Positions 1 to 64,000 of a stretch of DNA of 64,000 nucleotides are shown piece after piece. This DNA is from Chloroflexota bacterium (GTDB lineage Bacteria; Chloroflexota; Anaerolineae; UBA7937; B3-Chlor): the NCBI GenBank assembly GCA_030603665.1, contig JAUVXJ010000003.1, positions 335,377-399,376 of the forward strand. The letters run 5' to 3'. Below the pieces are notes generated by a model. It worked only from the letters and a program-made list of their open reading frames with translations, did not search any database and was not told the DNA's origin. Every line of letters begins with the position of its first letter. Position 1 is the stretch's first letter. A program made the position numbers and the translations under genes.

Positions 1-2515
1 AGAAGATCCGAGCCCATTGGGCGATCTCCTGAACTGACCGCGCGTCTACCGAAATGGCATCGAGCGGCTTTGCGCGAATTGCAGCAGACACCCTGGCGAA
101 GCCGCCACGACCCCAGAAATCCAGCAACTCTGATTCCGGGCCTTCCCCCTCTCCTGTCCAGTCGTGCCACCACTTGACGAGAGGCGCTAACTCCCGGGAG
201 ACTGCTGCCCTGAGAGAATCCTGCTTAGCCAAACTCGCGATCGCGGTCGCCTCAGGTGATGTTAGCCAACCTCTTGTGGGCAGAAGCACGTTGTCCAAAT
301 AGCTCTTGAAGTGGCTGGCTCGATCGCGGGTTTCTCCACCAGTTTCCGCGTCTGCCAGGATCTCGTCAGTGACCCGCGATGCGTCGTCTAAGCGCCCAGA
401 AAGCGCCAATGTCTCTGCTTCGCAAAGCCATGCCGGGACCGCCCTATCCGCCCAGAAGGCAGTGTTGGCCCGCGCGGCCTCTGAACGAGCCGCACGGAAA
501 AAAGTGGCGGCCTTGCTGGGGCGATTCAGCATGGCAGCGCTGTCGCCTAACCATGCATTCAAATCAGCCAAAAAGAGGTCGACGTCGCCCTCCAACTGCT
601 CGCGATGCTCCTCAATCAGACGCTTGGCATTGTCCAACGCTTCGTAGGCTTCCTCCAAGATAGCCGTCGACCTCCCCGCACCGGAGAGGTTCTCCCAAAG
701 CCTTACGAGCGCTCGTCCTTTCCCGAACAGCCAGTTGACTCGCAGAGTACGCCACCCAGCCGTCTCACGACCCTCGGCGGCATTGCTGCTCCGAGCATTG
801 TGAACCCAGGTGCCAGCTTTGCCGAGGTACAGCCGCACCTTGGGCTCATCAGCCCCCAGAGCAGCCACTTCAGCAGCCTGGAGGGCTATCGTGCAGCATA
901 GCGGCGGCTCTCCGACCTGCTCCGCTAACTGGCTTGCACACTCCAGAAGAGTGAACATTCGCGCTTGCGACTCAGGGTGGTTGAACTCCGCAGCGATGGC
1001 GCCAAGTGCAAGGGCAGCTCGCTTGGGCGGGTACTCTCCCTTCGCTACAGACTCGCACACCTCACCACAGAAGGCTTCGACATCCTCGTGAGTCGCGCGT
1101 CCAGCCCTCCTAAGCGCCTGAAGCCTCGTCGCCGCGATGGCCAAGCATGTCGACATAGAGAAAGTCACCCGGTCCGCGGATGGCTTCCGATAGTCGTGTC
1201 GGGTGTCGGACACCAGCTCGTACAGGTGCAGCGCCTCTTCGGGACGGTCCAGGCAGCAGTACGCCTTCATTTCGCACAGAACGGCCTCGGCCCAGATGTC
1301 GCCACCCTCCTCCGCTAGTTTGAGTGCATCCTGGGCGAACGTGAGAGCTTGTTGGCCATCCTCTTCGATGAGAGCCAGATACGATTTCTCGACGGCCAGT
1401 GTTGGTTGTTCCAACCCCAGATCCTCGAGGGCCTTCACCTGCGCCCGGAGGACTGACACGACTCGGCCTCGTCGCCGCTCGTCGAGGGGCACGACAGAGT
1501 AGCATCCCATGCAGGCGCGCACCGCCTCGAGTCTCACCTCACGCTCGAGAATCAGATCCCCGGTCCTATGCGCTAGTTCTATGGTTTCCTCATACTGCTG
1601 CAGCACCTGGTCAAGTTCGCAACTGACGACCGCTTTTCGAGCAACCTCAATCTGCCTCTGCACTTCGGCCCGACTGACGCCAGCCAAACTGGCTGCATTG
1701 GCCCAGCGTCCGCCCACTTTCTCTATCAGCCCGATCGCAAACGCCGCCGCGGCTTGTCGGGCGTAGTCCCGCCACGTATCATCCTTGCCATCAATCAGGT
1801 CTGAGGCAGCCTTGATTACGAGCACATCTGGTCGCTGGGTTGACTCATCCGCCGCCTTGAACACGCCAGCCGCTTCGTTGTCCACTGCGAGGACCTTGTC
1901 GAACCGTGCCAGCACTTCCTGTACAGTCTGTGCGCTCAAGTCCGCCCACACTTCCTCGCCCGAAGCCAGTTCGCCCCGGCGGATGCGCGGAACGCGCCTC
2001 GATCCAGTCCCGGGGCGCTTCGCCTTGATTCGCGACGGCCAAGAGGCACGCCTTTCGTTCGCCAACGCCTCCACCGCCGGCTGGAGTCTACCCGAGGCTT
2101 CGAACGATGGCCCTCTCTGGCGGCGTCCCTCGGACGTGAGCTTGCCGGGCTCGTAGTAGTGAACTCGCCGGGGGACAATGACGTCGCCGTAGTCTACGCC
2201 GCGTTCGGCAATGCCCCCTGCGATGCCGACCAGCAGGAGGTGGCGGGGATTCCACGCCTTAATGAGGTCGTGCGCTGCGGTGAGCGCAGTCAGCTGGCCC
2301 ATCTCGCTCGCCAGGACGCAGACGACGGTTTGATCGGAGTCATCGCGGCAGTGAACGGTAGCGACGTAGTAGTAACGGATGTCTTCTTGCCCCCGCTCGA
2401 TCTCTCGCACATCGCCGAGCGTGCTGAGTAGAGCAACCATCTCATCGCGCAGGGCAGTAACGATCGCGAAGTCCGCGCCGCCGTGCAGTTTACTTACCGG
2501 GTCATCCATTGTCAT
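1..2515 (-). CDS. Nucleoside phosphorylase/MTAN-like domain protein with TPR-like repeats (partial, runs off the left edge)
   Basis: I translated the minus strand by hand from ATG at 2515 and found no stop down to base 1, so at least 838 codons are open and the C-terminus lies outside the window. Residues about 16-265 look like the MTA/SAH nucleosidase (PNP/UDP phosphorylase) fold: VTALRDEM near 19-26, LLLVGIAGGIA near 93-103, YGDVIVPRRVHYYEPGK near 109-125, VDNEAAGVF near 211-219 and IKAASDLIDGKDDTW near 234-248, which holds the expected catalytic Asp of the SD motif. From about residue 275 the chain becomes Leu/Ala/Glu-rich helical repeats resembling TPRs, for example a stretch ending RPEEALHLYEL. 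In other bacteria such domains occur in multidomain signalling or defence proteins; that role here is inference. No clear ribosome binding site is visible; ATG at 2509 is an alternative start. Confidence 0.8.
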   Translation of the reverse strand, partial: MTMDDPVSKLHGGADFAIVTALRDEMVALLSTLGDVREIERGQEDIRYYYVATVHCRDDSDQTVVCVLASEMGQLTALTAAHDLIKAWNPRHLLLVGIAGGIAERGVDYGDVIVPRRVHYYEPGKLTSEGRRQRGPSFEASGRLQPAVEALANERRASWPSRIKAKRPGTGSRRVPRIRRGELASGEEVWADLSAQTVQEVLARFDKVLAVDNEAAGVFKAADESTQRPDVLVIKAASDLIDGKDDTWRDYARQAAAAFAIGLIEKVGGRWANAASLAGVSRAEVQRQIEVARKAVVSCELDQVLQQYEETIELAHRTGDLILEREVRLEAVRACMGCYSVVPLDERRRGRVVSVLRAQVKALEDLGLEQPTLAVEKSYLALIEEDGQQALTFAQDALKLAEEGGDIWAEAVLCEMKAYCCLDRPEEALHLYELVSDTRHDYRKPSADRVTFSMSTCLAIAATRLQALRRAGRATHEDVEAFCGEVCESVAKGEYPPKRAALALGAIAAEFNHPESQARMFTLLECASQLAEQVGEPPLCCTIALQAAEVAALGADEPKVRLYLGKAGTWVHNARSSNAAEGRETAGWRTLRVNWLFGKGRALVRLWENLSGAGRSTAILEEAYEALDNAKRLIEEHREQLEGDVDLFLADLNAWLGDSAAMLNRPSKAATFFRAARSEAARANTAFWADRAVPAWLCEAETLALSGRLDDASRVTDEILADAETGGETRDRASHFKSYLDNVLLPTRGWLTSPEATAIASLAKQDSLRAAVSRELAPLVKWWHDWTGEGEGPESELLDFWGRGGFARVSAAIRAKPLDAISVDARSVQEIAQWARIF

Positions 2516-2653
2516 CGACGCTACCACGCTGGCCACCTTTCACACAGTTGCGGCCTACCCGAATTGGCTATTTGGCCATGCCGTCCCCCGCTGGAAACCG
2601 CGCGCGGGACCTTGGCTGCGACGGGCCGATGCCCAGCCAGTCCAACGAGTAGC

Positions 2654-2682
2654 ATTATACATGGGTTGACAAGCTTAGACAA
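2654..2682 (-). promoter_or_regulatory. Sigma70-like promoter for the nucleosidase-TPR gene
   Basis: On the minus strand, TTGTCT (2682-2677), a 17-nt spacer and a perfect TATAAT (2659-2654) point at the gene starting at 2515. The predicted start of transcription is near 2647, giving a leader of about 130 nt. Confidence 0.65.
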
Positions 2683-2761
2683 GTGCGCTATCAAAGACCG
2701 TAGAAAAAGGGGTCCGAGCACGGCATCCCGCGAGGCTACGCCTGTTGCGGACACCGACGCT

Positions 2762-3850
2762 CTATGGCTGCACCACCGCCTTTACCACCCTCAGCTTTTC
2801 CACATCGGCCAGAGCCTCGTCCAACTCCTCCAGCCCGTACACTCGGGTGATGAACCCTTCGTAGGGGAATCTATCCCCGTGCTTGGCCAGCACCTTGATC
2901 CCTCGATAGAAATGACTGAAATCGCTACCCCAGCAGCCTCTGATCTCCAAGTGCTTGCGATTGATGTCCCAGTGAGGGTTGATCTCCACAGAGCCCGCAT
3001 CTGTGTACTGTCCCACTACCACGTACCGCCCGTTGTCACGAGTCATACGCATACCCTCGGCGACGGCTGCCGGGTTGCCCGTGGCCTCGATAGTCACGTC
3101 GGCGCCTCGACCATGGGTCAACTCCCTCACCATGGCGATCCGCTCATCGGGGCCATGCTCCTCGATGTCGACAATATGGTCGGCGCCCACGGCACGCGCC
3201 ATCTCCAGGCGCTTCTTGGGGGCGCCCACCACTATCACCTGCGTGGCCCCGGAGAGTTGAGCCATGACTGCGGCATTGAGGCCCACTGGCCCGCACCCCT
3301 GCACCACGATAGCGTCACCTAGCTGAACCTCAGCGCGCTCCAAGGCGTGAGTGGCCGTAGGGAGGCCACATCCGGCAGCGATGTACCGCTCAGGCGTCAG
3401 TCCCTGGGGGAGCTTGATCACCTTGACGCCAGGCTTGAGATAGATGGCCTCGCTCCAGCCGCCCAGCAGCCCCTCGTCTGCGGAGTAGGTGATGCCGTAC
3501 ACCCGCCGGCTGGGACAGCGGGTGCTTGCCTTGGCCACCAGGCAGTACCAGCAGCTTCCACAACTCTCGTGGACGTCCAGAAAGGCGACGACGTCCCCCT
3601 CACGCAAGGCCTCTCCCTCTACATCCAGCACCTCACCTGAGAGGATGGAGATGCGCCCCACGCTAACGTGCCCCGGTATGATCGGGTATGGCACGCCGGC
3701 CAGGCGCCCGTGATGCAGGTGCACGTCTGTCCCACACACCTCGCTGAAGATGGTGTCAAGGAGCACGCTCCCCGCCTCCATCTCCGGCGCAGGGTAGTCG
3801 CGTACCTCCAGAGACTTTCCGGGAGCCGCCATGACCGCTGCTCTGTACAT
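2762..3850 (-). CDS. Zinc-dependent alcohol dehydrogenase (MDR family)
   Basis: This 362-residue protein has the medium-chain dehydrogenase/reductase layout: a GroES-like N-terminus with Cys39, then a Rossmann domain with GCGPVG and VVVGAPKKRLEMARAVGADH. A structural-zinc cysteine group is present (C96, C99, C102, C111), with one residue more than usual before the last Cys. The catalytic His61 is followed by Val (GHVSVG) where most zinc enzymes have GHE, so the zinc site may be altered. The substrate cannot be told; threonine or polyol dehydrogenases and Zn-alcohol dehydrogenases are all close. The gene starts at ATG 3850 behind GGAGG, only 9 nt after the HgcAB-like gene, so it is probably the last gene of that operon. 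Confidence 0.88.
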   Translation of the reverse strand: MYRAAVMAAPGKSLEVRDYPAPEMEAGSVLLDTIFSEVCGTDVHLHHGRLAGVPYPIIPGHVSVGRISILSGEVLDVEGEALREGDVVAFLDVHESCGSCWYCLVAKASTRCPSRRVYGITYSADEGLLGGWSEAIYLKPGVKVIKLPQGLTPERYIAAGCGLPTATHALERAEVQLGDAIVVQGCGPVGLNAAVMAQLSGATQVIVVGAPKKRLEMARAVGADHIVDIEEHGPDERIAMVRELTHGRGADVTIEATGNPAAVAEGMRMTRDNGRYVVVGQYTDAGSVEINPHWDINRKHLEIRGCWGSDFSHFYRGIKVLAKHGDRFPYEGFITRVYGLEELDEALADVEKLRVVKAVVQP

Positions 3851-3859
3851 CCTGTCCTC

Positions 3860-4984
3860 CTATCTCTCCACGCGCTTTCCCATCAGGTTTAGCTTGAACT
3901 TCCTGATCGTCTCCGGTGTAATCGTTTCTCCCCTGGGGCTCTGGAATTGAAGAGCGTCGAAGGGGCACTGCACGATGCAGGCCCCGCACTGCACGCACTG
4001 GTGCGCTCTGGGCATGGCTGCGCTGTGCTGAGCACGATTCACCTCATAACAATCGCGGGGACAGACGTCCTCACAGTATCCCACACCCCTGCACTTCCCT
4101 TCATCCAGAACGACCTTGAGGATCCTGTCCTCGTGCAAGCCGCTCTTGTAGAGAGGCGTGCTGCCCATAAGGTCAATAAGCATCACCCCCAGAACCGCGA
4201 ATGTCAGCACTCCCCATCGCCCGATTTCTCCCCACGGCGCGTAACCGAGCGCAAAGGCGTAGCTGGCAAGCACGAGCATCGCTGCAACCCACAGTACGGC
4301 GAAGACGGCAAGCAATACGGCGCCGCCTCTGAAGCCAGAGCCCAGCCAGCGCCCATACAGCGGAAAGGACATGTATAGGACCAATGCCAACACCCACACC
4401 ACGCAGATCGCAGACACAAGGGCATGACGCCAGAATACAGCCGTGATCAGCGCCAACACAACGGAGATGGGAAACGCCCAGGACGCAGCCATCTCCAGGC
4501 GCTCTGTCCAGGGGAACCTCACCTGACGCATCCCTGCACCCTTCTTCAACTGGGTATCGAGGAAGAGCGGGATATCGTCAGCGTAGACAGGCCCCCACAC
4601 AACCTTCCATCCGCTCTTGCGCTCCAATACCCTACCTTCCACTCCGGTAGCGGCAAGTTGCGGCAGTATCACCTGTCGATGGTCTACTCGGTCCTCGATA
4701 CCGCTGGTCTTGAGCACCGACAGCACATCGTGATTGGTCAGCAGCCCGCCGGTGGCCGCGCACCACACGTTGATACCCCTGCTATTCGCCACCAGCAGGT
4801 AAGCGTCCACGCCCCTCAACGCCCTACGGACCCGCTCCACCGTGAGACGAAAGTTACAGGTCAACAAGACGGGGGAATCTCTGTCGGGTCGCCCGATTTC
4901 CAAAAGCCCGGTCTGACTGGACCAGGGCACCAACCTAAGCAGCGTCCCGACGATGCTCACCAGAGCGTAGCCCAAGAAGCTCAT
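3860..4984 (-). CDS. HgcAB-like fusion protein: corrinoid-binding domain, membrane helices and ferredoxin
   Basis: The 374-residue product begins at ATG 4984, which overlaps the TGA of the upstream methyltransferase as ATGA; an in-frame extension further upstream is not needed. Residues about 35-165 match the corrinoid-binding domain of HgcA, with the cap-helix motif NVWCAATGG at 72-80 whose Cys75 corresponds to the cobalt-binding Cys of HgcA. About four hydrophobic helices follow (near 169-186, 188-207, 221-244, 256-274). The C-terminal 80 residues are a ferredoxin like HgcB: an irregular first cluster C298-x5-C304-x3-C308-x3-C312 and a canonical second one C330-x2-C333-x2-C336-x3-C340-P. 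HgcA and HgcB together methylate mercury in known organisms; fused relatives are known but mercury methylation by them is not established. The likely role is methyl transfer on a membrane corrinoid with an attached electron donor. The methyl acceptor is unknown. Confidence 0.88.
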   Translation of the reverse strand: MSFLGYALVSIVGTLLRLVPWSSQTGLLEIGRPDRDSPVLLTCNFRLTVERVRRALRGVDAYLLVANSRGINVWCAATGGLLTNHDVLSVLKTSGIEDRVDHRQVILPQLAATGVEGRVLERKSGWKVVWGPVYADDIPLFLDTQLKKGAGMRQVRFPWTERLEMAASWAFPISVVLALITAVFWRHALVSAICVVWVLALVLYMSFPLYGRWLGSGFRGGAVLLAVFAVLWVAAMLVLASYAFALGYAPWGEIGRWGVLTFAVLGVMLIDLMGSTPLYKSGLHEDRILKVVLDEGKCRGVGYCEDVCPRDCYEVNRAQHSAAMPRAHQCVQCGACIVQCPFDALQFQSPRGETITPETIRKFKLNLMGKRVER

Positions 4985-5643
4985 TCTCCGTCCTCCACCG
5001 GCTTCCTGGCGACCAGTTCCATGAAACTTCCGAGGTTCGTCAATCTGATCGACTTCAGAACGAAGCCAACTCCCTCCACCTTCTGAGGCAGGTCGCTCAC
5101 CGCGTGAGTCGTGGTCTGAGTCCACACGTAGGCAACTATGGCCAGAGGCAATCTTATCAGGCCTTTCAGCAGCCGCTTGCCGAAGCTGCCAGGCACCACT
5201 TCGTCGGCCAGTAACAGCAGGCCTCCGGGCTTCACGATCCTCATCGCCTGCTCCAAGGCGTAGGTCAGCTCGTCCGCAGTCAGCTCCGAGAAGCAGAGCC
5301 CGCTCATCACCACGTCGTAGAAGTCGGCCTCTTCGTTATCGAGTTCGGCGACGCCCATCTCGCAGAAGTCAACGGTATCCACCAGACCTGCATCCTCTGC
5401 TTTCTGACGGGCGATCTCCAACATCTGTGAGTTGACGTCGATCCCCTTCACTCGGGCGCCCCTGGCGGCAGACCTCAGCGCCAGCGCCCCCGTGCCGCAC
5501 CCCAGGTCGAGGACCCGCTGTCCTTGCTCTACGTGGGAGACCAGGCGATCGTAAGCGGACTCCAGCCGCCCGAAAGTCAGGACACGCAGGCCCTTATCGT
5601 ACCTGCCGGGTGCCGACTCCAGTATGCGCATCAACACATACAT
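4981..5643 (-). CDS. SAM-dependent methyltransferase coupled to the HgcAB-like protein (CpaM-type)
   Basis: This 220-residue class I methyltransferase has the SAM-binding motif VLDLGCGTG at 44-52, an acidic loop GIDVNSQML and a motif-IV region with VMSGLCFSEL. I chose ATG 5643; the frame is open further upstream but the sequence there does not look like this family. Its stop overlaps the start of the HgcAB-like gene by 4 nt (ATGA), so the two are translationally coupled. Methyltransferases described as corrinoid-protein-associated (CpaM) are found beside HgcA-like proteins, and the N-terminal VLESAPGRYDKG-like segment fits my memory of that family, but I could not search it. It may load a methyl group from SAM onto the corrinoid, or modify the product; this is inference. 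Confidence 0.85.
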   Translation of the reverse strand: MYVLMRILESAPGRYDKGLRVLTFGRLESAYDRLVSHVEQGQRVLDLGCGTGALALRSAARGARVKGIDVNSQMLEIARQKAEDAGLVDTVDFCEMGVAELDNEEADFYDVVMSGLCFSELTADELTYALEQAMRIVKPGGLLLLADEVVPGSFGKRLLKGLIRLPLAIVAYVWTQTTTHAVSDLPQKVEGVGFVLKSIRLTNLGSFMELVARKPVEDGE

Positions 5644-5720
5644 GCTCACGGTACACCACCTGGTCCGAATCGCATCAGCAGCTGAAGAGGCCGGCCACGG
5701 ACACCGAAGCCACAACCAAA

Positions 5721-5748
5721 AGGCGGGAAGGGTTTCTCCTCCCCGCCT
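5721..5748 (-). terminator. Rho-independent terminator between the IclR gene and the methyltransferase
   Basis: Read on the minus strand, AGGCGGG (5748-5742) pairs with CCCGCCT (5727-5721), the stem extends inward by about four pairs, and a short TTTT follows. It lies 130 nt after the IclR stop and 78 nt before the CpaM-type start, so it either ends the IclR message or acts as an attenuator for the corrinoid operon. Confidence 0.65.
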
Positions 5749-5878
5749 CCAACATCTCGGCCTCGCTCAGCTTCGACTTCCGGTTCTACGGCCGAGGGCC
5801 CGCGTAGTTCGCCAGTCCGCTCCTTGGTGATCACTCACGAGCATTGCGCTACCAACACCAATGCTCCTCATACAGGCG

Positions 5879-6643
5879 CTAGACAAACACCTTGTATTCT
5901 TGAGGTTCGAGCCTTTTGCTCACCTCTCTGGCCACGCCAAGCATGATTTCCGGAGCCTCCAGAGCTTTTGCAGACGTGAAGCGATAAGACGGGCCGACCA
6001 CGCCAATCGCCGCCACCACCTCGTTCCGTCCCCTGCGCACGGGCACGGCAATGGCGTTCACTCCCTCATCCTCCTCTTCCCAACTGGTCGCGTAACCCCG
6101 CTCGCGTACCATCGCTACCTCGGCACGTAGCTGGTTGGCGTCGGTCATCGTATTCGCAGTCCGGGACGTCAAAGGCTCATTCAGGTACGAGTCCAATTCG
6201 GCTTCCGCCATGTGAGCCAGGAAGACCTTGCCCGCTGAGGTGGAGTGGAGAGAGCCGCTGCCAAGCCAATTGACAGCCTGGACCATGTGGGGACCAGGCA
6301 CCTGGAGGACATCGATGATCCTGTCTCCATCTCTGATGGAGAGAAAGGTTATCTCCTTCACCGTGTCAGCCAGGTAGTGCAGGTAGGGAAGAGCAACCTG
6401 AGGCAGTCCACGGCTATTGAGCACTGCATAGCCGAGCTCCACCAGCCGAACGCCTAATCGGTACCTGCGGGTGCGAGGGTCACGCTCGACAAGCCCCCCC
6501 CGTTTCAAGGAAACGAGCAGACGGTGGACGGTGCTCTTGTGAAGACCGAGCACATTGCTCAATTGGGTCACACCCAGGTAGTCTCCTTCGGCTCGGAGAG
6601 CTTCCAGAATGGCCACAGCCCTATCAACTGACTGTACAGGCAT
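5879..6643 (-). CDS. IclR family transcriptional regulator
   Basis: The 254-residue protein has an N-terminal winged helix (SVDRAVAILEAL, VTQLSNVLGLHKSTVHRLL, RYRLGVRLVELG) and a C-terminal IclR effector domain (HSTSAGKVFLAHM, TMTDANQL, ERGYATSWEEEDEGVNAIAVPV). ATG at 6643 is preferred because GGAGGTGA lies at a suitable distance; a TTG nine bases upstream sits too close to it. IclR proteins usually control catabolic operons and themselves. The nearest same-strand targets are the CpaM-type/HgcAB-like/alcohol dehydrogenase genes, but a terminator separates them, so regulation of that operon is only a hypothesis. The promoter overlaps an imperfect palindrome that could be its own operator. Confidence 0.93.
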   Translation of the reverse strand: MPVQSVDRAVAILEALRAEGDYLGVTQLSNVLGLHKSTVHRLLVSLKRGGLVERDPRTRRYRLGVRLVELGYAVLNSRGLPQVALPYLHYLADTVKEITFLSIRDGDRIIDVLQVPGPHMVQAVNWLGSGSLHSTSAGKVFLAHMAEAELDSYLNEPLTSRTANTMTDANQLRAEVAMVRERGYATSWEEEDEGVNAIAVPVRRGRNEVVAAIGVVGPSYRFTSAKALEAPEIMLGVAREVSKRLEPQEYKVFV

Positions 6644-6670
6644 GTTTGACAATCACCTCCATATCCATCC

Positions 6671-6700
6671 GGACGTTTCCGTTATTATAACAGACGTTCC
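6671..6700. promoter_or_regulatory. Imperfect palindrome over the IclR promoter (putative operator)
   Basis: The centre GTTATTATAAC (6681-6691) is a perfect palindrome around one base, and the outer parts GGACGTTTCC and GACGTTCC are imperfectly symmetric. It covers the -10 box of the iclR-type gene, the place expected for autorepression. Confidence 0.45.
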
Positions 6701-6711
6701 AGTCTTGTCAA
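6684..6711 (-). promoter_or_regulatory. Promoter of the IclR gene
   Basis: TTGACA (6711-6706), a 16-nt spacer and TATAAT (6689-6684) on the minus strand, both perfect boxes. Confidence 0.75.
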
Positions 6712-6738
6712 GTTGAGGTCTCTCATTACTCATGTGTG

Positions 6739-6767
6739 TTGACACTTCACACCATCTAACCTATACT
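6739..6767 (+). promoter_or_regulatory. Promoter of the phoU-like gene
   Basis: TTGACA (6739-6744), a 17-nt spacer and TATACT (6762-6767), about 95 nt before the GTG start at 6869. Confidence 0.75.
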
Positions 6768-6868
6768 CTCTCATACTCCAGTCACCACCATCATTCCCTT
6801 CCCCGGCGGGTGCGGAACCGTCGTCAGCGCCGGCCGCTCCCGCCAGCAAACGAGAGAGGAGAACCAGC

Positions 6869-7561
6869 GTGTCACGTAAGAGCTTCGATCGGGAACTGCA
6901 GCGTCTCCAGGACGAGGTGGTTCAATTGGGGGACGTGGTTGAGAAGGCGATCGTCCAGTCCGTGAATGCCCTCACGGACCGCAATCGGCAGGCATCGAAC
7001 AGATTGATAGGGGCGGACCGAGCCATTAACGAGAAACGATTCTCCATCGAGGGCGACGCTCTGACACTGATCGCCACTCAACAACCCCTGGCGGGCGACC
7101 TGCGGACTATCTTCGCCGTGGTGGAGATCGCTAACGAATTGGAACGTATAGCCGATTATGCCAAGGGCATCGCCAAGGTCAGCGTGATGATGCCCGACGA
7201 GCCCCTCCTGGAGCCTGGTGTGCATCTTCCGGTCATGGCCGCCAAGGTGCGGGACATGCTCCATCGTGCCCTCCAAGCTTTCGTAACCCAAGATGCGACT
7301 CTTGCCCGAGCCATTCCTGAGCAGGACCATGAAGTGGATGCACTGCACAATCAGGTGTACCGCGAGTTACTTGCCCTGATCACAGGCGATCCCGACACTA
7401 CTGACAATGCAACCTATCTGCTCTGGGTGATCCACAATCTAGAGCGGACCGCTGATCGCGCGCTCAACATATGCGAGCGTGTCGTATTCAACGTCACAGG
7501 AGAGATCGTGGAGATGGACATGGAGGAGGGCCAGTTTCTAGGCCTTGAGGGCCTCTCGTGA
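6869..7561 (+). CDS. phoU: PhoU-like phosphate regulatory protein
   Basis: The 230-residue protein consists of two PhoU helical repeats, with the recognisable segments NEKRFSIEGDALTLIATQQP, AGDLRTIFAVVEIANELERI ADYA in repeat 1 and YLLWVIHNLERTADRALNI in repeat 2. PhoU proteins act in the cytoplasm, binding metals and restraining the PhoR kinase and Pst phosphate transporter. The GTG start at 6869 has AGGAG about 9 nt upstream. No pst or phoBR gene lies beside it, and it has its own strong promoter, so it appears to be a single-gene unit here. Confidence 0.93.
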   Translation: MSRKSFDRELQRLQDEVVQLGDVVEKAIVQSVNALTDRNRQASNRLIGADRAINEKRFSIEGDALTLIATQQPLAGDLRTIFAVVEIANELERIADYAKGIAKVSVMMPDEPLLEPGVHLPVMAAKVRDMLHRALQAFVTQDATLARAIPEQDHEVDALHNQVYRELLALITGDPDTTDNATYLLWVIHNLERTADRALNICERVVFNVTGEIVEMDMEEGQFLGLEGLS

Positions 7562-7728
7562 CGCTCAGAGTCCATGGTCACTTGACCCACGTACCTTTGC
7601 ACACTGATGAGAAGAGACGCAATCCCCGCCCTGGCCGCACCGCGTCGCATCACAGCCCCAGGCAGCCAGTGCCTGGAAGAGCCGCAGTGTTGCACACCTT
7701 CATGGCGAAGGCCTCCCTCTCCAGCGCG

Positions 7729-7757
7729 TTGACACGGGTGAGCAACCGCGCTATACT
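7729..7757 (+). promoter_or_regulatory. Promoter for the MBL-fold gene, placed for a leaderless transcript
   Basis: TTGACA (7729-7734), a 17-nt spacer and TATACT (7752-7757). The expected transcription start, 7 nt after the -10 box, coincides with the GTG start codon at 7764. Confidence 0.7.
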
Positions 7758-7763
7758 ACGCGC

Positions 7764-8660
7764 GTGCTAGCTGAGATCGCCCCACGTATCTTCCTGGTCC
7801 GCGGGCAGAATCAAGGACAGTTCCCCTTTTCCCACTCCATCCTCATCCGAGACAATGTCACGGCTCTGATCGACACCGGTTGCGGCATTGAGCGGCTCGA
7901 GAGGGTCAAAGAACGGTACGCACCGGACCTGGTGATCAACTCCCACGCCCACCCCGACCACATTCCCGGCAACTGGGTCTTTCCCGACCTGCCCCTGCTC
8001 GTTCCCCGCCAGAGCTTTCACTACACAGGTCGGATAGAGCTAGTCTCGGAACGGTTCACCGAATCCAAAGAACTGGCCCGGCAGTGGAGGGAGTATGTGC
8101 GAGAGGCCACGGACTTCCGGGACGCCCTGCCCACGGACCACTACGACGAGGGACACCATTTTCGCTTCGGCTCTGTGGAGCTGATAGCGCTGCATTGCCC
8201 CGGGCATACGTGGGACTCCTACTGCTTCCTGGAACCGAATCTCCGCATCGCCTTCACCTTCGATATGGATCTCTCCCCCTTCGGCCCCTGGTACGGTCAC
8301 CCCGACTCCGAGATAAGCGACTTCGAAGCTTCCCTTGAGCGCGTACGCGCCCTGAAGCCTCGACTGATTGTGACATCCCATATGGGCATCATTGTCGAGG
8401 ACATAGAAGCAAGATGGGATGCGTACGCAGATGTGATCCCTCAGCGGGAGAGGCGCATCTTGAATTACCTCTCAGAGAAGCGAACGATGGAAGAGATGAT
8501 CGGGGCGCCTTTGATCTACAACAGCTACCCCTTCGCCCCGGAGCTGCTCCGTCGGTGGGAGGAGAACATGCTGCGCAAACACCTGCACCGGTTGGAGGAG
8601 CGGGGATCGGTGAAGAAGACTGAGCGGGGGTACATGAGGGCTGCCGCGGGTGAAGAGTAG
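7764..8660 (+). CDS. MBL-fold metallohydrolase with C-terminal winged-helix region
   Basis: The 298-residue protein carries the metallo-beta-lactamase signature HAHPDH at 61-66, a third-ligand region LHCPGHTWDS near 148 and a later FDMDLS and TSHMGI. Such proteins bind two zinc or iron ions and hydrolyse esters, thioesters or glutathione adducts; the substrate is not evident. The last 70 residues, with ERRILNYLSEKRTMEEMI and a basic tail, resemble the winged-helix domain often found after glyoxalase-II-like MBL domains. The GTG at 7764 has no ribosome binding site and lies exactly where the promoter would start transcription, so a leaderless mRNA is likely. It converges with the next gene with only 17 nt between. 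Confidence 0.88.
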   Translation: MLAEIAPRIFLVRGQNQGQFPFSHSILIRDNVTALIDTGCGIERLERVKERYAPDLVINSHAHPDHIPGNWVFPDLPLLVPRQSFHYTGRIELVSERFTESKELARQWREYVREATDFRDALPTDHYDEGHHFRFGSVELIALHCPGHTWDSYCFLEPNLRIAFTFDMDLSPFGPWYGHPDSEISDFEASLERVRALKPRLIVTSHMGIIVEDIEARWDAYADVIPQRERRILNYLSEKRTMEEMIGAPLIYNSYPFAPELLRRWEENMLRKHLHRLEERGSVKKTERGYMRAAAGEE

Positions 8661-8677
8661 ACCTTAGTGCTCCGTCT

Positions 8678-9433
8678 TCAACCTGCGCTGGCCAGGCCCC
8701 CTGCGATCTCCCCACCATCGATCACGAAGGACTGCCCTGTGATGAAGCCAGCCTCGTCCGAGGCGAGAAAGGCAAACAGGGCAGCCACCTCCTCGGGTCG
8801 CCCCAGCCTTCCCAGCGGGATTTTGCTGGAGTGGGCCCGCTGCATCTCCGCCGTATACTCCGTTTCCTGCATCGGCGTCAGAATGAAGCCTGGACACACT
8901 GCGTTGACCCTCACCTCGGGAGCTAGCTCCAGTGCCATGGAGCGGGTCAACTCCACAACCCCAGCCTTGGAGGCGTTGTAGTCAGCGTAGAAGGGATACC
9001 CCATCAAGGCGTTGGTCGAGCCCATATTCAGAATGACGCCGCCCCCTCGATCCAGCATCCTGCGGGCCGCCTCCCGCGCGACGAAGAACACCCCATCTAG
9101 GTTGACGCCCATCACGTCGCGCCACTCTTGAGGGGTGATGTCTATGAAGCGGTGGCGGATGCTGATCCCCGCATTGTTGATCAGCACATCAAGCCCACCG
9201 AGCACTGCGTCCAGCTCATCAAATGCCCGGGCCACATCCTCGGCGTCGGAGACGTCGGCAACAAGGCGACAACTCAACCCCGGCAACTGTTTCTCTACGT
9301 CGGCCAGCGCCTCCTCGTCACGATCGAGCACGGCGACACGGGAGCCCTCCTGGAGGAAGCGAGCCGCCGTGACCATGCCGATACCTCGTGCGCCACCGGT
9401 GACGAGAACCCGTTTTTCCTCAAGACCGCGCAT
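8678..9433 (-). CDS. SDR family oxidoreductase
   Basis: This 251-residue classical short-chain dehydrogenase has TGGARGIG for nucleotide binding near 12-19, NNAG near 86, and the active-site YNASK with Ser in NMGSTN. The acidic residue after strand 2 (VLDRDEEAL) favours NAD over NADP. The C-terminus GRPEEVAALFAFLASDEAGFITGQ is typical of FabG/glucose-dehydrogenase-like members. The substrate is unknown. It follows a second SDR after 12 nt, its own GAGGAGG overlapping that gene's stop, so the pair is probably cotranscribed and may act on the same or successive substrates. Confidence 0.92.
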   Translation of the reverse strand: MRGLEEKRVLVTGGARGIGMVTAARFLQEGSRVAVLDRDEEALADVEKQLPGLSCRLVADVSDAEDVARAFDELDAVLGGLDVLINNAGISIRHRFIDITPQEWRDVMGVNLDGVFFVAREAARRMLDRGGGVILNMGSTNALMGYPFYADYNASKAGVVELTRSMALELAPEVRVNAVCPGFILTPMQETEYTAEMQRAHSSKIPLGRLGRPEEVAALFAFLASDEAGFITGQSFVIDGGEIAGGLASAG

Positions 9434-9445
9434 GCTATCTCCTCC

Positions 9446-10210
9446 TCATCCTGCTAGTCCACCGCCGTCCACCACGAGAGCTGTTCCCGTCACATAGGAC
9501 GAGGCGTCGCTGGCCAGGTACAGCGCCGCCTGGGCTATGTCCTCGGGAGTACCGATGCGCCGCAGCGGCCGGTCGGTTGCCTCCTCTAGAAAGCGCTGTA
9601 CAGGTTGTCCCAGCTGGCGAGCCTCATCTTCCAGCAATGGCGTGTCGGTATCGCCCGGGCAGATGCAGTTCACGCGGATATTCTGCGGCCCGTGGTCGAT
9701 AGCCATGGCTTTGGTCAGCAAGACGACGGCTCCCTTCGAGGCACAGTAGGCCGCCGCCCTCGGGCCTCCTACCAGACCCCAACCGGAGGACGTATTGATG
9801 ATCACGCCTCCCCCAGCCTGGGCCATCAGTGGGATGGCGTACCTGGAGAAAAGGAACATGGACTTGACGTTGACCGCCATCACCTGATCCCACTCCTCCT
9901 CTGCCAGCTCCACGACGGTTGCCCGCCGGATGATGCCTGCGTTGTTGAAGAGGATGTCCAGGCCCCCCAGCGAGCTGACCGTTCGCTCCACAGCATCTCG
10001 GCACTCTGAGGCCCGGGTGACGTCGGCCCGCACGAAGATCGCCCGGCCGCCTTCTTCCTCGATCATACGAGTCACGCTCCGCCCGCCCTCCTCATCCAGG
10101 TCCACCACGGAGACAGCCGCGCCTTCGCGGGCGAACAGCAAGGCCGTCGCCCTGCCGATCCCCGAAGCGCCGCCGGTGATGAGGGCTCGCTTGCCCGCCA
10201 GCCTACTCAT
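9446..10210 (-). CDS. SDR family oxidoreductase
   Basis: The 254-residue protein is a second classical SDR: TGGASGIG near 12-19, NNAG, INTSS and YCASK active-site motifs, and VVDLDEEGG after strand 2, again suggesting NAD(H). ATG 10210 is chosen because GGAGGAG lies 5 nt upstream; an upstream TTG has no such support. It is the first gene of a two-SDR unit downstream of the molybdopterin oxidoreductase, 42 nt away. Paired SDRs of this type often oxidise sugar acids or hydroxy acids, but nothing here fixes the substrate. Confidence 0.92.
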   Translation of the reverse strand: MSRLAGKRALITGGASGIGRATALLFAREGAAVSVVDLDEEGGRSVTRMIEEEGGRAIFVRADVTRASECRDAVERTVSSLGGLDILFNNAGIIRRATVVELAEEEWDQVMAVNVKSMFLFSRYAIPLMAQAGGGVIINTSSGWGLVGGPRAAAYCASKGAVVLLTKAMAIDHGPQNIRVNCICPGDTDTPLLEDEARQLGQPVQRFLEEATDRPLRRIGTPEDIAQAALYLASDASSYVTGTALVVDGGGLAG

Positions 10211-10252
10211 GGACTCCTCCAACGAACTCTGATTCCAGCGCTGCCAAAGCGC

Positions 10253-12196
10253 TTATGGTTTGGTGATCGTCACTCTCGCTGAGTTGAATCTTGGCCCGCC
10301 ACCAATCTCCTGCGGCTGGCCACTCATCAGACAGTTCTGTGGCTGTCCCATCAATCCCTCCGACTGCCTCGGTGACCACACTATCCCCTCACGGACTGTG
10401 CCAGAAACAGTGGCTTTCACCTTCACCTCTCCAAGATCATTGGAGAGCGCCACGACATCGCCGTTTTGGATGCTCAGCTGCTCAGCATCCTGCGCATTGA
10501 TGATCACCACGGCGGGAATGGCGCCATAGACCTCTTGGAACTGAGTGCTGGTGTACCTGGGGGTGGCGCTGGTCAGCAGGATGAACTCACCTTTCGGGAT
10601 GCTCAACGGAACCTGTGTTGGCAAGGGAGTCAATCCCAATCCCGCGGCCTTGGAAGAGTAGAACTCAATCTTGCCTGATGGCGTAGCATAATTGTCCTTT
10701 GGCTTGCTCCTGAGTTTTAGCACTCCACCCGACCTCAGTGACCCAACACTCCCTTTCTCCAAGGCATCTTCCAGTGCCAGCTCGACAGACGCCCACGGAT
10801 CTTCAAAGAGCCAGTCTTCTGCCAAACGCAGCCGCTTGGCGAGTTCCCTCATGACCCAACTCTCGCTTCGGCTGTCAGTGACCGGCGGAACGACCTCAGG
10901 GGAGAGTTGGACATGGTCGTGGCTCCAAGGAATGACCAGGTCCTCCTTCTCCAGATAGGTCGGTGCAGGAAGGACAACGTCTGCATACTCCGCCGTCTTG
11001 GTCCAATGTGTGTCATGAACCACCAGAAAGACGTCTCCCTTTGATAGTCCCTTTCGCAGGGCATGCTGATTCGGGAGCGTCAGAGCGGGGTTCATGCAGC
11101 TCACGTAGATGAACTTGAAATCGCCGCGCCCCACGAGATTGGCTACGGCAACCTGGCTGACAACCTCCGGGACTTTCTCGGCGAGCGCTCGGCCAGAAAT
11201 GAGCTCCTCATCTATGGAGAAGGCGCTTGCGCTGCTATAGAAGAAGCCTCTGTGTTGGCCGAGCAGCGCAGGGATAAGTGACACAGCCCGCACCTGATCG
11301 GCGCCCTGGTCGCATTTTTGCAGCCCAATGCCGATCAGCGTAGCGCTGGGCTTCAGATTGCCGTACGCCTCTCCCAGCCGCTCCACATGGTTCCACGCAA
11401 CCCCAGTAATGTGCTCCACACAATCCGGGCCGTACTTGGCCGCCTCTTCTTCCAAGTGTTCGAAGCCCAGCGTCCAATCCTTGAGGAAGCCCAGGTCCAC
11501 GTACCCCTTCTGCGTCAAGTAGTTGACCAATCCGAAGCCCAAGGCCACGTCGCTTCCCGGCCAGGGCTGAATCCAAAGGTCGGCGTCTCTCGCGGTGCGG
11601 CTCTCTCTGGGGTCGATGACCACGATTCTAGTCCCTCGTGCCCGTCGAGCTTTCCTGGCCAGAGACCAGATGTGAGGCGAGCTCACGGCGGCGTTGAAAC
11701 CCCAGAACACGATCAGATCCCTGGACAGTAGCTCCGGGGGCGCCATGCCGTAGCTATCGCCATAGTGCAAGCCTATCGCGGCGTGGCCGGATGCGCTGCA
11801 TATCGCGTGGTCCGTCTGCGTGGCGCCAAGAGCGTTCCAAAGTCTGGTTGGAAATGCTCCGGTCAACAGTCCAGTGTTCCCAGCATAATCCAGATACAAT
11901 GCCGCCTCGCGGCCATGCTTCTGGAGAACTTCAGCCAGTTTCTCGGACACCATGCTGAGCGCTGTACCCCAATCAGTCCGTACGAAATGGTCGCCCTGGC
12001 GAAGCGCAGGGGCCTCGACTCGGTTCTGGAACAATCGTTCGTGGTCTTTGGCGCCCCGAGGACAGGTGAAGCCCTGGGTCATCGGATTCCTTTGGTCACC
12101 CCTGATCTTCAGTACCTGCCCCGACTCGTCGAGGGTAACTAACAGTGCGCAGGTATCGTAGCAGTCCCGGGCACACACCGTTTGAACTTCCTTCAT
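10253..12196 (-). CDS. Molybdopterin-dependent oxidoreductase, cytoplasmic, with one 4Fe-4S cluster
   Basis: The 647-residue protein belongs to the DMSO-reductase/formate-dehydrogenase superfamily. The N-terminal cluster motif is C8-x3-C12-x3-C16-x28-C45. A Mo-ligand candidate is Cys133 in HAICSASGH. Nucleotide-binding stretches (DLIVFWGFNAAVSSPH, VVIDPRESRTARDADLW, VLPAPTYLEKEDL) and a C-terminal molydopterin-dinucleotide domain (ATPRYTSTQFQE, IWSPRQSEGLMGQPQN) are visible. There is no twin-arginine signal, so it should stay in the cytoplasm. No partner subunit lies beside it. Formate-dehydrogenase-like or other small-molecule reductase activity is possible, and the sequence does not decide. 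ATG 12196 follows AGAGG. Confidence 0.88.
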   Translation of the reverse strand: MKEVQTVCARDCYDTCALLVTLDESGQVLKIRGDQRNPMTQGFTCPRGAKDHERLFQNRVEAPALRQGDHFVRTDWGTALSMVSEKLAEVLQKHGREAALYLDYAGNTGLLTGAFPTRLWNALGATQTDHAICSASGHAAIGLHYGDSYGMAPPELLSRDLIVFWGFNAAVSSPHIWSLARKARRARGTRIVVIDPRESRTARDADLWIQPWPGSDVALGFGLVNYLTQKGYVDLGFLKDWTLGFEHLEEEAAKYGPDCVEHITGVAWNHVERLGEAYGNLKPSATLIGIGLQKCDQGADQVRAVSLIPALLGQHRGFFYSSASAFSIDEELISGRALAEKVPEVVSQVAVANLVGRGDFKFIYVSCMNPALTLPNQHALRKGLSKGDVFLVVHDTHWTKTAEYADVVLPAPTYLEKEDLVIPWSHDHVQLSPEVVPPVTDSRSESWVMRELAKRLRLAEDWLFEDPWASVELALEDALEKGSVGSLRSGGVLKLRSKPKDNYATPSGKIEFYSSKAAGLGLTPLPTQVPLSIPKGEFILLTSATPRYTSTQFQEVYGAIPAVVIINAQDAEQLSIQNGDVVALSNDLGEVKVKATVSGTVREGIVWSPRQSEGLMGQPQNCLMSGQPQEIGGGPRFNSARVTITKP

Positions 12197-12347
12197 CGCC
12201 TCTAGCTCTCAGAACTACGTCGAAGACTGTTCGCCAAATCTCCAGCCGCCGATCGGCTTCTCTTTGTCCCTGGCTTGGTCAAGCGGTCTCCAAGCAGGAT
12301 ACCTCGCGGACGATCCTCCTGTGCCTCCGGTCGTCGACCCGATGCCG

Positions 12348-13934
12348 CTACTTCGACTCCTCCTCAACCTTTCTCTTGTACGCCCGCCAGGTCACGGCCC
12401 ACTGTGCGGGATCATCCAGCGGCGTGTGATCGATGGTGTGGATGGTGCTGTTGTGGGGCGCGGTCTTGACCATCTCGGGATCGGTGCGAGCCTCTTCCGC
12501 CACGTGAGCCAGGATAGCCGCGTATTCGTCCAGTTCGTCCTTGGAATACGACTCCGTTGGTTCGAGAGTGCAGGGCTCGGGAACGACGAAGGGGTGGTGG
12601 CTGGTCCAGTAATGGACGCCGAAATCAACCGCTCGGAGGCCAAGCTCCTCGGAATGGACCCCTGTTTCCGCTGACAGATCCTCCCAGCTGTACCGCACCT
12701 GTTCGATGCGGCGCTTCCCCTTGGCATAGGGCGCACTGGCGCCGGGGATCTCCAGCACTTTCTTCAACAGGTAGTTGTTGTTCAGGACCGCAGTCCTGGC
12801 CACCTCCCTCAAGCCCTCGGCCCCCAAGCTCATCGCCCAGGCATAGGCCTTCACCACCACTGACGCGACTCCGTAGAAGGGGCCGATCTTGCCGATGCTG
12901 TACGGCAGATCATAGTTGAGACGATATTTGCTGCCATCGAACTCGATCACAGGCACCGGCAGGAACTTGGCCAGGCTCTCTCTCACGCCGGTCGCGCCCA
13001 CGGCAGGTCCACCGCACCCGTGAGGAGCCGAGAAGGTCTTGTGGAGGTTGAAGTGACACAGGTCGAAATCAGCTTCCCTTGCCCTGGTGATGCCCAGGAT
13101 GCCGTTGGCGTTGGCCTGATCGTAGCAGCACAGCCCTCCTGCATCGTGGACAACCTCCACGAACTTCTCGATCTTGGGATTGAAGATGCCGGTATCTTCA
13201 GGGTTGGTGATCAGCAAGCCGGCGGTCCGCTCGGACACCGCCGCCTTCAGGGCATCAAGGTCGGGATAGCCATCTTCGTCGGGGTAGAGAGTGACCACCT
13301 TGTAGCCGGCTGTCTTGGCACACGCACCGTTTGAGGGGTGAGAGAAGATGGTGGTGATGATCTCGTCCCGCTGGTCCGCCTCACCTCTCGTCTCGTGGTA
13401 GGCACGGATGATGGAGACGTTGGTGTAGATGGCCGCCGATCCGGCTCGCGGCTGGAGCGAGAAGCGGTCCAGCCCCGAGATCTCCTTCAGCATCTCCTCG
13501 AACCTGTACATCACCTCCAAGATGCCTTGAACGGTGTCCTCATCCTGCAAGGGGTGGACGTCAGCTACTTTGGGCATCCCGGCCAGCTGCTCGTTGATCT
13601 TGGGGCTGTATTTCATGGTGCACGTGCCCTGCCCCACGTCGATGTTCAGGTCGGTTCCCAGATTCTCCTGGGACAGCCGTACGTAGTGCCTGAGCACCTG
13701 TGGCTGAGAGAGCTCCGGCAGCCCGGGTAGCTCCCCCCTGCGCATGAATGGCGGGAGCCCAGCCATGGGGTCCCCCACCTGTAGCCTGATCTCCTCTTCC
13801 ACCTCCGGCACGAGAATACCCCGCTGTCCCCCGCGGCTCAGCTCGAAGATGATCGGCTCGTCCCACCGGGCCTGGTGGAATCGTCTCAGCCTTGGCTTGC
13901 CATTCTCGTACCTGTGGCTCCTGATGTCTTCCAT
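12348..13934 (-). CDS. gcvPB: Glycine dehydrogenase (decarboxylating) subunit 2
   Basis: The 528-residue protein is the PLP-binding half of the split P-protein of the glycine cleavage system, which decarboxylates glycine and passes aminomethyl to lipoyl GcvH. The PLP lysine lies in HFNLHKTFSAPHGCGGP. Other family segments are THPL-like ADVHPLQDEDTVQGILEVM, SLQPRAGSAAIYTN and the C-terminal HTPLDDP. It is preceded by gcvPA with one base between. No gcvT, gcvH or lpd is in the window, so the complete system must be encoded elsewhere if it functions. Confidence 0.95.
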   Translation of the reverse strand: MEDIRSHRYENGKPRLRRFHQARWDEPIIFELSRGGQRGILVPEVEEEIRLQVGDPMAGLPPFMRRGELPGLPELSQPQVLRHYVRLSQENLGTDLNIDVGQGTCTMKYSPKINEQLAGMPKVADVHPLQDEDTVQGILEVMYRFEEMLKEISGLDRFSLQPRAGSAAIYTNVSIIRAYHETRGEADQRDEIITTIFSHPSNGACAKTAGYKVVTLYPDEDGYPDLDALKAAVSERTAGLLITNPEDTGIFNPKIEKFVEVVHDAGGLCCYDQANANGILGITRAREADFDLCHFNLHKTFSAPHGCGGPAVGATGVRESLAKFLPVPVIEFDGSKYRLNYDLPYSIGKIGPFYGVASVVVKAYAWAMSLGAEGLREVARTAVLNNNYLLKKVLEIPGASAPYAKGKRRIEQVRYSWEDLSAETGVHSEELGLRAVDFGVHYWTSHHPFVVPEPCTLEPTESYSKDELDEYAAILAHVAEEARTDPEMVKTAPHNSTIHTIDHTPLDDPAQWAVTWRAYKRKVEEESK

Positions 13935-13935
13935 C

Positions 13936-15333
13936 CTACTCCACCACCTCCCGCAGAGCGCTGACCAGCGTGTCGATGTCCTCCATGGTGTGGACCTCGG
14001 TGACGCAGTACAGGGCGCTACTACCCAACTGAGGAAACTCCACAGTCAAGTCCTTGCCTCCGAAGATTCCCCGGCTCAGCAATCCCTCGTTGATCTCCGG
14101 CACCGACTTGCCTGTCCCGTCGAAGTTGACCACAAACTCCTTGAAGTGAGGGCCCTCGAACACGGGGCCCTCGACCCCCCTCAGTTTGCCCATCTCCATC
14201 ATGGCGTAGCGCGACCTGAGCAGAATACCCTCTCCTATCTCCGCCATACCTTGAGGTCCCATCAAGGCCAGGTAGACCCCCGCGGTGATGCCCCAGAGCG
14301 CAGCGGCGGTGCCTACCCACTCCTTGCCCGCCTCTCTCACCGCAAAGGAGGTCCGTTCATAGGCCACGTCTCCAAAGCCGTACTCTCCCTTGACCCGCGT
14401 GGGGGCGATCCCAAATAGCCGGGAAGGATATTCCATCACATACCTTTCTTCATCCCTGGTGGCGATGAACCCCGCCTGTCCCCCTCCGAACTGCATGTGC
14501 ATGCCCAGCGGCTGCAGGTCGCCGCACACGATGTCCGCACCATAGTCAGCGGGCGGTGTGAGCACGCCGAGGGAGATGGGGTCCACACTGACAATACAGA
14601 TGGCCGCATGCTCATGGGCCAGGCGCGATATCTCGTCGCCGTGGGTCTCAACCACGCCCAGGTAGCATGGGTTCTCCAGGAATATGGCAGCTGTCCTCTC
14701 TGAGATGCTGCCCTCCAGCGCGGCGAGGTCCAGCGCTCCCGTCTTCTGGTCGTACCCCACCAACTCGATCTCGAGTTCTGGCTTGCAGTAATCCCGGATC
14801 TTGGACAGCTTGTCGGGGTTGATGTTCTCCGCCACGAGGACTTGCCGACGCTGCGTGATGCGCGCGGCCATGCGGATGGACGTGGCGGCGGCCTGGTACC
14901 CGTCGTAGGTCGGCACGTTGACCACGTCCATGTTGAGGAGTTCACCCATCATGCTCGCATACTCAAACAGGGTCTGGAACCTGCCGTGGTCATCGTAAGG
15001 TTCGCCCGCGTAAGCGGTCAGGAACTCTCCCCGCTGGTTGACCTCATCGCAGACGGCGGGAACATGGTGCTGATAGCAGCCTGCGCCCAGGAAGTTGAGG
15101 TACTCTCCACACGTCCGGTTGCTGCTGAGGATGCCTTCCACGTGCCTCTTCAGAGCGTACTCCGACAGGAAGGGCCGGGGCAGCTTCATCGGTTCTCTCA
15201 GCCGCAGGCTCTCGGGAACGTCCTCGTAGAAGTCGTCAACGCTCTCCGCCCCCACGTCTCGCAGCATCTGCTCCTTGACTTCGGGCACGGAGTTGGGGAT
15301 GTAGGGATGGACCACTTCCATTCCACGACTCAT
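13936..15333 (-). CDS. gcvPA: Glycine dehydrogenase (decarboxylating) subunit 1
   Basis: This is the N-terminal half of the split glycine decarboxylase, 465 residues from ATG 15333 (AGGAG 9 nt upstream; an upstream in-frame TTG is less likely). Typical segments are PYIPNSVPEVKEQML, FLGAGCYQHHVPAVCDEV, TAYAGEPYDDHGRFQTLFEY and GGQAGFIATRDE. It forms the alpha2beta2 complex with GcvPB, encoded immediately downstream. Its 185-nt upstream region shows a small GC hairpin but not the conserved core of a glycine riboswitch. The neighbourhood of amino-acid catabolic genes suggests glycine breakdown rather than synthesis. Confidence 0.95.
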   Translation of the reverse strand: MSRGMEVVHPYIPNSVPEVKEQMLRDVGAESVDDFYEDVPESLRLREPMKLPRPFLSEYALKRHVEGILSSNRTCGEYLNFLGAGCYQHHVPAVCDEVNQRGEFLTAYAGEPYDDHGRFQTLFEYASMMGELLNMDVVNVPTYDGYQAAATSIRMAARITQRRQVLVAENINPDKLSKIRDYCKPELEIELVGYDQKTGALDLAALEGSISERTAAIFLENPCYLGVVETHGDEISRLAHEHAAICIVSVDPISLGVLTPPADYGADIVCGDLQPLGMHMQFGGGQAGFIATRDEERYVMEYPSRLFGIAPTRVKGEYGFGDVAYERTSFAVREAGKEWVGTAAALWGITAGVYLALMGPQGMAEIGEGILLRSRYAMMEMGKLRGVEGPVFEGPHFKEFVVNFDGTGKSVPEINEGLLSRGIFGGKDLTVEFPQLGSSALYCVTEVHTMEDIDTLVSALREVVE

Positions 15334-15554
15334 GATGCCATTCTCCTTTGCTACAGTCCAGATAGCCAACTGAAGGGCCCAATCGGCGAGGAGCCCTCAA
15401 GGTCATTCGCTACCGGGCGTTGGACACAGCAACCGTGCTGCGCTTGTTCCTTCAATTACCTTGCACCTAGAAGGATGCCACGGCTGAGAGTCGCTGTCAA
15501 GCTGTGGGGTGGAGGAGGTTGTCACAGACGGTGAGGCCTTGGCGGAGTGGCCTT

Positions 15555-16637
15555 TCACTCCTCCGCGAATTGCACACTATCCAGCATGGTTTGGAGGACC
15601 GGGCCATAGTCGCACCATTCGTCCAAGACGGAGAAACCAACGAAGAGATATCCCCTTCTGCTGTGCTCAACGGCAGCCAGGAATCCTCTGATTCTCACTT
15701 CTTCGCCTGGAGTTCCTTCAAAGGAGATGATGATGCCATCCCGCCCGCCAATCCAGAGCGGCTCTCGACCACCGGTCGCGATGTCCTCGGACGAGAGTTC
15801 CGACAGAATCATCTCCACCATCTCTTCAAACGTCTGTGCATCTCCCAGCTCGTCACCGATCACCAGCATCGCTGCACCGGTTTCGAACTCTGTCCCGCCG
15901 AAGATGCTCTCCGAGGTGACAAAGATCACCTGCTCTCCCTGCTCCTCGAAGAGCCAGCCGTCTGGATAAGTGATAAAGAAACCCCACGTGGGGCTGGTGT
16001 AGGTACGCGTGATGCGCTGAAACTCAACGCTGCTCAGCATCTGCTCCAGAACTGGCCCGTGTTGAGACCATTCATCGAGTATCGAGGCTGCCACGAACAG
16101 GTGACCCCAACCGTCGTGCTCAACGCCCGCGACGAAACCCCTCATCGAGACATCGCCGCCTGCGGGACTGCCCATCAGAGTCACCAAAATGCCGTCACTC
16201 CCACCAATGGTCCGAGGCTTGAGATCGCTGGTCTTGATCTTGTCGAAAAACAGCTCCTGTAACGTCGTCTCCACCAAGTCCTCAATCGTGAGGGAGCCTG
16301 CAAGCTCAGTGCGCATCAACATCATGGCTGCACCACTCTCCAGCTCCACTCCACTGAGGATCCGACCTGAACTGGCAAAGACCACTTGCTCTATGAACTC
16401 CTCGCATACCCAATCCTCCGGGTACGAGATAGAGACACCGGTGGCGGCGTTGGTGTATACGGCCGTCAGCACCACCGGAGTGGGTTCGGGAGGCACGGGG
16501 CTGGGTGCAGGAGCATCGGGGGGTCCCGGCGGCGAGAGCCCTATGACGAGCGGCTGCGGAATCGGCAGCGCGCAGGCTAAGACCGTCATCACCAGGGTGG
16601 CAAAGGCCGTGAATGTGGCAATCGAGGTCCTGTTCAT
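15555..16637 (-). CDS. Lipoprotein with two tandem PsbP-like repeats
   Basis: The 360-residue product starts at ATG 16637 behind GGAGGAG. A hydrophobic signal ends in a lipobox LVMTVLAC, so it should be lipid-anchored on the outer face of the membrane, followed by a Pro-rich linker. Two homologous units of about 140 residues follow, each opening with YTN/YTS and a YPEDW/YPDGW motif and ending with LDEW-x6-8-VL-QMLxSVxF. This looks like an internal duplication of a PsbP/MOG1-type fold. The function is unknown; such proteins in Gram-positive-like envelopes are often of unknown role. Confidence 0.8.
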   Translation of the reverse strand: MNRTSIATFTAFATLVMTVLACALPIPQPLVIGLSPPGPPDAPAPSPVPPEPTPVVLTAVYTNAATGVSISYPEDWVCEEFIEQVVFASSGRILSGVELESGAAMMLMRTELAGSLTIEDLVETTLQELFFDKIKTSDLKPRTIGGSDGILVTLMGSPAGGDVSMRGFVAGVEHDGWGHLFVAASILDEWSQHGPVLEQMLSSVEFQRITRTYTSPTWGFFITYPDGWLFEEQGEQVIFVTSESIFGGTEFETGAAMLVIGDELGDAQTFEEMVEMILSELSSEDIATGGREPLWIGGRDGIIISFEGTPGEEVRIRGFLAAVEHSRRGYLFVGFSVLDEWCDYGPVLQTMLDSVQFAEE

Positions 16638-16859
16638 CTCGCCGCTCCTCCGTCCTGTGAGACACGTTGGCCAATCAGATGTGCCCACTCACAAGACAGA
16701 CGCGCCAGGACATGACAAGGTTCCGGCTTCGCTGGATCAAGATGCCCAACAGACATGCGCTGTGCTATCGAGACGAACCGGGCAGCAGCAGGGACGCCGC
16801 CACGCTGGACGGTGCCATGGTCGGCCGACAAGGGCGGCACTGGCCTTCTGAGGCACGCC

Positions 16860-18074
16860 TCACGTATCTCCTTCGCCCAAGGCCAGAGCCAAGGCAAGGT
16901 AGCCCAGCATGCCGTCCTTCAGCATCTCCAGAGGCACGCTTTCGCCCACGGTGTGCAGCTCCTTGGCCTCCGCCGGGCCAAAGCCTATGGTGGGCACACC
17001 GGCCTCCATGAGATGCCCTCCATCCGTCGCGAACCGCCAGATGACTACCTCCACCGGGCGGGAGAGCGCACTCTCCAACACCTGCCGTCCTTGGCTGACC
17101 AGTGGATGGTTCGCTTCCAGGCCGTAGGAAGGGAAAACCGCTGGGAACGTCTCCGTACAACCGGTGTAGGTGCGCAGGTCGCGGGTGTGTAGCTCCAGCT
17201 CGCCGTGGCTACCTTTCACGTCCTCCACGCACGCCTCCAGCAGCGGCTGAATCTGGGCCAGCACATCCTCAGCTGTCTCTCCAGGAACGTTTCTCCAATC
17301 CAGGTGCAGGCGTGCCTCACCGGGGATGACGTTGCTGCTCTTCTGATCGGTGAGGTATAGGGTCGGCGCCACCGAGGAACCTCCGAATGTCTCGTCTTGG
17401 GTCAGCGGCAGCTTCTCCAGGCCCTGGATGAGCCGAGCTAGCACCGCATGGGGGTTGACGCCCTGCTCAGGCACGCTAGCATGCACGGACTTGCCTCTCA
17501 CTCGCGCCACAACTTCGATCCGCCCCCGGTGACCACGGGCGAGTTGGTTGCTCGTGGCCTCACCTATCACCGCCACGTCGGGAGTCACCATCTGGAGCAG
17601 CTTCTGTGTCCCAAGACCGCCTACCTCCTCTTGCACCACGCCCGCCACGTACACATCTCCAGGGGGGTGCATACCCTCCTTCGCCAGCACACCGACAGCG
17701 TAGAGCATCGCCGCCAGCGGTCCCTTCATGTCCGCCACGCCCCGGCCCCAGAGTCGGCCATCGTGGATCTCGCCTCCATAGGGAGGATACGGCCATTCGT
17801 CGGCGTTGCCAGGGTCCACGTGGTCCAGGTGGCCATTGAACATCACTGAGCGACCACTTCCCCGGCCGCGTAGCAAGCCGACCACGTTCCCCCAATCGTC
17901 CACCCATACCTCATCGTAGCCGAGAGTCTCCATCTCGGCCTTGACCAACGCGGCGAGGTCCTCCTCCTCTCCCGGAAGACTGGGGGTCTGGATGCACCGT
18001 TGGCAGAAGGCGATCATCTGATCGTAGTGGGTCTCGACCAGGGACACCACATCCTTTTCCATAGCGGCACTCAA
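16860..18074 (-). CDS. M20 family metallopeptidase/deacylase (YgeY-like)
   Basis: The 404-residue enzyme has the M20 zinc sites: NGHLDHVDPG for the first ligand, GRGVADMKGPLAA for the bridging Asp, VVQEEVGGLGT for the catalytic and ligand Glu, IGEATS, and a C-terminal TVGESVPLEML with the final His in LHT. A dimerisation lid lies between, at GHRGRIEVVARVRGKSVHAS. Members hydrolyse amide bonds of acylated amino acids, dipeptides or carbamoyl compounds; similarity to YgeY (selenium-dependent hydrolase-like) is by memory. The TTG start at 18074 is chosen because AGGAGG lies 8 nt upstream, while the in-frame ATG at 18062 is too far from it. Confidence 0.9.
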   Translation of the reverse strand: MSAAMEKDVVSLVETHYDQMIAFCQRCIQTPSLPGEEEDLAALVKAEMETLGYDEVWVDDWGNVVGLLRGRGSGRSVMFNGHLDHVDPGNADEWPYPPYGGEIHDGRLWGRGVADMKGPLAAMLYAVGVLAKEGMHPPGDVYVAGVVQEEVGGLGTQKLLQMVTPDVAVIGEATSNQLARGHRGRIEVVARVRGKSVHASVPEQGVNPHAVLARLIQGLEKLPLTQDETFGGSSVAPTLYLTDQKSSNVIPGEARLHLDWRNVPGETAEDVLAQIQPLLEACVEDVKGSHGELELHTRDLRTYTGCTETFPAVFPSYGLEANHPLVSQGRQVLESALSRPVEVVIWRFATDGGHLMEAGVPTIGFGPAEAKELHTVGESVPLEMLKDGMLGYLALALALGEGDT

Positions 18075-18172
18075 GATTGAAACCTCCTGAACAAGCGCTG
18101 GCCCCCAAGGAGTTGGAGGCGTTGACGACAGATGCCAGATTGGGCGGGAGCAGCATGCAAAGCGCTCACACG

Positions 18173-19375
18173 TCAGAGTTCAGTTAGCGCCTTCTCGATG
18201 CGCTCCAGTGCCCAGTCCACGTCTTCTCTGGTGATCACCAAAGGCGGCGCGAACCGGAGGACGTTCTCGTGCGTCTCCTTGCACAGTACGCCTTCGTCCT
18301 TCAAGGCCTCGGCGAAACGACGCGCGCCCCTGGCCTCCGGCTTCAGGTCCACGCCCACTAGCAGGCCTCGGCCGCGCACCTCGGCGATGTAGTCGCTCTC
18401 TAAACGCTGCAGGCGGCCCACCAAGTATTCGCCCTGCACTTGCGCGTTGTCGATCAGCCCTTCGTCCACTAGGACGCTCAGCGCCTCGCGCGCTACAGCC
18501 GCGCCCAGGGGATTGCCGCCAAAAGTTGAACCGTGATCCCCAGGGTTGAAGAGCCCCAGCACGGAGCGGTCGGCCAAGACCGCAGAGACGGGATAGAGTC
18601 CTCCCGAGAGAGCCTTGCCCACCACCACCACGTCAGGTCGGACGTCCTCCCAATCGCACCCGAAGAACTTGCCCGTCCGGCCCAGGCCCGTCTGGATCTC
18701 ATCGGCGATGAGCAGGATGTTGTGATTGTCGCAGATCTCCCTCCCGCGCCTCAGATATCCATCGGGTGGTACGATCACACCACCCTCGCCCTGGATGGGC
18801 TCCACCATGAAAGCAACCGTACGGGGTGTGATGGCCGCCTCCAGAGCCTCAGCGTCGCCAAAGGGTACGGTGATGAAGCCGGGAGTAAAAGGCCCAAAAC
18901 CCTCCTTGTATTGCTCTTCCGTGGAAAAGCCCACGATGGTGATGGTGCGCCCGTGGAAGTTGCCGGCGCAGACGATGATCTCCGCCCGTCCGTCGGGAAC
19001 ACCTTTCACCTGGTAGCCCCATTTCCGGGCCGCCTTGAGGGCTGTCTCCACGGCCTCGGCGCCGGTATTCATGGGCAACACCATCTCGTAGCCGGTGAGT
19101 TCACACATTTCCTTGGCCAGCAAGGGCAACTGGTCGTTGCGAAACGCCCTGCCCGTGAGGGTCAGCTTGGCCGCCTGTTCCATCATGGCCTGACGTATGC
19201 GGGGGTGGTTGTGACCCTGGTTCAGGGCCGAGTAGGAACTGAGGCAGTCCAGATACCGCTTCCCTTCCACGTCCCAGACCCACACTCCCTCACCCCGATT
19301 CAAGACCACGTCCAGCGGCTTGTAGTTGTGGGCGTTGTATCGGTCTTCCAGCGCGATGTAGTCTTCCGCTCTCAT
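18173..19375 (-). CDS. rocD: Ornithine--oxo-acid aminotransferase
   Basis: The 400-residue class III aminotransferase starts at ATG 19375 after AGGAGAGG. Ornithine aminotransferase hallmarks are [16 protein letters not shown] at the N-terminus, [49 protein letters not shown] lysine in [10 protein letters not shown] and STFGGNPL. It converts ornithine and 2-oxoglutarate to glutamate semialdehyde and glutamate in the cytoplasm, feeding arginine or ornithine carbon into proline/glutamate. It sits between RidA and the M20 hydrolase in a same-strand run of amino-acid catabolic genes. Confidence 0.93.
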
Positions 19376-19583
19376 GCAACCTCTCCTAGACGAACGTTGG
19401 GTCGATATCAGTGCTCGTAAGTCATCAGTCATCCGCGCCGCGTCCTTGCCCTCAAAAAGTCTCGCTGAGTACTAGGTCGTCACCCTTGGGACATCAAGGC
19501 AGCCCGCGGCAGTGAAGAGACCCCTTAGCAAGACCGGGGTGGCCTGTGAGACACCACACCTTGTGGGGTTGTTACACCGCACG

Positions 19584-19964
19584 TCACCTCACAGCAACCG
19601 CGTCTATCTGCACCAATATCCCCTTGGGCAAGGGACCAATCTCCACCGTGGAGCGCGCGGGCGGAGCAGAGGTGAAGAACTCGGCATACACGGAGTTCAT
19701 TTGACCGAAGTTGCCGAAGTCCGTCAGAAAGACGGTGGTCTTCACCACCCGGTCGAGGGAGCTCCCCGCCGCCTCCAAGACCTGCTGCAGATTGCTCAGC
19801 GCCTGCTGGACCTGAGCACCGATTTCGTCCCCAATCACCTCGCCTGTCTTCGGATCGAGAGGCAAGGTGCCAGCAGTGAACACGAATTCACCGGCGATGA
19901 TCGCCTGGGAATAGGGACCTACGGCGGCAGGTGCTTTGTCAGTTGAAACGACTGTACGATCCAC
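19584..19964 (-). CDS. ridA: RidA family reactive intermediate deaminase
   Basis: The 126-residue protein has the full RidA/YjgF fold sequence: APAAVGPYSQAI, FTAGTLPLDP, QQALSNLQQVLEAAG, VVKTTVFLTD, and ARSTVEIGPLPKG with the substrate-binding Arg. RidA hydrolyses 2-aminoacrylate and related enamine/imine by-products of PLP enzymes. It lies in the same run as a threonine dehydratase-like gene and an aminotransferase, which produce such intermediates, so the grouping makes biochemical sense. GTG 19964 follows AAGGAGG with good spacing. Confidence 0.95.
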   Translation of the reverse strand: MDRTVVSTDKAPAAVGPYSQAIIAGEFVFTAGTLPLDPKTGEVIGDEIGAQVQQALSNLQQVLEAAGSSLDRVVKTTVFLTDFGNFGQMNSVYAEFFTSAPPARSTVEIGPLPKGILVQIDAVAVR

Positions 19965-19992
19965 AGATGACCTCCTTCACAATACCAGTTCT

Positions 19993-20991
19993 TTAGTACG
20001 CGCTGCATTCTGACGCGTACCGGTACATCTCCACAACGGCCTCCAAGTTCATCCCTTCGAAGATGCTGCTACACGTGGAGAACATGTACCCTCCACCCGG
20101 AGCCCCTTCTCTCAGGCAGCGCCTCACCTCAGCTCGGACCGCCTCCAGGTCATCCTGACACAGCACATATGCTTCCACATTTCCCACCAGCACCAAGTCC
20201 TGGCCGAAATCGCGTTTCACCTGCCGCAGATCGACGCCGGAATCCGGCTCCAACGAGTGCACCCCGGCGAATCCCACCTCCACGGCCATGGGCAGCAGGC
20301 GCGTGATATCTCCGTCGCTGTGCCACAACACCGGGGCCTCGATCTCCTCCACAATGCGCTTGTGGAACGGAAGTACGAACTCCCGCCACATCTCCGGTGA
20401 GATCATCGGACCCCCACTATGGGCAGCGTCCTCGCCCAGAATGATGACCTCCGCCCCCACACTGATCGCTTTGCGGAACATAGCCAGGCAGTACTCGGTG
20501 CGATTCTCCAACAACTTCAGGACGAAGTCCGGTCTCCTATGCAGGGCTGGGAAGAACCTCTCCATGCCCATGGCCAGATACGACGCCGTGAAAGGGGCAA
20601 CGTGAGAGCCATATATGAAGCAATGATCGGGATACAGCTTCATGACTTCGGCTGTTCTCTCCGGGGCGAAGTGCTGATCCACATAGTCGAGGGGAGGACT
20701 ATACCTCTTCAGATCCTCCTCGGTCTCCACCACTCCGCCGGCGTACCAGCCCCCTTGCCAGACCCGTCCCCACTCGTCCACCCCATCTCTCCAGGCGTTG
20801 CTCCCCGGTGGTATCTGGTTGGGGATCTCGATACAGTCCAGTCCGAGTTCGACGTACGTCCTTTGGGGATCTCCGCCTCCCATCTGCGCCACCAATTCTT
20901 TGTTGTCGATCCAGACCTCGAACAAGGGCACTCGATCCGGCTGGCGATGTTCCAGTGCTGCCATCACGCGCTCTCTAGGCTTCATCCCCAT
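19993..20991 (-). CDS. Uroporphyrinogen-decarboxylase-family protein (corrinoid methyltransferase type)
   Basis: The 332-residue protein begins at ATG 20991 behind AGGAG. It shows the UroD/MtaA fold: RERVMAALEHRQPDRVP at the start, ILGEDAAHSGGPMISPEMWREFVLP, LWHSDGDITRLLP, GFAGVHSLEPDSGVDL, LVGNVEAYVL and a GGGYMFSTCSSI end. HSDGD and the C-terminal STC resemble zinc-dependent methylcobamide methyltransferases rather than true heme-pathway decarboxylases. No corrinoid protein is adjacent. It follows the threonine dehydratase-like gene by about 30 nt and precedes ridA by 28 nt, so they are probably cotranscribed. The substrate is unknown. Confidence 0.85.
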   Translation of the reverse strand: MGMKPRERVMAALEHRQPDRVPLFEVWIDNKELVAQMGGGDPQRTYVELGLDCIEIPNQIPPGSNAWRDGVDEWGRVWQGGWYAGGVVETEEDLKRYSPPLDYVDQHFAPERTAEVMKLYPDHCFIYGSHVAPFTASYLAMGMERFFPALHRRPDFVLKLLENRTEYCLAMFRKAISVGAEVIILGEDAAHSGGPMISPEMWREFVLPFHKRIVEEIEAPVLWHSDGDITRLLPMAVEVGFAGVHSLEPDSGVDLRQVKRDFGQDLVLVGNVEAYVLCQDDLEAVRAEVRRCLREGAPGGGYMFSTCSSIFEGMNLEAVVEMYRYASECSAY

Positions 20992-21022
20992 CCCATCTCC
21001 TCGTTTTGGATCCGACACCGCC

Positions 21023-21997
21023 TCAGCGACCCTGGGCCAAGTCGAAGAGCAGAGGCAGGTCTACGTTGCCCCCACTCACCACCACCGCCACGCTACCATG
21101 CGTCTCCGGTACCTTCCCACTGAGCAACGCGGCGATGCCTACAGCACCCCCTCCCTCCACCACCACACGATGCTCCTGCAAAGCGAAGACCATCGCCTCG
21201 GCGATCTCTTCATCCGATACCAGGACGAAGTCATCAACGAGCTCTTGCATCAGACGGAAAGTGTGCTGGTTATCCTCGCCTATGCCACCCACCAGCGCAT
21301 CGGCGAGGGTCTCTTCCTCCTCCATCCTCAGGGCGTGTCCGGCCTTCAGGCTGTGGTACATGACCGGAGCCCGGTCCATGGAGACGCCGATCACCCGCTT
21401 GTCGGCACCGGCAGCCTTCACCGCCAAGGCGATCCCCGAGATCAGTCCTCCCCCTCCCACCGGCACCAGGACCGCACCTACGTCGGGAAGGTCCTCCAGG
21501 ATTTCCAGGCCCACCGTGCCCTGCCCTGCGACGATGAAAGCCTCGTCGTAGCCGCTGATGAAGCTCAAGCCGCGCTCTCTCGCCAGCTGGAAGGCGCCAT
21601 CCTCGGCCTCGTCGTAGGTCTTGCCGGTGACGACTATCTCCGCACCCAGCCGTTCCATGGCCTCTACCTTGTTGCGGGCGGTCCCTTCCGGTATGCAGAC
21701 CACGGCATGAACGTCCAGACGCCTGGCCACATAGCTCATGGCGCGGCCGTGGTTGCCCGTGGAGATGGTGACGACCCCTCGCTCCTTGTCCTCTGGTGCC
21801 AGGGTCAGAACCCTGTTGGCCGCCCCGCGGATCTTGAAGGAGCCTGTGTCCTGGAGATTCTCCAGCTTAAGGTAGACCGGCGCCCCAATCCGCTGAGAGA
21901 GCGGGCGTGACTCGAGCAAGGGGGTCCTCGTGACCAAAGATGCTATTCTCTCTCTGGCCAGGCGCACGTCGCGCTCCGTGACTTCGTGTTGCTGCAT
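21023..21997 (-). CDS. Threonine ammonia-lyase-like PLP enzyme
   Basis: The 324-residue fold-type II PLP enzyme has the Schiff-base Lys55 in TGSFKIRGA, STGNHGRAMSYVA for cofactor phosphate and PVGGGGLISG as the glycine loop. It lacks the C-terminal regulatory ACT domain, so it resembles catabolic threonine dehydratase TdcB, or the related EutB and serine/threonine racemase-like enzymes. Threonine deamination releases an enamine that RidA, two genes on, would clear. The start is ATG 21997 after AGAGGAAGG. Upstream lies a 470-nt region of intergenic repeats. Confidence 0.9.
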   Translation of the reverse strand: MQQHEVTERDVRLARERIASLVTRTPLLESRPLSQRIGAPVYLKLENLQDTGSFKIRGAANRVLTLAPEDKERGVVTISTGNHGRAMSYVARRLDVHAVVCIPEGTARNKVEAMERLGAEIVVTGKTYDEAEDGAFQLARERGLSFISGYDEAFIVAGQGTVGLEILEDLPDVGAVLVPVGGGGLISGIALAVKAAGADKRVIGVSMDRAPVMYHSLKAGHALRMEEEETLADALVGGIGEDNQHTFRLMQELVDDFVLVSDEEIAEAMVFALQEHRVVVEGGGAVGIAALLSGKVPETHGSVAVVVSGGNVDLPLLFDLAQGR

Positions 21998-22089
21998 TTC
22001 GCCTTCCTCTATCGAACACAAGAGCAGGAACCAGGCACCATGCCACAGGCCCCGCCCTCGATCTCACCCCCGTCTTCCACAGTTCCAGG

Positions 22090-22126
22090 CTCCCCTCCCT
22101 TGATGGGAGCGGCTGGGGGAGGGTGA
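22090..22126. repeat. Intergenic repeat family B, arm B1 (copy 1)
   Basis: This hairpin-forming unit contains CTCCCCTCCCTTGATGGGAG followed by GGCTGGGGGAGGGTGA. It recurs at 23795-23831. Confidence 0.75.
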
Positions 22127-22179
22127 TCGACACGCTGCTACCTTGGATAAGGGGACACTGGGATCTATGAGCGATCCCC

Positions 22180-22225
22180 TCACCCCCACCTTCATCCTCC
22201 CCCCTCAAGGGGGAGGAATCCTGAC
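22180..22225. repeat. Intergenic repeat family B, arm B2 (copy 1)
   Basis: The unit TCACCCCCACCTTCATCC, then CTCAAGGGGGAGGAATCCTG, is roughly the reverse complement of arm B1. It recurs at 23669-23714 almost unchanged. Confidence 0.75.
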
Positions 22226-22239
22226 TCCGCGCAGGCGAC

Positions 22240-22284
22240 AAGCATCCTGAGTGCTGCAAAGCAGTGTATCGAAGGACGCGGCCC
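22240..22284. repeat. Hairpin repeat family A, partial right arm
   Basis: It contains AGCATCCTGAGTGCTGC, GTATCGAAGGACGCGGCC, matching the right arm of the complete copies. Confidence 0.7.
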
Positions 22285-22317
22285 ACTCCTGTGGTGTGGT
22301 CTTCCGCAGACCCGCAC

Positions 22318-22462
22318 GCTTCGATACGGCCTTCGGCCACTCAGCATGCTTGGTCAACTTGCCTTCGCCCCAACTCTATTCCACACCCAAGAAAGCATCC
22401 TGAGCCACGTCCTGAGCATGCCGAAGGATAGCTGCGGAGCAGCGTATCGAAGGACGCGGCTC
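22318..22462. repeat. Hairpin repeat family A, complete copy
   Basis: The left arm GCTTCGATACGGCCTTCGGC-CACTCAGCATGCTTGG and the right arm CAAGAAAGCATCCTGAG ... GTATCGAAGGACGCGGCTC are imperfect reverse complements around an unrelated spacer of about 40 nt. It ends 4 nt before the stop of the aminotransferase gene. Confidence 0.8.
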
Positions 22463-22466
22463 AGCC

Positions 22467-23585
22467 CTACAACTTCGCGATCAGTTCGCCAATCCGGTCC
22501 AGCCCAGTCTGCAGATAGTCCCCCGGCAGCCCATGGCTGATCCTGAGGTAGTGATCCATCCCGAACTGGTCCCCCGGCACGATGTACACGCCCTTCTCCT
22601 CCATCAGTCTGAGCACCAGTTCCGTAGAGTTGACGTCCATGTGGTAGCGGACATAGCCAATGGCCGCAGCCTGAGGCGGCACCACGCTGAAGAGACCCTC
22701 ATGGCTCTCCAGCCAGGCGTCCAGCATGGGGTAGCCCCGTCGCACGTAGTCGCGAGCTCGTTGCATGAGCCGGGGCCTCACCTCCGGCGACAGAGCGATG
22801 GCCGCCAGTTGGTTGGACATCATAGGGGCGCTGATGGTGACGTACTCGTGGCGCGCCCAGATCTCATCCATGGTCTCAGCAGGGGCCACCACCCAACCAA
22901 TGCGAAGTCCAGGCAATCCGTAGGCCTTGCTCAGACTGTTCATGGCCAGCACTCTGTCGTACCGTCCCCAGAAGGAAGGCGTCTGAGTGTCGGTCAGTCG
23001 CTCCGCACCGCTGTACACCTCGTCGGCCAGAATCCAGGCCCCCACCCGCTCCGCGGCAGCCACGATGGCCTCCATCTCCTCCTCGGTGAGGATGTATCCT
23101 GTGGGGTTGTCCGGGTTGCAGACGGCGATGAGCTTCGTCTTCTCCGAGACCACTTCGTTCAGCTCATCCAGGTTGGGCGCCCACCCGCGATCCTCTTGCA
23201 GATGAAAGGCTTTAATCTTGATGCCAAAGTTCTTCGCTGCGCCCCAGATCTGCATGTAGTTGGGAAGCATGACCACTATCTCTTCGGCCGGCGCCACCAT
23301 GGTCTGAAGGGTGATGAAGTTGGCCTCGGCGCAGCCGACGGTGACCAGCACGTTGTCTGGCGTTGCGCCGGGGTACAGGGCCGCGATGCTCTCCCGCAGC
23401 TCGATGATACCGTTGGTCTGGGCGTAGTGCAGCGGGGTATCCAGCAGTTGGTCCATCACCGCCGGGTCTTCTACGAGCTCGCGGATGCTGAGGGGATGAA
23501 CGCCGCTCTCGGAGAGGTTGTACTCAACAACGTTCTCCCACTTCGACATCATCCGTTCCATCTCGAAAGGTTGGAATTCCACCAT
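22467..23585 (-). CDS. PLP-dependent aminotransferase, class I/II
   Basis: The 372-residue protein has fold-type I aminotransferase motifs: VTVGCAEANFITLQTMV, CNPDNPTGYILTEEEM with the PLP-binding NPTG, ILADEVYSGAE, the lysine in NSLSKAYGLPGLRIGWV and a C-terminal LRISHGLPGDYLQTGL containing the substrate-carboxylate Arg. It is about 30 residues shorter than typical AspC. The amino donor is not evident; such enzymes near amino-acid catabolic genes often take branched-chain or aromatic amino acids. ATG 23585 follows GAGGAGG. Confidence 0.9.
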   Translation of the reverse strand: MVEFQPFEMERMMSKWENVVEYNLSESGVHPLSIRELVEDPAVMDQLLDTPLHYAQTNGIIELRESIAALYPGATPDNVLVTVGCAEANFITLQTMVAPAEEIVVMLPNYMQIWGAAKNFGIKIKAFHLQEDRGWAPNLDELNEVVSEKTKLIAVCNPDNPTGYILTEEEMEAIVAAAERVGAWILADEVYSGAERLTDTQTPSFWGRYDRVLAMNSLSKAYGLPGLRIGWVVAPAETMDEIWARHEYVTISAPMMSNQLAAIALSPEVRPRLMQRARDYVRRGYPMLDAWLESHEGLFSVVPPQAAAIGYVRYHMDVNSTELVLRLMEEKGVYIVPGDQFGMDHYLRISHGLPGDYLQTGLDRIGELIAKL

Positions 23586-23668
23586 TACACCTCCTCAACG
23601 TCTATTTGACTCAGAATGACACAAGGCCACCTTGGGGAAAGCGACACCGCGGTCCATCACCGGTCACT

Positions 23669-23714
23669 TCACCCCCACCTTCATCCTCCCCGCTCAAGGG
23701 GGAGGAATCCTGAC
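23669..23714. repeat. Intergenic repeat family B, arm B2 (copy 2)
   Basis: Nearly identical to 22180-22225. Here B2 precedes B1, the opposite order from copy 1. Confidence 0.75.
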
Positions 23715-23794
23715 ACCAGACATCCGATGATCCCACGATGGACGCTCCCCCAGAACCCCTGTATGCCACTACGACCTTTGCCGGTCGCTTACCG

Positions 23795-23831
23795 CTCCCC
23801 TCCCTTGATGGGAGGGGCTGGGGGAGGGTGA
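23795..23831. repeat. Intergenic repeat family B, arm B1 (copy 2)
   Basis: Nearly identical to 22090-22126. It contains a perfect hairpin CTCCC-TTGAT-GGGAG-like core. Confidence 0.75.
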
Positions 23832-23880
23832 ACACTCGCGTACCACCCAACCTCGCGCCCTCGCCACCTTCCGCTCGATG

Positions 23881-24025
23881 AACCGGCGTCAGCCGGTTTC
23901 TTCCTGTAGCGCGGGACTTCAGTCCGGCGCGAGCACCTAGTGTCAAGACCGAGGTGCTTGTACGCCACCCTCGCGTGGGGTTTCAACCCCACGCTATCCA
24001 AACCTCAAACGTGCTGAAGCACGTT
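23881..24025. repeat. Array of four short palindromes with TTCA/TGAA/GTCA centres
   Basis: Within 145 nt lie AACCGGCGTCAGCCGGTT (23881-23898), GGACTTCAGTCC (23914-23925), GCGTGGGGTT-TC-AACCCCACGC (23973-23994) and AACGTGCTGAAGCACGTT (24008-24025). Each has different arms but the same design of a short centre flanked by perfect arms, so each can form a tight hairpin on either strand. Confidence 0.75.
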
Positions 24026-24060
24026 CACGTGACCGACCTAGATCGGCGAATTCGATGACC

Positions 24061-24186
24061 CGCATGCTTCGATACAGCCTTCGGCCACTCAGCATGCTTG
24101 GTTGAGGTGCCGAGAAATGGCATCCTAAGTGCTGCGAAGCAGCGTATCGAAGCCTGCCCTGAGCCCAGTCGAAGGGGATGCGGCCC
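24061..24186. repeat. Hairpin repeat family A, complete copy
   Basis: The left arm GCATGCTTCGATACAGCC ... AGCATGCTTGG and the right arm GCATCCTAAGTGCTGCG ... GTATCGAAGCC are imperfect reverse complements. It ends 2 nt before the stop of the saccharopine-dehydrogenase-like gene. Confidence 0.8.
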
Positions 24187-24188
24187 AC

Positions 24189-25427
24189 CTACTCCATCTC
24201 GGTCACTTCCTCGAGGATGTTGATGTTCCGCTTGGCCAGCTCGGCCATGAACTCATCGTACATGTCCCCGTTTATGGCATCCTCGGGAGCCACGATACCT
24301 TTCTCCTTGATCTCTCCTCGCCCCAGGAACCTGGCAGTGATGGCGCAGGGGAAACCCGTCACTCTCTGCATAGAAGAGAACCCCAACTCCGTGTCCGCCT
24401 CGTCCCACATGAAGTACTCCACGCGAACCTTCTTGCCGTCTTTGGTGCCCGTCACCGTATTGTACATCACACAGACATCCGTCTCCCCCTCCTGGGGCTT
24501 CAGCCTGGGTGTGATCATGGACAGCAGGAACTCTCTGGGCACTATCTTCTGCCCCTCGAAATCCACCGGGTCCAGATCCAGCAGGCCACACTCCTTCAGC
24601 GTGTCCACTCCATCGAAGTGCGTGGGCCAGCGGACCGTCTTCTCGGCGAACTCCTTTAGCTCCGTCCTGGTGAAGATGAAGCTGGGCATGCCAGGCGTCA
24701 CTGCACACTCCAGCTCCTCGTCCACGCCGAACTTGTCGAACTGGAACCGCTCACGGTCGATGAGGGCGTCCACTTCCACCACCTCGCCGCCCTTGACCAC
24801 GTTCAGCTTGACCATGTACTCCCGCAGCACATGCTCGAAGGCCCAGGTGATCATGTACCTGAGAGGGTGCTTCTGGGCCGCCTCCTTGGAGGGTACGCCG
24901 CCCACCCTGGCCACAGCCGTCTCCACCTGGTCCAGCTTCCTGATACCTTCCCCCACGGTGACGTTGCTCAAGCCAGGGGCAAAGCCCATGCCATCCACGA
25001 AAGTCACGCCGTTCTTGATGGCCGTCTCGTGGATCCAATCGCCGTACTCATTGAGGCTCATGCCCTCGGGCAGCATCAGCCCCTCAGTCTCGTAGGCGTC
25101 GGGCCGGTAATGGTACTCTTCCAGCATGTCGATGACATCGAGGCCGGACTCCACCGCGCTGTGAATGAGACTGTAGCTGGTCCTCCTGTCGGGCAGGGCG
25201 ATGATGCCGACATCGTAGAGGCCCATCAGCTTCTTGATCTCCTCCCTGTTCAGGATATCCAGCGGCTGGGGGATGACCTTGTCGCTGCCGATGCGCTCCT
25301 TCGTCTTCTCCAGGGCCTCCTTGCGCCTGCCCACGATGCCCACGGCCTTGACATCGCTATCCTGCGCCAGGTCCCAGGCCACGGCACTGCCGATACCGCC
25401 CGAACCTCCGAAAACCAAGACCTTCAT
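24189..25427 (-). CDS. Saccharopine dehydrogenase-like NAD(P)-binding protein
   Basis: The 412-residue protein starts at ATG 25427 after GGAGG. It opens with a Rossmann motif VLVFGGSGGIGSAVAWDLA and VGRRKEAL, and has the catalytic-domain layout of the Lys9/Sacchrp_dh family (IDMLEEYHYRPDA, DGMGFAPGLSNV near residue 145, and a C-terminal VTGFPCAITARFLGRGEI). Family members join or split an amino acid and an oxo-acid through a secondary amine, as in lysine degradation or carboxynorspermidine synthesis. The substrate here is not clear. It has its own promoter at 25511-25539. Confidence 0.86.
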   Translation of the reverse strand: MKVLVFGGSGGIGSAVAWDLAQDSDVKAVGIVGRRKEALEKTKERIGSDKVIPQPLDILNREEIKKLMGLYDVGIIALPDRRTSYSLIHSAVESGLDVIDMLEEYHYRPDAYETEGLMLPEGMSLNEYGDWIHETAIKNGVTFVDGMGFAPGLSNVTVGEGIRKLDQVETAVARVGGVPSKEAAQKHPLRYMITWAFEHVLREYMVKLNVVKGGEVVEVDALIDRERFQFDKFGVDEELECAVTPGMPSFIFTRTELKEFAEKTVRWPTHFDGVDTLKECGLLDLDPVDFEGQKIVPREFLLSMITPRLKPQEGETDVCVMYNTVTGTKDGKKVRVEYFMWDEADTELGFSSMQRVTGFPCAITARFLGRGEIKEKGIVAPEDAINGDMYDEFMAELAKRNINILEEVTEME

Positions 25428-25510
25428 GATACCTCCATGCTCCTGGGGTTTTCCCGGGACCGAGGTGACCATGGGCATGGCCCCCTGGCCCCGGGGCAAG
25501 AGCAACGGCT

Positions 25511-25539
25511 ATTATAGCGCAACGCTCCCCCTACCTCAA
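25511..25539 (-). promoter_or_regulatory. Promoter of the saccharopine-dehydrogenase-like gene
   Basis: TTGAGG (25539-25534), a 17-nt spacer and TATAAT (25516-25511) on the minus strand. The -35 box follows the T-rich tail of the terminator just upstream. Confidence 0.65.
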
Positions 25540-25545
25540 ACCCAA

Positions 25546-25569
25546 AGGGCCCGCATGATAGCGGGCCCT
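25546..25569 (-). terminator. Rho-independent terminator after the META-domain gene
   Basis: On the minus strand AGGGCCCGC (25569-25561) and GCGGGCCCT (25554-25546) form a perfect 9-bp stem with a 6-nt loop, followed by TTGGGTTT. The gene ends 40 nt upstream of it. Confidence 0.8.
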
Positions 25570-25608
25570 GTCTATGTTAAGAAGAAGCGCTTCCACACGC
25601 GGCGGAGC

Positions 25609-26034
25609 CTATTGCGCCCGACTGAAGGCGAGAACCTCGTCACTCGCGGCCTCGATCATAAGCTCTGCCTCGTCGATCTGGAAGGCCAAAGCATCCCTGA
25701 GCAACTCCAGGTACTCCAACTCCTGATCCATGACGCCCTCGGGCTCCATACAAGCCATCTCCGTCATGTACAGGTCGCTCATGGTGATCTTGTCACCATC
25801 GACCTCATACGATCCACCGTAGGTATTGCAGCCGCTGGATCCGCGAACCTGCCCCTCCTCAAAGGCTAGCGTGATCTCCGTCCCAGGGATAAGTCCGGCT
25901 CCGCCGTACGTTGTGAGGACCCAAGATGTCCCATCCAGCGGATCGCCCGCCGGGGGGCCAACAAGCCCACAGGCCCCCAGCGAGAGCAGGACCACCACAG
26001 CAAGGATGACTGTCGCTATCTGCTTGGCGCGCAT
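25609..26034 (-). CDS. META domain-containing lipoprotein
   Basis: The 141-residue protein has a lipoprotein signal ending LLSLGAC, then one META/HslJ domain: LDGTSWVLTTYGG, ITLAFEEGQVRGSSGCNTYGGSYEVDGDKITM, and MACMEPEGVMDQELEYLELL with the usual paired Cys. HslJ-type proteins are envelope proteins linked to stress or novobiocin resistance, with no known reaction. It ends in a strong terminator, and an 8-bp inverted repeat lies 21-43 nt before its ATG. Confidence 0.9.
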   Translation of the reverse strand: MRAKQIATVILAVVVLLSLGACGLVGPPAGDPLDGTSWVLTTYGGAGLIPGTEITLAFEEGQVRGSSGCNTYGGSYEVDGDKITMSDLYMTEMACMEPEGVMDQELEYLELLRDALAFQIDEAELMIEAASDEVLAFSRAQ

Positions 26035-26054
26035 GACCTTGATTCCTTTCCCGT

Positions 26055-26077
26055 GTCTTGTTCTCCGTTAACAAGAC
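26055..26077. promoter_or_regulatory. Inverted repeat upstream of the META lipoprotein gene
   Basis: GTCTTGTT (26055-26062) and AACAAGAC (26070-26077) are perfect 8-bp inverted arms with a 7-nt centre. The position suggests an operator or a leader hairpin, but no regulator can be assigned. Confidence 0.4.
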
Positions 26078-26249
26078 GCGGAGCAGCGCAGTTGGGTTCC
26101 GCCAGGATCCACTCCACACCGCTGATCACGGGAAGGGAGGCGAGCCATCGCGTGACGCGCTGCCAGGTGATTTCGTGGATTCTACTGCATCTCGGTGGGG
26201 ATACCAAGTGAGAGCGGAAAGCTCGCCCAACTGTCTCCGACCTGAAGCA

Positions 26250-27344
26250 TCAAGACGAATCTGAATCCCTGTGGGCCTCCGCCATCATCTTCTCGACCTG
26301 GCTCCAGACCACGCGCAGCGCGCCGACTGCCTCTTCGGCAGACTGTTCATCCACCTGAAGAGTGCTCGTGTACTTCCCCGAGCCCGAGAAGGGCGCTTCC
26401 CTCTTCAGACGCTCAAGGAACCGGTTAATCTCTGCATCGTCGACCAACCAATCCCGCGTGTACACTTGGAAGCTGTTGGGCGGATAACCGTACATCACGG
26501 TCATGGCCCGTTCTAGAGGGAGCCGTATGGAGAAGCCCTTGGAACCCCAATATAGGATTAGCTGGCGGTGCTTTGCTTCCCGTATCATTCGCTCGAAGAA
26601 CTCTGCCGCGACAGGGGTGCACCCTGCTAGGAACGTCGGAAGATCGGTGGTGGGTTGTTTCGGAGGCTCCTTGGGGGGATCGTATCGCAGTCCTCTGGGT
26701 ACAATGAGCTGCCGTCCTTCAGTCTCAAATACGTCGATCTCCACGGCGTAGAGGGGAAGTTTGAGGCAGAGGTTGACATACTGGAGCAGGTCGCGGGACA
26801 GCCTGTCGGTCAGGCCGCTGGCTACCACAAGAAGGACGTGTTGACCGTCGGTTATGTTCTTGGACAAGGCCGACTCAAAGAGGTCGTAGTCCCACTCTTC
26901 GCCGCGCGTCTCCCCAAAGATTGGATCAAGACCGTCCCTCAGGGTTCCGGCGTCCTTGACCTGTTCGTCGTGGCACGCATCGGAACGCCAATAGCGCAAT
27001 ACAAGGTCTTCGAACTGCTTCAGTGTGGGGGCGGTTCGCCACAGGCTGGCGCCATAATCCAGCACCTGGGCCACCACCTGACGGCGGAGTTCCGGATTGC
27101 GGGCGAGCTTGGTCTCCACGATGATCACCCGCCCCTCGGCATCCACGAGGAGGAGGTCGATAGCTCCTGCCGGAACTGTTGTCTCCCGGCCCACGACCAC
27201 CACCTCCGCCAGATCTAGGTCGGATACCGGTATCACCTCAGGGTTCAACTTCAGCGCCTCCTGTAGCTGTGTCTCCGCTTCGAAGCGGCTCTCTTCCAAG
27301 ACAACGAAGTCGTCGCCGACTTTGAGTAGTGCTTTGCGTTTCAC
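26250..27344 (-). CDS. Putative PD-(D/E)XK-type nuclease (NucS/DUF91-like)
   Basis: The 364-residue protein contains a clear endonuclease-fold signature near residues 60-80: GAIDLLLVDAEGRVIIVETK, with the metal-binding Asp and the E-x-K. A preceding ETQLQEALKLNPEVIP segment is typical of NucS-like N-terminal regions. The rest, with VLLVVASGLTDRLSRDLLQYVN and a C-terminal helical region, is not recognised. Proteins of this kind cut DNA mismatches or act in defence; no activity can be assigned. GTG 27344 follows GGAAGG. It is the last gene of a same-strand run with the DUF7669-like and ASCH genes. Confidence 0.72.
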   Translation of the reverse strand: MKRKALLKVGDDFVVLEESRFEAETQLQEALKLNPEVIPVSDLDLAEVVVVGRETTVPAGAIDLLLVDAEGRVIIVETKLARNPELRRQVVAQVLDYGASLWRTAPTLKQFEDLVLRYWRSDACHDEQVKDAGTLRDGLDPIFGETRGEEWDYDLFESALSKNITDGQHVLLVVASGLTDRLSRDLLQYVNLCLKLPLYAVEIDVFETEGRQLIVPRGLRYDPPKEPPKQPTTDLPTFLAGCTPVAAEFFERMIREAKHRQLILYWGSKGFSIRLPLERAMTVMYGYPPNSFQVYTRDWLVDDAEINRFLERLKREAPFSGSGKYTSTLQVDEQSAEEAVGALRVVWSQVEKMMAEAHRDSDSS

Positions 27345-27452
27345 GCCCCACCTTCCCCTCGTCTAGCGAGCCCGGACAGCCTGGCAATTGGAGCCCCTCA
27401 GCGCCTGGTTTGCACACACGAGCAAGCCTCGGCTGAAGTCTTGCCCCTCTCT

Positions 27453-27752
27453 CTAACCCTCCACATCAACCCTCGTACCGCGGTCGAAGGTCCCATGCAC
27501 GCTTGGCTTATACAGCTCGTACAGGCCGTCCGGTCTCAGGAACAGGAACCTCTTTGTCTTGACCGACCAGTGGTGGTATGCCGGCGGGAGGTTGACAATC
27601 CACTGCATCATCTGCTGGTGAATCGTGTCCGTTGCCCAAGTGCCCCGATTGTTCACGATTTCAAACACATCGGAGTAGAATGCAGGTTCCCGAGCGGCGA
27701 CGACTTCGCGTATCACTTCCGCACATGTCTCTCCGCCACGTCCCTTACCCAT
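27453..27752 (-). CDS. Small DUF7669-like protein
   Basis: The 99-residue protein has a compact pattern with AEVIREVVAAREPAFYSDVF, TWATDTIHQQMMQWIVNLPP and FLFLRPDGLYELY, like a winged-helix fold. By memory it resembles DUF7669, a small domain seen near restriction and nuclease genes, which I could not verify. It lies 108 nt upstream of the nuclease candidate on the same strand. No function is assigned. Confidence 0.6.
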   Translation of the reverse strand: MGKGRGGETCAEVIREVVAAREPAFYSDVFEIVNNRGTWATDTIHQQMMQWIVNLPPAYHHWSVKTKRFLFLRPDGLYELYKPSVHGTFDRGTRVDVEG

Positions 27753-27865
27753 TCAATCCTCCATGAACCCGACATCAACCACTAGGCAACTCAGAGCGGC
27801 GACCCGCCATTGCATCGGGAGTGTCTGGCCATCAGCTGTGTCCCCATGGTGGCGCGGCTTCCTCC

Positions 27866-28309
27866 TCACCAAGGCAGCTGCTGGCTTGCGGCGGCCCGGA
27901 TTGCCGACAGCGCGTCTGCATCAAGGTAAGCGAACCCTTGCGGAGGACTCAAGGACTCGTCCAGCGCAGAGAGCGGCAACGGCTCTGGCAGCGCCCACAC
28001 TTGGCCTATCTCGATGGCGACTCCGATGCCCGCCGACGCATAGTATGCATCAAACTCCGTCCTCCTGATCCCTGCCACCGAGTGATAGCGCATCCAAAGT
28101 CCCTCGGGTGAGTCAGTACACATCCCAGATACCTCGAAGTAGGCGAGAATCCTCTGAACAGGACGACTCGCATAGAGCACCACATGCGAGACATGCTCGC
28201 GGAAGTTGAACTTCCTGAATTCGACCTTCTTTTCGCCGTTGATGATCAGCTCAGCGAACCGCGGACGAATGGGCAGAAGCGCTAGGGCACTAACCTTTTC
28301 TCTAACCAC
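27866..28309 (-). CDS. ASCH (PUA-like) domain protein
   Basis: The 147-residue protein has the ASCH opening ALLPIRPRFAELIINGEKKVEFRK and the continuation HVVLYASRPVQRILAYFEVSG, followed by IGVAIEIGQV. ASCH domains share the PUA-like beta barrel and are thought to bind RNA or modified nucleotides. The GTG start at 28309 is supported by AAGGAGG 7 nt upstream, which places the first 28 nt inside the 3' end of the PIN-GNAT-PUA gene. The pair is therefore probably translated from one message, and the small protein may partner the larger one, whose own C-terminus is also PUA-like. Confidence 0.78.
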   Translation of the reverse strand: MVREKVSALALLPIRPRFAELIINGEKKVEFRKFNFREHVSHVVLYASRPVQRILAYFEVSGMCTDSPEGLWMRYHSVAGIRRTEFDAYYASAGIGVAIEIGQVWALPEPLPLSALDESLSPPQGFAYLDADALSAIRAAASQQLPW

Positions 28310-29763
28310 TGTGTCGCCTCCTTGGGCACGGTCACGATCGACTGTGGGCTCGCGGTGATGACACCGCGCGCAATCAACTCCTGCAGTGGTATGGGTTTGG
28401 CTGGCAACCGCGATTGCCTGAAGAGAATCGCAAGCACCGCAGACGTGCAGAGCTCTTCGATTTCCCGGAAGCTATACACCGTTCTCTTACCCACGAACCG
28501 GGCCGCTTGAGCCGGTGAACGTGTGACCATCGTGTCTTCAACAATTCCGAGAGCAGTCACGGCACGGATATCCTCAGAGCGATAGAACAAGAGATTCGCG
28601 CCGGGCGAAAGCTTTCGAATCGCGGCATTGCAGAGGTAGGCCTTACGAATGCTGTTGCCAAACGGGTGCGCACCGGGCCAAAATGCTGCCTGTTCTTCCG
28701 CTTCAGGAAAAAGAACTCGATGGAACTTCGGCTTGATGGGAACCACAAATGCCGGCACATCCCTGATCTTCGCAGCGACCGGTCCATAGCGCCGGTTGAA
28801 GCTGAGCGGGTCGAGCGTGTCCCAATCCTCGTTGCTCGGCCGCAGCGACTTAACGAGGACGAGCTCCCCTAGGGGCGTTTTTGTATCGAGACTCTCGAAT
28901 CCGAACTCCTCAAAGAGGTCAATCAACGCACGGTGCTTCTCAAAGACGGTGACAAACATAGCCCGATAGCTGCTCGCCCTAGCGTGCTCGAACACGGGCT
29001 TGAGGAGGAGTTCCCCAAACCTGTAGCCGCTGTGCTCTTCCGAGACCTTGAACGTGCATATCTTCATGAGCTTGCCCTGCAGGCCATACTCGCCCGATCG
29101 CTCCTTCTTGACAATGCAGATGGCGGCGTGCCGTCCATGCACGCCGTCGATGAGCCAGGTATGACGACGCTGACGCTTCGCCTTTCGGAGCCAGACATCG
29201 AAGGTCGGATACTCCCTACGCAAGCTATCGAAGATCAGGTCATCAGCGTTAAGGACATGGGCGCTCACGTGGCGCACTGCGGGGGGTGGTTCCGGCACGA
29301 TGTCGAACAGACCTCGAAGTATGGACAGGGCGTCAGCGGTGTCTGCAACCCGGTTCCCCAGGCCCAATCGGCGCGCCTTCCGATGCAGCCCCCTGTCTTC
29401 CGTTACTAGGTAGTCCACAGCGTCGGCATCCAGGGCAGCAAGCAACTGACTGTCGACCCAATCGTTCGAGCGTTCCTCCGGACGCCCGAACACGCTTTGC
29501 CACGCGGCCGGGACCGATGGGGGATCCGGAAGAAGTGGGTATTTCTTCAAGAGCATCGCTCTGAGAGCCCGTCTCTGGCCATCGGGATCGGCACGAATCT
29601 CGGCCCCCACAGCCGGATGAACAACCAACGGGCAACCCGTGTCGGCCGCCAAGCGCGCCAGCTCAACGACTGCCATAGTGCCGACCTCGATATCCTCGGG
29701 GCCTGTTGGCTCAAGTGGTATTACGATGTTTGCGTCCAAGAGGAAGCTGATCGACTCATCCAC
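28282..29763 (-). CDS. PIN-GNAT-PUA-like fusion protein
   Basis: The 493-residue protein begins at GTG 29763, 8 nt after AGGAG; an upstream GTG at 29769 is too close to that site. Residues 1-150 look like a PIN ribonuclease domain (SFLLDANIVIPLEP, then ALDADAVDYLVTEDRGLHRKA with acidic residues). Residues about 190-300 look like a GNAT acetyltransferase (KICTFKVSEEHSGYRFGELLLK, then FVTVFEKHRALIDLFEEFGFES). Residues about 340-470 look like an ASCH/EVE barrel (VPIKPKFHRVLFPE, SPGANLLFYRSEDIRAVTALGIVED). This combination suggests a multifunctional RNA- or tRNA-targeting toxin-like protein, which is inference. It overlaps the downstream ASCH gene by 28 nt. Confidence 0.75.
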   Translation of the reverse strand: MDESISFLLDANIVIPLEPTGPEDIEVGTMAVVELARLAADTGCPLVVHPAVGAEIRADPDGQRRALRAMLLKKYPLLPDPPSVPAAWQSVFGRPEERSNDWVDSQLLAALDADAVDYLVTEDRGLHRKARRLGLGNRVADTADALSILRGLFDIVPEPPPAVRHVSAHVLNADDLIFDSLRREYPTFDVWLRKAKRQRRHTWLIDGVHGRHAAICIVKKERSGEYGLQGKLMKICTFKVSEEHSGYRFGELLLKPVFEHARASSYRAMFVTVFEKHRALIDLFEEFGFESLDTKTPLGELVLVKSLRPSNEDWDTLDPLSFNRRYGPVAAKIRDVPAFVVPIKPKFHRVLFPEAEEQAAFWPGAHPFGNSIRKAYLCNAAIRKLSPGANLLFYRSEDIRAVTALGIVEDTMVTRSPAQAARFVGKRTVYSFREIEELCTSAVLAILFRQSRLPAKPIPLQELIARGVITASPQSIVTVPKEATQWLEKRLVP

Positions 29764-29973
29764 GCACACAGCTCCTAGTGACTCACATAGACTTCAGCGC
29801 TCCGGGCACCCGCCCCAAAGCTCAGGTACGCGCCTTGTTGAGGCAGTGTTGATTCGGAGAAGCTCCCCCTGCCCGCTAACCAAGCCTGCGAGCGCAGGAT
29901 GTCAGACGACGAGTAGCCATCAGTCGCGGGTGCACTCTTGTGTGTCCGTCTCAGTACTCCGGGCGTAGTTCAC

Positions 29974-30717
29974 TCAGACTGCGCGGGCTACGCTTGCCAA
30001 CATCCTTCTCACTATCTCGTCCTGCGTCACGACACCGACAAACCGCGCGCGCCGGTCAACCACGGCAAGACTGTTCGCACCGACTCGATCCATCGCGCTA
30101 AGGGCCTGACGATTTGTCGACCCGGCTTCCACAGAGTCCATGATCACTCTCGGATCTCTCAGGATCTCGCCCGTCTCAATCTTCGAGACTATGTCGTCGC
30201 TCTGAAGAAGCACCCGGTAGTCGGCTGCTGTCATGAGACCCTTGAAGCCGCCATCCCTGTCGACGAAGATGATGTTGCGAAAGTGAGGGTACCGCTCCAG
30301 CTCACGCACGTATTCTTCTATAGCCCGTCTTGCGTAGTAGTCTCTCTTGCCAATCTCAAACGAGAGGGTGGTTGGTGGATTGCGCGCAAGCAAGGCCCGA
30401 AGCCTGTCCGTCCCACCCTTTTCCTCAACTACCTCAGGTTGTACCTCCAACTCCATCTCGGGCACTTCCAAGGAGATTGACCGCTGCGCCTCGCTACGCA
30501 GCAGCAGGGCTATCCCACCCGGTCCCCTGATTTCCTTCAACTGTCCCGAGGCTGCCAGCAGGATGGCAAACGGCACGAGTGCTATGAAGACGTGCACCGG
30601 CTCGATCTCAGGAGTCAGGGCCGGTACCGCGTAGTGGACGTTCGCCATACCGTATAGAAGACAAAGAAACACGAGCGAGCCAATGATGGTTATACCGACC
30701 GTTCTCACTGTCGACAT
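29974..30717 (-). CDS. Membrane protein with a CBS-domain pair
   Basis: The 247-residue protein has two hydrophobic helices (about 8-28 and 42-60), a linker with acidic repeats around 88-105, and a C-terminal Bateman module: FRNIIFVDRDGGFKGLMTAADY for CBS1 and ANSLAVVDRRARFVGVVTQDEIVRRML for CBS2. CBS pairs bind adenosine nucleotides and act as energy or ligand sensors. No transporter or enzyme partner is adjacent. Its upstream region, 220 nt away, contains an attenuator-like structured leader with its own promoter. Confidence 0.82.
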   Translation of the reverse strand: MSTVRTVGITIIGSLVFLCLLYGMANVHYAVPALTPEIEPVHVFIALVPFAILLAASGQLKEIRGPGGIALLLRSEAQRSISLEVPEMELEVQPEVVEEKGGTDRLRALLARNPPTTLSFEIGKRDYYARRAIEEYVRELERYPHFRNIIFVDRDGGFKGLMTAADYRVLLQSDDIVSKIETGEILRDPRVIMDSVEAGSTNRQALSAMDRVGANSLAVVDRRARFVGVVTQDEIVRRMLASVARAV

Positions 30718-30939
30718 TGTGCCCTCCTTCTGAATCTCGTCAACCCCTCGCGCTGCGTCCTAAGTTGAGTCTGGTACGCCCACCCCTCACAGCCTGTCAC
30801 AGTCGCCTCGAGCCTCAGTCCCACCTGCCTCTTGGTGACGTGAGCGAGTCAGACAATGCGCCTTGCCGCTGAGCTCGGGACCCTCACCCGCAGCCAGCGG
30901 ACCTAGTGCAGGATGAAGACCCTGGTTATCCCACACAAG

Positions 30940-31014
30940 AAGGCCCGCCCGGAAACGCAAGGCGAGCCTTGGTGACGAGGTATTGATCCTCGGATGCTCC
31001 CCCTGGACCTTGCG
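30940..31014 (-). ncRNA. Attenuator-like structured leader (possible riboswitch) or short RNA
   Basis: On the minus strand CGCAAGG (31014-31008) can pair perfectly with CCTTGCG (30962-30956), enclosing a hairpin CGAGG/CCTCG (30992-30988 with 30980-30976, loop of 7). The 3' arm of this pairing overlaps the 5' arm of a second stem, AAGGCTCGCC (30970-30961) with GGGCGGGCCTT (30950-30940), a 10-bp GC-rich terminator-like hairpin. The two pairings exclude each other, the usual design of an attenuator. No known riboswitch class was recognised. The T-run after the second stem is weak. Confidence 0.5.
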
Positions 31015-31019
31015 CCCAC

Positions 31020-31048
31020 ATCGTAGCACAAGTGGCATGCTTTGTCAA
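31020..31048 (-). promoter_or_regulatory. Promoter of the structured leader
   Basis: TTGACA (31048-31043), a 17-nt spacer and TACGAT (31025-31020) on the minus strand. Transcription would start at about 31013-31016, at the first base of the leader's outer stem. Confidence 0.65.
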
Positions 31049-31107
31049 GCTTGTTTGAGCAGGCTCGGGAACCCATCGCAACAATCAAGGCGTGATGCCC
31101 GTTCGGC

Positions 31108-31223
31108 TCAGTATTGAGCATCGAGGCACTCCAACGGCACCCACCCACTCTGGCCGCTCTCGTTGGTGGCCCAACCCCAGCCGCTTTCCATCAGCAGCAC
31201 GGTGACCGTCTCTCCCTCCTCCA
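31108..31223 (-). pseudogene. 3' fragment of an SH3-domain gene (duplicate of the end of 33396-33737)
   Basis: Bases 31130-31223 match 33415-33508 at 90 of 94 positions in the same orientation. They encode EEGETVTVLLMESGWGWATN and on to WVPLECLDAQY, ending at TGA 31110-31108. Upstream of 31223 the similarity stops in the promoter region of the AbiE-like pair and no start codon with a ribosome binding site is present. Three of the four differences are synonymous. Confidence 0.75.
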
Positions 31224-31329
31224 GGATCAGGCACGGTTGGAGCAGTGGTGTCCTGCTCCTTTCACATGGCAGAAGTCGGCGGAGTAATACTACACCCCTC
31301 CTATCCCCCGCGCAAGCAACGAACCCTGC

Positions 31330-31358
31330 TTGACAGATGTGTTCGCTTGGAGTATACT
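31330..31358 (+). promoter_or_regulatory. Promoter of the AbiE-like toxin-antitoxin operon
   Basis: TTGACA (31330-31335), a 17-nt spacer and TATACT (31353-31358), immediately followed by the operator palindrome. Confidence 0.75.
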
Positions 31359-31398
31359 GTTTACCCTAGGGTAAACACCCTCGATAGAGTAAACAGTA
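31359..31398. promoter_or_regulatory. Operator with three GTTTAC/GTAAAC boxes
   Basis: GTTTACCCTAGGGTAAAC (31359-31376) is a perfect 18-bp palindrome touching the -10 box. A third box GTAAACAGTA (31389-31398) is the exact reverse complement of TACTGTTTAC at 31355-31364. This suits cooperative autorepression by the HTH protein encoded just downstream. Confidence 0.65.
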
Positions 31399-31423
31399 CG
31401 CGCCAACACGATAGGAGCCGCAG

Positions 31424-32506
31424 ATGCAATCGCCCAAGGACGTTGATCTTCAGCAACGGGTCTTCGACAACATCGCCTCCCTGCTGGGGGTCCCGGATGC
31501 CTCCTTCCAGGCAGAAGAAACCCCTCGGCCGGAGTTCGACTTCTCGGGAACCCTGTCCTTACGCGGCCATCAGATTCGCGTCGTGGGAGAGGTCAAGGCA
31601 GTTGGTGAGCCATGGGCAATCCGCAGTGCCATACACCAACTCAGCGAACACCGCGCCCACAACCCAGAGCACGTGCCCCTACTCGTGTCCGAGTTCATCG
31701 GTCCGAAGGGGAGAGAGCTATGCAAGCGGTATCGGATCGCCTACGTGGACCTTGCCGGCAACGCCTACTTGGAGTGGGGCGACGTCTACATCGACAAGGC
31801 ACGCGAGGGCCCCTCCTCCCGCATGCCCAAACGGGCGAAATCTCTGTTCTCCGACAAGGCCTCACTGGTGATCAGGTCCGCTCTACACGCCCCGGACCAG
31901 CCGCAGAGGGTGCGCGAGTTGTCCAGACAGTTGGCCCTGAGCCCAGCCTGGGTATCGCAGGTCCTCCGGCGGTTGCTCTCCGCTGGCTACGCAGCAAGCG
32001 TCGACGAAGGCACAATCATCTCCAGGCCTTTGGACCTACTGAATGATTGGGCGGAATCCTACAACTTCATTCGGCGAAACGATCTACGCTCATTCTTCTG
32101 CGACGCGCCAAACCCCCAGCAGGTGATCGCCCGCGTTGCCTCCGCACCGACCCATGGGATCGGCAGATATGCACTTACACTGCACGCGGGCGCATCGATG
32201 GTCGCGCCGTTCTCGGAGTTCCACGAAGTACACATCTACATGGATTCCTCAGGCTTGAGGGAGGAGACTGAACAGGCGTGGAAAGAGACGCTCGACCTGC
32301 ACCCCGTCGCAACGGGCGGCAACGTCTACTTGACGTGGCCCTACTACAAGGAAGGAGCCTTCTACGGAAGAGGGAATGTAGAGGGCCTGTGGGTAGCATC
32401 AGACATACAGTTGTACGTTGACCTCTACAACTACCCGGTGCGCGGACGGGAGCAAGCGGAGTATCTCCTGCGAAACAGACTGGCTCACCTTGGGAGTCCG
32501 GGATGA
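31424..32506 (+). CDS. AbiEi-like antitoxin/HTH regulator of a type IV toxin-antitoxin pair
   Basis: The 360-residue protein has an N-terminal domain with a nuclease-fold look (VVGEVKAVGEPWAIRSAIHQL, with E-x-K), followed by RIAYVDLAGNAYLEWGDVYIDK. A winged helix lies near 150-215: RVRELSRQLALSPAWVSQVL. The C-terminal half is alpha/beta and not recognised in detail. The order, the ATGA overlap with a nucleotidyltransferase and the palindromic promoter match AbiE-type operons, in which AbiEi represses its own operon and blocks AbiEii. The domain order differs from classical AbiEi, whose HTH is N-terminal. ATG 31424 follows AGGAG. Confidence 0.72.
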   Translation: MQSPKDVDLQQRVFDNIASLLGVPDASFQAEETPRPEFDFSGTLSLRGHQIRVVGEVKAVGEPWAIRSAIHQLSEHRAHNPEHVPLLVSEFIGPKGRELCKRYRIAYVDLAGNAYLEWGDVYIDKAREGPSSRMPKRAKSLFSDKASLVIRSALHAPDQPQRVRELSRQLALSPAWVSQVLRRLLSAGYAASVDEGTIISRPLDLLNDWAESYNFIRRNDLRSFFCDAPNPQQVIARVASAPTHGIGRYALTLHAGASMVAPFSEFHEVHIYMDSSGLREETEQAWKETLDLHPVATGGNVYLTWPYYKEGAFYGRGNVEGLWVASDIQLYVDLYNYPVRGREQAEYLLRNRLAHLGSPG

Positions 32507-33336
32507 TTCGAACCCCGTCTGCTACTGGAATCGACCCTCGGCTGCTCAGCACGCTCGGGGCTCTTGGCGACTACCTTCAAGACGTCGTAGTGGTGGGCGG
32601 CTGGGTCCCTCACCTCTACCGCAGGATCTGGCCCTCCGAGAGCCCGGTCGAAGCGCGGCGCACCTTCGATCTCGACGCCGCAGTTGGAGGGCCGCTCGCC
32701 GTGCGGAGCCGGTCGCGCCTTGACGTCCTTCTCGCGGCGGAAGGCTATACGCCGACACTCGGAGGGGCAAATGGCCCTGCCGCGCAGATCTACCAAAGCC
32801 CGCCAGACAGCGATCTCCTGCCTATCGAGTTCCTGGCGCCGCTCACCGGGCGCCGCGAACAGGCCACTGTTCAAATCCAGGAAGGGGTGACCGCACAGGC
32901 CCTGCGGTACCTGAACATCCTGCTGGAGAACACCTTCGATGTCCGCGTCAGCGCCCAAACGGCTGGAGCCTCCCCGGACGAACTGACCGTTCGCATACCG
33001 ATTCCGGGAGCGTACGTCTTCCACAGAGGTCTGATTAGTGCGCCAGTTGGCCGCCGGCGGCGAGGGAAGGACCTGTACTACATCTTCGAAACCTGGGCGA
33101 GTTTGTCCAACCTCCGGAACCAGATGGCCAAAGAGATAGGAGAGCTGCGCGTCCGGTATCCTCGACCTTGGTATCGGCGGTTTCGGTCTAACCTGGAATC
33201 GCTCTTCCCCAACAGTGCCGGCGGGGGAGTGCTCCTGGTCTTCCAGCAATACGAGGCAAGGGAGCCCAGGGAAATCGCGCACCAGCGAATCTACCAGGCC
33301 TTTGCTGACCTTCTTCGCGCTGTTCCCCCCGACTAG
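32503..33336 (+). CDS. AbiEii-like nucleotidyltransferase (candidate toxin)
   Basis: The 277-residue protein has the minimal nucleotidyltransferase signature: VVVGGWVPHLYRR near 28-41 and RRTFDLDAAV near 52-61, giving the GG-W and D56-x-D58 metal pair. These features define the DNA polymerase beta-type fold of AbiEii/MenT toxins, which transfer nucleotides to tRNA. Residues in the C-terminal half, such as KDLYYIFETWASL, fit the AbiEii-type KD motif. Its start overlaps the antitoxin-like gene by ATGA, and the two are probably made together. The toxic activity is inferred from family and context only. Confidence 0.72.
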   Translation: MIRTPSATGIDPRLLSTLGALGDYLQDVVVVGGWVPHLYRRIWPSESPVEARRTFDLDAAVGGPLAVRSRSRLDVLLAAEGYTPTLGGANGPAAQIYQSPPDSDLLPIEFLAPLTGRREQATVQIQEGVTAQALRYLNILLENTFDVRVSAQTAGASPDELTVRIPIPGAYVFHRGLISAPVGRRRRGKDLYYIFETWASLSNLRNQMAKEIGELRVRYPRPWYRRFRSNLESLFPNSAGGGVLLVFQQYEAREPREIAHQRIYQAFADLLRAVPPD

Positions 33337-33395
33337 AGCACCCACATTCACCGATCCGACGCTTGCCGAGCGTACCAGCGGAGGGCGCTCCTCCC

Positions 33396-33737
33396 CTACT
33401 CCGGCTGGAGATGTTCCAACGGCACCCACCCGCTCTGGCCGCTCTCGTTGGTGCCCCAACCCCAGCCGCTCTCCATCAGCAGCACGGTGACCGTCTCCCC
33501 CTCCTCCACATTCAGCTCCGTCGCCGTGTAGTCGCGCTGGAGAACGCACAAATCCCCCTCCACCTCCACCCAGTTCTTGGGCAGCCAGCGGCTCTCACCC
33601 GTGTCGGTGGTGCACCAGATCCAACCCGGCCACTCACATTCCCGGGGCTCCCACGTCAGCCGCTCGCCCTTGGGGAGGGTCAGGGGGGCGGTATATGGGG
33701 ACTGGTACGATCTGATCACCCGGGACGTCTCTGACAC
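33396..33737 (-). CDS. Small protein with two SH3-like domains
   Basis: The 113-residue protein starts at GTG 33737, 7 nt after AAGGAGG. It contains two short barrels, each ending in an SH3-like tail: LTWEPRECEWPGWIWCTTDT-GESRWLPKNWVE and EEGETVTVLLMESGWGWGTN to GQSGWVPLEHL. Such variant SH3 proteins may bind peptides or cell-wall components, and no role can be assigned. Its last 94 bp are duplicated at 31130-31223, on the other side of the toxin-antitoxin pair. Confidence 0.75.
   Translation of the reverse strand: MSETSRVIRSYQSPYTAPLTLPKGERLTWEPRECEWPGWIWCTTDTGESRWLPKNWVEVEGDLCVLQRDYTATELNVEEGETVTVLLMESGWGWGTNESGQSGWVPLEHLQPE
33415..33508. repeat. 94-bp direct repeat, right copy (in the SH3 gene)
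   Basis: It matches 31130-31223 at 90 of 94 bases in direct orientation. The two copies bracket the AbiE-like operon. Confidence 0.85.
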
Positions 33738-33797
33738 CCTGCTGCCTCCTTGCCCCACGCAACGCACACTGCTGGGCTGGGCTGCAACCCAACGTCC

Positions 33798-34799
33798 TCA
33801 CTCTTCCGGATAGGTGTCGAACAGCGGCGCCTCCTCTGGCGTGCCGCGCTCTGGCCCCTCCGGTAGCTCACCGGCAGGCCCTCCGGCCGCGCTGATCTGG
33901 ACGCTGGTCAACCCGCTCCGCACCTTGCTCAAGAGCACACTCAACTCGTCTCGCGAGTTGGTCAACATGGTCAGGGCGCGCGAGAACCTGCCCTCCAGTT
34001 CGCCTTGGGCCGCCTGGATGTTCTCGTCGGCGCTCTTGAGGTAGGCGTCCAGCCGCTGCATGTCTATGCTCTGGGAGGTCTTGAGGATGGTCTGGAAGAC
34101 CAGCAAGAGGTAGGGCACGAACATGCTGTAGCCGATGAGCACCACGTTCAACTGGAAGACGTCGGCTTGGACCCCGGTGGAGAGGTCGTACACTGCATCG
34201 GGCACGGCGGCGATGCCGAAGTTCACTGTTACGTTGGGGTCGATGTACTTCCTGACCTCCTTGGCCTTGTCCAGCACCACCCTCTCGATCTGGGCCTTGA
34301 GCTTCCGCTGCTCCTCCGGGTCCTCGCAGGCGCTGAACTGCTCCAGGAGATGAGTGGCGGGCCACTTGGAGTCGATGGGCAAGACCAGGTTGTTGGGCAG
34401 CCGCAGGGCGAACTCCACCGCCTTGTCCCCCACCCGGAAGTTGCGCACCTGCCACTCCTGGGGAAGGTCGGCGAACACCGTCTCCAGGATATTCTCCCCC
34501 GCCGCGCCTTTGGTCTGGGTGCCTGCAATGATCATCTCCAGACGCCTGATGGATTCCGCCGTCTGCCGCTCCACGTCCTGTCGGGCCCTGGTATAGGCGT
34601 GGAGTTCCATCAACCCCTGCTGGATGTTGGTCACCGCCTGGGAGACCGGTTCCAGCTGGGAGAGCTTCTCCGAGATCACGGCGGTCTCCACGTCCCGCTG
34701 TGAGGAGCGCAGCTGCATGAACTGGAGACCGAGAAGCAAGAGCACGGCGCCCAGCAGAAGAACGACAAGCACGACGAGGATCAGAAGCAAGGGATCCAC
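33798..34799 (-). CDS. rmuC: DNA recombination protein RmuC
   Basis: The 333-residue protein has an N-terminal membrane helix (about 3-24), a coiled-coil stretch, and the RmuC nuclease-like core: TKGAAGENILETVFADLP, VEFALRLPNNLVLPIDSKWP, KAKEVRKYIDPNVTVNFGIAAVPDAVY and FVPYLLLVFQTIL. The Asp in PIDSKWP and nearby Glu are the expected PD-(D/E)XK residues. RmuC limits recombination between inverted repeats. The C-terminus is Pro/Glu-rich and variable. GTG 34799 follows AAAGGAGG, and a strong promoter lies 130 nt upstream. Its presence beside many inverted repeats is suggestive but may be chance. Confidence 0.92.
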   Translation of the reverse strand: MDPLLLILVVLVVLLLGAVLLLLGLQFMQLRSSQRDVETAVISEKLSQLEPVSQAVTNIQQGLMELHAYTRARQDVERQTAESIRRLEMIIAGTQTKGAAGENILETVFADLPQEWQVRNFRVGDKAVEFALRLPNNLVLPIDSKWPATHLLEQFSACEDPEEQRKLKAQIERVVLDKAKEVRKYIDPNVTVNFGIAAVPDAVYDLSTGVQADVFQLNVVLIGYSMFVPYLLLVFQTILKTSQSIDMQRLDAYLKSADENIQAAQGELEGRFSRALTMLTNSRDELSVLLSKVRSGLTSVQISAAGGPAGELPEGPERGTPEEAPLFDTYPEE

Positions 34800-34927
34800 G
34801 GAGTTCCTCCTTTCGAACGAGGCGATTCAGCGGACTCTCCCAACACCGGCTGTCCACTTAGGGGTGCAGGACGAGCATATGCGAAGTAGAGTCGAAGTAG
34901 GGAATGCAACGCCCTGCACCCACCAAT

Positions 34928-34956
34928 AGTATACCACATAGGGGGTTGCCTGTCAA
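34928..34956 (-). promoter_or_regulatory. Promoter of rmuC
   Basis: TTGACA (34956-34951), a 17-nt spacer and TATACT (34933-34928) on the minus strand. Confidence 0.75.
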
Positions 34957-34981
34957 TACAGGCCAGGATGCAGGCCTGGCC

Positions 34982-35048
34982 CAGCATCCTGAGTAGCTGC
35001 GAAGCAGTCTATCGAAGCCTGTCCTGAGCCCAGTCGAAGGGGACGCCC
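34982..35048. repeat. Hairpin repeat family A, right arm
   Basis: It contains AGCATCCTGAGTAGCTGCG, ATCGAAGCCTGTCCTGAGCC and AGTCGAAGGGGACGC. Confidence 0.75.
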
Positions 35049-35080
35049 CTCATTCCCAGCCCATGCCCGTCCTAAACCAC

Positions 35081-35217
35081 CGCATACTTCGATACGGCCT
35101 TCGGCCACTCAGCATGCTTGGTAGATTTGCCCCTGCATCGCCCGTGTTCCACAACCAAGAAAGCATCCTGAGTAGCTGCGCAGCGCAGCGAAGCAGCGTA
35201 TCGAAGGACGCGGCTCA
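35081..35217. repeat. Hairpin repeat family A, complete copy ending at a stop codon
   Basis: The left arm starts GCATACTTCGATACGGCC and the right arm ends GTATCGAAGGACGCGGCTCA. The final TCA is the reverse complement of the GIY-YIG gene's TGA stop. Confidence 0.8.
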
Positions 35218-35508
35218 TCCCCTGAAGCTGGGCTTCTTCGCCAACTGACGCACCATGTCCCAATCCCCTGCAATGAGCGCCTCTTTCTTAGCGTGCGACC
35301 AACCCTTGACACGCCTCTCAGCGCGGAAAGCCTGATCCTTGTCAGGCATCTCCTGCGCGAAGACCAGTTCAACGGGCAATCGGTGTTTGGTCCAGCCGTC
35401 AGCCTCACCCGACTGGTGCTCGGCTAGGCGAAGCTCCAGATTCGTGGTGTGACCGGTGTAGTAGGCACCATTGGCGCAGCGTAGAATGTACACCCAGGCC
35501 TTGCTCAT
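35215..35508 (-). CDS. GIY-YIG domain protein
   Basis: The 97-residue protein has the GIY-YIG signature as WVYILRCANGAYYTGHTTNLELRLAEHQSG, with the catalytic Arg in ELRLAEH and the metal-binding Glu in ELVFAQEM. Small UPF0213-type members are single-domain nuclease-fold proteins of unknown role. It is framed on both sides by complete copies of hairpin repeat A, and its TGA stop is the last bases of one copy. GIY-YIG folds are known from homing and transposition-related nucleases, so an association with repeat mobility is possible but unproven. Confidence 0.9.
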   Translation of the reverse strand: MSKAWVYILRCANGAYYTGHTTNLELRLAEHQSGEADGWTKHRLPVELVFAQEMPDKDQAFRAERRVKGWSHAKKEALIAGDWDMVRQLAKKPSFRG

Positions 35509-35518
35509 TCCTCACCCC

Positions 35519-35664
35519 GCATGCTTCGATACGGCCTTCGGCCACTCAGCATGCTTGATTGACTTGCCTTTTCCTCGACCGCATTCCACAACCAAGAGAG
35601 CATTCTGACTAGCTGCGCAGCGTATAGAAGCCTATCCTGAGTCCGGTCGAAGGGGACGCGGCTC
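35519..35664. repeat. Hairpin repeat family A, complete copy
   Basis: The left arm GCATGCTTCGATACGGCC ... CAGCATGCTTGATTG and the right arm CAACCAAGAGAGCATTCTGA ... CGAAGGGGACGCGGCTCA lie between the MBL gene's stop and the GIY-YIG start. Confidence 0.8.
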
Positions 35665-35710
35665 AATCCACCCAGATCCGCTGCCCTCACTCCCCGCGCC
35701 CCGAGAAGAG

Positions 35711-36394
35711 CTAGGCCGCTCGCAAGAGTTCTGCCAACACCTCCGCTTCGAACGGCTTGCCGTGAGCAGGGTAGATCCACTTGGCACCGCTCTCCACGAT
35801 CAACCGCCAGCTTTCTCTTAGATCGCTGATGTCATCGCCAAAGCAGGGCATACCGGGCCCAATGCGGAAAGGGAGGCCATTCATAGCCACACATCCCACA
35901 AATGCGTGGCCTGACTCCAAGAGCAGGCTCATTGAACCTGAGGAATGCCCAGGAGTATGGACCACTCTGCCCTGGATGCCATAGGATTCCAGCGAGTAGT
36001 CCCTGTCTTCCAGCACCACATCCACGGACGCAGGCGAGAAGTTCACGAAAGGCACATACATCTTGAGCAACGCTCCGAAGATCTTGCCCCACGGCGTGAT
36101 CCCAGGCGGCATTGGTTTGAGGCCATGTTCCACCCAATCCTTTTCGCGTCGATTGATGGCCACCTCACACTCCGTGAGTTCCTTGATCTCGCCCGCCGAT
36201 CCCACATGATCCCAATGACCATGAGTCGCCAGGAGCAGGCCAACATCCCGCGGCGCTATAGACAGCTCCTGGAGCCTCTTCTGGAGATGCTCCCCCTTGC
36301 CGGGGAAACCCGCGTCCACTAGTATGACGCCTTCTTCTCTAATCAAATAGCAGTTACTCAAGCCTAGCGGTATGCGGTGGATTTCCGTCTTCAT
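35711..36394 (-). CDS. MBL-fold metallohydrolase
   Basis: The 227-residue single-domain protein has THGHWDHVGSAGEI as the HxHxDH metal motif near 59-65, VVHTPGHSSGSMSLLLESGHAFVGC for the third His and bridging Asp region, and IYPAHGKPF for the final His. Family members range from glyoxalase II to lactonases and flavodiiron-like proteins. There is no sign of a signal peptide, and the substrate is not evident. The start is ATG 36394 behind AAGGAGGAG. Confidence 0.9.
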   Translation of the reverse strand: MKTEIHRIPLGLSNCYLIREEGVILVDAGFPGKGEHLQKRLQELSIAPRDVGLLLATHGHWDHVGSAGEIKELTECEVAINRREKDWVEHGLKPMPPGITPWGKIFGALLKMYVPFVNFSPASVDVVLEDRDYSLESYGIQGRVVHTPGHSSGSMSLLLESGHAFVGCVAMNGLPFRIGPGMPCFGDDISDLRESWRLIVESGAKWIYPAHGKPFEAEVLAELLRAA

Positions 36395-36450
36395 ACTCCT
36401 ACTCCTCCTTATTTGGATCTCCTCTACTCGCAGACCTGATGCTCGGCCTA

Positions 36451-36479
36451 TCCTTCGACGTGCTCAGGACGCGGCTCAG
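36451..36479. repeat. Hairpin repeat family A, short fragment
   Basis: TCCTTCGACGTGCTCAGGAC followed by GCGGCTCAG. The TCA of GGCTCA is the stop codon of the methyltransferase gene that begins at 37129. Confidence 0.6.
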
Positions 36480-37129
36480 CGCGCTTCCTCGTCTTGCCTG
36501 TCGAGCCTGGCCAGGATATGCCAGTGGTAGCTTTCTGGTCGGCCACCCGGCACATCTTCGCACTCCAGAAGAGTGAACGCTCTCAGAAAGGCCTCGACTT
36601 CTCCCCTATCGAAGTAGTGATGAGGATAGCTCTTCTCCTCATGTTCGGCGATGACGAAGGTGCCTCTCTCGATCTCCTCTCCCAGCCCACACTGGTCGCT
36701 TCTCGTGGAGATGAGAGTACAGAGCAGGTACCCTCCTGGCCTCAGACACCTCTCTATCTCAGCGATTGACCTATCGATATCCTCGACGGTGCCATGGTAG
36801 ATCACGTTCCAGGCCAGGATCAGATCGAACCAGTCGCTGCCATACGGGAGATGGCTCATGTCGCCCGTTGTGAGGTTGAGAGTAACTCCCTCTTGCTCTG
36901 CCCATTGGAGCGTGAACTGCAGACCAGCTGGGCTGGTATCGATCCCGCAAACGTCGAACCCCTCTTTGGCCAGCAGGATGGCGTGCCGGCCAAGCCCGAA
37001 CCCCAGATCGAGCACCTGCTCCAGACCCTCTTCCTTGAAACTGGGGAGTAGCGCCACGACCAGCGGCTCAGGCTCCAGCCACCATTTCCTGCCTTCTTCG
37101 GTTTTCCAGATCTCGTCCCATTCTTTCAT
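36476..37129 (-). CDS. Class I SAM-dependent methyltransferase (TehB-like)
   Basis: The 217-residue protein has the SAM-binding motif VLDLGFGLGRHAILLAKEGFDVCGIDTS, GDMSHLPYGSDWFDLILAWNVIYHG and the LRPGGYLLCTL strand. The FGLGRHA variant and overall order resemble tellurite/thiopurine-type methyltransferases such as TehB. The substrate is unknown. The stop codon is formed by the end of a repeat A fragment, so the C-terminal codons may have been shaped by repeat insertion. Confidence 0.88.
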   Translation of the reverse strand: MKEWDEIWKTEEGRKWWLEPEPLVVALLPSFKEEGLEQVLDLGFGLGRHAILLAKEGFDVCGIDTSPAGLQFTLQWAEQEGVTLNLTTGDMSHLPYGSDWFDLILAWNVIYHGTVEDIDRSIAEIERCLRPGGYLLCTLISTRSDQCGLGEEIERGTFVIAEHEEKSYPHHYFDRGEVEAFLRAFTLLECEDVPGGRPESYHWHILARLDRQDEEAR

Positions 37130-37218
37130 CAGGGTCTCTGGCGAGCCTCTCCATCAGTCACTCAGCCTGCCGACCTCACTCACCCGGTTCGTTGCAGCCT
37201 CCGGCCTAACCCCATCCC

Positions 37219-37309
37219 ACAATCAAGAAAGCATCCTGAGTAGCTGCGAAGCACAGCGAAGCAGCGTATCGAAGCCTGTCCTGAGCCCAGTCGAAGGGGG
37301 CGCGGCTCT
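37219..37309. repeat. Hairpin repeat family A, right arm
   Basis: It runs from CACAATCAAGAAAGCATCCT through GTATCGAAGCCTGTCCTGAG to CGCGGCTC, lying between the peptidase-like gene's stop and the methyltransferase start. Confidence 0.75.
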
Positions 37310-37335
37310 AGGTGCCTACGTCACTCGCCTTTGCT

Positions 37336-38538
37336 TCAACCCCGTTCCGCCACCCACTCCCGTACCTGGGTCGGCGTGAAAGGCTCGCCGAGCAGGCGGG
37401 AGAAATTGGCCACTCGATCTGGTCCTTCGAGCAGCGGAGCCACGAGTTCCCTGCCCACGGAGTAGTTGAAGGCGTATGAGCGCCAGAGGGGTATCTGGAT
37501 AAACTCCATAGTTTGCGCCACGTCCGCCTGCGTTCCCATGCTGTACCGCTCCACGTACTGCTCCACCTTTTCTGGAGATTGACCGTCGCGGTGCAGCAGC
37601 AAAGCCGCGTTGCTGGTCACACCGCGCAGCGCATCCATGGCACCGGAAATCGCGACCTGCCGCTCCGCGTCGTCGCCTGGCAAACCCGCCAGCGGGCAGA
37701 GTTCATCGCGCAAGAAGGCCACCAGGTCGGAGTCGCTGAAGATCATGCCTAGAGCGCTGACAGCGATGCCCTCAGCAAGCACGGCTTCGGGGCCCAGCAC
37801 GTGGATGGCGTGTTCGGCTCGGCCATCCTGTCTATAGAGCCGGTGTTCCTTCACCGCGCCCTCGGTGTGGTGCCCTGGATAAGCCTCGTGGGCTACCACC
37901 ATGAGGACCCGATGCACGTGTGCGGGCAAGTCGGTGTTCACCTCTATGTCAGACCGGTACTGCCCCCGGTACCGGTTGTAGGCCAACCACGGCTTGTCCT
38001 CCACCAACTCCCAGGTCACTTCCTCCCCAAGAGGCAAATCGAACAGACTCGCTGTGCGGCGCCGCGCTTCCTCGCTCGCCCTCTCCAAGACGGACAACAA
38101 GCGATCGGGTTGCACCTCTAGACCTCTCTCCCAGGCCTGGACCCGCTCCAGCAGCGAACCTTTCCCCGGCAGAAGCTCGTCAAACTCGGCGTGGGCCGCC
38201 TCAAAGACCGATTCACCCACCATCTCTGGGGTGAGATCGAAATACAGCTCCACCTCCTCTAGGTAGTGCATCTGCTCGCCCGCCAGGTTCCGGGTGATGG
38301 CCGCCATGGCCCGCGTCTGCCCAGTCAGGTAGTCCTTGCGCTGAGCACCATAGTCGCTGCCTCGGATCGATGTCCGTAGTTCCCACGCGTCGCGAGCGAG
38401 GAGTTCCAGGGACCGCGGCTCCCCAGCCTGCACCTCGGCCTTCAGTTCTTCCGGGCCGAAGTAGGCGTCCACGATCCCCTCGAGGTGTCGATCCAGCTGC
38501 AGAGCAAGCGTGAGATACTTCCGTCCGATGTCATCCAT
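37336..38538 (-). CDS. Putative zinc metalloprotease (DUF885-like, HE-x-YPGHH)
   Basis: The 400-residue, mainly helical protein contains VVAHEAYPGHHTEGAVKEH near residue 230, the zinc motif of DUF885-type peptidases (HExxPGHH), and a downstream AEGIAVSALGMIFSD region where the third ligand Glu lies in LAEGIA. It is shorter than classical DUF885 proteins (about 550-600) and lacks a signal peptide. No substrate can be inferred. The start is ATG 38538 after AGGAGG. Confidence 0.8.
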   Translation of the reverse strand: MDDIGRKYLTLALQLDRHLEGIVDAYFGPEELKAEVQAGEPRSLELLARDAWELRTSIRGSDYGAQRKDYLTGQTRAMAAITRNLAGEQMHYLEEVELYFDLTPEMVGESVFEAAHAEFDELLPGKGSLLERVQAWERGLEVQPDRLLSVLERASEEARRRTASLFDLPLGEEVTWELVEDKPWLAYNRYRGQYRSDIEVNTDLPAHVHRVLMVVAHEAYPGHHTEGAVKEHRLYRQDGRAEHAIHVLGPEAVLAEGIAVSALGMIFSDSDLVAFLRDELCPLAGLPGDDAERQVAISGAMDALRGVTSNAALLLHRDGQSPEKVEQYVERYSMGTQADVAQTMEFIQIPLWRSYAFNYSVGRELVAPLLEGPDRVANFSRLLGEPFTPTQVREWVAERG

Positions 38539-38589
38539 TCTCGCCTCCTGCTACTGCGTGGTGCAGCGCCTGCCGCACTCGTTCGCCTG

Positions 38590-39198
38590 CTACTCGTCAA
38601 GAACGATGTCTACCTCGTGCTTGGCCAGAGCTCTACCGTACCGCCGCGTGAGTTCCGGCATGATCGTCTCTCCCACCGGCGCTCTCTCCAGACCGAATAT
38701 CCTCTCGGAAAAGTCCAAGTTCTCCTGGATGGCCCAGATTCTTTCATGCTCTTCAGGAGGGAGGATCTCCCCGGGATCGCCGACGGCGATCCATCCAATG
38801 GGCACTACAGTATCTGCTGGAAGGACCGTCCTCAAATGAACGAGGGCACTGATGCGCACGTCCGACCTCGGGCCGACCCGGGCGCCGTTGAAAACTGTCG
38901 CGCCCGTGGCTATGAACACGCAGTCATCCAGAGTGCAGCCGGTGAGGTGACAGTGCGGTCCCACCAGGACGTGGTCGCCCAGATGGGTGGGATGAGAGGA
39001 GGTGCCACGAACGACCGCATACTCCATGATGATACAGTTGCTACCGATGACCACGGGGCCACCTTCGGCTACCAACACTGCTCCGAAGAGGATCTGGCAA
39101 TCCTCGCCGATGGTGACGTCTCCGCAGATCACAGCCGTCGGGGCCACATAGGCCGATTCGTGGATACGCGGACGCTTTCCTCTATGCTCGAGCAACAT
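38590..39198 (-). CDS. Gamma-carbonic-anhydrase-like hexapeptide-repeat protein
   Basis: The 202-residue protein is a left-handed beta-helix: repeats such as AVICGDVTIGEDCQILFGAVLVAEGGPVVIG, then MEYAVVRG, GDHVLVGPHCHLTGCTL. The His residues in SSHPTHLGDHVLVGPHCH fit the zinc ligands of gamma-carbonic anhydrases (PaaY/CaiE/YrdA group), whose activities vary. A C-terminal helix RIWAIQENLDFSERIFG follows. It lies 51 nt upstream of the zinc protease-like gene on the same strand. ATG 39198 follows GAGGAGG. Confidence 0.87.
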   Translation of the reverse strand: MLLEHRGKRPRIHESAYVAPTAVICGDVTIGEDCQILFGAVLVAEGGPVVIGSNCIIMEYAVVRGTSSHPTHLGDHVLVGPHCHLTGCTLDDCVFIATGATVFNGARVGPRSDVRISALVHLRTVLPADTVVPIGWIAVGDPGEILPPEEHERIWAIQENLDFSERIFGLERAPVGETIMPELTRRYGRALAKHEVDIVLDE

Positions 39199-39790
39199 AC
39201 CTTTGCCTCCTCTTCCACTCAGAAGTCACGGTTCTCAACCAGAGCAGGTGCGCAAGGTTGCGATCGCCGAGGAGATCATCGGCTCAGTGTGGACGCCGTT
39301 GCATGTACAGAGGATCTGTTCTTCCGACCCAGACCAGCTGGCTCTGCGCACAATCGGCCGCCCGGCGGCGTACGTGAGCGGAACCGAGAAGCTCGCTAAA
39401 CAACCGGGCGGAGCCGTTCGCCCGCATCGTACCTTCTTGCAGGTGAGCCGGCAGCTTCCTCCCTCTCCAGAGTTGAGGTGGGATACAGAGGACTGAGCGG
39501 TGACCCCACGCCCTCCTAGGTGGTGCCATAACACTGGGGGAAGCAACGTTACCTCTGTGCTTGCCTTCTCACAGATCGGTGTGGAGCAGCGGAACCAGCG
39601 GAGATAGCCAACAGTACATATGTGGGGTCATGGGCGGCCGGATTGGTCTCAAGCCGCGCCGGCTCAGCATTGCTGCCCAGGCAGACCAGACCAACAGACC
39701 CAGACCCCGACGCACACCCCGGGGAACCCAACCGGCAGCGAGATCTCTGCACCGGCTAGCTACTGCAATCACGCTCGGTCATTGTTGTGA
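39199..39790. other. Gene-free stretch with nothing recognisable
   Basis: In this 592-nt gap between the dual-OB-like gene and the gamma-carbonic-anhydrase-like gene I see no coding sequence with a ribosome binding site, no terminator and no clear repeat. Confidence 0.55.
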
Positions 39791-40555
39791 TTACACAAAA
39801 TCGTACAGTGTCTTGCCGCCGAGATAGTCGGGGAAGCTGTACACTCCTGTCACCTGGAGATAGCAGCGGCCCGGATACTTCTCCCATCCTCGTGCGAGCC
39901 CGATCCGGAGATACACATCCCGCTTGTCCGAACTGAGAAACCGCGTCAGCCACTCGCCGATCTGATCAGGTTCCCATCCCTTGCGATCTCGCAGGTGGTC
40001 ACAGCCTTTCCTGAACGTGAGATCCGTGATCGCGAGGCGGAAATCGGCGCCAGATTCGTCTATGAACCAGATGCGATAGTCCCACTTAACCTCGCCATCA
40101 TCGTACTCTTGGTGTCTATACGATGCTTTGTAGACCTCCCCGGCCAGGATAGTCCCTAGTGATCTCTCGCCCTCACCCTTGCACACGTATCGATTGTCTT
40201 GTACCGGTGCCCCGAATATCGCTTGTACCGAAGGGTCGAGGTGGGCCCGAAGGAACTGCCATCTCTCCTTGGGAGACAAGATCCGCACCAATTCCGGGCT
40301 CGCCCCCGCATCGATCTCCCAGTCCTCAGTATGGGGAGGATCGGAGACCGGAGCGCTGAATTCCAGACGCACTTCGGCGAAAGGATGCACGATGAGGACA
40401 TCATTTTTCCAGAGGAACTCTTCGGTCATCTCCTTCGGGCTCTTGTAGGGCGTCACTGGCCTAACTGGTGTGCCGTCGTCCGAGAAGAAACCGGCCACGC
40501 ACACTCGCGGGGCACCCATCCGCGTCACATCCGTCACGATCATCTCGCGCAACAT
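39791..40555 (-). CDS. Dual OB-fold-like protein in a DUF488 cluster
   Basis: The 254-residue protein starts at ATG 40555, 8 nt after AAGGAGG. It opens MIVTDVTRMGAPRVCVAGFF-x-DDGTPVRPV, has DYRIWFIDESGADFRLAITDLTF in its second half and ends GWEKYPGRCYLQVTGVYSFPDYL. This two-barrel pattern is, by memory, that of the dual-OB domain found next to DUF488 proteins; I could not verify it. Two DUF488 genes lie just upstream on the same strand, at 100 nt. OB folds suggest nucleic-acid binding. The role is unknown. Confidence 0.7.
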   Translation of the reverse strand: MLREMIVTDVTRMGAPRVCVAGFFSDDGTPVRPVTPYKSPKEMTEEFLWKNDVLIVHPFAEVRLEFSAPVSDPPHTEDWEIDAGASPELVRILSPKERWQFLRAHLDPSVQAIFGAPVQDNRYVCKGEGERSLGTILAGEVYKASYRHQEYDDGEVKWDYRIWFIDESGADFRLAITDLTFRKGCDHLRDRKGWEPDQIGEWLTRFLSSDKRDVYLRIGLARGWEKYPGRCYLQVTGVYSFPDYLGGKTLYDFV

Positions 40556-40655
40556 CTCCAATACCTCCTTGGCAGTGGAGCAGCTCCGCCTTTGCACAGA
40601 CCGAACCAGGTCCACGCATTGGGCAAAGCGACGCCGGCGAGACCGCGAGCAAATC

Positions 40656-41096
40656 CTAGAGATGCACTACCTCTACGTCCGACCAAGCCTCCCGCAAATG
40701 CTCGGCTACGAGTCTTCGATGGCAGTGTTCGGCGTCGGGTTCGCTGCACAGCAAGCAGCACTGCTTCTCAGAGAAGAATCCTCTATCCAGCCTACTCAGG
40801 ACATCCGTTTCCTCCAACAGCTTACAGAATTGTCGCTCGTACAGGTCCCAGTCCTCCCCAGACTCACGATAGGCCTTCAGCAGGTCAGGCGTCGGAGCGA
40901 GGAAATCCATATGACAGTAGTCGGCTCCCAGTACGCGCTGCAGAAAGTACTCGAGATCATCCTTCTTGGTGAATCCCGCCAGTTGCGAGGTGTTCTTCAA
41001 ACGCACGTCCACCACCCGCTGTATTCCGTGCCTCTCCAACAGGCCAAAAAACTCCTCGGCGGACTTCTTGGTGTATCCGATGGTGTAGATCTTCAT
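40656..41096 (-). CDS. DUF488 family protein
   Basis: The 146-residue protein has the DUF488 opening KIYTIGYTKKSAEEFFGLLERHGIQRVVDVR, a middle KKDDLEYFLQ and the conserved end CLLCSEPDAEHCHRRLVAEHL. DUF488 proteins are of unknown function, with a conserved Cys/His end suggestive of a metal or active site. ATG 41096 overlaps the stop of the preceding DUF488 gene as ATGA, so the two paralogues are coupled. They differ enough to be old duplicates. Confidence 0.85.
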   Translation of the reverse strand: MKIYTIGYTKKSAEEFFGLLERHGIQRVVDVRLKNTSQLAGFTKKDDLEYFLQRVLGADYCHMDFLAPTPDLLKAYRESGEDWDLYERQFCKLLEETDVLSRLDRGFFSEKQCCLLCSEPDAEHCHRRLVAEHLREAWSDVEVVHL

Positions 41097-41614
41097 GTCC
41101 ACTGATCCCCGAACCCCAGCTGTTTAGCCGCCCGCTCCAGGATCCTCCGAGCCTGCTCAGTCCACGTCTCACCACCCTTGTGCCTGATGTGTTGCACCTC
41201 TATGTCCCTGTCCAGAAGACTCTGAGCGATGAGCAGATGTCGATGACAACGGCTCGGGTCCTCCTCAGCACACATCACCGCCGTCCACCCCTCGCTCGCC
41301 AGTTCAATCAGACCTTCGATCCCTCTGAGGTACCAGTCCTTCTTCTCCACCTCGTCGTACAGTACCCTCTCTTCGTCGTTCGGATCGTAGCAGCTTGGGT
41401 CCTTAGGTCTGCCGCCGAGGTGGTTTCCACCGTAGACGTACTGTATCCCGGCCAGCTCAAGCTCCTCTGCAAGGGTCTCCCGATTGAACTGGGGAGCGTG
41501 TCTGCTGTAAGGAGAGCTCCTCACGTCCAGTACGGCTTCGATCCCAGTCGACCTCAGCAACTCGACTATCTGGTGAGGTTCTACATTGCTGTGGCCGATG
41601 GTGTAGATTCTCAC
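41093..41614 (-). CDS. DUF488 family protein
   Basis: The 173-residue protein starts RIYTIGHSNVEPHQIVELLRSTGIEAVLDVRSSPYSRHAP, with NRETLAEELELAGIQYVYGG and AVMCAEEDPSRCHRHLLIAQ, the canonical DUF488 pattern including the SPYSRH segment that the second copy lacks. The C-terminal 25 residues are an extra helix. GTG 41614 lies behind GGGGGA. It is the first gene of the DUF488-DUF488-dual-OB run. Confidence 0.87.
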   Translation of the reverse strand: MRIYTIGHSNVEPHQIVELLRSTGIEAVLDVRSSPYSRHAPQFNRETLAEELELAGIQYVYGGNHLGGRPKDPSCYDPNDEERVLYDEVEKKDWYLRGIEGLIELASEGWTAVMCAEEDPSRCHRHLLIAQSLLDRDIEVQHIRHKGGETWTEQARRILERAAKQLGFGDQWT

Positions 41615-42000
41615 GTCCAGTCCCCCGTTCCACCGCCAAGAGTGTTCCGCCGACGCCTAGATAGACCGCTGGCGGCATCAAACAAGGTCTCTAAGAATAT
41701 TCCTCCGCGCGCACATGTGGTGAACACCGCCATGGACCTCGTCGTCGGTCGACAGCAGGCCTTTACCCGGCAGCCACGCGGCCAGGGCACCACGCGTTGC
41801 ATCCAGATTATAGTGAGGTTGAAGTACAGTGTCAAGAGGATTGGAGGCGATCACGAGCACGGAGCCGCCTATAGCGGAGCGCAGATAGGTGCTGAGGAAT
41901 GACGCGCAACTGCGCAGGGCGTGCCGACTCCCACTCCAGGAAGCCAGCGCTGCCCGCATGACAGGTGCTCCCCACTCTGATTGCGACGCGAACGCCCCTA
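41615..42000. other. Gene-free stretch with nothing recognisable
   Basis: In this 386-nt gap between the MttB-like gene and the DUF488 run, open frames exist on both strands but lack ribosome binding sites and family features. Confidence 0.5.
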
Positions 42001-43476
42001 TCAGCGACCGCTCAACTCTGGCAACTGGTCCAGTCCAGCTGCTTTGGCGTAGCCAGTGGCAATCACGTGCAGCTCCCGCGCCACGTCGTCGGGCAAGAGC
42101 AATGGTTCGTAGGAGGCGATGAGTTCCTCCACTCGGCGATGGGCGCGAGCATTGACGTCCAGAGCGCCCTTGTTGAACCAAGTCTCCCGATAGTCGCGGT
42201 CGATGACCTCCGAGGGCATGTAGTCCTCGGTCTTGTAGTGGCGCACGGTGTGCTTGGTGCCCAGAAAGTTCCCCTTGTGGCCCACCTGACGCATGATGTC
42301 CAAAGCCAGGGGGTCCTCCGAAGCATCCACGCCCCGCACCAGGCGCTTGGCCATGCCCACGATCTCCGAGTCGATGACCAGCTTCTCCAGGCTGAAGCAA
42401 CTCTCGAAATCCATCATGCCCGGGCCGGAGATCATGTTGATCCCTGCCAGTGCGCCCAGCATGGCTCCCGAGGCAGACTCCAGGCCGGTCTGCGCGTCCA
42501 CGATCTTGGAATCGCTCATACCCAGATAGGCGTGGGTGGGAAAGCCTCCAGGCTTGATCGACTTGCCGATCTGAGCATAGGTGCAGTCGAGCATCATGGT
42601 GGCCATGGCTCCCATAGGCGGAGCGCCGGTGCGCATGTCGAAGTACGACGGGGACCCACCCCACACGATTGGGCTGCCCGGGTTGGCCAGTTGGTGGATG
42701 GCGATGCCGCTGAGCGCCTCGGCGGCGTGTTGCACCGCCGACCCGATGATGGTGGCGGGACCTGTGGCTCCCATGAGGGGCATGGGGATCAACTCGGCGG
42801 GGACGCCAACGCGGGCGGCATCGATCAGGTTGGCGCAGGTGATATCGCTCCACATCAGAGGCGGCGAAGGGCAGGCGTCGAAGATGGCGCGGGGCTTCTC
42901 GGCCAGGGCCTCTGCACTCCCCGCCACCGCGACCAGCAACTCGTGCATGATAGAAAAGCTCTCGATGGAGAAAGTGCCCGTGACAATGGGCTTGCGGGCG
43001 TACAACAGGAGCAGGTACAGACGATACCAGTCGCCCATGGCCTGGGGCACTTCGCCACAGACGATGGAGGTGGCCACGGCATCGATCTGGGGCAGCATCT
43101 CAGCCAGCCGGACGTAGTTCTCGCAGTCAGCGGTAACCGGCGTACGTGATTCCCTGGCCTCGTGGTCCATGATCTCGATGGCTGCGGACCCAGGGTCAAA
43201 GTGCACGTCGTCACCGCCATAGTGGACAGCGGGCCCGCCATCCAGATCGTATAGATGGAATGAGTTCGGCGCCGTCTCCACCGCCTTTTCGGCCAGGCTC
43301 CGGGGAATCCTGGCTACGCGGGATTCCATGTCCACCTCGGCACCAGCATCGCCAAGCAGCCGCAGCGCCTCGTCATAGTGGATGAGCACGCCAGGATCGA
43401 CCAGCAGCTCGTAGGCCTCGTCTATGGCGCGATCAACCGTCTCTCGGGATAGCAACTCCAGTTTGGGTCGCATCAT
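42001..43476 (-). CDS. MttB family methyltransferase (non-pyrrolysine homologue)
   Basis: The 491-residue TIM-barrel protein carries the MttB family pattern: DPGVLIHYDEALRLLGDAGAEVD, FDPGSAAIEIMDHE, GTFSIESFSIMHELLVAVAG, ACPSPPLMWSD, GATGPATIIGSAVQHAAEAL, GSPSYFDMRTGAPPMGAMA and a C-terminal GHKGNFLGTKHTVRHYKTE. Pyrrolysine-containing MttB has an in-frame amber codon; this reading frame has none, so it is a member of the broader group that demethylates glycine betaine, carnitine or similar amines to a corrinoid protein. No corrinoid protein is adjacent. A good promoter (43499-43527) and AAGGAGGTGAC precede ATG 43476. Confidence 0.92.
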   Translation of the reverse strand: MMRPKLELLSRETVDRAIDEAYELLVDPGVLIHYDEALRLLGDAGAEVDMESRVARIPRSLAEKAVETAPNSFHLYDLDGGPAVHYGGDDVHFDPGSAAIEIMDHEARESRTPVTADCENYVRLAEMLPQIDAVATSIVCGEVPQAMGDWYRLYLLLLYARKPIVTGTFSIESFSIMHELLVAVAGSAEALAEKPRAIFDACPSPPLMWSDITCANLIDAARVGVPAELIPMPLMGATGPATIIGSAVQHAAEALSGIAIHQLANPGSPIVWGGSPSYFDMRTGAPPMGAMATMMLDCTYAQIGKSIKPGGFPTHAYLGMSDSKIVDAQTGLESASGAMLGALAGINMISGPGMMDFESCFSLEKLVIDSEIVGMAKRLVRGVDASEDPLALDIMRQVGHKGNFLGTKHTVRHYKTEDYMPSEVIDRDYRETWFNKGALDVNARAHRRVEELIASYEPLLLPDDVARELHVIATGYAKAAGLDQLPELSGR

Positions 43477-43498
43477 GTCACCTCCTTAGGCAGCAGTT

Positions 43499-43527
43499 AT
43501 GATAGCACGAGGGCCTAGATTTGTCAA
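43499..43527 (-). promoter_or_regulatory. Promoter of the MttB-like gene
   Basis: TTGACA (43527-43522), a 17-nt spacer and TATCAT (43504-43499), about 25 nt before the start codon. Confidence 0.7.
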
Positions 43528-43672
43528 CACGGGCCTCGAAGGCGCTTTGGCGCACTGACTGGGGAGTACCGGGGGCACGTGCAGTCCTCACGGAGGCACA
43601 CCTGGAAAGAGGGGATGGTCCCCTGATTGCTCGAAGGGCAGCCACAGCAGGAGAGAGACGGAGGGGTCCGGC

Positions 43673-44926
43673 TCACTTCTCGTTGAGCTGGACCTCGAAG
43701 GCACCGATGTCACAGGGCGTGTTGCTGGACGTTATCTCCAGAGCGCGAGGCTTGCCGCGCTGGTCGGTGGACAGCGTACAACTGATCGTCGAGATGGCGT
43801 CTATGGCTGGGCTGTTGCGGAGCAGAGAGTGCGTTGGCGTGTCTCCACCATTGTCAGCCAGTGGTTGCAGCAGAGGGCTCCCGACATATGCCGGACTGCA
43901 GCTGCCATCCTCCACCAAGTTGTTGGCATTGATGCCCATGGTGGCGTCTTCGCCAATCATGCAATCAGCACAGCAATACTCACTCCCCGTAGTGTTCCCC
44001 GCGATGATGGTGTTCGTGAAGTCGAGCCACCCGCGGACAAGCCCTCTCTCGCCCGAACCACGAACGTAGACGCCTCCACCAGTCTGCACAGCCCTGTTGT
44101 TGGCGATGGTGCTCTGCGTCAATTGGGCAGCGCCCCTGATGCAGATGCCGCCGCCATTGCCACCCGTGGCGTCATTGCCGCTGATGGTACTGTTGGTCAT
44201 CTCCAGCGTGCCCTTGCAGGCCAGGAAGATCCCTCCCCCGTTGCCCTGCGACCTGTTGTCGCTCACCGTGCTGTTGATCAGCACCAACGGACCCTGCTCC
44301 ACCTTGATGCCGCCACCGGTTCCACACCCGGTGTAGAGCCCCCCTGTACCGTCTGCGACATTGTTACTCACAATAGTGTTGACCAGGGTCATGCTGCCGA
44401 AGTTGTTCAGCCCCCCGCCGGCGCTGGCGTTGTTCTCCGTCACCACGCAGTGCTCCAGGGTCACCGCACCCCGGTTGTCAACAGCGCCGCCTACTTCCGT
44501 CCCCAACTCAGAATTGCCACGACGGATGGTCAGGTCCTTGATGGTCACCGTGGCCCCTTCAGCGATGAGGAACACGCTCTCGGTGGCCTGGCCGGGCTCC
44601 TCGTGAGCCTGCACCGTGGTGCCATCGGGTGACTGGCCAAGGACGGTGACGTCTTTGTCGACATAAATGCCCTGCTCAGTGAGAACAGCCTCCCGAACGC
44701 CGATCACAGCGCCCGAGTTGGTGCCGGCAATCGCCGCTTGAAGAGTGGTGAAATCGCACCCACTGGAGCACACCGTGACGCTGGGTTCGGGGGTAGGAGT
44801 GGGCTCCAGCGTAGGTGTGGGCGTGGGAGTCCACAACGGTAAGGGAGCAACGCACACCCCGATCAGAACCACCACCACGAGAGTGAAGATAGCGCTAATC
44901 AGCGTCCCCTTGATCCGGTTAGGCAC
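43673..44926 (-). CDS. Secreted right-handed beta-helix protein (choice-of-anchor Q type)
   Basis: The 417-residue protein has an N-terminal hydrophobic helix (about 8-27) and a TPTPTPTLEPTPTPEP linker, so it is exported or membrane-tethered. The body is a parallel beta-helix of short repeats rich in Asn, Gly and Thr, with the recurring ITxxN/TVSDNRS-GNGGGI pattern. The end NSPAIDAIS-x12-DQRGKPR is the sequence seen at the C-terminus of choice-of-anchor Q proteins (NSPAIDxG, DxRGxPR). Its partner or substrate is unknown. GTG 44926 follows GAGGGGGAG. Confidence 0.85.
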   Translation of the reverse strand: MPNRIKGTLISAIFTLVVVVLIGVCVAPLPLWTPTPTPTLEPTPTPEPSVTVCSSGCDFTTLQAAIAGTNSGAVIGVREAVLTEQGIYVDKDVTVLGQSPDGTTVQAHEEPGQATESVFLIAEGATVTIKDLTIRRGNSELGTEVGGAVDNRGAVTLEHCVVTENNASAGGGLNNFGSMTLVNTIVSNNVADGTGGLYTGCGTGGGIKVEQGPLVLINSTVSDNRSQGNGGGIFLACKGTLEMTNSTISGNDATGGNGGGICIRGAAQLTQSTIANNRAVQTGGGVYVRGSGERGLVRGWLDFTNTIIAGNTTGSEYCCADCMIGEDATMGINANNLVEDGSCSPAYVGSPLLQPLADNGGDTPTHSLLRNSPAIDAISTISCTLSTDQRGKPRALEITSSNTPCDIGAFEVQLNEK

Positions 44927-44975
44927 GCGCTCCCCCTCTGCTGGACCTGCTCAGCCAGGCCAGCGTGCCTCTTTC

Positions 44976-46520
44976 CTAGTAGACCCACGCCTCGAAGAGT
45001 GAGGTCAAGTCACACTGGCAATGCTCTTCCGCCAGCGCCTTGAAGGCCTCCCCTGTGCCGATACCCCACTTATGAGACTGGTAGTAGTCTCTCAGGAACG
45101 CGTCAAACGTCGCCTGGCCCATTTCAGTGGCCAGAGTGTCCATGAATATGGGCCCACGTCCGTACACTATTGAGCCATACTCTCTCTGGTCTGAGTAGTC
45201 ACCACTGGGCAGGCCAATGGGTACTTCCGCCTTCTCAACCCGCTGCCATCTGTCATACCACGAACCGCGCCAGCCTTCCAGGGCTCCCTCTCCACCTACG
45301 TCAAGGTAGTACAATCCGGTGATGTACTGCACGAGAGCCTCGTCGAGCCAGGGCTCATCTACCTGATCGTTGGCCACAACGCTGTAGAACCATTGATGCC
45401 CCGCCTCGTGGGCGACCGCGCCCTGGAGCAGGACCTGAGATGGCAGTCCAGAGAGCTCTGCTTCCGGGTCGTAAAGGAACAGCCCGATGCCCACGATGCC
45501 GGGGTACTCGATGCCCATGGCCTGCATCGGACTGCTCACCATGTCATATTCGACGTACGGGTAGGTACCAAAACGCTCATTGAAGCTCCGCAGCGCATCC
45601 ACCGCGTACTGCAACGCCAATTCGGCATGGTCGCGCCGCTCCGGAAACGCATAGCTATTGACTGTTGTCTCTCCGACCTGCTCGCTGATTACCGTGTACC
45701 GCTCGCTGGCGGCGAGATAGAAATCACGCGCGGGTCCGGCAGCGAAAATCAAGGTCTGCAAATCGCTGTCAACCTCCCGAGCCACCTCTGTTCCCGAAGC
45801 GACCACCACCAGCCCACTGGGGGCCGTGACCTGCACTAGATAGAAACTGCTATCGAAGTAGGTCAGGTCCCCACTGGGCGGCGGAATCTCCACGTTCCAC
45901 CCCTCGTCGTCATGTACCGGAATGGCCGGATAGAACTCGTCCAGCACCAGCACATCATCGAAATAGCCGAACAGACCATAGTTGCCACCCATCTCACGAG
46001 GAACTTCCACTTCGAAGTCCATCGCGATCAGCACTTCATCCCCGGGCTCGAGCGGCGCCGGGAGGTGTACGCGAAAGGCGCTCTGTTCGAATGCATATTC
46101 GCCTTCCACATCCTGCTGGTCAACTTGCACGCCCGATACCACGGCTTTCCCACCGCTGGTGTTGGCGAAGAGTCGGAAGTAGATGGATTGCAGGGCCACC
46201 TCCTCCCTGTTGGTGTACAGCACTTCTTGATGCCCTTCCAGCACCTGGAAATCCTCCGGGATTTGTAGATCAATGTGATAGACCGTTGCTCCCGGAAGGT
46301 TGTCCAAGACCGCCTGCTCCGAGCCGATCAGACCCGTGCGGAACACCGCTCGATCATCCCATTCCGCCTCATCCGGCGACACGATGATTGTCGGGGTCGG
46401 TGTAGCTATGGGAACAGTGACGGGCACGTCCGTCGGGGTTGCGGGCGCTTCGCCGCAAGCCATCAACGCGAGGGCCAAGACCATGCACAGAAGCAAGGCC
46501 AGCCTTGAGATCATGCTCAT
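44976..46520 (-). CDS. M1-family metallopeptidase lipoprotein
   Basis: The 514-residue protein has a lipobox ALALMAC, a Thr/Pro-rich linker, an N-terminal beta domain and the gluzincin core: GIEYPG in place of GAMEN, VAHEAGHQWFYSVVANDQVDEPWLDEALVQY with HExxH and a Glu 18-19 residues on, and YGSIVYGRGPIF. It should be anchored outside the membrane and cleave N-terminal residues. The start ATG 46520 lies behind GGAGG. It precedes the beta-helix gene by 49 nt on the same strand. Confidence 0.9.
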   Translation of the reverse strand: MSMISRLALLLCMVLALALMACGEAPATPTDVPVTVPIATPTPTIIVSPDEAEWDDRAVFRTGLIGSEQAVLDNLPGATVYHIDLQIPEDFQVLEGHQEVLYTNREEVALQSIYFRLFANTSGGKAVVSGVQVDQQDVEGEYAFEQSAFRVHLPAPLEPGDEVLIAMDFEVEVPREMGGNYGLFGYFDDVLVLDEFYPAIPVHDDEGWNVEIPPPSGDLTYFDSSFYLVQVTAPSGLVVVASGTEVAREVDSDLQTLIFAAGPARDFYLAASERYTVISEQVGETTVNSYAFPERRDHAELALQYAVDALRSFNERFGTYPYVEYDMVSSPMQAMGIEYPGIVGIGLFLYDPEAELSGLPSQVLLQGAVAHEAGHQWFYSVVANDQVDEPWLDEALVQYITGLYYLDVGGEGALEGWRGSWYDRWQRVEKAEVPIGLPSGDYSDQREYGSIVYGRGPIFMDTLATEMGQATFDAFLRDYYQSHKWGIGTGEAFKALAEEHCQCDLTSLFEAWVY

Positions 46521-46831
46521 ATCATTCCTCCGATGAAAGACGTGAGACACTCCACCATCTGACAGTATCCAGTACAGGAGGCGGGCAGCGCTGCCACTTC
46601 AGGCCGTTCGATCCCCACCGTGTACTACAGGCGAAACTGCCCAGGGGTTCACGCCAGCTTGCAGTCGGCCATGGTCTGCGCGAGCTACGTGTGATGTCCG
46701 TGCCGCCACGGCTGCTCCTTGGGAGCGCCGCTGAAACAACCCTCGCATCCAAGAGGCTCGCCCACACCGCTGGAACGAGCCTTAGCGAACAATCCCTCCT
46801 GAGCAATGGCACTCACAGGTGTGCCTCCCAC
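46521..46831. other. Gene-free stretch with nothing recognisable
   Basis: A 311-nt gap between the M1 peptidase gene and tfoX-like gene. No coding sequence, terminator or repeat was recognised. Confidence 0.5.
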
Positions 46832-47161
46832 CTACTCGCCTATGTTGGCTGTCACGTACTCGTAGGCTGCTTCTCCCAAGTGCCCGAATTCCTCCGAGTG
46901 AAGCCTCGGGACCTGCACCCACTCCCGCATGGGATGTCCCTTGCCTCTGGGGTCCCACAGATGGCCACCATCCAGCTTCAGTGCTCGCGCGTGATCCTCT
47001 CCCGCGAGCTTGAACACCACATCTCCCTCCCAGAGCACAGCCATGACCTTGCCGCGGGCTGCGAGGCAGTCCTTTCCGAACATCTTCGTACGCTTGATGT
47101 CGGTCCGATTTCCCAGCGCTGCCTGTAGTTCGTCGAGAGGATCAGTGTCGATCTCTGCCAT
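46832..47161 (-). CDS. TfoX/Sxy N-terminal-domain protein
   Basis: The 109-residue protein has the TfoX_N pattern: DIKRTKMFGKDCLAARGKVMAVLWEGDVVFKL, LDGGHLWDPRGKGHPMREWVQVP and a terminal helical EAAYEYVTANI. In proteobacteria Sxy turns on competence genes; short TfoX_N-only proteins elsewhere have no known job. ATG 47161 follows GGAGGTGAGA. It lies 50 nt after the HAD gene and could be the last gene of that operon. Confidence 0.88.
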   Translation of the reverse strand: MAEIDTDPLDELQAALGNRTDIKRTKMFGKDCLAARGKVMAVLWEGDVVFKLAGEDHARALKLDGGHLWDPRGKGHPMREWVQVPRLHSEEFGHLGEAAYEYVTANIGE

Positions 47162-47211
47162 TCTCACCTCCGATGTGCAACCAGCAATCGTTGACCGAAG
47201 GCCCAGCCGCA

Positions 47212-47976
47212 TCAAGCGCCGAGCCGAAGGAGATCGTCCAGATCTACCATTGCCAGGTCATCCGTGACGACATCTGCGCCCATTTGCTCCAGGGTCGCTC
47301 TGTCTCCAATCCGCCACACGCCCACAGCCAGATAGCCCAGAGACTTGGCAGCCTCCACGGACGAAGCCGCATCCTCGAAGACGAAGAACCGGTCTATGTC
47401 CGCGTCGGGGAGGCCCTCCAGTCCTCGCGCCGCGTACTCCAGTATCTCCACCTTGCTGCCCAGATCGACGCCGCACGCATCGAAGTCGAACATAGAATAC
47501 AACGAGTCGCCTTCCGACATGGCACCGAAATCGTCGCCCACCGCCCTCAGCACTCGGGACCTGGTGACGTTCTTCAGCATGGTACTCGCGTTCTTCGACG
47601 CCGAGGCTGCCGCCTGGAGTATCCCTTTGCGGCTGGCCTTGAGCAGCAAGGCCACCGCATCGGTGAACAGCTTGAATTCACCCCTGGCAATCAGTTCCTT
47701 GATCAGCGCATCCTTCTCGCTGGCATACCTCTCCAAGAGCTTCCTCTTGTCCTCTTCAGAGACGGCACCAAGACGTTCATAGACGCCCAGCAGTTCCAGT
47801 ATGTTGTGCGCTCCCTCATACCGGGGCCTGGAGGCAACGTGGGTGAAATAGAAATCAGAGCTCAACCCTTCGGTGTTCCAGGGATCCTTCATCAACGTGA
47901 GACGCCACGACTCCTCGTGGGGGCTGTCCAAGACGACGCCGTCAATGTCCCAGATGAAGCCCACTTCGTCCGCCAT
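47212..47976 (-). CDS. HAD family hydrolase (beta-phosphoglucomutase-like)
   Basis: The 254-residue protein has the HAD motif I FIWDIDGVVLDS (nucleophile Asp10, Asp12), motif II in QAAASASKNASTML, Lys in motif III near VDLGSKVEILEYAA and motif IV FFVFEDAASSVEAAKSLGYLAVGV. The EDAASSVEAAK segment is characteristic of beta-phosphoglucomutases. ATG 47976 is preferred because AGAGG lies 8 nt upstream. It follows the GH65 gene by 5 nt. In phosphorylase operons it converts beta-glucose 1-phosphate to glucose 6-phosphate, which fits here. Confidence 0.88.
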   Translation of the reverse strand: MADEVGFIWDIDGVVLDSPHEESWRLTLMKDPWNTEGLSSDFYFTHVASRPRYEGAHNILELLGVYERLGAVSEEDKRKLLERYASEKDALIKELIARGEFKLFTDAVALLLKASRKGILQAAASASKNASTMLKNVTRSRVLRAVGDDFGAMSEGDSLYSMFDFDACGVDLGSKVEILEYAARGLEGLPDADIDRFFVFEDAASSVEAAKSLGYLAVGVWRIGDRATLEQMGADVVTDDLAMVDLDDLLRLGA

Positions 47977-47981
47977 AACCA

Positions 47982-50294
47982 TCACCTCTTGACCCTCATC
48001 GTCCCGCCAGGCTCCAGGATCTTTCTCTCCCCGCAGATATCCATCTCTAGGGCATCGCCACCCTGCTCCATGGACACCACTACCTCACCCCTGGAGATAG
48101 CCACCGCCAGGAGGTTGTCCCGGAACCACGTTCGGAATCTCATGCCCTGCCAGTGTTCGGGCAACCGCGGATCGACGGACAATACCCCGCCTCTCACCCG
48201 CACACCTGCGAGGCCTCGGACTAGAATCTGCCAGGTGCCTCCAAGTTCCGCCGCATGAACGCCCAGATCTGTATTGCCATGTATTTCTTCCAGATCTGAG
48301 TTCGCAGCGTGGTGCAGATACTGGTACGCCTTATTCATGTCGCCAAGCTCGTTGGCAAGAATCGCATAGCTGGTGATGCTGAGGGAGGACACGTGGGTGG
48401 TCCTTGGCTCATAGTAGTCGAAGTTCGCCCGTTTCACATCTTGCGAGAACTCATCCGAAAGGAGGTACAGCAGTAGCAGCACGTCCGCTTGCTTGATTAG
48501 CTGAGTCTCCTTCACGTCCTTCAGCATCACTTCGCGAGGCCAAAGCGGCATCCCATGCTCGTCCCGTTCAGTGATAGTCACGTCCCTTCTGTCGAAGTAA
48601 CCTTCAAACTCCTCTATCAGCCCATCGCTGCCCATGAGGAGAACAATCTTGTCGGCTATCTGCTTCCAAGTGTCAACCTCTTCGTTCGTCAGGCCCATGT
48701 CGCTTGCAATACTCTGCATCTCGACAGAGAACCGCTCCCAGAAATCCTCGTAGAGCTCACAAGCGTAGCGCAGGACCCATCTGGCCATGGCATTGGTGTA
48801 TGAATTGTTATCCACGCCCTCTTGGAACTCGTTAGGTCCAATCACCAGCTTGATCTCATAGAAATCACTGTCCGCGTTGTAGCTCACCCGCGACGCCCAG
48901 AACCGGGCCGTTTCCAGCACCATCGGCAGGCCGTAGTCGAGCATCAACTCCTCGTCGCCCGTGTGCACATGGTACAGGTGTATCCCGTACACGATGTCAC
49001 AGGCGATATGGTGCTCCCGCTTGGCGTTGTATACCGGTAGGATTGTCCCATCGAAGTTGACCCAGGTATCCGGCGTCTCCTCCATCCCGCTGTCGGCAGA
49101 CTCCCATGGCCACAGCGCTCCGCGATAGCCCTGATCCACAGCACGCTCCCGCGCCTGCTCCAGCCTCCGCGCCCGGTACAGGAGCAGCTGCTTGGCGAGA
49201 CGGGGCTGGGCATAGACGAAGAAAGGCAGCATGAAGATCTCGGTGTCCCAGAAGACATGACCTTGGTACCACTCTCCCGACAGGGCCTTGGGGGCGATAC
49301 TCACATCGATATCCTCTGGCGGCGCCGCGATGAGCAAGTGATACAACGCAAAGCGCAGGGCTCTCTGAAGGCCCTCATCTCCTCCTATCTCGATGTCTGC
49401 TGAATGCCACCTCTTCTCCCACGCCTCCTGGTGGTCGGCCAGCAAGGCTGTCACTCCTCTTCTTCGCGCCGCCGTTACTCCGGCGAAGCAAGCCGCCTCT
49501 ATGTCCCCTCCGTTCTCCCGCGAGGTGTGGATGGCGATATGGCGGCGGAAGTGGTAGGTGTGCCCTTTGCTCGCACGGAAGGATTGCTCGAGGACGCTAA
49601 CCTCCTCGCCCATAGCAGATCCTATCTCCAACTCATCCACTGCCTCGGCATCCTCGAAATCGACCGCCGAGGCCATCCCCAGCACTGTGCCCAGATCGTT
49701 CGTCCTGGCCTCCAGGTATGAGACATCGCCCCGGGCCTTGCTCAGTGTCACCCGGTAATGTTTCCTGGGCCCGCCGATGGCATGCATCTCGTTTCTCGTC
49801 GTCCCATCGATGATGTGCCTGACCACCACAGAGGCGTCAGTGTCCAGGGACTGTAGAGAGAAGACAACCACCCCCCAGTGCATGTTATGCAGGCTGAAGA
49901 ACCGCATGGATTTGTACTCGTATCTCTGCTCGCCCTTTGCGAACATCGTGCGCCGGTACAGCAGTGCTCTCTTCATGTCCAGCGCCCTGTGGTGCTCCAC
50001 GACCTCCATAGAGTCGGCGGAGAGCTTCACGCCGTCTACAAAGAACTCAGTGCCCAGTGGATTGGGAGCATTGACGATGGCGAAGGACTGGCCACCGCTC
50101 TTGTCGTACACACCTGCCAGGTACGTGCCAGCATATGCCTCGTCGTACCCCTCCTCGAGAATGGAACGCGATCCTAGGTAGCCGTTCCCCAGAGTCAGGA
50201 TCGCCTCATAGAATCGCATTCTGCCACGATCAAGCTCATCCTCAGTGATGAGCCAACCGTCCTCAGAGAGCGCTCCTCCCATCTGATCCATCAT
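47982..50294 (-). CDS. Glycoside hydrolase family 65 disaccharide phosphorylase
   Basis: The 770-residue protein begins with the GH65 N-terminal domain (FYEAILTLGNGYLGSRSILEE, GVYDKSGGQSFAIVNAPNP), has GHVFWDTEIFMLPFFVYAQP in the catalytic barrel and the acid-region IGPNEFQEGVDNNSYTNAMAR, where family members usually read GPDEYH. It splits trehalose, maltose, kojibiose or nigerose with phosphate, giving beta-glucose 1-phosphate. Which disaccharide cannot be read. Its start overlaps the GT4 gene's stop by ATGA, and a beta-phosphoglucomutase-like gene follows, a standard degradation pair. Confidence 0.93.
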   Translation of the reverse strand: MMDQMGGALSEDGWLITEDELDRGRMRFYEAILTLGNGYLGSRSILEEGYDEAYAGTYLAGVYDKSGGQSFAIVNAPNPLGTEFFVDGVKLSADSMEVVEHHRALDMKRALLYRRTMFAKGEQRYEYKSMRFFSLHNMHWGVVVFSLQSLDTDASVVVRHIIDGTTRNEMHAIGGPRKHYRVTLSKARGDVSYLEARTNDLGTVLGMASAVDFEDAEAVDELEIGSAMGEEVSVLEQSFRASKGHTYHFRRHIAIHTSRENGGDIEAACFAGVTAARRRGVTALLADHQEAWEKRWHSADIEIGGDEGLQRALRFALYHLLIAAPPEDIDVSIAPKALSGEWYQGHVFWDTEIFMLPFFVYAQPRLAKQLLLYRARRLEQARERAVDQGYRGALWPWESADSGMEETPDTWVNFDGTILPVYNAKREHHIACDIVYGIHLYHVHTGDEELMLDYGLPMVLETARFWASRVSYNADSDFYEIKLVIGPNEFQEGVDNNSYTNAMARWVLRYACELYEDFWERFSVEMQSIASDMGLTNEEVDTWKQIADKIVLLMGSDGLIEEFEGYFDRRDVTITERDEHGMPLWPREVMLKDVKETQLIKQADVLLLLYLLSDEFSQDVKRANFDYYEPRTTHVSSLSITSYAILANELGDMNKAYQYLHHAANSDLEEIHGNTDLGVHAAELGGTWQILVRGLAGVRVRGGVLSVDPRLPEHWQGMRFRTWFRDNLLAVAISRGEVVVSMEQGGDALEMDICGERKILEPGGTMRVKR

Positions 50295-51364
50295 GTCACC
50301 ACGTCGCCCGCTCCCTCGGCAGCCAGCACCCTCTCGTACACCCGCTCATAACCTTCAACCATCGCCTCAGCTGTGAACATCCTTTCCACACGCTGGCGAC
50401 ACTCACGAGGGTCGATCTCGTGAACTCTTCTGGTAGCGTCCAGGAACTGATCCAATGTCTCCACCACGAAACCTGTACTCTCGTGGTCCACGATCTCCGG
50501 CGCCGCTCCCCTTCTGAAGGTCACCACAGGAGTGCCACAGGCCATGGCTTCAGCCATGGTGATGCCGAACGGTTCCTCCCACTGTATCGGATATAGATAC
50601 CCCTTGGCGCGAGAAAGGAGGTGCATTTTCTCCTGACCCCAGTGTCCGAGTTCTCCCACGAATTGAATATCATCGCTCAGATACGGGGCTATGTGACTGT
50701 CGAAGTAGCTGCGCTCTTCTTCCTCGTGTACCTTGCCCGCCAAGATGAGCTTCGCCCCGAGCTCCGCGGCAATCTGGCAGGCGAGATGAGGGGCCTTTTG
50801 CTCGTTGAATCGCCCGATGTAGAAGAAGAAATCCTCCTTCTCTTCTCGGAAGGGGTAGTTCTCCAGTAGGATGCCGTTGTACACCGTGCCGGCATAGTTC
50901 AATCCAGGGAGGCAATCCTGATGGAAGTCACTGATGGTCACAAAGTGCACCCTGTCGTTGTCCGTGAATAGACGGTAGAACCTGCTGTTCTCATCATCGA
51001 ACGGCCCGTGGACCGTGTGGACCACCGGTACGTCCAGCATAGCAGCTGCGAGCAAGCCCTCCTTCCATGTATGGTCGTGAACTATGTCGACTTCGTTCTC
51101 TAGCATCGACCTGTAGCAGTCCAGGGAGTGTGCGAGCGCAACGTTCAGGAAACTCGACGCCGGAGCATCTATGTAGGCCTTCATCTCGTCGTCGAAAAGC
51201 GCGTGCACGGCTGCGCTGCTAGACGAAGTGGCCACCGTGCACAGGGTGACCTCATGCCCTCTGTCGACGAGTCCCTCGACCAACAGGTGAACGACCACTT
51301 CAATCCCACCGTACCCCTCCGGCGGTATTCTGAACCACGGCGGTGCGATTTCGGCTACTCTCAC
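50291..51364 (-). CDS. GT4 family glycosyltransferase
   Basis: The 357-residue protein starts at GTG 51364, 6 nt after AGAGGAGG. It has the GT-B layout: N-terminal PPEGYGGIEVVVHLLVEGLVDRGHEVTL, then VHDHTWKEGLLAAAMLDVPVVHTVHGPF, and the C-terminal nucleotide-sugar site FFYIGRFNEQKAPHLACQIA and EEPFGITMAEAMACGTPVV with the conserved E-x7-E. It is coupled by ATGA to the GH65 phosphorylase gene. GT4 enzymes can make alpha-glucosyl or mannosyl conjugates, so synthesis and phosphorolysis of the same glycoside is a possible theme. Confidence 0.9.
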   Translation of the reverse strand: MRVAEIAPPWFRIPPEGYGGIEVVVHLLVEGLVDRGHEVTLCTVATSSSSAAVHALFDDEMKAYIDAPASSFLNVALAHSLDCYRSMLENEVDIVHDHTWKEGLLAAAMLDVPVVHTVHGPFDDENSRFYRLFTDNDRVHFVTISDFHQDCLPGLNYAGTVYNGILLENYPFREEKEDFFFYIGRFNEQKAPHLACQIAAELGAKLILAGKVHEEEERSYFDSHIAPYLSDDIQFVGELGHWGQEKMHLLSRAKGYLYPIQWEEPFGITMAEAMACGTPVVTFRRGAAPEIVDHESTGFVVETLDQFLDATRRVHEIDPRECRQRVERMFTAEAMVEGYERVYERVLAAEGAGDVVT

Positions 51365-51487
51365 TGCAGACCTCCTCTGCCAACCGTCAGACAACGAGCC
51401 AGCCAGTGTTCATTACCAACCACAGCAGATGGCCGACCACAACATAGGTCGATGGACGCGATCGCCAGATCGTCGCGTGGCGCACAT

Positions 51488-51516
51488 ACTATAGCATAGG
51501 TGAACGGCTCCACCAA
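51488..51516 (-). promoter_or_regulatory. Possible promoter of the GT4-GH65-HAD operon
   Basis: TTGGTG (51516-51511), a 17-nt spacer and TATAGT (51493-51488) on the minus strand, about 120 nt before the GT4 start. Confidence 0.45.
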
Positions 51517-51622
51517 GAAAGGGAGTGTGTTCGGGCTCTCGTCTGGACCCCCTGGTCTGCTTTTGAAGGCCCATCTTCTGTCCCGATTCAGATGACTTGG
51601 CACATTCTAAAGGGACAGAAGC

Positions 51623-51651
51623 TTGACTATGGGTACGAAATGCGATATGAT
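51623..51651 (+). promoter_or_regulatory. Promoter of the HTH-CBS regulator gene
   Basis: TTGACT (51623-51628), a 17-nt spacer and TATGAT (51646-51651), 29 nt before the ATG. Confidence 0.7.
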
Positions 51652-51680
51652 AGAGGTAGATCGCAGCGGAGGTCCAGACT

Positions 51681-52328
51681 ATGGCTATCACCATGAACCT
51701 GAACGTCCTCATAGCTCAGTGGGAGCAAGCCAATCCGGGCCACAAGCTCACCTTGAGAAAACTGAGCGACCTAGTCGGAGTCAACAAGAACACGCTTGGC
51801 CGCCTCAAGAGTGGAAATGCGGAACGCGTAGACCTCAGCGTACTTGATGCTCTGTGCCGGTTCTTCGACTGCACCCCCAACGACCTGCTGCTCTTCAGCA
51901 CAGGGAGCATGGGAATGACTGGAGTGGAAAGGAGAGACAGCATGAAAGACAAGCTGGTCAGGGACGTGATGCACCGCGAGGTGATCAGCTGTCGGGTAGA
52001 CACCCCGTTGAGAGAAGTCGCCAGACTCCTGGACTCCGAAGGGATCAACGCGCTGGTGGTGGTGGACGAAGGCGGCGATCTCAGCGGCGTGGTCTCTCAA
52101 ACCGACCTGGTGAAAGCCTTCGACCAGCAATGGGAGAGCATGATCGCGGAAGATGTGATGACGCCGGACGTAGTCACCATCGTTGCCGATATCCCCGTCC
52201 AGACGGCGGTGGAACTGATGGTGGACAATCAAGTACACCGCGTGGTCATCACCCAAGGAGGCCTGGCTCCGCGCCGTCCCGTGGGTGTGCTGTCCATGAC
52301 CGACGTCGTGCGGGAGATGGCACGCTAG
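51681..52328 (+). CDS. HTH-CBS two-domain regulator
   Basis: The 215-residue protein joins an N-terminal Cro/C1-type helix-turn-helix (residues about 8-70: LTLRKLSDLVGVNKNTLGRLKSG, LDALCRFFDCTPNDLLLF) to a CBS pair (about 90-215: VRDVMHREVISCRVDTPLREVARLLDSEGINALVVVDEGG and EDVMTPDVVTIVADIPVQTAVELMVDNQVHRVVI). It is probably a transcription regulator whose DNA binding responds to an adenine nucleotide. Targets are unknown; the divergent GT4-GH65-HAD operon shares its upstream region. ATG 51681 follows GGAGG. Confidence 0.88.
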   Translation: MAITMNLNVLIAQWEQANPGHKLTLRKLSDLVGVNKNTLGRLKSGNAERVDLSVLDALCRFFDCTPNDLLLFSTGSMGMTGVERRDSMKDKLVRDVMHREVISCRVDTPLREVARLLDSEGINALVVVDEGGDLSGVVSQTDLVKAFDQQWESMIAEDVMTPDVVTIVADIPVQTAVELMVDNQVHRVVITQGGLAPRRPVGVLSMTDVVREMAR

Positions 52329-52546
52329 GCTATCGAGTCATGCCTGGCACGCTCTAGCCCCTCTGCCGGCGCTGCCCAAGGACGAATACCTCTGTCCTCG
52401 CATCTGACTGTGCCGTCGGTCACTTCGCGTGATGCCATCTATCTGCGAAGCTGCTGCTCGACGGCGCTGCGAACGCGTCCGCCACCCCGCGCGCCCGGCT
52501 TGCGGGGATCATCATGCCCGGGTACGCCGTCAAGGGCACATCTCCT

Positions 52547-53224
52547 CTAGGTGCAATCGCTCCGCATGTCCTCAGTACCGTCTGCAACACAGGACACCGC
52601 CACCTTGTCCCCATGGGCCACGAAGATGCTGACTCGGGCGGACCCGGCTCCGAGCTCGGACTGGGCACAGCAGTCCTCGCCTACACAATCGGTCGCCACC
52701 TGGGCCAAACCCGCCTCCAACAGCCACCTTTCAACATCCTGTCGCTTGAAGCCCAGCCACCGATCGTGCTGCTCGGTTCTCAAGAACTCAAAGGTATGCT
52801 CGTCCATGTCTGTAATCACCACCCTGCCGCCCGGCTTCAGAATGCGCACCATCTCCGCAATCGCGTTCGGCGGCGACTCCACATGGTGCAGGTACATGTT
52901 GGCGAAGACATAGTCCACGGCCTGATCCGCGATGGGCAGCGATTCCGCCTGCCCCACGCGGTAGTCGATGCTATCTAAATGGGAAAGCTTGCTACGCGTC
53001 GCGTCCAGCATCGCTTCCGACTGGTCGACGGCGATCACACTCAAGCCCTGCTGCACCAGGCCCTGGGTCACATAACCTGACCCGGCCCCAATGTCGGCGG
53101 CCACCCTACCCGGCCGTACTTCGGCAACAGAGATAGCCTTCTGTCTTGCCGCGTCCGAGAAGAAGCCTTCCCTCATCTCGTCCCACCGTGGTGCGACCTC
53201 GTCGAAGTATTCCTTGCTGCTCAT
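52547..53224 (-). CDS. Class I SAM-dependent methyltransferase (UbiE/ArsM-like)
   Basis: The 225-residue protein starts MSSKEYFDEVAPRWDEMREG and has ADIGAGSGYVTQGL as SAM motif I, VIAVDQSEAML, YVFANMYLHHVESP and RILKPGGRVVITDMDEH. The order and the YLHHVESPPNAI segment resemble methyltransferases that follow or replace ArsR regulators (arsenite or quinone methylation). Two Cys (CVGEDCC) near the C-terminus could bind a metalloid, but proof is lacking. The GG-rich AAGA before ATG 53224 is a modest ribosome binding site. Confidence 0.86.
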   Translation of the reverse strand: MSSKEYFDEVAPRWDEMREGFFSDAARQKAISVAEVRPGRVAADIGAGSGYVTQGLVQQGLSVIAVDQSEAMLDATRSKLSHLDSIDYRVGQAESLPIADQAVDYVFANMYLHHVESPPNAIAEMVRILKPGGRVVITDMDEHTFEFLRTEQHDRWLGFKRQDVERWLLEAGLAQVATDCVGEDCCAQSELGAGSARVSIFVAHGDKVAVSCVADGTEDMRSDCT

Positions 53225-53362
53225 TCTTCCCCCCGGGCTTAGTCACAGTTGCCTTGCCGGAACTATGCTCGTCCACCATCACAAATCACGGCAGCAATCT
53301 CAATCCCGCCCGTCTAACAGCCTTCACCGTCCCGAGCGGCGTCGGGGCCATCCCCCCGCCCA

Positions 53363-53731
53363 TCAGTCGCCGACCTCTTTCAGCTTGGTGCGTTGGGGTC
53401 GTTGCCCAGGTACTCGCTTCAGAATCCCGCGGGCTTCGAGATCCAGCTTCCCGGTGGTGAAGTACCACGAAACGGAACCATCGAATCTGCCTTGCAGCTC
53501 GTTCTGCACGTCCTCGCGTGCTGCTTGCAGCGGGGATTCCCCTCTGCTACGCACGGACCGCGGGATGGCCGCCTTCATCGCGTCGTACTTCTCCCTGCTG
53601 ATGTTGACCTTCTGCTTGCCTTCAGGATGCCTGGTCAGTATCCTCTCTCCCTGGTCCGCACTCGCTTCATGCGCCATGTGTGCCGTCTCCGCTTGCGCAG
53701 CGGAACTGTCATCCCGCGTGGTTGGCTCCAT
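53363..53731 (-). CDS. DUF6958-like protein
   Basis: The 122-residue protein has ILTRHPEGKQKVNISREKYDAMKAAI followed by GRFDGSVSWYFTTGKLDLEARGILKRVPGQRPQRTKL. This is a small winged-helix-like pattern which by memory matches DUF6958. The variable N-terminus is Ala/Glu-rich. No function is known. It is divergently transcribed from the Rrf2 gene. Confidence 0.7.
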   Translation of the reverse strand: MEPTTRDDSSAAQAETAHMAHEASADQGERILTRHPEGKQKVNISREKYDAMKAAIPRSVRSRGESPLQAAREDVQNELQGRFDGSVSWYFTTGKLDLEARGILKRVPGQRPQRTKLKEVGD

Positions 53732-53826
53732 TATGCCGATACCGGAACTGCGTGTCCACAGGCACCAGGTGTCCTCCGAACCGCGCCTGGGTGCGGGCGC
53801 GGGACGGGTTTGTCAAGGAGGCTGAC

Positions 53827-53868
53827 TGTTATAACAAAGTTGACAAATCTACTATACTATACTATCGT
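53827..53868 (+). promoter_or_regulatory. Rrf2 gene promoter and candidate operator
   Basis: TTGACA (53840-53845), a 17-nt spacer and TATCGT (53863-53868). Just upstream TGTTATAACA (53827-53836) is a perfect palindrome in an AT-rich stretch, a plausible site for the Rrf2 protein encoded 22 nt downstream. Confidence 0.5.
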
Positions 53869-53890
53869 TGTGATGCAAGGAGATCAAGTC

Positions 53891-54322
53891 ATGAAGTTGT
53901 CAACAAAGGCCCGGTACGCCGTGCGAGCGATGGTAGATCTGGCTATGCACTGCGACCAACATCCCATATCTCGCAAGGAGATAGCTGGTCGGCAGGACAT
54001 CTCACCCCACTACATGGAGCAGCTGTTCGCCAAATTGAGGGACGCAGAGATCATCGAGGCTGTCAGAGGCCCCGGCGGTGGCTATCTGTTGTCCAAGAGA
54101 CCCGATGAGATCACCGTGGGCGCCATCGTTCGGGCAGTTGACGAAGTGCTCGCGCCTGCACCTTGTTTGAGGACCGAGTCGCCTCTCGCTTGCGAACGGA
54201 TGCCAACCTGCGTGACCCATCGCCTCTGGGAGGAGTTGAACAGTAGAACGGACGAGTTCCTGGACTCCAAGACCATCCAGGACTTGTGTGACGAAGCGCG
54301 CCAACTCTCTGAGGCGAAGTGA
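53891..54322 (+). CDS. Rrf2 family transcriptional regulator
   Basis: The 143-residue protein opens MKLSTKARYAVRAMVDLAMH with the Rrf2 winged helix (ISRKEIAGRQDISPHYMEQLFAKLRDAEIIEAVRGPGGGYLLSK). Three cysteines, C-x8-C-x5-C within CLRTESPLACERMPTC, match the cluster-binding region of IscR-type proteins, where spacing is usually x5-x5. It probably senses iron-sulfur or redox state. ATG 53891 follows AAGGAG; the longer open frame upstream is not part of it. It precedes a ThiF/MoeB-like gene after 412 nt. Confidence 0.92.
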   Translation: MKLSTKARYAVRAMVDLAMHCDQHPISRKEIAGRQDISPHYMEQLFAKLRDAEIIEAVRGPGGGYLLSKRPDEITVGAIVRAVDEVLAPAPCLRTESPLACERMPTCVTHRLWEELNSRTDEFLDSKTIQDLCDEARQLSEAK

Positions 54323-54734
54323 CTGCACCTCACTTCGCGTAGATCGCGCGAGTTGGTTGCCAGGCTACTCGCGCTTCACCAATCGGCAGGCTAGTTCGCC
54401 CAGAAGTCCTTATTGCCATTCCGGCTGCGGGGAACCTGCATCCTTGGCCTCTCGGCCGGCAAATGACATCGGGTAGTTCCTATGAGTTGCCCGACCGCAA
54501 ACTCGCTGATCCAGTATCTGCGACTACAGATGTTGAGTTGCGAGAGTCGAATGCCCAGGCCGACTCAAGGCCGATCCTCTGCAAAGGATTACCCTGAGGG
54601 CCGGCGCCAGCGCGGGGGTGATCCTTTCCCAGGTCACGGCCACCGACTGTCGGGCCCAAACCGCTGCGCTACATGCACTACAGGCATATGAGCCAGGTAG
54701 ACAGTTCGGCTCACACTTTGACTGAGAATAGGCG
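54323..54734. other. Gene-free stretch with nothing recognisable
   Basis: A 412-nt gap between the Rrf2 and E1-like genes. A TTCGAC-like tRNA T-loop fragment near 54540 is not backed by pairing arms. No terminator or promoter was certain. Confidence 0.5.
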
Positions 54735-55865
54735 ATGTCCACACACGATAGTGACAGTCTCACCGACGAAGAACTCGAGTACTACTCGCGTCAGATAGTA
54801 CTGTCCGACATCGGCTACGACGGACAGCAGAAGCTCCACGATGCCAGTGTCTGCATAGCGGGTGTGGGCGGGCTCGGCTCAGTGGCCGCAACACAGCTTG
54901 CCGCGATGGGTGTGGGTCACCTCCGCCTCGTGGACTATGACGTGGTTGATCTGTCAAACTTGCACAGACAGCACCTGTACGATGTGAATGCCATCGGCTA
55001 CCCCAAGGTTGAGATCGCGGCCGGCCGGCTCCGCGATCTGAACCCCCACGTCGATATCGAGCCACTACCACTGGCCATTGGCGCTCACAACGCCACAGAG
55101 ATCGTCACAGGCATGGACGTGGTGGTGGACGGACTCGACCGGATGATGCCGCGCTATGCCATCAACAGCGCATGCGTGAAGCTTGGCGTCCCCTACGTGT
55201 TCGGTGCCGCGGTCAGCATGTACGGCAATGTCTCCACCATACTGCCCCAAGAGACCGCATGCCTCGAGTGCTTCTATGGCTCGATAGAGGACGATGCACT
55301 GCCGTCTTGCTCCGTCCTGGGGGTACATCCCGCAGTCATCGGTCTGGTCGCCAGCATCGAGGTCGCGGAGACCACGCGCGTCCTTCTGGGCCAAGAACCG
55401 AGGCTGGCCAACAGGCTGCTTCACTGCGACATCGAGGCCATGGCGTTCGAGCAGGTCGAACTCTCGAAGACATCCAGCTGTCCCGTATGCGGCCCGGAAC
55501 CACGACCAGCCCCTGCCACACCAGAGCACGGGCTCGTCAGCGAGCTGTGTTCCAGAGACGGGAAGAGGACATTCGCCATCATGCCCAGGCGAAATCTGGA
55601 GCTAGATATGGAGTCGGTACGTGAGATTGCGATTAGCAGCGGCTTTCGGATCACGGTGAGCGCCGGTCTGGGAACCACATTCGAGTGGGGCCAGACCGGA
55701 CGGGCAAGCCTGCTCTCCAGTGGAATCATGATCGTGGAGGGCGCTCGCGACGAGGGGGAGGCCCAGGACCTGTTCAGACGCCTGGTGATCCAGGGCCTGG
55801 GGGTCCCGGAATCGGACGCTGACCACGGGAGCGGGCGTTCAGACCACGCCGAAGGCCAAGCCTAG
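54735..55865 (+). CDS. E1-like ThiF/MoeB/HesA family adenylyltransferase
   Basis: The 376-residue protein has the E1 fold: YSRQIVLSDIGYDGQQKL at the start, nucleotide motif VCIAGVGGLGSVAATQLAAMGVGHLRLVDYDVVDLSNLHRQ at 39-79, and C-terminal zinc cysteine pairs C176-x2-C179 and C249-x2-C252. A conserved SCSVLGVHPAVIG carries the Cys region. After residue 260 an extra 110-residue tail with a beta-strand-rich IVEGARDEGEAQ segment is present, which I do not recognise. Such enzymes adenylate the C-terminus of ubiquitin-like sulfur carriers (ThiS, MoaD) or related proteins. No carrier gene is adjacent. Confidence 0.9.
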   Translation: MSTHDSDSLTDEELEYYSRQIVLSDIGYDGQQKLHDASVCIAGVGGLGSVAATQLAAMGVGHLRLVDYDVVDLSNLHRQHLYDVNAIGYPKVEIAAGRLRDLNPHVDIEPLPLAIGAHNATEIVTGMDVVVDGLDRMMPRYAINSACVKLGVPYVFGAAVSMYGNVSTILPQETACLECFYGSIEDDALPSCSVLGVHPAVIGLVASIEVAETTRVLLGQEPRLANRLLHCDIEAMAFEQVELSKTSSCPVCGPEPRPAPATPEHGLVSELCSRDGKRTFAIMPRRNLELDMESVREIAISSGFRITVSAGLGTTFEWGQTGRASLLSSGIMIVEGARDEGEAQDLFRRLVIQGLGVPESDADHGSGRSDHAEGQA

Positions 55866-55930
55866 CCGCGCGCGCTTCTGCCGCGGCAGCGCCCGACTTG
55901 TCCAGGAATCCTCACAGGTTGTCCAGCGGG

Positions 55931-57130
55931 TCAGCGAACGCATCTGGCCCACTCCGGATAGGGCGCTGGCTTGTACTTCGCGCCGTAGACCCAATCATCG
56001 GCCTTGGTGAGAAAGCGCCTGGACCAGGGGACACGGACGGCGACCTCGGCCACGAGCCTGTGGAAGGGCGTCCGGGGCTTGCTCCAGGGACAGACCACCT
56101 GACAGATGCCGCAGGCCGCGCCCTGATTGCCCCAGTAGAGCAGACACTTCACCTCGTCTATCTTCCACTTGCTGACCCCTCTCACTTCCACCTTGCCACC
56201 CGAGGGGATAGCCCGGGGAGGGCAGTTCTCGGCACACTTGAGGCACTTCTCACAGTAGTCCTGCACGCCCAGATCCACTGGCTTGTCTGGCACCAGAGGA
56301 AGGTCGGTGGTAACGCAAGCCAGCCTGAAATTGGCCCCTAGTTCCTTGGTCACTGCATAGCCGCAGCGCGCCAGCTCTCCCAGACCAGCGTCAATCGCCA
56401 CGGGGACCACCAGCACGCCGTAGTTCCTCAGATGGTGAGCTCGCGCCGGGTACCCCAGCGCCCGGATGTACCTCGCCAGCTGCACAGCCACCAGGGCGCT
56501 AGCGGCATACACGAGTCCAGTCTCGAAGTCGCACACCAGAGAGGGCCCAGTCCTGATCAGGTTCGCATCCTGAGGAAACGCCATGCTGATGGCATACTTT
56601 TGATCGATCTCTATCGCATCTCCGTAGTTCAGCCCTTGATACCCTTCGGGCACGCCACTGAAGAACGGGGGATTGGCGTCGTACCCCCCAAAGAAGGGGC
56701 CCCTACCACGGTGGGCATACACCCAGGCCGGATTCAACGGGCCGACGCGCACGGTGTGAGCCCCCAGCAGTTTGGCCACAGCCTTGATCCGAGATGTCAT
56801 CGCCTCTGGCTCCATCCTCACCTGATGAGGATTCACCGGGCCATCTACCGCATCTGGCTCACCGAGAGGCGGAACAGAACCGAACGTGCTTTCGTACAGC
56901 GCCTCATTCATCGGATCGTCAGACGCTTCAACCGCGTCAGGACTCTTATGCTGGATGAATCGGGATAGCCGGCGGTCGATCTCCACCAACTCGGGGTGGA
57001 GGGCGTGATACTCCCTCTCCTCGGCGCTGCCGGGCACGAGATCCTCGCGCGCGAAAACGGAATCCCGCTCATCAAAGCGCTTCAGCGTACCCGCAACCTC
57101 GTAAGTCGGCCTGTCAACCTCGTGTGCCAT
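55931..57130 (-). CDS. Reductive-dehalogenase-like iron-sulfur protein, without Tat signal
   Basis: The 399-residue protein (ATG 57130, 5 nt after GGAGG) has the RdhA-type layout: a conserved core with VRVGPLNPAWVYAHRGRG near 127-143, YAISMAFPQDAN near 179-190, and a C-terminal bacterial-ferredoxin-like pair. The first cluster motif is C293-x2-C296-x2-C299-x3-C303-P, and the second C329-x10-C340-x2-C343-x3-C347-P. It lacks the RR-x-F-x-K twin-arginine signal, and no RdhB membrane anchor gene is present, so it may be cytoplasmic, like the respiration-independent RdhA group or epoxyqueuosine-reductase-like relatives. A cobamide cofactor is inferred. It has its own promoter, which overlaps a divergent one. 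Confidence 0.82.
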   Translation of the reverse strand: MAHEVDRPTYEVAGTLKRFDERDSVFAREDLVPGSAEEREYHALHPELVEIDRRLSRFIQHKSPDAVEASDDPMNEALYESTFGSVPPLGEPDAVDGPVNPHQVRMEPEAMTSRIKAVAKLLGAHTVRVGPLNPAWVYAHRGRGPFFGGYDANPPFFSGVPEGYQGLNYGDAIEIDQKYAISMAFPQDANLIRTGPSLVCDFETGLVYAASALVAVQLARYIRALGYPARAHHLRNYGVLVVPVAIDAGLGELARCGYAVTKELGANFRLACVTTDLPLVPDKPVDLGVQDYCEKCLKCAENCPPRAIPSGGKVEVRGVSKWKIDEVKCLLYWGNQGAACGICQVVCPWSKPRTPFHRLVAEVAVRVPWSRRFLTKADDWVYGAKYKPAPYPEWARCVR

Positions 57131-57148
57131 GCTCACCTCCCCTCTCGT

Positions 57149-57177
57149 AATATAGGCTCGCCGTCTGAGTATGTCAA
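57149..57177 (-). promoter_or_regulatory. Promoter of the RdhA-like gene
   Basis: TTGACA (57177-57172), a 17-nt spacer and TATATT (57154-57149) on the minus strand, 19 nt before the ATG. Confidence 0.75.
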
Positions 57178-57199
57178 CCCTGGAAAGTTGTGATATAAT
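57171..57199 (+). promoter_or_regulatory. Possible promoter of the M16 peptidase gene
   Basis: TATAAT (57194-57199) on the plus strand with ATGTCA (57171-57176) 17 nt upstream. Its -35 box overlaps the -35 of the divergent RdhA-like promoter. Confidence 0.5.
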
Positions 57200-57263
57200 G
57201 CGCTTCGCAGCGGATACGAAGCGGCGCGGACCACCGCTATCCTGTTGATAGAAGGAGAGAAGT

Positions 57264-58535
57264 GTGTATCAGAAGAGCGTCCTGGACCAGGGACTCCGCA
57301 TACTGACCTCGACCATGCCCCACACCCACTCCGTGAGCGTTGGTTTCTTCATCGGCGTGGGATCGCGATACGAGCCCGCCGAGGAGAACGGCATCACCCA
57401 CTTCATCGAGCACATGCTGTTCAAGGGAACCAACAAGAGACCGGAAGCCAGAGACATCGCTGTCGCCATCGAGGGCATTGGAGGCATCTTCAACGCCAGC
57501 ACAGGTCGAGAACTGACCAGCTACTGGGCGAAGGTAGGACAGGATCACTTCTCCGTCGCCCTGGACGTACTTGCGGACATGCTTCTCAACTCCAAGCTGG
57601 AAGAACAGGAGATAGAAAAGGAGCGCGGGGTCATCATCGAGGAGATCAACATGACCCTGGATCGCCCCTCTGATTGGGTACATCTCCTGGCGACCGAGCT
57701 GACGTGGCCCGGCCATCCCCTCGGTCGAGACCAGGCCGGCACGAAAGAGACCGTCAGTGGGATCACCAGGTCCATGGTCCAAGAATATCTCGCTCGACAC
57801 TATCAACCCGCCGGCACTGTACTGGCCGTCGCCGGCAACATCGAGCACGATCGCATCGTGGAGGAGGCAGCGGAGCAGCTCAAAGCCTGGCAACAGAAGC
57901 CTAGTCACTCCTATCTGCCCATGAATCTGGAGCAAGAGGGTGCAAGGCTCCGGTTGGAGCACAGGAGTACCCAGCAAGCTCATCTAGCCCTCACGCTTCC
58001 CGGCCTCTCCCGCTTCGATGATGACAAGTACAACCTCAGCTTGCTCAACACCATCCTGGGACAAGGGATGAGCTCAAGACTGTTCCTTGAGGTCCGCGAG
58101 AAGCGCGGATTGGCCTATTCCGTGTACTCGTACGCCTCCTCCGTACTGGACACAGGCCTCATGGGGGTGTACGCCGGTGTTGACGCGGAACAGATTGAGC
58201 GAGCCCTTCGTGCCATCCTGGAGGAGCTGGACAAGATGAAGCAGGAGCCGGTGTCTGGTGAGGAGCTGGATAACGCCAAGGAGTTCATCAAAGGACGTTT
58301 GCAGCTTCAGATGGAGGACTCGTTCTCCGTCGCCTCCTGGGCTGGACGTCAGGAGATTCTGGAAGACAGGGTGCTATCGGTGGATGAGGTTTTGCAGAAC
58401 GTGGATGCCGTAACCACCGCGGACATCCAGCGCGTCGCCCAGAGGCTCCTCAAAGAGGAGAAACTGAACCTGGCCGTTGTGGGCCCATATGACGCGAGTC
58501 AGGCAGAACACTTCCAGTCCATGCTTACGCTTTGA
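57264..58535 (+). CDS. M16 family zinc peptidase
   Basis: The 423-residue protein has the inverted zinc motif HFIEH (46-50) in GITHFIEHMLFKGT, with Glu126 in GVIIEEINM as the third ligand, and the C-terminal half RGLAYSVYSYASSVLDTGLMGVYAG with the conserved R-x-x-x-x-Y. It fits the pitrilysin/processing-peptidase family (PqqL/YmxG-like) and should act as a two-domain clam-shell enzyme. No second M16 gene is adjacent, unlike the usual pairing. GTG 57264 follows AAGGAGAGAAGT. Confidence 0.94.
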   Translation: MYQKSVLDQGLRILTSTMPHTHSVSVGFFIGVGSRYEPAEENGITHFIEHMLFKGTNKRPEARDIAVAIEGIGGIFNASTGRELTSYWAKVGQDHFSVALDVLADMLLNSKLEEQEIEKERGVIIEEINMTLDRPSDWVHLLATELTWPGHPLGRDQAGTKETVSGITRSMVQEYLARHYQPAGTVLAVAGNIEHDRIVEEAAEQLKAWQQKPSHSYLPMNLEQEGARLRLEHRSTQQAHLALTLPGLSRFDDDKYNLSLLNTILGQGMSSRLFLEVREKRGLAYSVYSYASSVLDTGLMGVYAGVDAEQIERALRAILEELDKMKQEPVSGEELDNAKEFIKGRLQLQMEDSFSVASWAGRQEILEDRVLSVDEVLQNVDAVTTADIQRVAQRLLKEEKLNLAVVGPYDASQAEHFQSMLTL

Positions 58536-58664
58536 CGCCAAGAGCAGGCTGATAGCGTTGCGTACAACTGTGCCGCCGCTCAGTTTCGGACGGCAGCCAA
58601 TGACGTGCCCTCCGCTCACGGTCTAGCCTGGAATGCAGCTGTGAAGATCGTCTGAGAAGAGGAG

Positions 58665-59453
58665 ATGCCCCACCCAATTCTCGACAAACCCGAAAGCCTT
58701 CGTGTGATCTTTCACCCACGACTCGACTACCCCCCCGCCCTTGCAGCACCGGGGGGGCAACCCCTCTCCATCCAGGTTGAGCCGGGCGTGACGGTTGGCG
58801 CGCGGTTGTACGGCTCGGGTAGCGATGCACCAGCCATCCTGTACTGGCATGGCAACGGTGAGATCGCGGCGGACTACGATGCCATCGCGCCGCTATACAC
58901 TCGGATGGGAATCACACTGCTCGTCATCGACTACCGCGGATACGGGAATAGCGATGGCACACCGACTTGCAGCAACCTCCTCTCCGACGCTGTCGCGGTC
59001 TTTGGATCCGCAGATAGCATACTCGATCACCACGGCCTGACTCCCTCACGGCTCTACGCAATGGGACGCTCCCTGGGGAGCGCGGCAGCCATCGAATTGG
59101 CCGCGCGAGCCGGCAACCAACTCTCAGGACTAGTAGTGGAGAGTGGCTTCGCGGATACATTTGCCCTGCTCGCGCGCCTGGGGGTTGGATTGGAGGGGGC
59201 CACGGAGCGCCAAGACGGATTTGGCAACCCACAGAAGATCGCGGACGTGACCATCCCCACACTGATCATTCATGGAGAGGATGATGTGCTCATCCCTGCA
59301 CAAGATGGAGAGGAGTTGTTCCAACGATCTGGCGCAAAGAACAAGAGGCTGCTCCCCATCACTGGGGCGGGACACAACGATCTGATGCTCGTAGGACGAA
59401 CCCAGTACTTCGACGCGATCCGGGCATTCGTATGGGGCGAGTTGGAGGGCTAA
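58665..59453 (+). CDS. Alpha/beta hydrolase
   Basis: The 262-residue protein has the nucleophile elbow GRSLGS (AMGRSLGSAAAIELAA), WHGNGEIAADYDAIAPLY with oxyanion glycine, IDYRGYGNSDG, LIIHGEDDVLIP for the acid Asp and TGAGHNDLM for the His. It is a classic serine hydrolase with no signal peptide. The substrate is unknown. GAGGAG directly abuts ATG 58665, a close spacing; an internal GTG is an alternative. The gene ends 5 nt before udk and the two are probably cotranscribed. Confidence 0.88.
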   Translation: MPHPILDKPESLRVIFHPRLDYPPALAAPGGQPLSIQVEPGVTVGARLYGSGSDAPAILYWHGNGEIAADYDAIAPLYTRMGITLLVIDYRGYGNSDGTPTCSNLLSDAVAVFGSADSILDHHGLTPSRLYAMGRSLGSAAAIELAARAGNQLSGLVVESGFADTFALLARLGVGLEGATERQDGFGNPQKIADVTIPTLIIHGEDDVLIPAQDGEELFQRSGAKNKRLLPITGAGHNDLMLVGRTQYFDAIRAFVWGELEG

Positions 59454-59458
59454 GACCG

Positions 59459-60106
59459 ATGGAATCCGTGAACCAAGAGAGTTCCACAAAGCACATCGTC
59501 ATCGGAGTTGCGGGCGGCACGGGCTCGGGCAAGACCACCGTGTCCCAGGCCATTCTGGACAGAGTCGGCATTGATCAGATTGCCTATCTTCAACACGACT
59601 CCTACTACCGGGATCGAAGTCAAGTGCCGCCGGACGAGAGGGTCAAGACCAACTTTGACCACCCCGACGCCCTGGAGAGCGAACTCCTGGCTCACCACCT
59701 GGCGTCGCTGAAAGTGGGACAGGCCGTCCAGGTGCCCGTCTATGATTTCACCACGCATACACGCGAAGCCCGCACTGTTACCGTGGAGCCTCGCAAGGTA
59801 ATCCTGGTGGAAGGAATACTCATCTTCGCCGAGAAGACGCTGAGGGAATTGATGGACATCAAGGTCTTCGTGGATACCGATGCCGATGTCCGCTTCATTC
59901 GCCGCCTCCAGCGGGACATCACCGAGAGAAGGCGCACCATGGAGTCGGTGATTCGACAGTATACCGAGACCGTGCGCCCCATGCACCTGGAGTTCGTCGA
60001 GCCCAGCAAGAGGTACGCTGACGTGATCATCCCCGAGGGCGGATTCAACCTGGCCGCCATAGACATGCTCGTGGCCAAGGTCAACGCTATGATCGACAGC
60101 GAATAG
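59459..60106 (+). CDS. udk: Uridine kinase
   Basis: The 215-residue protein has the P-loop GGTGSGKTT at 19-27, the Udk sequence LQHDSYYRDRSQVPPDERVKTNFDHPDALE, YDFTTHTREARTVTVEPRKVILVEGILIF and FIRRLQRDITERRRTMESVIRQY. It phosphorylates uridine and cytidine in pyrimidine salvage. ATG 59459 is used; GGAGG of the previous gene's end lies about 10 nt upstream. It is slightly long but of the usual size for Udk. Confidence 0.96.
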   Translation: MESVNQESSTKHIVIGVAGGTGSGKTTVSQAILDRVGIDQIAYLQHDSYYRDRSQVPPDERVKTNFDHPDALESELLAHHLASLKVGQAVQVPVYDFTTHTREARTVTVEPRKVILVEGILIFAEKTLRELMDIKVFVDTDADVRFIRRLQRDITERRRTMESVIRQYTETVRPMHLEFVEPSKRYADVIIPEGGFNLAAIDMLVAKVNAMIDSE

Positions 60107-60190
60107 GAAGTCATGAGAGGATCCTGGACCCTCCAGGCCGCCTCAACCAGGTCTCGTCCCACTGGTCGGCGGCTTGGGAACTTGGTACCA

Positions 60191-60219
60191 TTGACTGCTA
60201 TGCTCCACAGTAGTATAAT
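60191..60219 (+). promoter_or_regulatory. Strong promoter upstream of the polysaccharide exporter genes
   Basis: TTGACT (60191-60196), a 17-nt spacer and a perfect TATAAT (60214-60219). It precedes the GTG start of the permease by about 310 nt. Confidence 0.72.
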
Positions 60220-60384
60220 GAGACATGAAGGGGTTCGCTTCCGTAGCGCAATAGGGCGCACGGCGGCGCGGTCGCATCTCGCTTGTTGTGCGATGGCGGT
60301 GCCCCACCAGTCAGCCGCTGTGCCACATCCGTTGCATAGCTATCCCGGGGCCACTGGCCGAATGGCCGACAAGGTGGGTGGACA

Positions 60385-60422
60385 GCCCCGGCAAGTTTCC
60401 TGCGTTGTTCAAGGGCCGGGGC
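60385..60422 (+). other. Stable hairpin in the exporter leader
   Basis: GCCCCGGC (60385-60392) pairs perfectly with GCCGGGGC (60415-60422), with a 22-nt loop. No T-run follows, so it is probably not a terminator. Confidence 0.5.
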
Positions 60423-60530
60423 ACACCCACGCAGAGCACCCGGCTCTTGTCATATCTGCCACCGTGCGTTTGTCGAGTCCACAAGCGTCAGCGACCAACG
60501 TGACTGATCCTTTTGTGGACAGGTGACTAG

Positions 60531-61424
60531 GTGACCGTAGGTCAAGAAGAAATGGCGGCTCAACGCGAGAAGGCGCAATCCAGCCAGGCATCTTCCTATG
60601 AGAGCCTGCCCGAGATGGTCTTCACCCCTCCCAGCGGCTGGCCGGGGCTCCATCTTCGTGAACTCTGGGAGTACCGCGACCTGCTGTACTTCCTCGTGTG
60701 GCGTGACATCAAGGTCCGATACAAGCAAACGGTGCTGGGTGTAGGGTGGGCTGTCCTGCAGCCACTCCTCACTATGGTTGTGTTCAGCATCTTCTTTGGC
60801 GTGCTGGGGCGGATGTCGTCGGACGGGTTGCCGTACCCTGTCTTCTTTTACGCAGCCCTGGTCCCCTGGAGCTACTTTGCCGCGTGCGTGCGACGATCCT
60901 CGGAAAGCCTGGTCGGCAGCGGCAGCCTCATCTCCAAGGTCTACTTCCCACGCCTGATCCTTCCCCTGGCTAGCGTGCTGAGCAGTCTGGTGGACTTAGG
61001 GTTCTCCTTCATGTTGTTGCTGGTCCTCATGCTATTCTATCGAATGGTTCCCACACCGGCCGTACTTCTGCTGCCTGCGTATCTGCTCTTGGCCATGATC
61101 ACCGGCCTGGGGGCAGGCCTCTGGCTTTCGGCCCTCAACGTCCGGTACCGGGACTTCAGGTTCGTGGTTCCCTTCATGGTCCAGACCTGGTTCTTCGTGA
61201 CCCCAATCATTTACCCCAGCAGCCTGATACCGGAGCCCTGGCACACCTGGTACGGACTGAACCCCATGGTGGGAGTGGTGGAGGGCTTTCGGCAGGCGCT
61301 GCTGTCCACAACTGCGACACCAGGCCCCATCGTCTGGGTCTCGGCCCTCGTATCCGTCATCTTGCTGCTGAGTGGTGCCTACTTCTTCCGGCGCATGGAG
61401 CACACCTTCGCCGACGTCATATAG
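60531..61424 (+). CDS. wzm: ABC-2 type polysaccharide exporter permease (Wzm-like)
   Basis: The 297-residue protein has six predicted membrane helices (for example VLQPLLTMVVFSIFFGVLG, LVDLGFSFMLLLVLMLF and the YLLLAMITGLGAGLWLSALN helix) after an amphipathic N-terminus FLVWRDIKVRYKQTVLGVGW, a segment typical of TagG/Wzm permeases. It exports undecaprenyl-linked O-antigen, teichoic acid or capsule chains with the ATPase encoded next. The GTG start at 60531 has weak AGGTGA upstream; ATG 60552 is an alternative. The two genes are 4 nt apart. Confidence 0.92.
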   Translation: MTVGQEEMAAQREKAQSSQASSYESLPEMVFTPPSGWPGLHLRELWEYRDLLYFLVWRDIKVRYKQTVLGVGWAVLQPLLTMVVFSIFFGVLGRMSSDGLPYPVFFYAALVPWSYFAACVRRSSESLVGSGSLISKVYFPRLILPLASVLSSLVDLGFSFMLLLVLMLFYRMVPTPAVLLLPAYLLLAMITGLGAGLWLSALNVRYRDFRFVVPFMVQTWFFVTPIIYPSSLIPEPWHTWYGLNPMVGVVEGFRQALLSTTATPGPIVWVSALVSVILLLSGAYFFRRMEHTFADVI

Positions 61425-61428
61425 CAAC

Positions 61429-62724
61429 ATGGACGATACCGTCATCCGAGTTGAGAATCTCAGCAAGCTCTACAACCTTGGCAAGATCGAAGCAGAACGT
61501 ATGAATCTGACCGAGCGGATCCAGGGTGCCTTGCTAGCACCCTTCCGCAGTCAGGGAGGTCTTTCGACCTCCTCGGCGGAGCGAGAGTTGTGGGCGCTGA
61601 AGAACGTCTCCTTCGAGGTGAAGCGTGGCGAGGCTCTGGGGATCATCGGACCCAACGGTGCAGGCAAGAGCACGCTGCTGAAGCTGCTGTCCGGTCTCAC
61701 CGCGCCGACGGAAGGATGCATCACCATTCGCGGGCGCGTGGGCTCGATGCTGGAGATCGGGACTGGTTTCAGCCCGGAATTAAGCGGCAGGGAGAACGTC
61801 TTCCTTAACGGCGTGATTCTGGGCATGAAACGCAGAGAAATCGAGCGCAAGTTTGACGAAATAGTCGCCTTCTCAGGCGTCGAGAAGTTCCTCGACATGC
61901 CGGTGAAGCGCTATTCCAGCGGCATGCGTGTGCGCCTCGCCTTCTCCGTCATTGCCCACCTGGAGCCGGAGATCCTGCTGATAGACGAGGTCTTGTCCGT
62001 GGGCGACGCCGCCTTTCGCAGGAAATCCATGTCCAAGATGGAGGATTTGATCGGCGGTGGACGGACGGTCCTATTTGTCAGCCACAGCCTGCCGGCGGTG
62101 GACAATCTGTGCCAACGTGGCATGGTGCTTGAGCAGGGACGTGTCGCGTACATCGGCGGTCAGGTCCAGGCCATCGCGCACTACTTAACAAGCTTGGATG
62201 GAAGCACACTATCATTAGGCGAACGTGTGGACCGGCGCGGGTCGGGCGCGGTGCGGGTTGTGGGCATTGAAGCAAGAGATGAAGATGGCAACCTACTCAA
62301 CGAGGCAACTTGCGGTCAGAGCGTGGACATCTACCTCCATTTCGAGACTGCGCCAGGGTTCTCCAACCGTCAGGTCGTGGCCAGCCTTATGCTGAAGACA
62401 TCACTAGATGCACCGGTCTTTCTCCACCATAACCGACTCAGCGGGGACCGGTTCAGAGACCTGCCCGCCTCAGGGGCCTTCGTGCTTCACTTGCCGCGAC
62501 TACCGCTGCCACCGGCCACGTATCGGTTAGCCTACAGCATCATGGCTGGTGGGGAGTACCTGGACAGCATCAGTGATGCGGGTGAACTGACAGTCGTGGG
62601 GGGAGATTTCTTCGGTACGGGAGAGATACCACCAGTTAGCCACGGTGTTTGTCTCGTTAATGGCGACTGGCGTCTAGTACCCAATCCGGCTTCTACGAAG
62701 CCAGGGACTACTGAGGATGCTTAG
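61429..62724 (+). CDS. wzt: Polysaccharide ABC exporter ATP-binding protein (Wzt-like)
   Basis: The 431-residue protein (ATG 61429) has Walker A GPNGAGKST at 74-82, signature YSSGMRVRLAFS at 162-173, Walker B ILLIDEVLSVGD at 182-193 and His switch FVSHS at 216-220. The C-terminal 180 residues (after about 250) match the Wzt carbohydrate-binding domain seen in O-antigen exporters that recognise a modified chain end (SVDIYLHFETAP, FSNRQVVASLML, AYSIMAGGEYLDSISDAGELTV). With Wzm it forms the exporter. The last 8 nt overlap the FkbM methyltransferase gene. Confidence 0.94.
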   Translation: MDDTVIRVENLSKLYNLGKIEAERMNLTERIQGALLAPFRSQGGLSTSSAERELWALKNVSFEVKRGEALGIIGPNGAGKSTLLKLLSGLTAPTEGCITIRGRVGSMLEIGTGFSPELSGRENVFLNGVILGMKRREIERKFDEIVAFSGVEKFLDMPVKRYSSGMRVRLAFSVIAHLEPEILLIDEVLSVGDAAFRRKSMSKMEDLIGGGRTVLFVSHSLPAVDNLCQRGMVLEQGRVAYIGGQVQAIAHYLTSLDGSTLSLGERVDRRGSGAVRVVGIEARDEDGNLLNEATCGQSVDIYLHFETAPGFSNRQVVASLMLKTSLDAPVFLHHNRLSGDRFRDLPASGAFVLHLPRLPLPPATYRLAYSIMAGGEYLDSISDAGELTVVGGDFFGTGEIPPVSHGVCLVNGDWRLVPNPASTKPGTTEDA

Positions 62725-63481
62725 GAAGCCCAACCTCCGCGGGTTCCGCAAGTTGACGCGCGGGCGATCGCGGCGTCACGCTCCACCACCGGGAGAAGTA
62801 GAGCGCGCTGAGTGGACATTCTACATCGAGCACTTACGGGAAGGTATGATCGCGTTTGATGTTGGGGCTCATGTTGGGGAGCTGACTTTGCTGTTCTCCA
62901 GACTGGTGGGCAGACAAGGGCGAGTATACTCGTTCGAAGCAGGCAGCGCAACTTTCGAGCGATTGAGGACTGTATGCGAGCTCACCGGTCGCCGAAACGT
63001 GGCGCTCAACCATCTAGCCGTCGCAGAAAGAGAGGGGAGCGTCCGCCTCCATTGCTATGACGACGAGCACTCAGGCTGGAACACGCTCGCCGAACGTCCC
63101 TTGCACAGATACGGCCTTGACGTAGAGGCCCTAGGCACTGAGGAGATAGCGGCGACAACCGTTGACGCCTACTGTGAGAGAATTGGGCTCTCTGCGGTCG
63201 ATTTGCTCAAGATCGACGTTGAAGGAGCCGAGTACCAGGTACTACTGGGCGCGGAGCAGACGCTCTGTGCAAGGCGTATCGGTCTGTGCACGTTCGAGGT
63301 CGGCAAGACCACTTTCGATATGGGCAACGACCCAGGAGAGATCGAGCGGTACCTGAGGGAAATGGACTATGAGGTGCGGAACATTGTGCACGGCGCGCCG
63401 GCTCTCGCCGATGTGACGAGCGCTGAGGACGCTCGCTTCTCCATGTACGTTGCACGACCACGAACAAGCACCCCCGGATGA
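62717..63481 (+). CDS. FkbM family methyltransferase
   Basis: The 254-residue protein has the FkbM pattern: MIAFDVGAHVGELTLLFSRLVGRQGRVYSFEAGSATFERL for SAM binding, NVALNHLAVAEREGSVRLHCYDD, and LLKIDVEGAEYQVLLGAEQTL. Such enzymes O-methylate sugars or glycan termini. It overlaps wzt by 8 nt and the next gene by ATGA, so it is in the same operon. Methylation of the glycan end that the Wzt C-terminal domain recognises is a known logic of O-antigen systems. Confidence 0.92.
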   Translation: MLRKPNLRGFRKLTRGRSRRHAPPPGEVERAEWTFYIEHLREGMIAFDVGAHVGELTLLFSRLVGRQGRVYSFEAGSATFERLRTVCELTGRRNVALNHLAVAEREGSVRLHCYDDEHSGWNTLAERPLHRYGLDVEALGTEEIAATTVDAYCERIGLSAVDLLKIDVEGAEYQVLLGAEQTLCARRIGLCTFEVGKTTFDMGNDPGEIERYLREMDYEVRNIVHGAPALADVTSAEDARFSMYVARPRTSTPG

Positions 63482-64000
63482 GAGTCAACATCTACGGAGT
63501 TGGACGCTCGGGCACCAAGGCACTCCACTTGTGGACAGCGTATGTGCTTGCCCAGGAGTTTGGAGTCGTGTGGCTTGGGTATGAGCCATTTCGGTACCGA
63601 CACAGAAGACTGACACTCAGCGACAGCGGATGGCAACTTCATCGGAGAATGCCGCTCCTCATTAGCCAGGACACTGCCGTGCCCAGCGATTCGCCTCGAT
63701 TCTGGCGCGATTTGTCCAATCATCCTGTAGGTGTGGCGAAGTTCATCAGAGCTAATGGTCGGATCAACTTGATCAACTCAATCATGCAACCCGACTTGTC
63801 CGTGCTCGTGGTGCGCGACCTGTATGAAGTGCTTGCCTCCATTGCGGTGCGCACCTGGGGTCTTGTCGAAAACGACTATGAGTGGGGCCGGATTTGTGGG
63901 GAAGCACAAGATATCTATCCATTCTTGAAAGAGGAAGGGTGTCTGCGCCCCACCACGGACAAGCTGTTGAGAAGTGCCGTCCACTGGTTCACAATGAACA
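63478..64000 (+). CDS. Sulfotransferase-like protein (partial, right edge)
   Basis: The first 174 codons are inside the window, with no stop before base 64000. ATG 63478 overlaps the FkbM stop by ATGA. The sequence opens MRVNIYGVGRSGTKALHLW, a PAPS-binding P-loop-like motif (GxxRSGTK), and has LSVLVVRDLYEVLASIAVRTW with an R-D-xx-x-VLAS pattern of the 3' phosphate-binding loop. These point to a sulfotransferase acting on the exported glycan; proof needs the rest of the gene. Confidence 0.72.
   Translation, partial: MRVNIYGVGRSGTKALHLWTAYVLAQEFGVVWLGYEPFRYRHRRLTLSDSGWQLHRRMPLLISQDTAVPSDSPRFWRDLSNHPVGVAKFIRANGRINLINSIMQPDLSVLVVRDLYEVLASIAVRTWGLVENDYEWGRICGEAQDIYPFLKEEGCLRPTTDKLLRSAVHWFTMN

Follow-up and report, generated by a model that had tools for sequence, protein, structure and literature searches.

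CpaM, a class I methyltransferase closely linked to fused HgcAB-like corrinoid proteins in bacteria and archaea

In the Wood-Ljungdahl pathway, CFeSP is a soluble protein with methyl-tetrahydrofolate as its methyl source, and its gamma subunit has the same corrinoid-binding fold as the protein analyzed here. Canonical HgcA and HgcB (models NF040863 and NF040864) also resemble that protein in having a corrinoid domain with a Cys cobalt ligand, a membrane domain and a dicluster ferredoxin. The cap motif published for HgcA is NVWCA(A/G/S)GK (PMC7536318), and its corrinoid contacts are T60, T66, V91, and C93; in the HgcAB model the cluster nearer to the cobalt is cluster B, and Cys73 of HgcB together with at least one C-terminal Cys is required for full mercury methylation (PMC7305189). 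In canonical HgcAB, Co(I) is methylated by SAM with no helper protein (PMC11588087).

Fused HgcAB-like proteins and an accompanying methyltransferase have already been named by NCBI curators (NF043039, HgcAB-like fusion protein, and NF043040, corrinoid protein-associated methyltransferase CpaM), both under family names that carry no function. A literature search revealed no paper using the name CpaM in the corrinoid-protein-associated sense, and no paper on the function of NF043039 or NF043040 proteins. What is new here is a set of extra fusion variants of an already named pair.

The locus and its two protein families

The window, a stretch of 64,000 nucleotides from contig JAUVXJ010000003.1 of a Chloroflexota bacterium, carries one such pair, with the following features:

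2762..3850, minus strand: zinc alcohol dehydrogenase ORF, co-directional, not a conserved module member
3860..4984, minus strand: HgcAB-like fusion gene, 374 aa (NF043039, 445.1 bits, cut-off 285)
3935..4129, minus strand: dicluster ferredoxin domain, residues 286-350 (NF040864, 44 bits, under the cut-off of 99; dicluster ferredoxin structural matches, Z 8-9)
3962..3997, minus strand: second cluster motif, C330xxC333xxC336xxxC340P (no Cys missing in any of 75 homologues)
4049..4093, minus strand: first cluster motif, C298-x5-C304-x3-C308-P-x2-C312, lacking Cys II (sequence and homologues)
4175..4510, minus strand: four predicted membrane helices, residues 159-270 (AlphaFold2 secondary structure and hydropathy)
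4547..4927, minus strand: corrinoid-binding domain, residues 20-146 (2ycl_A, Z 19.0; PF03599, 64.5 bits)
4745..4771, minus strand: cap-helix motif NVWCAATGG, residues 72-80, with Cys75 as candidate cobalt ligand (homologue alignment)
4981..4984, minus strand: ATGA overlap of the cpaM stop and the HgcAB-like start (sequence)
4981..5643, minus strand: cpaM, 220 aa, class I SAM methyltransferase, the upstream gene of the pair (NF043040, 277.3 bits, cut-off 180)

In the profile search, the fusion protein matched NF043039 over model positions 2-350 of 350 and CpaM matched NF043040 over positions 1-216 of 216; with both curated models exceeded far over their cut-offs, the pair is not a chance resemblance. 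It has the gene order and architecture of these families, and nothing was found that excludes it from them. The sequence-only reading had described an HgcA-type corrinoid domain, about four membrane helices and a ferredoxin in one 374-residue chain, coupled through ATGA to a class I SAM methyltransferase. This architecture is supported by the sequence, the NF043039 match and AlphaFold2, and the overlap was located at 4984-4981. The same reading had placed a zinc alcohol dehydrogenase at 9 nt from the fusion gene: the spacing is correct (its ATG lies at 3850), but the dehydrogenase was rejected as a module member, being seen only in one close relative (L040), which is syntenic with window 2764-12196. 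An IclR-type regulator ORF (5879-6652, minus strand; family recognized by eye) lies upstream of cpaM in the same direction, and is common to L040 only through general synteny. Neither RNA families nor tRNAs were detected within the window.

The AlphaFold2 model of the fusion protein (pLDDT 90.6, pTM 0.88) superposes at residues 4-146 on the CFeSP corrinoid domain 2ycl_A (1.7 Å over 129 residues), which agrees with the earlier proposal that the N-terminal region belongs to the HgcA/CFeSP corrinoid family, and the published HgcAB model 9a0b was also matched. As in HgcA, the CFeSP-like domain has a conserved Cys in the position of the lower ligand, Cys75, which is kept in all 75 fused homologues. 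T42, T48, V73, and C75, each conserved in at least 73 of the 75, map to the HgcA contacts T60, T66, V91, and C93, respectively, when aligned by spacing from the cobalt-ligand cysteine. The cap-helix motif first noticed by eye was confirmed; its sequence departs from the published HgcA motif in that the Lys is replaced, both in the window protein and in nearly all of the 75 homologues. Long membrane helices were modeled at residues 159-184, 186-205, 220-246, and 251-270, that is, four by prediction only, compared with five in HgcA.

HgcB has two regular CxxCxxCxxxCP motifs, the first of which lacks Cys II in the window protein. The irregular C-x5-C-x3-C-x3-C pattern reported previously is therefore real, and is better described as loss of Cys II, since 62 of 74 family members have a residue other than Cys at position 301. 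An extra Cys312 is present in 47 of the 74, and Cys is absent from both 301 and 312 in 18, which implies a distal cluster with three cysteine ligands in those members. Comparison with other three-Cys ferredoxins suggests that this cluster would be of the [3Fe-4S] or site-differentiated type. The cobalt-proximal cluster, equivalent to cluster B, keeps all four ligands.

CpaM has the features of a class I SAM methyltransferase, including the GxGxG motif and the acidic residue of strand 2, and its SAM motifs are intact: G48 and G50 (SAM motif), the acidic D69, S119, D147, and E148 are invariant in 68 homologues. A conserved hydrophobic helix was also observed near residues 157-175.

Linkage of CpaM with fused proteins and separation from canonical hgcAB

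A scan of named genomes yielded 80 loci, and the linkage count takes in the 70 fused homologues for which 700 bp or more of upstream sequence was available. CpaM was directly upstream in 69 of these, with a spacing of -40 to +30 nt in 64 of the 69 pairs and the same 4-nt overlap as in the window in 20, demonstrating that the association is close to obligate. Among the named hosts of the linked pairs are members of Chloroflexota, Myxococcota, Thermodesulfobacteriota, Acidobacteriota, Pseudomonadota, and Actinomycetota in the bacteria, and of Heimdallarchaeota, Methanobacteriota, and Thermoproteota in the archaea. In the sole exception (L081), CpaM was found neither nearby nor elsewhere in the genome bin, in which a gap is possible, and for fused loci at contig edges CpaM was present in the genome in five of seven cases. 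CpaM and HgcAB distances were strongly correlated (r 0.89; none of 2000 permutations was as high, the maximum being 0.34), part of which reflects shared descent.

Clustering of neighbors within 9 kb revealed no third partner gene common to the clades; other recurring neighbors were generic and scattered in position (ABC ATPase and short-chain dehydrogenase). Dependence on the Wood-Ljungdahl pathway was considered and rejected, as CFeSP gamma was undetected in 28 of 50 host genomes, some of them incomplete metagenome bins. A Wood-Ljungdahl methyl source thus seems not to be required, and the presence of the fusion protein in many genomes without detectable CFeSP sets it apart from that system. 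CFeSP-type subunits are present in the window's own genome. Many of the searched genomes are metagenome bins, and absences such as those of CFeSP in the 28 genomes and of CpaM in L081 may be gaps.

The linkage extends to natural gene fusions. CpaM and HgcA form one chain, with a separate ferredoxin (HgcB) gene, in three loci (L010, L011, and L115), and CpaM, HgcA and ferredoxin are joined in a single 629-aa ORF in a fourth (L188:1381-3267, plus strand, genome G536), which exceeds the cut-offs of both NCBIfam models; this genome also carries canonical HgcA. Conservation of the linkage to the methyltransferase in related genomes, shown by the 69 of 70 fused loci, is reinforced by these fusions. 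In the AlphaFold2 model of the natural L115 CpaM::HgcA chain (pLDDT 87.3, pTM 0.85), the joint fold suggests that CpaM occupies a defined position relative to HgcA. As a separate observation, L122:1459-2051 holds an apparently broken CpaM with a ferredoxin fragment directly behind it in a different frame, either through deletion or through assembly error.

Canonical hgcAB is a separate system. No CpaM was found within 1.5 kb of canonical hgcAB in any of 33 loci, a sample weighted to Desulfobacteria, consistent with the previous statement that canonical mercury methylation does without such a methyltransferase. Among 301 Chloroflexota genomes, a CpaM match was detected in six. In five of these, CpaM adjoins an HgcA-like gene or is fused to it; the remaining copy is broken and lies next to a ferredoxin fragment. 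Among 241 Desulfobacteria genomes, canonical HgcA exceeded the cut-off in 98 and CpaM did so in nine. Each of the nine CpaM genes adjoins an HgcAB-like gene or forms part of one, and none coincides with canonical hgcA. In a quick maximum-likelihood tree, canonical sequences formed one group (support 99) and fused sequences another (support 85); three of the four CpaM::HgcA fusions fell beside the fused group, and the fourth, L013, has a very long branch and an uncertain position. Canonical HgcAB thus differs in tree group, in being unfused and in having five helices against a predicted four, and the window protein in turn has lost the cap Lys, Cys II of the first cluster, and the Cys73 and tail Cys of HgcB, and is linked to CpaM. 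Several genomes, among them G315, G388, G397, G458, G469, G536, and G368, carry both systems, which argues against their redundancy.

Divergent HgcA-like genes with N-terminal membrane helices were also observed (L193:1850-3253, L194:1806-3194, and L195:2021-3184, the last on the minus strand). The cap motif is intact in L193 and L194, each of which is followed by an HgcB-like gene with a Cys tail; the L193 protein scores about 178 bits, under the NF040863 cut-off, and no CpaM was seen in the stretch examined.

Mercury-handling cysteines and the methyl acceptor

The pair might instead be an alternative hgcAB that does methylate mercury, which would fit its homology to both HgcA and HgcB, the Cys at the cobalt-ligand position and the combination of membrane helices with a ferredoxin. 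However, the window protein scores 165.6 bits with the HgcA model NF040863, against a cut-off of 275, and the cap lysine is absent. Beyond Cys340, neither the window protein nor 58 of 74 homologues contain any further Cys, so that the Cys73 and tail cysteines of HgcB are missing, unlike in the 33 canonical loci, where the Cys73 position is occupied by Cys or an in-frame TGA and a Cys-rich tail is present in nearly all. In addition, Pyrococcus furiosus and Methanococcoides methylutens, both with fused genes, produced no methylmercury in culture (PMC5893877, PMC7319479), and the occurrence of both systems in several genomes also speaks against this explanation. On its side, the ferredoxin tail is still rich in Cys in one CpaM-linked fused sub-clade (L105, L108, and L112), where one Cys lies near the Cys73 position, 14 residues past Cys IV compared with 13 in canonical HgcB. 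On the whole, mercury methylation by the pair appears highly improbable. The acceptor is probably not Hg(II), because the mercury-handling cysteines of HgcB are missing, and the original suggestion of an acceptor other than mercury is strengthened by this loss and by the negative cultures.

In L124, L125, and L179, canonical HgcB has an in-frame TGA codon in place of that for Cys73, in agreement with the suggestion, cited in PMC11588087, of a selenoprotein.

A proposed methyl-transfer machine and its meaning

The coupled SAM enzyme had been taken to suggest a methyl-transfer or corrinoid-reloading system. The linkage on which this idea was built held in 69 of 70 loci, and from it we infer that CpaM loads the corrinoid, that SAM is the methyl donor of the fusion protein, that the methyl group flows outward from SAM, and that it reaches a probably non-mercury acceptor. 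With a probability slightly better than even, the pair would be a self-contained, membrane-bound methyl-transfer machine. In such a machine, the in-chain ferredoxin domain would reduce the cobalt of the corrinoid held in the HgcA-type domain, on which CpaM would dock at the membrane; CpaM would then methylate Co(I) from SAM to give methyl-Co(III), probably with Cys75 as the lower ligand, from which the methyl group would pass to the acceptor. The methylation of canonical HgcAB by SAM at Co(I) (PMC11588087) speaks in favor of this scheme.

In the main rival explanation, the corrinoid protein would be methylated by SAM directly, and CpaM would carry out a separate methylation of the acceptor, either preceding or following that by the corrinoid. 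Because canonical HgcAB uses SAM with no helper (PMC11588087), the target of CpaM could instead be the acceptor or a product formed later. Structure comparison of the L115 CpaM domain with SAM-bound class I enzymes (Z 20-22) revealed likeness to small-molecule methyltransferases, such as Coq5/UbiE, CmoA, and phosphatidylethanolamine N-methyltransferase, which would suit this explanation; however, the resemblance of fold is generic, and the single-chain CpaM-corrinoid fusions and the confident joint fold of the L115 chain fit direct partners better than sequential soluble steps. Action of CpaM on the acceptor rather than on cobalt is thus rather unlikely, at perhaps one chance in several.

Many corrinoid proteins take methyl groups off substrates, and the pair might accordingly be a demethylase or methyl scavenger, in which the corrinoid accepts a substrate methyl group that CpaM handles afterwards. 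Yet no conserved neighbor gene for a methyl-accepting step or a substrate-specific methyltransferase was found, and a methyl transfer from methyl-cobalamin to SAH should be thermodynamically unfavorable. This is the least probable of the explanations considered.

A broader view may tentatively be taken, to which we give somewhat less than an even chance: that a system parallel to mercury methylation has spread through bacteria and archaea, in which a dedicated Rossmann-type SAM enzyme methylates the cobalt of a membrane corrinoid protein, the acceptor is not mercury, and many members have a three-Cys distal cluster.

These findings bear on the role of fused HgcAB-like proteins and on what HgcA-type proteins evolved for. 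CpaM offers a biochemical handle, being encoded at almost all fused loci tested and in some cases joined to the corrinoid domain in one chain; this handle is timely given the recent identification of SAM as the donor of canonical HgcAB (PMC11588087). In addition, the sharp split between CpaM-linked and canonical loci should be useful to surveys, in which counting fused HgcAB-like genes as mercury methylators probably overestimates methylmercury potential.

Follow-up and report, generated by a model that had tools for sequence, protein, structure and literature searches.

In riboswitch and attenuator leaders, mutually exclusive antiterminator and terminator helices share one strand. The control of costly or toxic defence systems, which are to stay quiet and then be turned on, is largely an open question. 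For the RCd22/abiF leader of Clostridioides difficile, transcription is described as ending mostly at a terminator ahead of the defence gene, and the authors also name the leader of lactococcal abiD1 as giving a short, terminated RNA (PMC12373285). The LoaP/dfn leader combines a small RNA hairpin and an intrinsic terminator before long operons with antitermination by a NusG paralogue (PMC12691694). The shared defence regulators met in the literature are proteins, namely BrxR/WYL, which are DNA-binding proteins of one regulator type before diverse defence systems (PMC9122601). No report of one RNA leader common to several defence operons was found in the literature searched, which consisted of open-licence papers.

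The leader studied here lies in a 64,000-nt stretch of DNA from a Chloroflexota bacterium (the window) and is probably a cis-acting transcription attenuator of a lineage-specific kind, present in further copies before many, often defence, operons. The RCd22-abiF leader is the closest known system in its working. The abiF RNA (RF03085) likewise has a SigA-type promoter, an RNA of ~100 nt, a Rho-independent terminator, a defence gene behind it and readthrough as the proposed switch (PMC12373285). That RNA goes with one protein family there, whereas the present leader stands before many unrelated operons and has an explicit alternative between two helices, A:C and C:D, in which A and C are the segments of Table 1 and D is the second terminator arm. 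No covariance match to RF03085 was found in the window, and abiF is not among the downstream families. As in riboswitches and attenuators, one strand is common to antiterminator and terminator; unlike in these, no aptamer-like conserved multi-helix core is seen in the alignment of 22 copies (A7), and no leader peptide appears to be encoded, since the distance from the GAGC loop to the terminator arm varies (20, 29, 30 or 31 nt) and no frame is shared. A leader-peptide attenuator was rejected on these grounds. The small hairpin and intrinsic terminator before long operons are shared with the LoaP/dfn leader, but the conserved UNCG hairpin of that leader (PMC12691694) was not identified here. 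LoaP-type antitermination was also rejected, as a NusG paralogue is not general in the family: one NusG match each was found in three genomes (G000, G001 and G002) and two in the fourth (G003), all counted in incomplete assemblies.

The original prediction had proposed a minus-strand TTGACA-17-TACGAT promoter, a pairing of the first transcribed bases CGCAAGG with CCTTGCG around a small hairpin (CGAGG/CCTCG), and an overlap of CCTTGCG with a 10-bp terminator-like stem ahead of a gene for a membrane protein with CBS domains. All of these are present (Table 1), together with a TG before the -10 hexamer and a U-rich tail behind the stem. A longer pairing had gone unnoticed, that of CAGGGGGAGC (31005-30996) with GCTCGCCTTG (30967-30958). 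The consensus of the 22 copies in A7 is TGCAGGGGGAGC for segment A, AGGCTCGCCTTGCA for C, and GGGCGGGCCTT plus a T-rich tail for D. In the consensus antiterminator TGCAGGGGGAGC pairs with GCTCGCCTTGCA, and this helix has one strand in common with the shorter terminator helix. The linker often reads CATCATCTCTTCTTCGAC, and most other copies have a pyrimidine-rich CTTCTTCGAC in it instead of the CGAGG/CCTCG hairpin.

Table 1. Features of the window locus and first genes behind other copies of the leader
Feature	Position	Strand	Basis or remark
Sigma-70-type promoter	31020..31048	-	-35 TTGACA 31048-31043, -10 TACGAT 31025-31020, spacer 17, TG extension
CGCAAGG, 5' arm of the pairing first described (partner 30956-30962)	31008..31014	-	Sequence and nascent fold
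Segment A TCCAGGGGGAGC, predicted antiterminator 5' strand; family consensus TGCAGGGGGAGC	30996..31007	-	Pairing in 22-copy alignment A7
Linker with small hairpin CGAGG/CCTCG (window copy only)	30971..30995	-	Alignment A7, folds
Segment C GCTCGCCTTGCG, predicted antiterminator 3' strand and terminator 5' arm plus loop	30956..30967	-	Most conserved stretch
Intrinsic terminator hairpin AAGGCTCGCC (30970-30961) / GGCGGGCCTT (30949-30940)	30940..30970	-	10 bp, predicted fold
Terminator U-rich tail	30934..30941	-	T fraction of tails
CBS-domain membrane protein, 247 aa, first gene behind the window leader	29974..30717	-	Pfam CBS E=2.2e-5; no PADLOC hit
PDC-M11A candidate phage-defence protein, second same-strand gene	28282..29769	-	PADLOC E=8.4e-179, nearly whole profile
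PDC-S11 match, candidate defence gene further on behind PDC-M11A	26250-27344	-	PADLOC
Degenerate second promoter-leader copy before the RmuC gene	34843..34972	-	32.4 bits with R3
First gene of c173: BrxA			Then BrxB and a further large ORF
First gene of c64 and B3_62b: type III methylase			B3_62b cut by contig end
First gene of c47a: type IIG enzyme
First gene of own_C8: Mrr type IV enzyme
First gene of c89_3047: DUF3644/PDC-S19
First gene of c7_370: nucleotidyltransferase PDC-S09
First gene of B3_62a: partial PDC-S11
First gene of c89_5664: EEP nuclease
First gene of c7_2412: ClpP-like			Then AbiEi
First gene of c7_4519: protein without assigned function			Then SNF2 helicase
First gene of own_C27: DUF6144			Then PDC-M05A

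From the window by itself no decision was possible, because its folding energy does not set the leader apart from shuffled sequence (z of -1.18, with 20 of 200 shuffles folding as well) and no Rfam family applies. The Rfam 15 scan gave 0 matches at the gathering threshold in the window and 0 at E<=1 for 30600-31450, in agreement with the earlier impression that no known riboswitch class is matched. Nothing pointed to a nucleotide ligand. A simple terminator scan detected just a 5-bp version of the window stem, and a 3.5-kb stretch contained three promoter-like sites where its shuffles gave 0.8 (sd 0.9).

The CBS protein has no homologue in the other three genomes of the family and could not serve as an anchor for homologous leaders, so a DNA search was used instead. 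BLASTN with 30718-31110 over the four family genomes found six places in three of them (four in G003 and one each in G001 and G000, the genome of the window), and the matches span parts of the promoter, leader and terminator and end there. The supposed tie to a nucleotide-sensing CBS gene is not supported, since the leader recurs in relatives before other genes. A covariance model of six copies (R2) picked up copies that were not in it, with scores such as 90.2, 84.1, 80.4 and 79 bits. A model of 19 copies (R3) gave 22 places of at least 40 bits in three of the four family genomes (13 in G003, six in G000 and three in G001), 19 of which were in the model and score high by construction. The genome G002, which is 68% complete, has only two R3 matches, both of ~28 bits and within the noise. 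In 18 randomly chosen loci from these genomes (80 kb in all), R3 scores stayed at or below 15.4 bits. Hence the element stands above chance because of its recurrence, and not because of its folding energy.

Across the 392 class genomes outside the family (396 with it), R3 scored no higher than 27.7 bits and 16 genomes had any match at E<=0.001; these matches are isolated and weak and were taken as chance, and the one in L011 resembled coding sequence. A pattern scan of genome contigs returned 22 stretches, with the element in L013, L028, L032 and L033 only, as judged by inspection; the other 18 were taken as chance or coding. No match to the leader was found in viral contigs. As far as the genomes searched show, the leader appears to be restricted to one Chloroflexota family. 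Alignment A7 contains 22 of 28 listed family matches; the two L083 rows and those of L084, L090, L091 and L094 were excluded because they had no terminator arm, were weak or were partial.

In A7, 84.4% of cells are paired between segments A and C, while slid registers give 34-52%, and the C:D terminator is paired in 85.4%. The A:C duplex has a mean of -19.8 kcal/mol against -15.4 kcal/mol for dinucleotide-shuffled A, with p<=0.05 in 12 of the 22 copies and p>0.05 in 10, the window copy being among the latter (p=0.113). When the RNA is cut before D, A:C or an equivalent forms in ~20 of 22 copies, c7_370 and c89_10740 being the exceptions, as judged by eye from the folds. The minimum-energy fold of the full RNA has the terminator in 12 copies, keeps A:C in eight and has neither in two (c170 and c7_370). 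For the window copy, the nascent fold (cut before the second terminator arm) is the pairing first described and the full RNA folds into the terminator. The tails of the 22 copies are rich in T (0.59 against 0.20 in the window). The recurrence, the alternative helices and the folds across copies thus back an attenuator-like leader with mutually exclusive stems, as had been proposed. Hairpin 1 was worse than shuffles when read as GGTGC/GCACC and slightly better when read as GCAGGG/CCCTGC.

Compensatory changes had been suggested as a check on the stems, and the outcome is modest. Both sides have changed in 10 cells of the 15-pair A:C helix, where shuffles give 6.3 and 36 of 500 reach at least that count, but the 12-pair core shows no excess (2 against 1.3; 182 of 500 as high), and the terminator has 2 against 2.7. 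The variation in the helices is mostly of a G-U-compatible sort. In copy c84, both strands have changed and still pair at 13 of 13 positions. The covariation of the helices is modest to weak, and conservation of the sequence as such accounts for much of the support.

A rival reading is an unregulated brake, in which a strong promoter and a leaky terminator set a low expression of costly genes and A:C has no switching role. The promoter and the terminator are indeed the best conserved parts, with TTGACA and the TGTGCTATAAT region as the best conserved upstream columns in 19 copies and a mean column conservation of 0.88 in segment C, and the weakness of the A:C covariation is in keeping with a brake. 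However, segment A is itself conserved, at 0.78 where the 5' end has 0.51, and its pairing with C lies far above the slid registers, which makes a plain brake unlikely. A few copies are without the terminator 3' arm, and two that lack it keep an A:C-like pairing, which also speaks against a brake: the degenerate copy in the window retains GGGTGCAGG / CCTGCACCC (9 bp), and L091 retains ATACAGG/CCTGTAT although D is absent.

In all 22 copies of A7 the first gene to follow has the orientation of the leader and begins 27-282 nt behind the match; under equal odds this has a probability of 2.4e-7, for copies that are not fully independent. The first gene was assigned by hand in five of them (c100, c170, B3_62b, c89_10740 and own_C27). 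Since every aligned copy faces a same-strand gene, the element is taken as a cis leader and not as a feature of the CBS gene. This bears on the suggestion, also made at the outset, of a short stable RNA of about 75 nt, which is compatible with the data as the terminated product, but every aligned copy has such a gene behind it. A family of trans-acting small RNAs of ~75-80 nt, each with its own promoter and terminator and with the pyrimidine-rich linker or a G-rich loop as its seed, would fit the anatomy (promoter, hairpin, single-stranded CTTCTTCGAC, terminator) and the fact that the leader is kept at a syntenic locus while the gene behind it differs. It is nonetheless improbable, as a same-strand gene within 282 nt of 22 of 22 copies is unexpected for free-standing small RNA genes, and the linker differs in c47a, B3_51a and B3_51b.

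The genes downstream are mutually unrelated and have no protein family in common. Many belong to defence systems or candidates for such (Table 1), and other first genes encode an acetoacetate decarboxylase, a ferredoxin, an S9 peptidase, lipoproteins and membrane proteins. Of the 21 first genes scanned, six have a PADLOC match over at least half of the profile, as does one of 30 random genes (Fisher p=0.015); at E<=1e-10 without the coverage rule the counts are 8 of 21 and 3 of 30 (p=0.02). The control genes were long ORFs picked by hand, several loci giving more than one, and 21 of the 22 first genes were scanned, that of c47b being left out as an orthologue of B3_51b by sequence. The coverage rule was adopted because E<=1e-5 alone is a poor test of defence, and it was chosen after the hits in random genes had been seen: at that threshold 7 of 20 random genes had hits (to ATPase, hydrolase, radical SAM and methylase superfamilies) and 0 of 10 in another random set. 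Among loci fetched for methylase or Mrr domains, the leader lay within the fetched flank in only 2 of 21. This low share and the non-defence cases indicate that some, not all, defence operons carry the leader, and some other operons too.

The preferred reading, a cis-acting attenuator, would work as follows. The module comprises a strong promoter, a leader of ~80 nt and a terminator. Polymerase would start at the promoter, and segment A would pair first with segment C to form the antiterminator; arm D, once emerged, would displace A and give the terminator C:D. If this terminator works, transcription would mostly end after ~75-80 nt and leave the operon behind it weakly expressed, so that off would be the default state. 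A factor or condition that keeps A:C, or lets polymerase ignore the terminator, would turn the operon on. It is conceivable, as a more tentative proposal, that the copies make up one immunity RNA regulon, in which varied anti-phage operons (BREX, type III, IIG and IV restriction, AbiE, PDC-S and PDC-M candidates) stand behind one module and a single infection event releases all of them. A common signal, if there is one, may be a phage that renders polymerase resistant to termination, or a factor that binds the CTTCTTCGAC linker; no trans factor was found. If true, a single leader before many unrelated defence operons would amount to a shared riboregulatory layer for immunity, with RNA in the part that DNA-binding proteins play in BrxR/WYL regulation (PMC9122601). 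The leader would also serve as a sequence tag for new defence operons, with the CBS-membrane protein, the EEP nuclease, a 234-aa protein of G000:C5 and a membrane protein of G003:C89, all encoded behind copies without an explained role, as candidates.

The surroundings of the window locus can be compared with those of G003:C89, where RmuC is 79% identical. The gene order in both loci is leader, (EEP in G003), RmuC, SH3-like stretch, leader and X, in which X stands for CBS/PDC-M11A in the window and for DUF3644 in G003, where the SH3 gene was recognised by DNA similarity alone. At this syntenic place, the leader appears to stay and the gene behind it to be exchanged. On G003:C7 (L076, 1-8000), three consecutive units of leader and operon follow each other (nucleotidyltransferase; ClpP-like with AbiEi; a protein without assigned function, then an SNF2 helicase), and they look like an array of defence cassettes with a leader each. 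Three G003 copies (c7_370, c7_2412 and c170) also have ~50 more bases in common upstream of the promoter, which may be a sign of the recent duplication of a larger unit.

The units in a row, the swapped gene at a syntenic place and the shared upstream bases would all suit a module acting at the DNA level, a boundary or hot spot for inserting and exchanging defence cassettes that is conserved through recombination and not as RNA. This is very unlikely, as the copies diverge widely yet keep the promoter and pairing-compatible changes with many G-U pairs, and searches of 72,556 plasmid and 50,697 phage records returned nothing for the copy L086:3024-3163. Least probable of all is that the leader acts as a type III-like RNA antitoxin of the protein encoded behind it, a role discussed for abiF leaders: the order of promoter, non-coding RNA, terminator and defence gene is that of RCd22-abiF (PMC12373285), but the proteins behind the copies have no family in common and the window gave no Rfam match, RF03085 included if it is in that release.

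The window also contains a 71-bp direct repeat (31130-31200 and 33415-33485, 96% identical), a duplicated end of an SH3 gene. It flanks an inserted plus-strand gene pair, HTH_5-like (31424-32506) and NTP_transf_8 (32503-33336), which resembles an AbiE-type pair and has no PADLOC match. Upstream of the pair, at 31330-31376 on the plus strand, is a TTGACA-17-TATACT promoter whose start region is overlapped by the palindrome GTTTACCCTAGGGTAAAC, a putative operator-like site before the HTH gene.
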